Positions 1-5,413 of a stretch of DNA of 5,413 nucleotides are shown piece by piece (position 1 is the first letter of the stretch; every line of letters begins with the position of its first letter). A program made the position numbers and the translations under genes. This DNA comes from Methanobacteriota archaeon (GTDB lineage Archaea > Thermoplasmatota > Poseidoniia > Poseidoniales > Thalassarchaeaceae). A model generated the notes under the pieces. The model was not told where the DNA came from. It worked only from the letters and a program-made list of their open reading frames with translations, and did not search any database. The stretch covers positions 1-5,413 of the forward strand of contig JACNFL010000109.1 in assembly GCA_014384685.1 (NCBI GenBank). Reading direction: 5' to 3'.

Positions 1-513
1 CAAAATCGCAGTTGGGAGCACCCACTGCGAAGTAAAATCCTTGATGCCCTCGACTCAAAACCAGGTATTTGCTACCGTCGATTACAGCGTAACCTCAATG
101 TTGCAAATGGAACTTTGCGCCACCACCTTGATGTGTTGCAAACACAAAGAACAGTTACCACAATGCCAGTTAATGGTAGAACTTGCTACTACGCAGGCGC
201 ACCAAGCCAGATTGAAATCCTCCGAGACATGAATATTGCAGATGAGAAAGCAGCAGAGATGCTTCCTGTTGGATTATCACAAGTGCAGAGGGAAGTCGTC
301 ACACGCTTGGTTCAAGATCCATTACCAAAATCCCAGGCCTCACTAGCTCGTGACATCAGTCGTAGTCGTGCTTCCGTAAACAGTGCAATACTCGTGCTCC
401 GCCGCCGAGGTATTCTATCATGCACTACCCTAGATTTGGCTGAACACCTACACGGGCTGCGCACTGGAACTCTTGATTACGAGTGGATTGATGAGCGACC
501 TATCGCAGCATGA
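1..513 (+). CDS. Tandem winged-helix (wHTH) DNA-binding protein, 5' end missing
   Basis: Frame 1 is open from the first base to the TGA at 511-513, so 170 C-terminal residues are visible and the start lies outside the window. Visible residues 8-66 form a typical archaeal winged helix: a helix (LRSKILDAL), the PGICYRRLQ segment, a recognition-helix-like GTLRHHLDVL, then a basic wing ending in TCYYAG. Residues 91-141 look like a second wHTH: SQVQREVVTRLV, then SQASLARDISRSRASVNSAI, then LRRRGIL. Two wHTH units in one chain are common among archaeal MarR/ArsR-like regulators, so a DNA-binding, probably repressor, role is likely; target and ligand are unknown. No sensor or membrane domain is visible, but one could lie upstream. 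A TTG at 115 could act as a start but falls inside the first wHTH, so it is unlikely. The next gene, on the same strand 128 bases on, is also a wHTH protein. Confidence 0.8.
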   Translation, partial: QNRSWEHPLRSKILDALDSKPGICYRRLQRNLNVANGTLRHHLDVLQTQRTVTTMPVNGRTCYYAGAPSQIEILRDMNIADEKAAEMLPVGLSQVQREVVTRLVQDPLPKSQASLARDISRSRASVNSAILVLRRRGILSCTTLDLAEHLHGLRTGTLDYEWIDERPIAA

Positions 514-561
514 ATCACTAATTCGTGAATGAATTGATGTGAAAATACTCACTTTGAAAGA

Positions 562-576
562 TGACGCTTCGCGTTA
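562..576 (+). repeat. Small inverted repeat / hairpin after the first wHTH gene
   Basis: TGACGC and GCGTTA flank a TTC loop, giving a 6-pair stem with one G-T wobble. It lies in the 128-base gap between the two wHTH genes. A weaker inverted repeat, AATTC/GAATT with a 6-base loop, lies at 520-535. No T-run follows the hairpin, so it is not a convincing terminator. It could be an operator half-site pair for a wHTH dimer, or chance. Confidence 0.25.
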
Positions 577-592
577 AGTAGTGCTGAATCAG

Positions 593-598
593 TAAATA
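593..598 (+). promoter_or_regulatory. TATA-like element before the second wHTH gene
   Basis: TAAATA lies 43 bases before the ATG at 642. An archaeal TATA box usually sits about 25-30 bases before the transcription start, which would put the start near 620-625 with a leader of roughly 20 bases. No purine-rich Shine-Dalgarno site precedes the ATG. The motif is short and the call is tentative. Confidence 0.25.
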
Positions 599-641
599 GC
601 AACAATAGCACTTAGAACCGACCGACTTCGCCAGTTACTAG

Positions 642-1724
642 ATGTTGAGGCTTCGTCTTGAGCAACACCCTGCCCCTACTGGCAAGAAAGATGCTGACAT
701 GCTTCTAGCATGGCTCCTTGACACACTTGGATTAGTGCGCCGACGCAATGATGCTGATTCTACAGATGCAACTCAACGGCCACTTCACAGGTTAATGCGA
801 GACCATTTGGTAAAAGAACCAATGAAAGGAGTTGATGCAAAGACATTAGCAGACCAACTAGGAATCAGTATGACTGCTCTTCATCACCATCTGAAAGGAC
901 TTCAATCGGTAAGAATAGTCGCCTCCGAAATTGGTGAAAACGGGTGGCAGATGCATCACCTACGTTGTGGCTCTCTCTCAGCAGCCATTGACATTCTACA
1001 TTTGGAAGTTAGAGGAATACTAGCCCTACGCCTTGCCCCGCTCAAGGAATGGCAAACAGGCTCAGTAACTCAAGAAGGAGACACTGACACAGATGCCCCA
1101 GGCCTAAAACTGCGAATCTGCGAGCCGCGTCCACTTCAAGGAAATGAGGATGAAATTGATTCATTTCTAAACGATTTTGGCCTACGCGGGGAACGACCTC
1201 AGCAACGAAGTGGTGAAGACCTCACGCGCCTTGTTTTCGAAAAAATGCTATCTGCTAATCACCCAATCTCCTTAGACGAGGCGGTCGCTGAATGGGGCGC
1301 TACCCGCCCAAGACTAACCAGAACTTTTGACCGTTTCAGAGCCGCTGGTTTGGCAGAACGTGTACTTCGCCATGACAGACTTTCAGTAATTCTCTGGGAT
1401 GGACTATCGACCCAATATACTCGACGGGGGGAACAGTGGTTACTCACTAAAGGTGGATTAAGCAGATTGGACGAAAAGGTGGTTAAACAGGTTACAAAGT
1501 CTCTACGAGAAAACAAATTTGATTCAGAACGGTGTGCTGAACTGTTCTCTTCGGTAAGCATTGAGGAACAACGTTTGGCCATAAATCTACTAGGGGGGCG
1601 GCTTCCTTACGGATACAGGCTTTCAGGAAGTTCGGGAGAAGATGTTGCCCGACAAGTATCACAAAGGGTTGAAAGTATATTCAGTCGATTAAAGCGAGTT
1701 GCTTCAACCATTGATAACTTGTAA
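642..1724 (+). CDS. Multi-wHTH protein, probable transcriptional regulator, unknown C-terminal domain
   Basis: 360 residues. Residues about 46-108 form a helix-turn-helix with wing: PLHRLMRDHL, then DAKTLADQLGISMTALHHHLKGL as the HTH pair, then VRIVASE leading to a GWQMHHLRCG wing strand. Residues about 192-250 look like a second unit: DLTRLVFEKML, then SLDEAVAEWGATRPRLTRTFDRF, then GLAERVLRHDRL. Between them (about 130-190) is a polar, acidic, probably flexible linker. The C-terminal 110 residues (YTRRGEQWLL, RLPYGYRLSG, then a helix with VESIFSRLKRV) match no family I can name; they may serve dimerisation or sensing. No transmembrane segment or signal peptide is visible, so it should be cytoplasmic. 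The ATG at 642 is the most upstream ATG in frame; M20 is a possible alternative. The gene follows another two-wHTH gene on the same strand and ends 4 bases short of the convergent dus stop. The DNA-binding assignment is good; the role is not known. Confidence 0.78.
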   Translation: MLRLRLEQHPAPTGKKDADMLLAWLLDTLGLVRRRNDADSTDATQRPLHRLMRDHLVKEPMKGVDAKTLADQLGISMTALHHHLKGLQSVRIVASEIGENGWQMHHLRCGSLSAAIDILHLEVRGILALRLAPLKEWQTGSVTQEGDTDTDAPGLKLRICEPRPLQGNEDEIDSFLNDFGLRGERPQQRSGEDLTRLVFEKMLSANHPISLDEAVAEWGATRPRLTRTFDRFRAAGLAERVLRHDRLSVILWDGLSTQYTRRGEQWLLTKGGLSRLDEKVVKQVTKSLRENKFDSERCAELFSSVSIEEQRLAINLLGGRLPYGYRLSGSSGEDVARQVSQRVESIFSRLKRVASTIDNL

Positions 1725-1728
1725 ATCA

Positions 1729-2736
1729 TCAGTGATTAATTTGCACATTTTTTACTAAATTTGAGAGGAATTCTTCAACAGATTCCGACACGTGTGTTGC
1801 TTCTCTGTTGGTATGTAATTGTGTACGGAATGCCTTGCCCCCAGGCAATCCTTTGGTGAAAGAAAAGGCGTGACGTAAGCGATTTTTGCTGCTATCTCCA
1901 CTATTTAGTTCTCTATCAAGTTCGATATACCTCTTCCAAGCCCACAATCTAGCTGACAGCGTTTCATGCATTTCATCGCTGAATTCCATATCTGCCCATT
2001 TTGGCTCAGAATTATTCCAGCCAAGATCACTCTTGATTTGATGAAAAATTGTTGGCCGACCAATTGCTGCCCTTCCAATCATCAAACCAGCAGCCCCAGT
2101 AATTGCTAAACATTCAGATGCTGATTTAGCATCAACAACATCTCCATTTGCAATTACAGGAATATCAACTGATTGAACTATCTCAGCGATAGCCTGCCAA
2201 TCAGCTTCCCCTGAATATCGCTGACGTAATGTTCTGCCATGCACACATATCCGCTCCGCCCCGACATCCTCGCAACGCTTGGCTAGTTCTAATGCGTTAG
2301 TCAATCCATTACCAGTACCGAGTCTCATCTTCACTGTGACAGGAATTTGTGATGCCTCAACACATCTCTCAACCATGCTAACTAATTCATCGGGTTTCCC
2401 CATTAACGCGGCACCCGCACAATGTCTCGTCACAACCGGTGCAGGACAACCGAAATTCAAGTCAATGATATCGGATTTCTCTTGAAGAAGTTCACAACTT
2501 TTTACCATCTCATCGATATTACCGCCAAATATTTGCGGAATGAAAGGATTTTCACGTTCATCGCTTTCAAGTTTCAACCAACTCCTAGCATCTTGGCGCG
2601 TCAAAGCAGCAGCAGCCGTGAATTCAGTAATGGTGAAATCGGCGCCACATTCTCTTGCTAATAGACGATATGCAAGCCCTGTGACCCCAGACATTGGGGC
2701 GAGAAACAACGGAACTTGTTCAACCTCAAAGGCCAT
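1729..2736 (-). CDS. dus: tRNA-dihydrouridine synthase (Dus family)
   Basis: 335 residues, normal length for the family. Dus enzymes are cytoplasmic flavoproteins that use FMN and NAD(P)H to reduce specific uridines in tRNA to dihydrouridine. The N-terminal TIM barrel is easy to follow: LAPMSGVTGLAYR (12-24) for FMN binding, PQIFGGN (67-73), DLNFGCP (92-98) with the catalytic cysteine C97, VTVKMRLGTG (133-142) with K136 and R138, VHGRT (165-169) with H166 and R168, IANGDV (195-200), and the phosphate-binding LMIGRAAIGRP (218-228). Residues 235-335 form the helical C-terminal tRNA-binding part, including RLRHAFSFTKGLPG. One oddity is that the segment after the catalytic Cys reads APVV where many family members have a Lys or Arg. 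Which tRNA position it modifies cannot be told from sequence. It is convergent with the multi-wHTH gene (4-base gap) and divergent from rpsB. The ATG at 2734-2736 gives the expected short N-terminus. Confidence 0.95.
   Translation of the reverse strand: MAFEVEQVPLFLAPMSGVTGLAYRLLARECGADFTITEFTAAAALTRQDARSWLKLESDERENPFIPQIFGGNIDEMVKSCELLQEKSDIIDLNFGCPAPVVTRHCAGAALMGKPDELVSMVERCVEASQIPVTVKMRLGTGNGLTNALELAKRCEDVGAERICVHGRTLRQRYSGEADWQAIAEIVQSVDIPVIANGDVVDAKSASECLAITGAAGLMIGRAAIGRPTIFHQIKSDLGWNNSEPKWADMEFSDEMHETLSARLWAWKRYIELDRELNSGDSSKNRLRHAFSFTKGLPGGKAFRTQLHTNREATHVSESVEEFLSNLVKNVQINH
1748..1753 (+). terminator. Possible oligo-T terminator for the multi-wHTH gene
   Basis: A run of six T in an A/T-rich stretch begins 24 bases after the TAA at 1722-1724. 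Archaeal RNA polymerase often stops at such U-tracts without a hairpin. It lies inside the 3' end of the convergent dus gene, where AAA lysine codons could also explain it, so the call is weak. Confidence 0.3.
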
Positions 2737-2777
2737 TAATTGGGGGGAGGGAGTGTTATGCTACTGAACTTACCCGC

Positions 2778-2784
2778 TAATTTA
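2778..2784 (+). promoter_or_regulatory. TATA-like element in the dus/rpsB divergent promoter region
   Basis: TAATTTA is the best A/T box in the dus-rpsB gap. For rpsB it would put transcription start around 2806-2811, giving a leader of about 30 bases to the preferred ATG at 2838, or an almost leaderless message for the ATG at 2810 or 2814. Its complement TAAATTA faces dus, about 42 bases before that ATG, so one box might serve both directions. An A7 run (2787-2793) and a G-rich stretch (2742-2753) flank it. No experimental support. Confidence 0.35.
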
Positions 2785-2809
2785 CCAAAAAAAGATGATA
2801 GAAGCGGTT

Positions 2810-2845
2810 ATGAATGGTCGTCCGGTCGCCGTGCCGAATGGATGA
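2810..2845 (+). other. Possible 11-codon upstream ORF overlapping the rpsB start
   Basis: An ATG at 2810 opens MNGRPVAVPNG and stops at the TGA at 2843-2845, which overlaps the preferred uS2 start (ATG 2838-2840) by 8 bases in another frame. Such an arrangement could couple or attenuate uS2 translation. It is very short and may be chance. Confidence 0.15.
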
Positions 2846-3452
2846 ACAGAGTGCTCCCCTGCTGGCGTACGAGGACTATGAAGCGAACGCTGTGCACATA
2901 GGTACTCAAACAAAGAGTAAGGACATGCAGAACTTCATCTCCAAGACAGAAACAGATGGTGCAACAATCCACCTTATTGACGTCACCAAGACTGACGAAA
3001 GAATCGGTTTCGCTGCTAATTTCATCAATCAGTATGATGGACGTGACATACTTGTTGTCAGCGCTCGTCAGTATGGACAGCGCCCTGCTCGTATGTTTGC
3101 TCAAGCAATCGGTGCTCGCCAAATAGTTGGCAGATTTATCCCTGGAACTCTTACCAATCCAAATTTACGCACCTACATTGAACCACGAGTTATCTTCGTG
3201 ACTGACCCTCAAGCAGATGCTCAAGCACTTTCAGAAGCTGTCAAGAGTGGTTTACCTGTAGTTGGTATCTGTGATACCAACAATCATCTTCGAAACGTTG
3301 ACTTCTGCATCCCTGCTAACAACAAAGGTCGCCGAAGTCTAGCACTAGTCTACTGGCTGCTATCCCGTGAAGTACTCAAAGGTCGTGGAGAGACTGACGA
3401 TGCTACATGGGCACATCACCAAAAAGTTGAGAGTTGGGAATCTTCCTTCTAG
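2838..3452 (+). CDS. rpsB: 30S ribosomal protein uS2 (archaeal S2p)
   Basis: uS2 is a protein of the small ribosomal subunit, on the solvent side between head and body. With the ATG at 2838 it has 204 residues, normal for Archaea. Family blocks are seen in order: AVHIGTQTKSKDMQNFI, a DERIGFAANFI segment, VSARQYGQRPARMFAQAIGA, GRFIPGTLTNP, YIEPRVIFVTDPQADAQA, GLPVVGICDTNN, and PANNKGRRSLALVYWLLSREVL, with an acidic polar tail. The frame is also open from an ATG at 2814 (212 residues), but those eight extra residues (MVVRSPCR) do not resemble the family. The 2838 start puts HIGTQ about 20 residues in, as in other archaeal S2 proteins. Arginines use CGT/CGC often, as expected of a highly expressed gene. 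It is not next to the rpoN-rpoK-eno cluster that often accompanies rpsB in Archaea; dus diverges upstream and a Cas4-like nuclease gene follows 100 bases later. Confidence 0.97.
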   Translation: MDEQSAPLLAYEDYEANAVHIGTQTKSKDMQNFISKTETDGATIHLIDVTKTDERIGFAANFINQYDGRDILVVSARQYGQRPARMFAQAIGARQIVGRFIPGTLTNPNLRTYIEPRVIFVTDPQADAQALSEAVKSGLPVVGICDTNNHLRNVDFCIPANNKGRRSLALVYWLLSREVLKGRGETDDATWAHHQKVESWESSF

Positions 3453-3465
3453 ATTTTAATCTAGA
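3448..3465 (+). repeat. Perfect inverted repeat across the rpsB stop codon
   Basis: TCTAGATT and AATCTAGA form an 8-base perfect inverted repeat around a TT centre. The rpsB stop TAG (3450-3452) lies within the left arm. In RNA this could form a hairpin with a reduced stem at the very end of the uS2 message, and TTTT at 3454-3457 is in the loop. It may be a 3'-end or terminator element for rpsB, but no long T-run follows. Confidence 0.45.
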
Positions 3466-3487
3466 TTCATACAATATCAAGTGGACA

Positions 3488-3501
3488 ATAGCGTACGCTA
3501 T
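3488..3501 (+). promoter_or_regulatory. 14-base perfect palindrome upstream of the Cas4-like gene
   Basis: ATAGCGTACGCTAT is identical on both strands. ACA at 3485-3487 and TGT at 3503-3505 extend the pairing if the single C at 3502 is bulged. It lies 51 bases before the Cas4-like ATG, in or near its expected promoter, so it could be an operator for a dimeric regulator; both wHTH proteins in this window are conceivable binders. A hairpin acting in RNA between rpsB and the nuclease gene is the alternative. Confidence 0.45.
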
Positions 3502-3552
3502 CTGTATCATGCAGGCGCAATGCTCTTGACTGAGCCGACTTAGTTTGTCACG

Positions 3553-4788
3553 ATGGGTGACTCTACAACAGCCGGCGGCGCCTCTTCAGGTGACTCTAAT
3601 CCTGATGTTGATCTCCCATTATTCACAGCCACACAGAGTGATGATGGAATCTGGAGAGACTCAGAAGGAATCGCATTACCAGTTTCAGCAAGTGACTTAG
3701 AACGCCATGCTTACTGCCCACTCTCATGGAAATTAGCTCGCTCAGGTGTAAAAGGTTCAGGCGATGCTATTGAACTTGGTAAACAACGTCACACAGAAAT
3801 TGAACAAGCGATGAAAAAATACCAGTACCACGATTTGAAAGCGAGAAGAGAGATGGTCATCTGGACATGGTGGTTCGCAATTGTGGTTGCTTTAACCCTT
3901 GATACGGCTGCATTTTTCTTCGTAGAAGAGGGAGTGATTGCTGATAGCGACTTTGGCCTTTTTGCCCGTTATCTCGCCATTCTAGCATTGGTTTGGTTAA
4001 TCTTAGCAATACTTCTATTGCTCCTCCCATGGAGAAAATACCTTGGGACACCTTTTGGTTTGGCTCAACCACCAACACCCTCTGAATTTGATATTGTTGA
4101 CCTTGAACTCTACCAATTTGAGAAAGATGGCTCGAAATCTAGTGGCTGGTGGGCTGGAGGTAAAGTTGAGTTCACAATCCTACTTGGAAGCATGACTATT
4201 GCCCTACACGGATTAGCACTGTTTGAGGCGCAACAGCGCTCAATAGCAACTTTTGTCCTATTAGTAGCTACACTAGGCTGGACTCTTATCGCATCTTGGC
4301 AACTTCACAAGGGATTACTCGCAAATACTCTTGTTGAAGAAAAAGGCAAGGAACTTGGAATTGATAGTGGTTCTGTACTAGCCTACAATGATGATTCCAC
4401 TTCTTCTGATCTTCTCAAAGACGATACTACAGGTATTAGAGGACGGCCAGACCAAATCATCATCTTCGAAAATGAGGTTGTGCCAGTAGAACAAAAAACT
4501 GGTAAAATTCCTACACAACCACACTTTAGCCACAAAATACAGTTGTACGCTTATCTTCATCTTGTATCAAAGATTACCAATAATCAACTCAGATACGGCA
4601 TACTCCGTTACGGCGATGAGGCAATTCACAAAATTAGTTGGGGAGAGGGTGAAAGTAAAGTCCTAATGAAAAATCTGAAAGAAATTCAGAGATTGATGGT
4701 TGAAGGTGGCGCTAAAAGAGACCACGATAGGCCAGGAAAGTGCCGAAATTGCTCTCGTCGGCATCGCTGTCCAGAAGCACTTGACTAA
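3553..4788 (+). CDS. Membrane-embedded Cas4/RecB-like PD-(D/E)XK nuclease with Fe-S cysteines
   Basis: 411 residues. The Cas4/Dna2-type nuclease fold (Fe-S-binding DNA exonuclease) is present but split. Residues 1-40 are polar, probably disordered. The front part has SASDLERHAYCPLSWKL (first Fe-S Cys, C55) and GKQRH with motif-I H80. The rear part has GRPD (D300), VPVEQKTGK (E313 and K315 of E-x-K) and QLYAY (Q330, Y332, Y334), then C397-x2-C400-x5-C406 at the C-terminus, the Cas4 cysteine pattern. All catalytic and cluster residues expected of the family are present. Between H80 and D300 lie four hydrophobic helices: about 101-123, 138-160, 205-226 and 229-251. Basic flanks (KARRE, WRK, HK) and an acidic first loop place both nuclease halves in the cytoplasm by the positive-inside rule. 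Ordinary Cas4 proteins are about 200 residues and soluble. No cas genes or CRISPR array are seen, so a role in spacer acquisition is unsupported. The gene follows rpsB by 100 bases. Nuclease family sure, biological role unknown. Confidence 0.88.
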   Translation: MGDSTTAGGASSGDSNPDVDLPLFTATQSDDGIWRDSEGIALPVSASDLERHAYCPLSWKLARSGVKGSGDAIELGKQRHTEIEQAMKKYQYHDLKARREMVIWTWWFAIVVALTLDTAAFFFVEEGVIADSDFGLFARYLAILALVWLILAILLLLLPWRKYLGTPFGLAQPPTPSEFDIVDLELYQFEKDGSKSSGWWAGGKVEFTILLGSMTIALHGLALFEAQQRSIATFVLLVATLGWTLIASWQLHKGLLANTLVEEKGKELGIDSGSVLAYNDDSTSSDLLKDDTTGIRGRPDQIIIFENEVVPVEQKTGKIPTQPHFSHKIQLYAYLHLVSKITNNQLRYGILRYGDEAIHKISWGEGESKVLMKNLKEIQRLMVEGGAKRDHDRPGKCRNCSRRHRCPEALD

Positions 4789-5384
4789 ACGGGGATGCAT
4801 TCGTCAGGGTCTGCACGCTCAGGAAATTCAATGCAAGGGCGGATGACTGAAACCGAGACTTCAAACTCATCGTGGAAGGAAATTTGGTCAATTGGAGTAT
4901 CTAAGCCATATCCTTGAGCATCAACTTCCAGTTCCCACACTCCAAATTCAAAGGGAGGGGAAAATCTCTGTAACGGTGGGTAACGGTCAGTCGTGGCATT
5001 CTCTTCCCAATATGGAGTATCTGTATTCTTATTCGCCCCTGGCTCCCATAACATTGCGTGCACATATCTCACTGTGCTGGTTAGATTACTAGTCTCAACA
5101 CCAGCGATTTCGCTGAAATCCATCTGCACGCGGAAGAAAACCTGTATTTCTTTGACTTCAGAGTCAATACGAATTTGATGGGGCTGCGGATGGAAGATAA
5201 TATCTTCAGGGTCTGTAGAATCAAAGACATGGTCAAAACCCAATACAACGACATCATCTTTGGTTTCCGGAACACCCCTATTCCACTCCATCAACTCTCT
5301 GCTCGCAACCAAACCAATACAACCAGAAAAGAGACTCATTGAGAGTAGAATGGCGGCGAGGAAGAGGGGTTTGGCGGCTCTCAT
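4785..5384 (-). CDS. Predicted lipoprotein of unknown function
   Basis: 199 residues. The N-terminus is a lipoprotein signal peptide: a basic start (MRAAK), a hydrophobic stretch (about 6-19) and a lipobox-like LFSGC with C22 as the presumed lipid-attachment Cys. The mature protein would be anchored on the outer face of the cytoplasmic membrane. The rest is acidic and rich in alternating hydrophobic residues (VVVLGFDHVF, EIQVFFRVQM, FGVWELEVDA, FEVSVSVIRP), suggesting a beta-sandwich domain; I recognise no family. Two N-glycosylation sequons (N100-L-T, N129-A-T) and two late cysteines (C184, C196) that could form a disulfide fit an extracellular location. The ATG at 5382-5384 is the only start that keeps the signal peptide whole; an in-frame TAG lies directly before it. 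Its TAG stop overlaps the TAA of the convergent Cas4-like gene (4-base overlap of the two reading frames). Confidence 0.8.
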   Translation of the reverse strand: MRAAKPLFLAAILLSMSLFSGCIGLVASRELMEWNRGVPETKDDVVVLGFDHVFDSTDPEDIIFHPQPHQIRIDSEVKEIQVFFRVQMDFSEIAGVETSNLTSTVRYVHAMLWEPGANKNTDTPYWEENATTDRYPPLQRFSPPFEFGVWELEVDAQGYGLDTPIDQISFHDEFEVSVSVIRPCIEFPERADPDECIPV

Positions 5385-5413
5385 CTAACTGGCTTCAACC
5401 ACCCCTTTCATTT

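Follow-up and report, generated by a model that had tools for sequence, protein, structure and literature searches.

Cas4 proteins of CRISPR systems are soluble, and Dna2, AddB and AdnA carry helicase parts. Solo-Cas4 proteins (COG1468/PF01930, PF12705) were described by Hudaiberdiev et al. (2017; PMC5704561), in the part of the article available to us, as passing for the most part from parent to offspring, as occurring in many genomes that lack CRISPR and as uncharacterised in their role, with functions in defence or repair being suggested. According to the accessible portion of PMC12538437, four archaeal Cas4 proteins have 5'-to-3' exonuclease activity, and a solo-Cas4 of Pyrococcus, as cited there, handles one prespacer end. 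The main text of PMC5704561 has no instance of the word 'transmembrane' and a single one of 'membrane', which refers to another protein; that of PMC12538437 has no instance of 'membrane', and the available portions of PMC4158269 and PMC10354927 describe no membrane-embedded Cas4 form. A search of the open-licence literature found no paper on such a form, which is no proof of its absence.

The window analysed here (the whole stretch of 5,413 nucleotides) contains on its forward strand, at positions 3553..4788, an ORF of 411 aa with an ATG start that we predict, from profile matches and purifying selection, to encode a membrane-embedded solo-Cas4-type nuclease. The ORF scored 36.3 bits against PF12705 PDDEXK_1 (curated cut-off 22) and matched the PADLOC Cas4 model at 1.5e-17. 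Against TIGR00372 cas4, an NCBIfam equivalog, it reached 57.0 bits, below the curated cut-off of 65, and we therefore call it Cas4-type and not a TIGR00372 equivalog; among its relatives this cut-off was passed by the C-half of a split form (L228, 77.1) and by a one-hairpin form (L163, 67.6), and another split C-half (L231, 59.8) fell below it. The Exo5 profile gave 17.3 bits, under its cut-off of 25, and a Pfam search of the ORF matched no helicase family; in the nuclease domains of Exo5, Dna2 and AddB/AdnA the matched region has no membrane part. The assignment as a Cas4-type PD-(D/E)XK nuclease with a predicted Fe-S cluster is supported by these comparisons and by the structural model described below.

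The window family shares with the solo-Cas4 proteins, as the accessible text of PMC5704561 presents them, the nuclease motifs, the four cysteines and a location outside CRISPR loci, and it is likewise mostly vertical and found in genomes without CRISPR. In contrast to them, its catalytic domain is interrupted by membrane hairpins. The Cas4 literature consulted describes no membrane part in the sections available to us.

Nuclease motifs and predicted membrane insertion

The preliminary description had located the Cas4 active site and cluster ligands at C55, H80, D300, E313-x-K315 and C397-x2-C400-x5-C406, and these residues were found at those places and conserved in homologues. All of them, together with Q330, were invariant across 26 diverse homologues; in an alignment of 148 sequences C55, H80, D300, K315, C397, C400 and C406 remained invariant, and E313 and Q330 were kept in at least 90%. 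C55, within a YCP motif (3715..3717, + strand, as for all features of this gene), is the first predicted Fe-S ligand, and C397-x2-C400-x5-C406 (4741..4770) supplies the three others, so that four cysteines flank the nuclease core. H80 (3790..3792) is the histidine of motif I, D300 (4450..4452) the aspartate of motif II (GRPD), which aligned to Cas4, and E313-x-K315 (4489..4497) forms motif III. The glutamine of the Q330-x-Y332 motif proposed earlier was retained; Y332 was not conserved, the invariant tyrosine being Y334, which makes the motif Q330-x3-Y334 (4540..4554). Compared with solved Cas4 sequences, C397, C400 and C406 aligned with the C-terminal cysteines of 4r5q and 8d3l, and the N-terminal motifs aligned weakly (4.5-5.4 bits), C55 being paired with the YCP motif of Pcal_0546 (4r5q) in a local alignment that was itself weak (4.5 bits).

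A pattern count in a larger set found the His and ExK motifs in 231/231 Poseidoniales, 15/15 four-hairpin and 11/11 one-hairpin forms; C55 and D300 had served to parse this set, so their counts in it are uninformative. Among 143 two-hairpin forms outside Poseidoniales, ExK was present in 117 and [ED]xK in 142, motif III Glu being replaced by Asp in members such as L112, L113 and L126. The protein might no longer be a nuclease but an Fe-S sensor or a structural membrane protein in which the Cas4 fold persists. Signalling is a conceivable task for its conserved membrane part, E313 is exchanged for Asp in some members, and one split pair (L223) apparently lacks the His and Lys; the invariance of H80, D300 and K315 over 148 sequences and the complete His and ExK counts of the three groups above argue against this reading, which we regard as improbable.

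H80 and D300 are separated by 219 residues containing four hydrophobic segments, in agreement with the gap of about 220 residues and the four segments that had been noticed at the outset. From hydrophobicity and the predicted structure these form two hairpins, the first made of TM1 (residues 106-124, 3868..3924) and TM2 (140-158, 3970..4026) and the second of TM3 (205-223, 4165..4221) and TM4 (230-248, 4240..4296), the TM1-TM2 loop being predicted to lie outside. In the predicted structure one continuous helix (71-125) carries H80 and extends into TM1, and another (229-268) holds TM4 and leads back to the nuclease core. The model matches Cas4 as one domain across the insertion, with a shared fold spanning residues 36-411, and its closest fold matches were CRISPR Cas4 proteins (8d3l, type I-C; 7mi4, Cas4/Cas1; SSO0001, 4ic1; Pcal_0546, 4r5q). 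The window protein shares the motifs of these chains in the aligning parts; unlike it, the matched chains have no membrane insertion, and the single-domain ones comprise 190-218 residues. This model superseded an initial one built from 26 sequences, which was too weak (pLDDT 67.3, pTM 0.53). Fold look-alikes of middling Z that rested on long helices, SMC coiled coils among them, were set aside.

The preliminary description had argued that an even number of helices with basic cytoplasmic flanks lets both halves meet in the cytoplasm. The even number held, with 2, 4 or 8 hydrophobic segments between the motifs in 396/400 parsed homologues, and the meeting of the halves on the cytoplasmic side is supported by the model, which aligns as one Cas4 domain, and by split genes, which break in the predicted outer loop (21 loci). 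Outside Poseidoniales the basic flanks were clear in all three groups (two, one and four hairpins), with 2.4-10.5 Lys+Arg per inner and 0.2-1.2 per outer loop or flank; in the Poseidoniales group the bias was weak (inner 1.8-5.3, outer 1.2-1.7), and per residue it was absent at the short last outer loop. In the window protein, a count by hand gave 3, 5 and 1 Lys/Arg for the inner flanks and loop and 1 for each of the two outer loops. Taken together, sequence comparison and modelling support a topology with both nuclease halves in the cytoplasm.

Two polar residues lie within the predicted membrane helices, D117 in TM1 (3901-3903) and H219 in TM3 (4207-4209), and both were invariant in 26 Poseidoniales homologues; an intramembrane role beyond anchoring is possible for them.

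In the arrangement that we propose, the chain would leave the nuclease after the His helix of motif I on one long helix, traverse the membrane four times, as two helical hairpins, and return on a long helix to the Asp strand of motif II. Because the crossing would consist of two hairpins, both nuclease halves could assemble into one fold on the cytoplasmic side, with the enzyme hanging from the membrane on two helical stalks, as sequence and model suggest. By analogy with characterised archaeal Cas4, it would be expected to trim single-stranded or flap 5' ends with the help of a metal ion. We estimate a probability of about 0.77 that this anatomy, a Cas4-type domain interrupted by hairpins, is correct and that the protein functions as a nuclease on the inner membrane face, a reading that draws on sequence and predicted structure.

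Hairpin modules and the split gene

The number of hairpins varies within the family. Among the 400 members that could be parsed, 370 had four segments, 15 had eight, 11 had two and 4 had three, the last probably because one segment fell below the threshold. These counts refer to 416 members chosen at E<=1e-20 with a profile of such proteins, 16 of which were not parsed, and the 400 are related to one another, being covered by 93 representatives at 70% identity. When a one-hairpin form was used as the query, 118 of the 120 best-listed proteins could be parsed and all had two segments, as that query predicts.

Hairpins of the two- and four-hairpin forms outside Poseidoniales were alike, with hhalign scores of 47-80 against a maximum of 19.1 in reversed-profile controls (n=72), and the one-hairpin forms scored 30-53 against them. 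Poseidoniales hairpins scored 5-33 against other groups and 2.1 against each other; at the level of their sequences, the two hairpins of Poseidoniales are not recognisably homologous. The comparison relies on the reversed control, since an off-register hairpin control shares helices with the compared units, scores as high as real pairs and is therefore uninformative. In one member (L124) the TM1-TM2 loop, predicted to lie outside, was longer by about 100 residues (about 107-213), a stretch that gave no match to Pfam, and the match coordinates of another (G141/L196) suggest a similar one.

In 22 of the 30 loci fetched for weakly matching genomes (L197-L226), the nuclease was encoded by two adjacent ORFs. 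We counted 21 of these, excluding from the tallies and the tree a diverged pair with an unclear start (L225); L197, L208, L212, L215, L218, L222, L224 and L226 contained no split pair. The cysteine and His motifs are located in the N-half, which has a called length of 80-93 aa and finishes with a hydrophobic helix near the stop codon; the C-half contains D, ExK, Q and three cysteines. The called C-half ORF starts with a hydrophobic helix in 16/21 loci; in the others (L198-L201 and L205) the helix is in frame, and the first ATG, GTG or TTG that follows the stop lies downstream of part or all of it. With one helix at the end of the N-half and another at the start of the C-half, the break is placed in what is predicted to be the outer loop of one hairpin. 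By pattern, His, ExK and Q-x3-Y were each found in 20/21 split pairs, the remaining motifs having been used to find the pairs.

An ATG or TTG lay at -8 to +1 nt of the stop in 9/21 split loci, and in 10/21 an ATA overlapped the stop codon at the expected start place, for which an unusual start codon with coupled reinitiation, or else a frameshift fusion, is possible. A Shine-Dalgarno-like stretch was present near the stop in 15/21, as judged by a loose pattern without a chance control, and such a stretch often preceded the ATA. Four of the 21 (G381, G393, G394 and G397) lie on contigs of 1.8-2.3 Mb, and the break is the same in all split loci, which makes an assembly error unlikely. In a 58-row tree of the nuclease part, unrooted and with rows picked by identity thresholds, the 21 split rows formed one group (100/98), and the architecture required 7 changes compared with 29.4 in shuffles. 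One split pair (L223) apparently lacks the His and Lys motif residues and keeps its membrane helices, so that either decay or a new function is possible there.

Distribution, selection and gene neighbourhood

A search for homologues, recommended in the preliminary description, found an insertion of the same kind in hundreds of proteins. The protein search gave 959 proteins at E<=1e-3, of which the best 120 were listed; such searches covered all sources, with the best 120 of each listed, and the few named rows were archaea of this kind. In species-representative genomes, 297/317 pattern-matching stretches were confirmed and 80 kept, all with archaeal titles (Poseidoniales, Poseidoniaceae, Thalassarchaeaceae/Thalassarchaeum, Marine Group II, 'Euryarchaeota', 'euryarchaeote' and 'Thermoplasmata'). 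The profile matched 178/292 genomes of the order Poseidoniales, the 114 unmatched ones being possibly incomplete, and 246/389 genomes of the phylum Thermoplasmatota, where weak matches may include other Cas4 proteins. A viral origin was rejected, as none of the 37 and 13 pattern-matching stretches in the viral_contigs searched encodes a relative. In one genome (G005) a second, broken nuclease copy with three TGA in one piece lies at C6:85792-86948, the intact copy being on another contig; a mixed assembly could explain the broken one.

Nine relatives were compared for dN/dS, and in the five with an estimable overall dS (L001-L005; synonymous sites of L005 are near saturation) the nuclease part had a ratio of 0.06-0.08 and the membrane part one of 0.08-0.22, with the cytoplasmic loop alone varying from 0.02 to 0.40. 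The nuclease gene, including its membrane part, is under ordinary purifying selection. An interrupted domain might also arise through misassembly, a frameshift or chance; the recurrence of such an insertion in hundreds of homologues and the selection acting on the inserted part refute this explanation, and its probability is negligible.

Upstream of the nuclease the window encodes ribosomal protein uS2 (rpsB, 2814..3452, + strand), identified by profile match and locus comparison as the usual Poseidoniales neighbour, and downstream a convergent ORF (4785..5384, - strand) overlaps the nuclease stop by 4 nt. The latter has an N-terminus that looks lipoprotein-like by eye and matched no Pfam family above the cut-off. 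Conservation of the neighbourhood, which the preliminary description had likewise proposed to examine, was high in Poseidoniales: rpsB lay upstream in 79/93 and the convergent lipoprotein-like ORF downstream in 91/93 parsed loci, the set containing in addition 17/110 loci without a + strand nuclease and some loci that represent the same place twice.

The nuclease is missing from one clade. We found rpsB in 19/20 sampled nuclease-unmatched genomes of the order, and in an RpsB tree of 125 rows the 19 nuclease-less loci formed one group (100/98), which indicates that the nuclease is dispensable in that lineage. There the lipoprotein-like ORF lies directly beside rpsB in 18/19 loci; as it stays where the nuclease is missing, it is probably not a partner, and we propose no functional link between the two.

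In a set of 87 loci from outside Poseidoniales or from its edge, the genes that recurred next to the nuclease were housekeeping genes that differed by lineage, with identities checked on single representatives: GlmS-type (18 loci) and GlmU-type (16) genes, NTPase, Trm1, RNA polymerase L and TruD types beside one-hairpin forms, and an RLI/ABCE1-type ATPase beside split forms (8 loci). In 5/20 extended loci (L230-L233 and L243), all of one clade, the split gene stands in a same-strand row with an SMC gene, a kleisin-like gene and a class I aminoacyl-tRNA synthetase, and FEN1-type and Rad51-type genes lie close by. The Pfam names in this row come from L232 alone, where the kleisin match was weak (E 0.0019, below the cut-off), and the N-half belonging to L233 was seen in L219.

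Candidate cellular roles

The nuclease was encoded outside CRISPR-cas loci, which fits a solo-Cas4, and adjacency to cas1/cas2 was not observed. A search for cas1 (PF01867) found none in 193 Poseidoniales genomes and matched 9/14 control genomes, in agreement with the initial remark that the gene lies outside any visible CRISPR-Cas locus. In carriers outside Poseidoniales, cas1 was above the cut-off in 11/27 (in G403 only as short pieces), one more was below the cut-off only, and 15/27 gave no match. These results bear on the idea that the protein is a Cas4 of CRISPR adaptation sited away from the cas locus. Its closest fold matches are CRISPR Cas4 proteins, databases label its relatives 'CRISPR-associated protein Cas4', the Pyrococcus solo-Cas4 cited in the accessible part of PMC12538437 acts on a prespacer, and the 11 carriers with cas1 would allow it. 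Against it stand the 15 carriers with no match and five genomes (G324, G350, G370, G394 and G421) in which cas1 and the nuclease share a contig at a distance of about 80 kb or more. For Poseidoniales the idea was rejected on the cas1 result (0/193), barring a cas1 too divergent for PF01867, and overall we consider it very improbable.

Alternatively, the enzyme could degrade or trim viral, plasmid or environmental DNA as it enters the cell, in defence or in uptake and salvage. The preliminary description had named uptake and virus or plasmid defence, along with membrane-attached chromosome ends and replication debris, as settings in which it could act. A position at the inner membrane face would fit a function on incoming DNA, relatives of Cas4 take part in CRISPR adaptation, Poseidoniales, in which no cas1 was detected, would benefit from another defence, and the suggestions made for solo-Cas4 in the available text of PMC5704561 include defence. 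The recurring neighbours, in contrast, are housekeeping genes, and selection on the gene is of the ordinary purifying kind. The architecture of ComEC, the protein of natural transformation, differs from that of the window nuclease; in the descriptions available to us ComEC is likewise a membrane protein with a nuclease-like domain that acts on DNA at the membrane. ComEC was found in 0/40 Poseidoniales genomes, a result that says little on archaeal uptake and weighs only weakly against an action on incoming DNA, because among the controls only bacterial genomes matched and no archaeal one did. We regard this function as the main rival reading, possible but less likely than not.

We tentatively favour, at a little under even odds, a role at the inner membrane face in which the enzyme would process endogenous DNA, such as intermediates of replication, recombination or segregation, and not a role in CRISPR adaptation. 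A search for NurA found it in 0/40 Poseidoniales, with or without the nuclease gene, and in 7/14 controls, four of them archaeal, which raises the question of which nuclease resects DNA ends in this order. Outside Poseidoniales NurA matched in 8/32 carriers and in 7/17 genomes without a nuclease match, the latter being possibly incomplete, so that absence from them is weak evidence; with no pattern between carriers and non-carriers, replacement of NurA by the nuclease was rejected.

A broader and more speculative reading, to which we would give somewhat less than an even chance, is that nucleases of this kind are assembled by the membrane throughout the phylum, an active site arising only once two cytoplasmic half-domains have been joined by hairpins (1, 2 or 4) that evolve module by module. 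In one clade two coupled genes would each contribute a half with one helix, to be reunited in the bilayer, and the enzymes would act in chromosome maintenance together with SMC-kleisin, FEN1-type and Rad51-type functions. A solo-Cas4 form built into the membrane in a large share of Thermoplasmatota, among them marine archaea in which no cas1 was detected, would give the enzyme a place in the cell, and this placement makes the role of solo-Cas4 testable. With its hairpin modules and a gene split naturally in the outer loop, the family would also offer a clean system for studying how a membrane can put together or control the active site of an enzyme.

At the other end of the window, positions 1-1724 contain two ORFs with winged-helix-type matches, and relatives of both occur upstream in other Poseidoniales loci. 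The second ORF gave weak PADLOC matches to Csa3 (3.3e-5) and to a CARF-type model (0.027), which probably stem from its HTH part.
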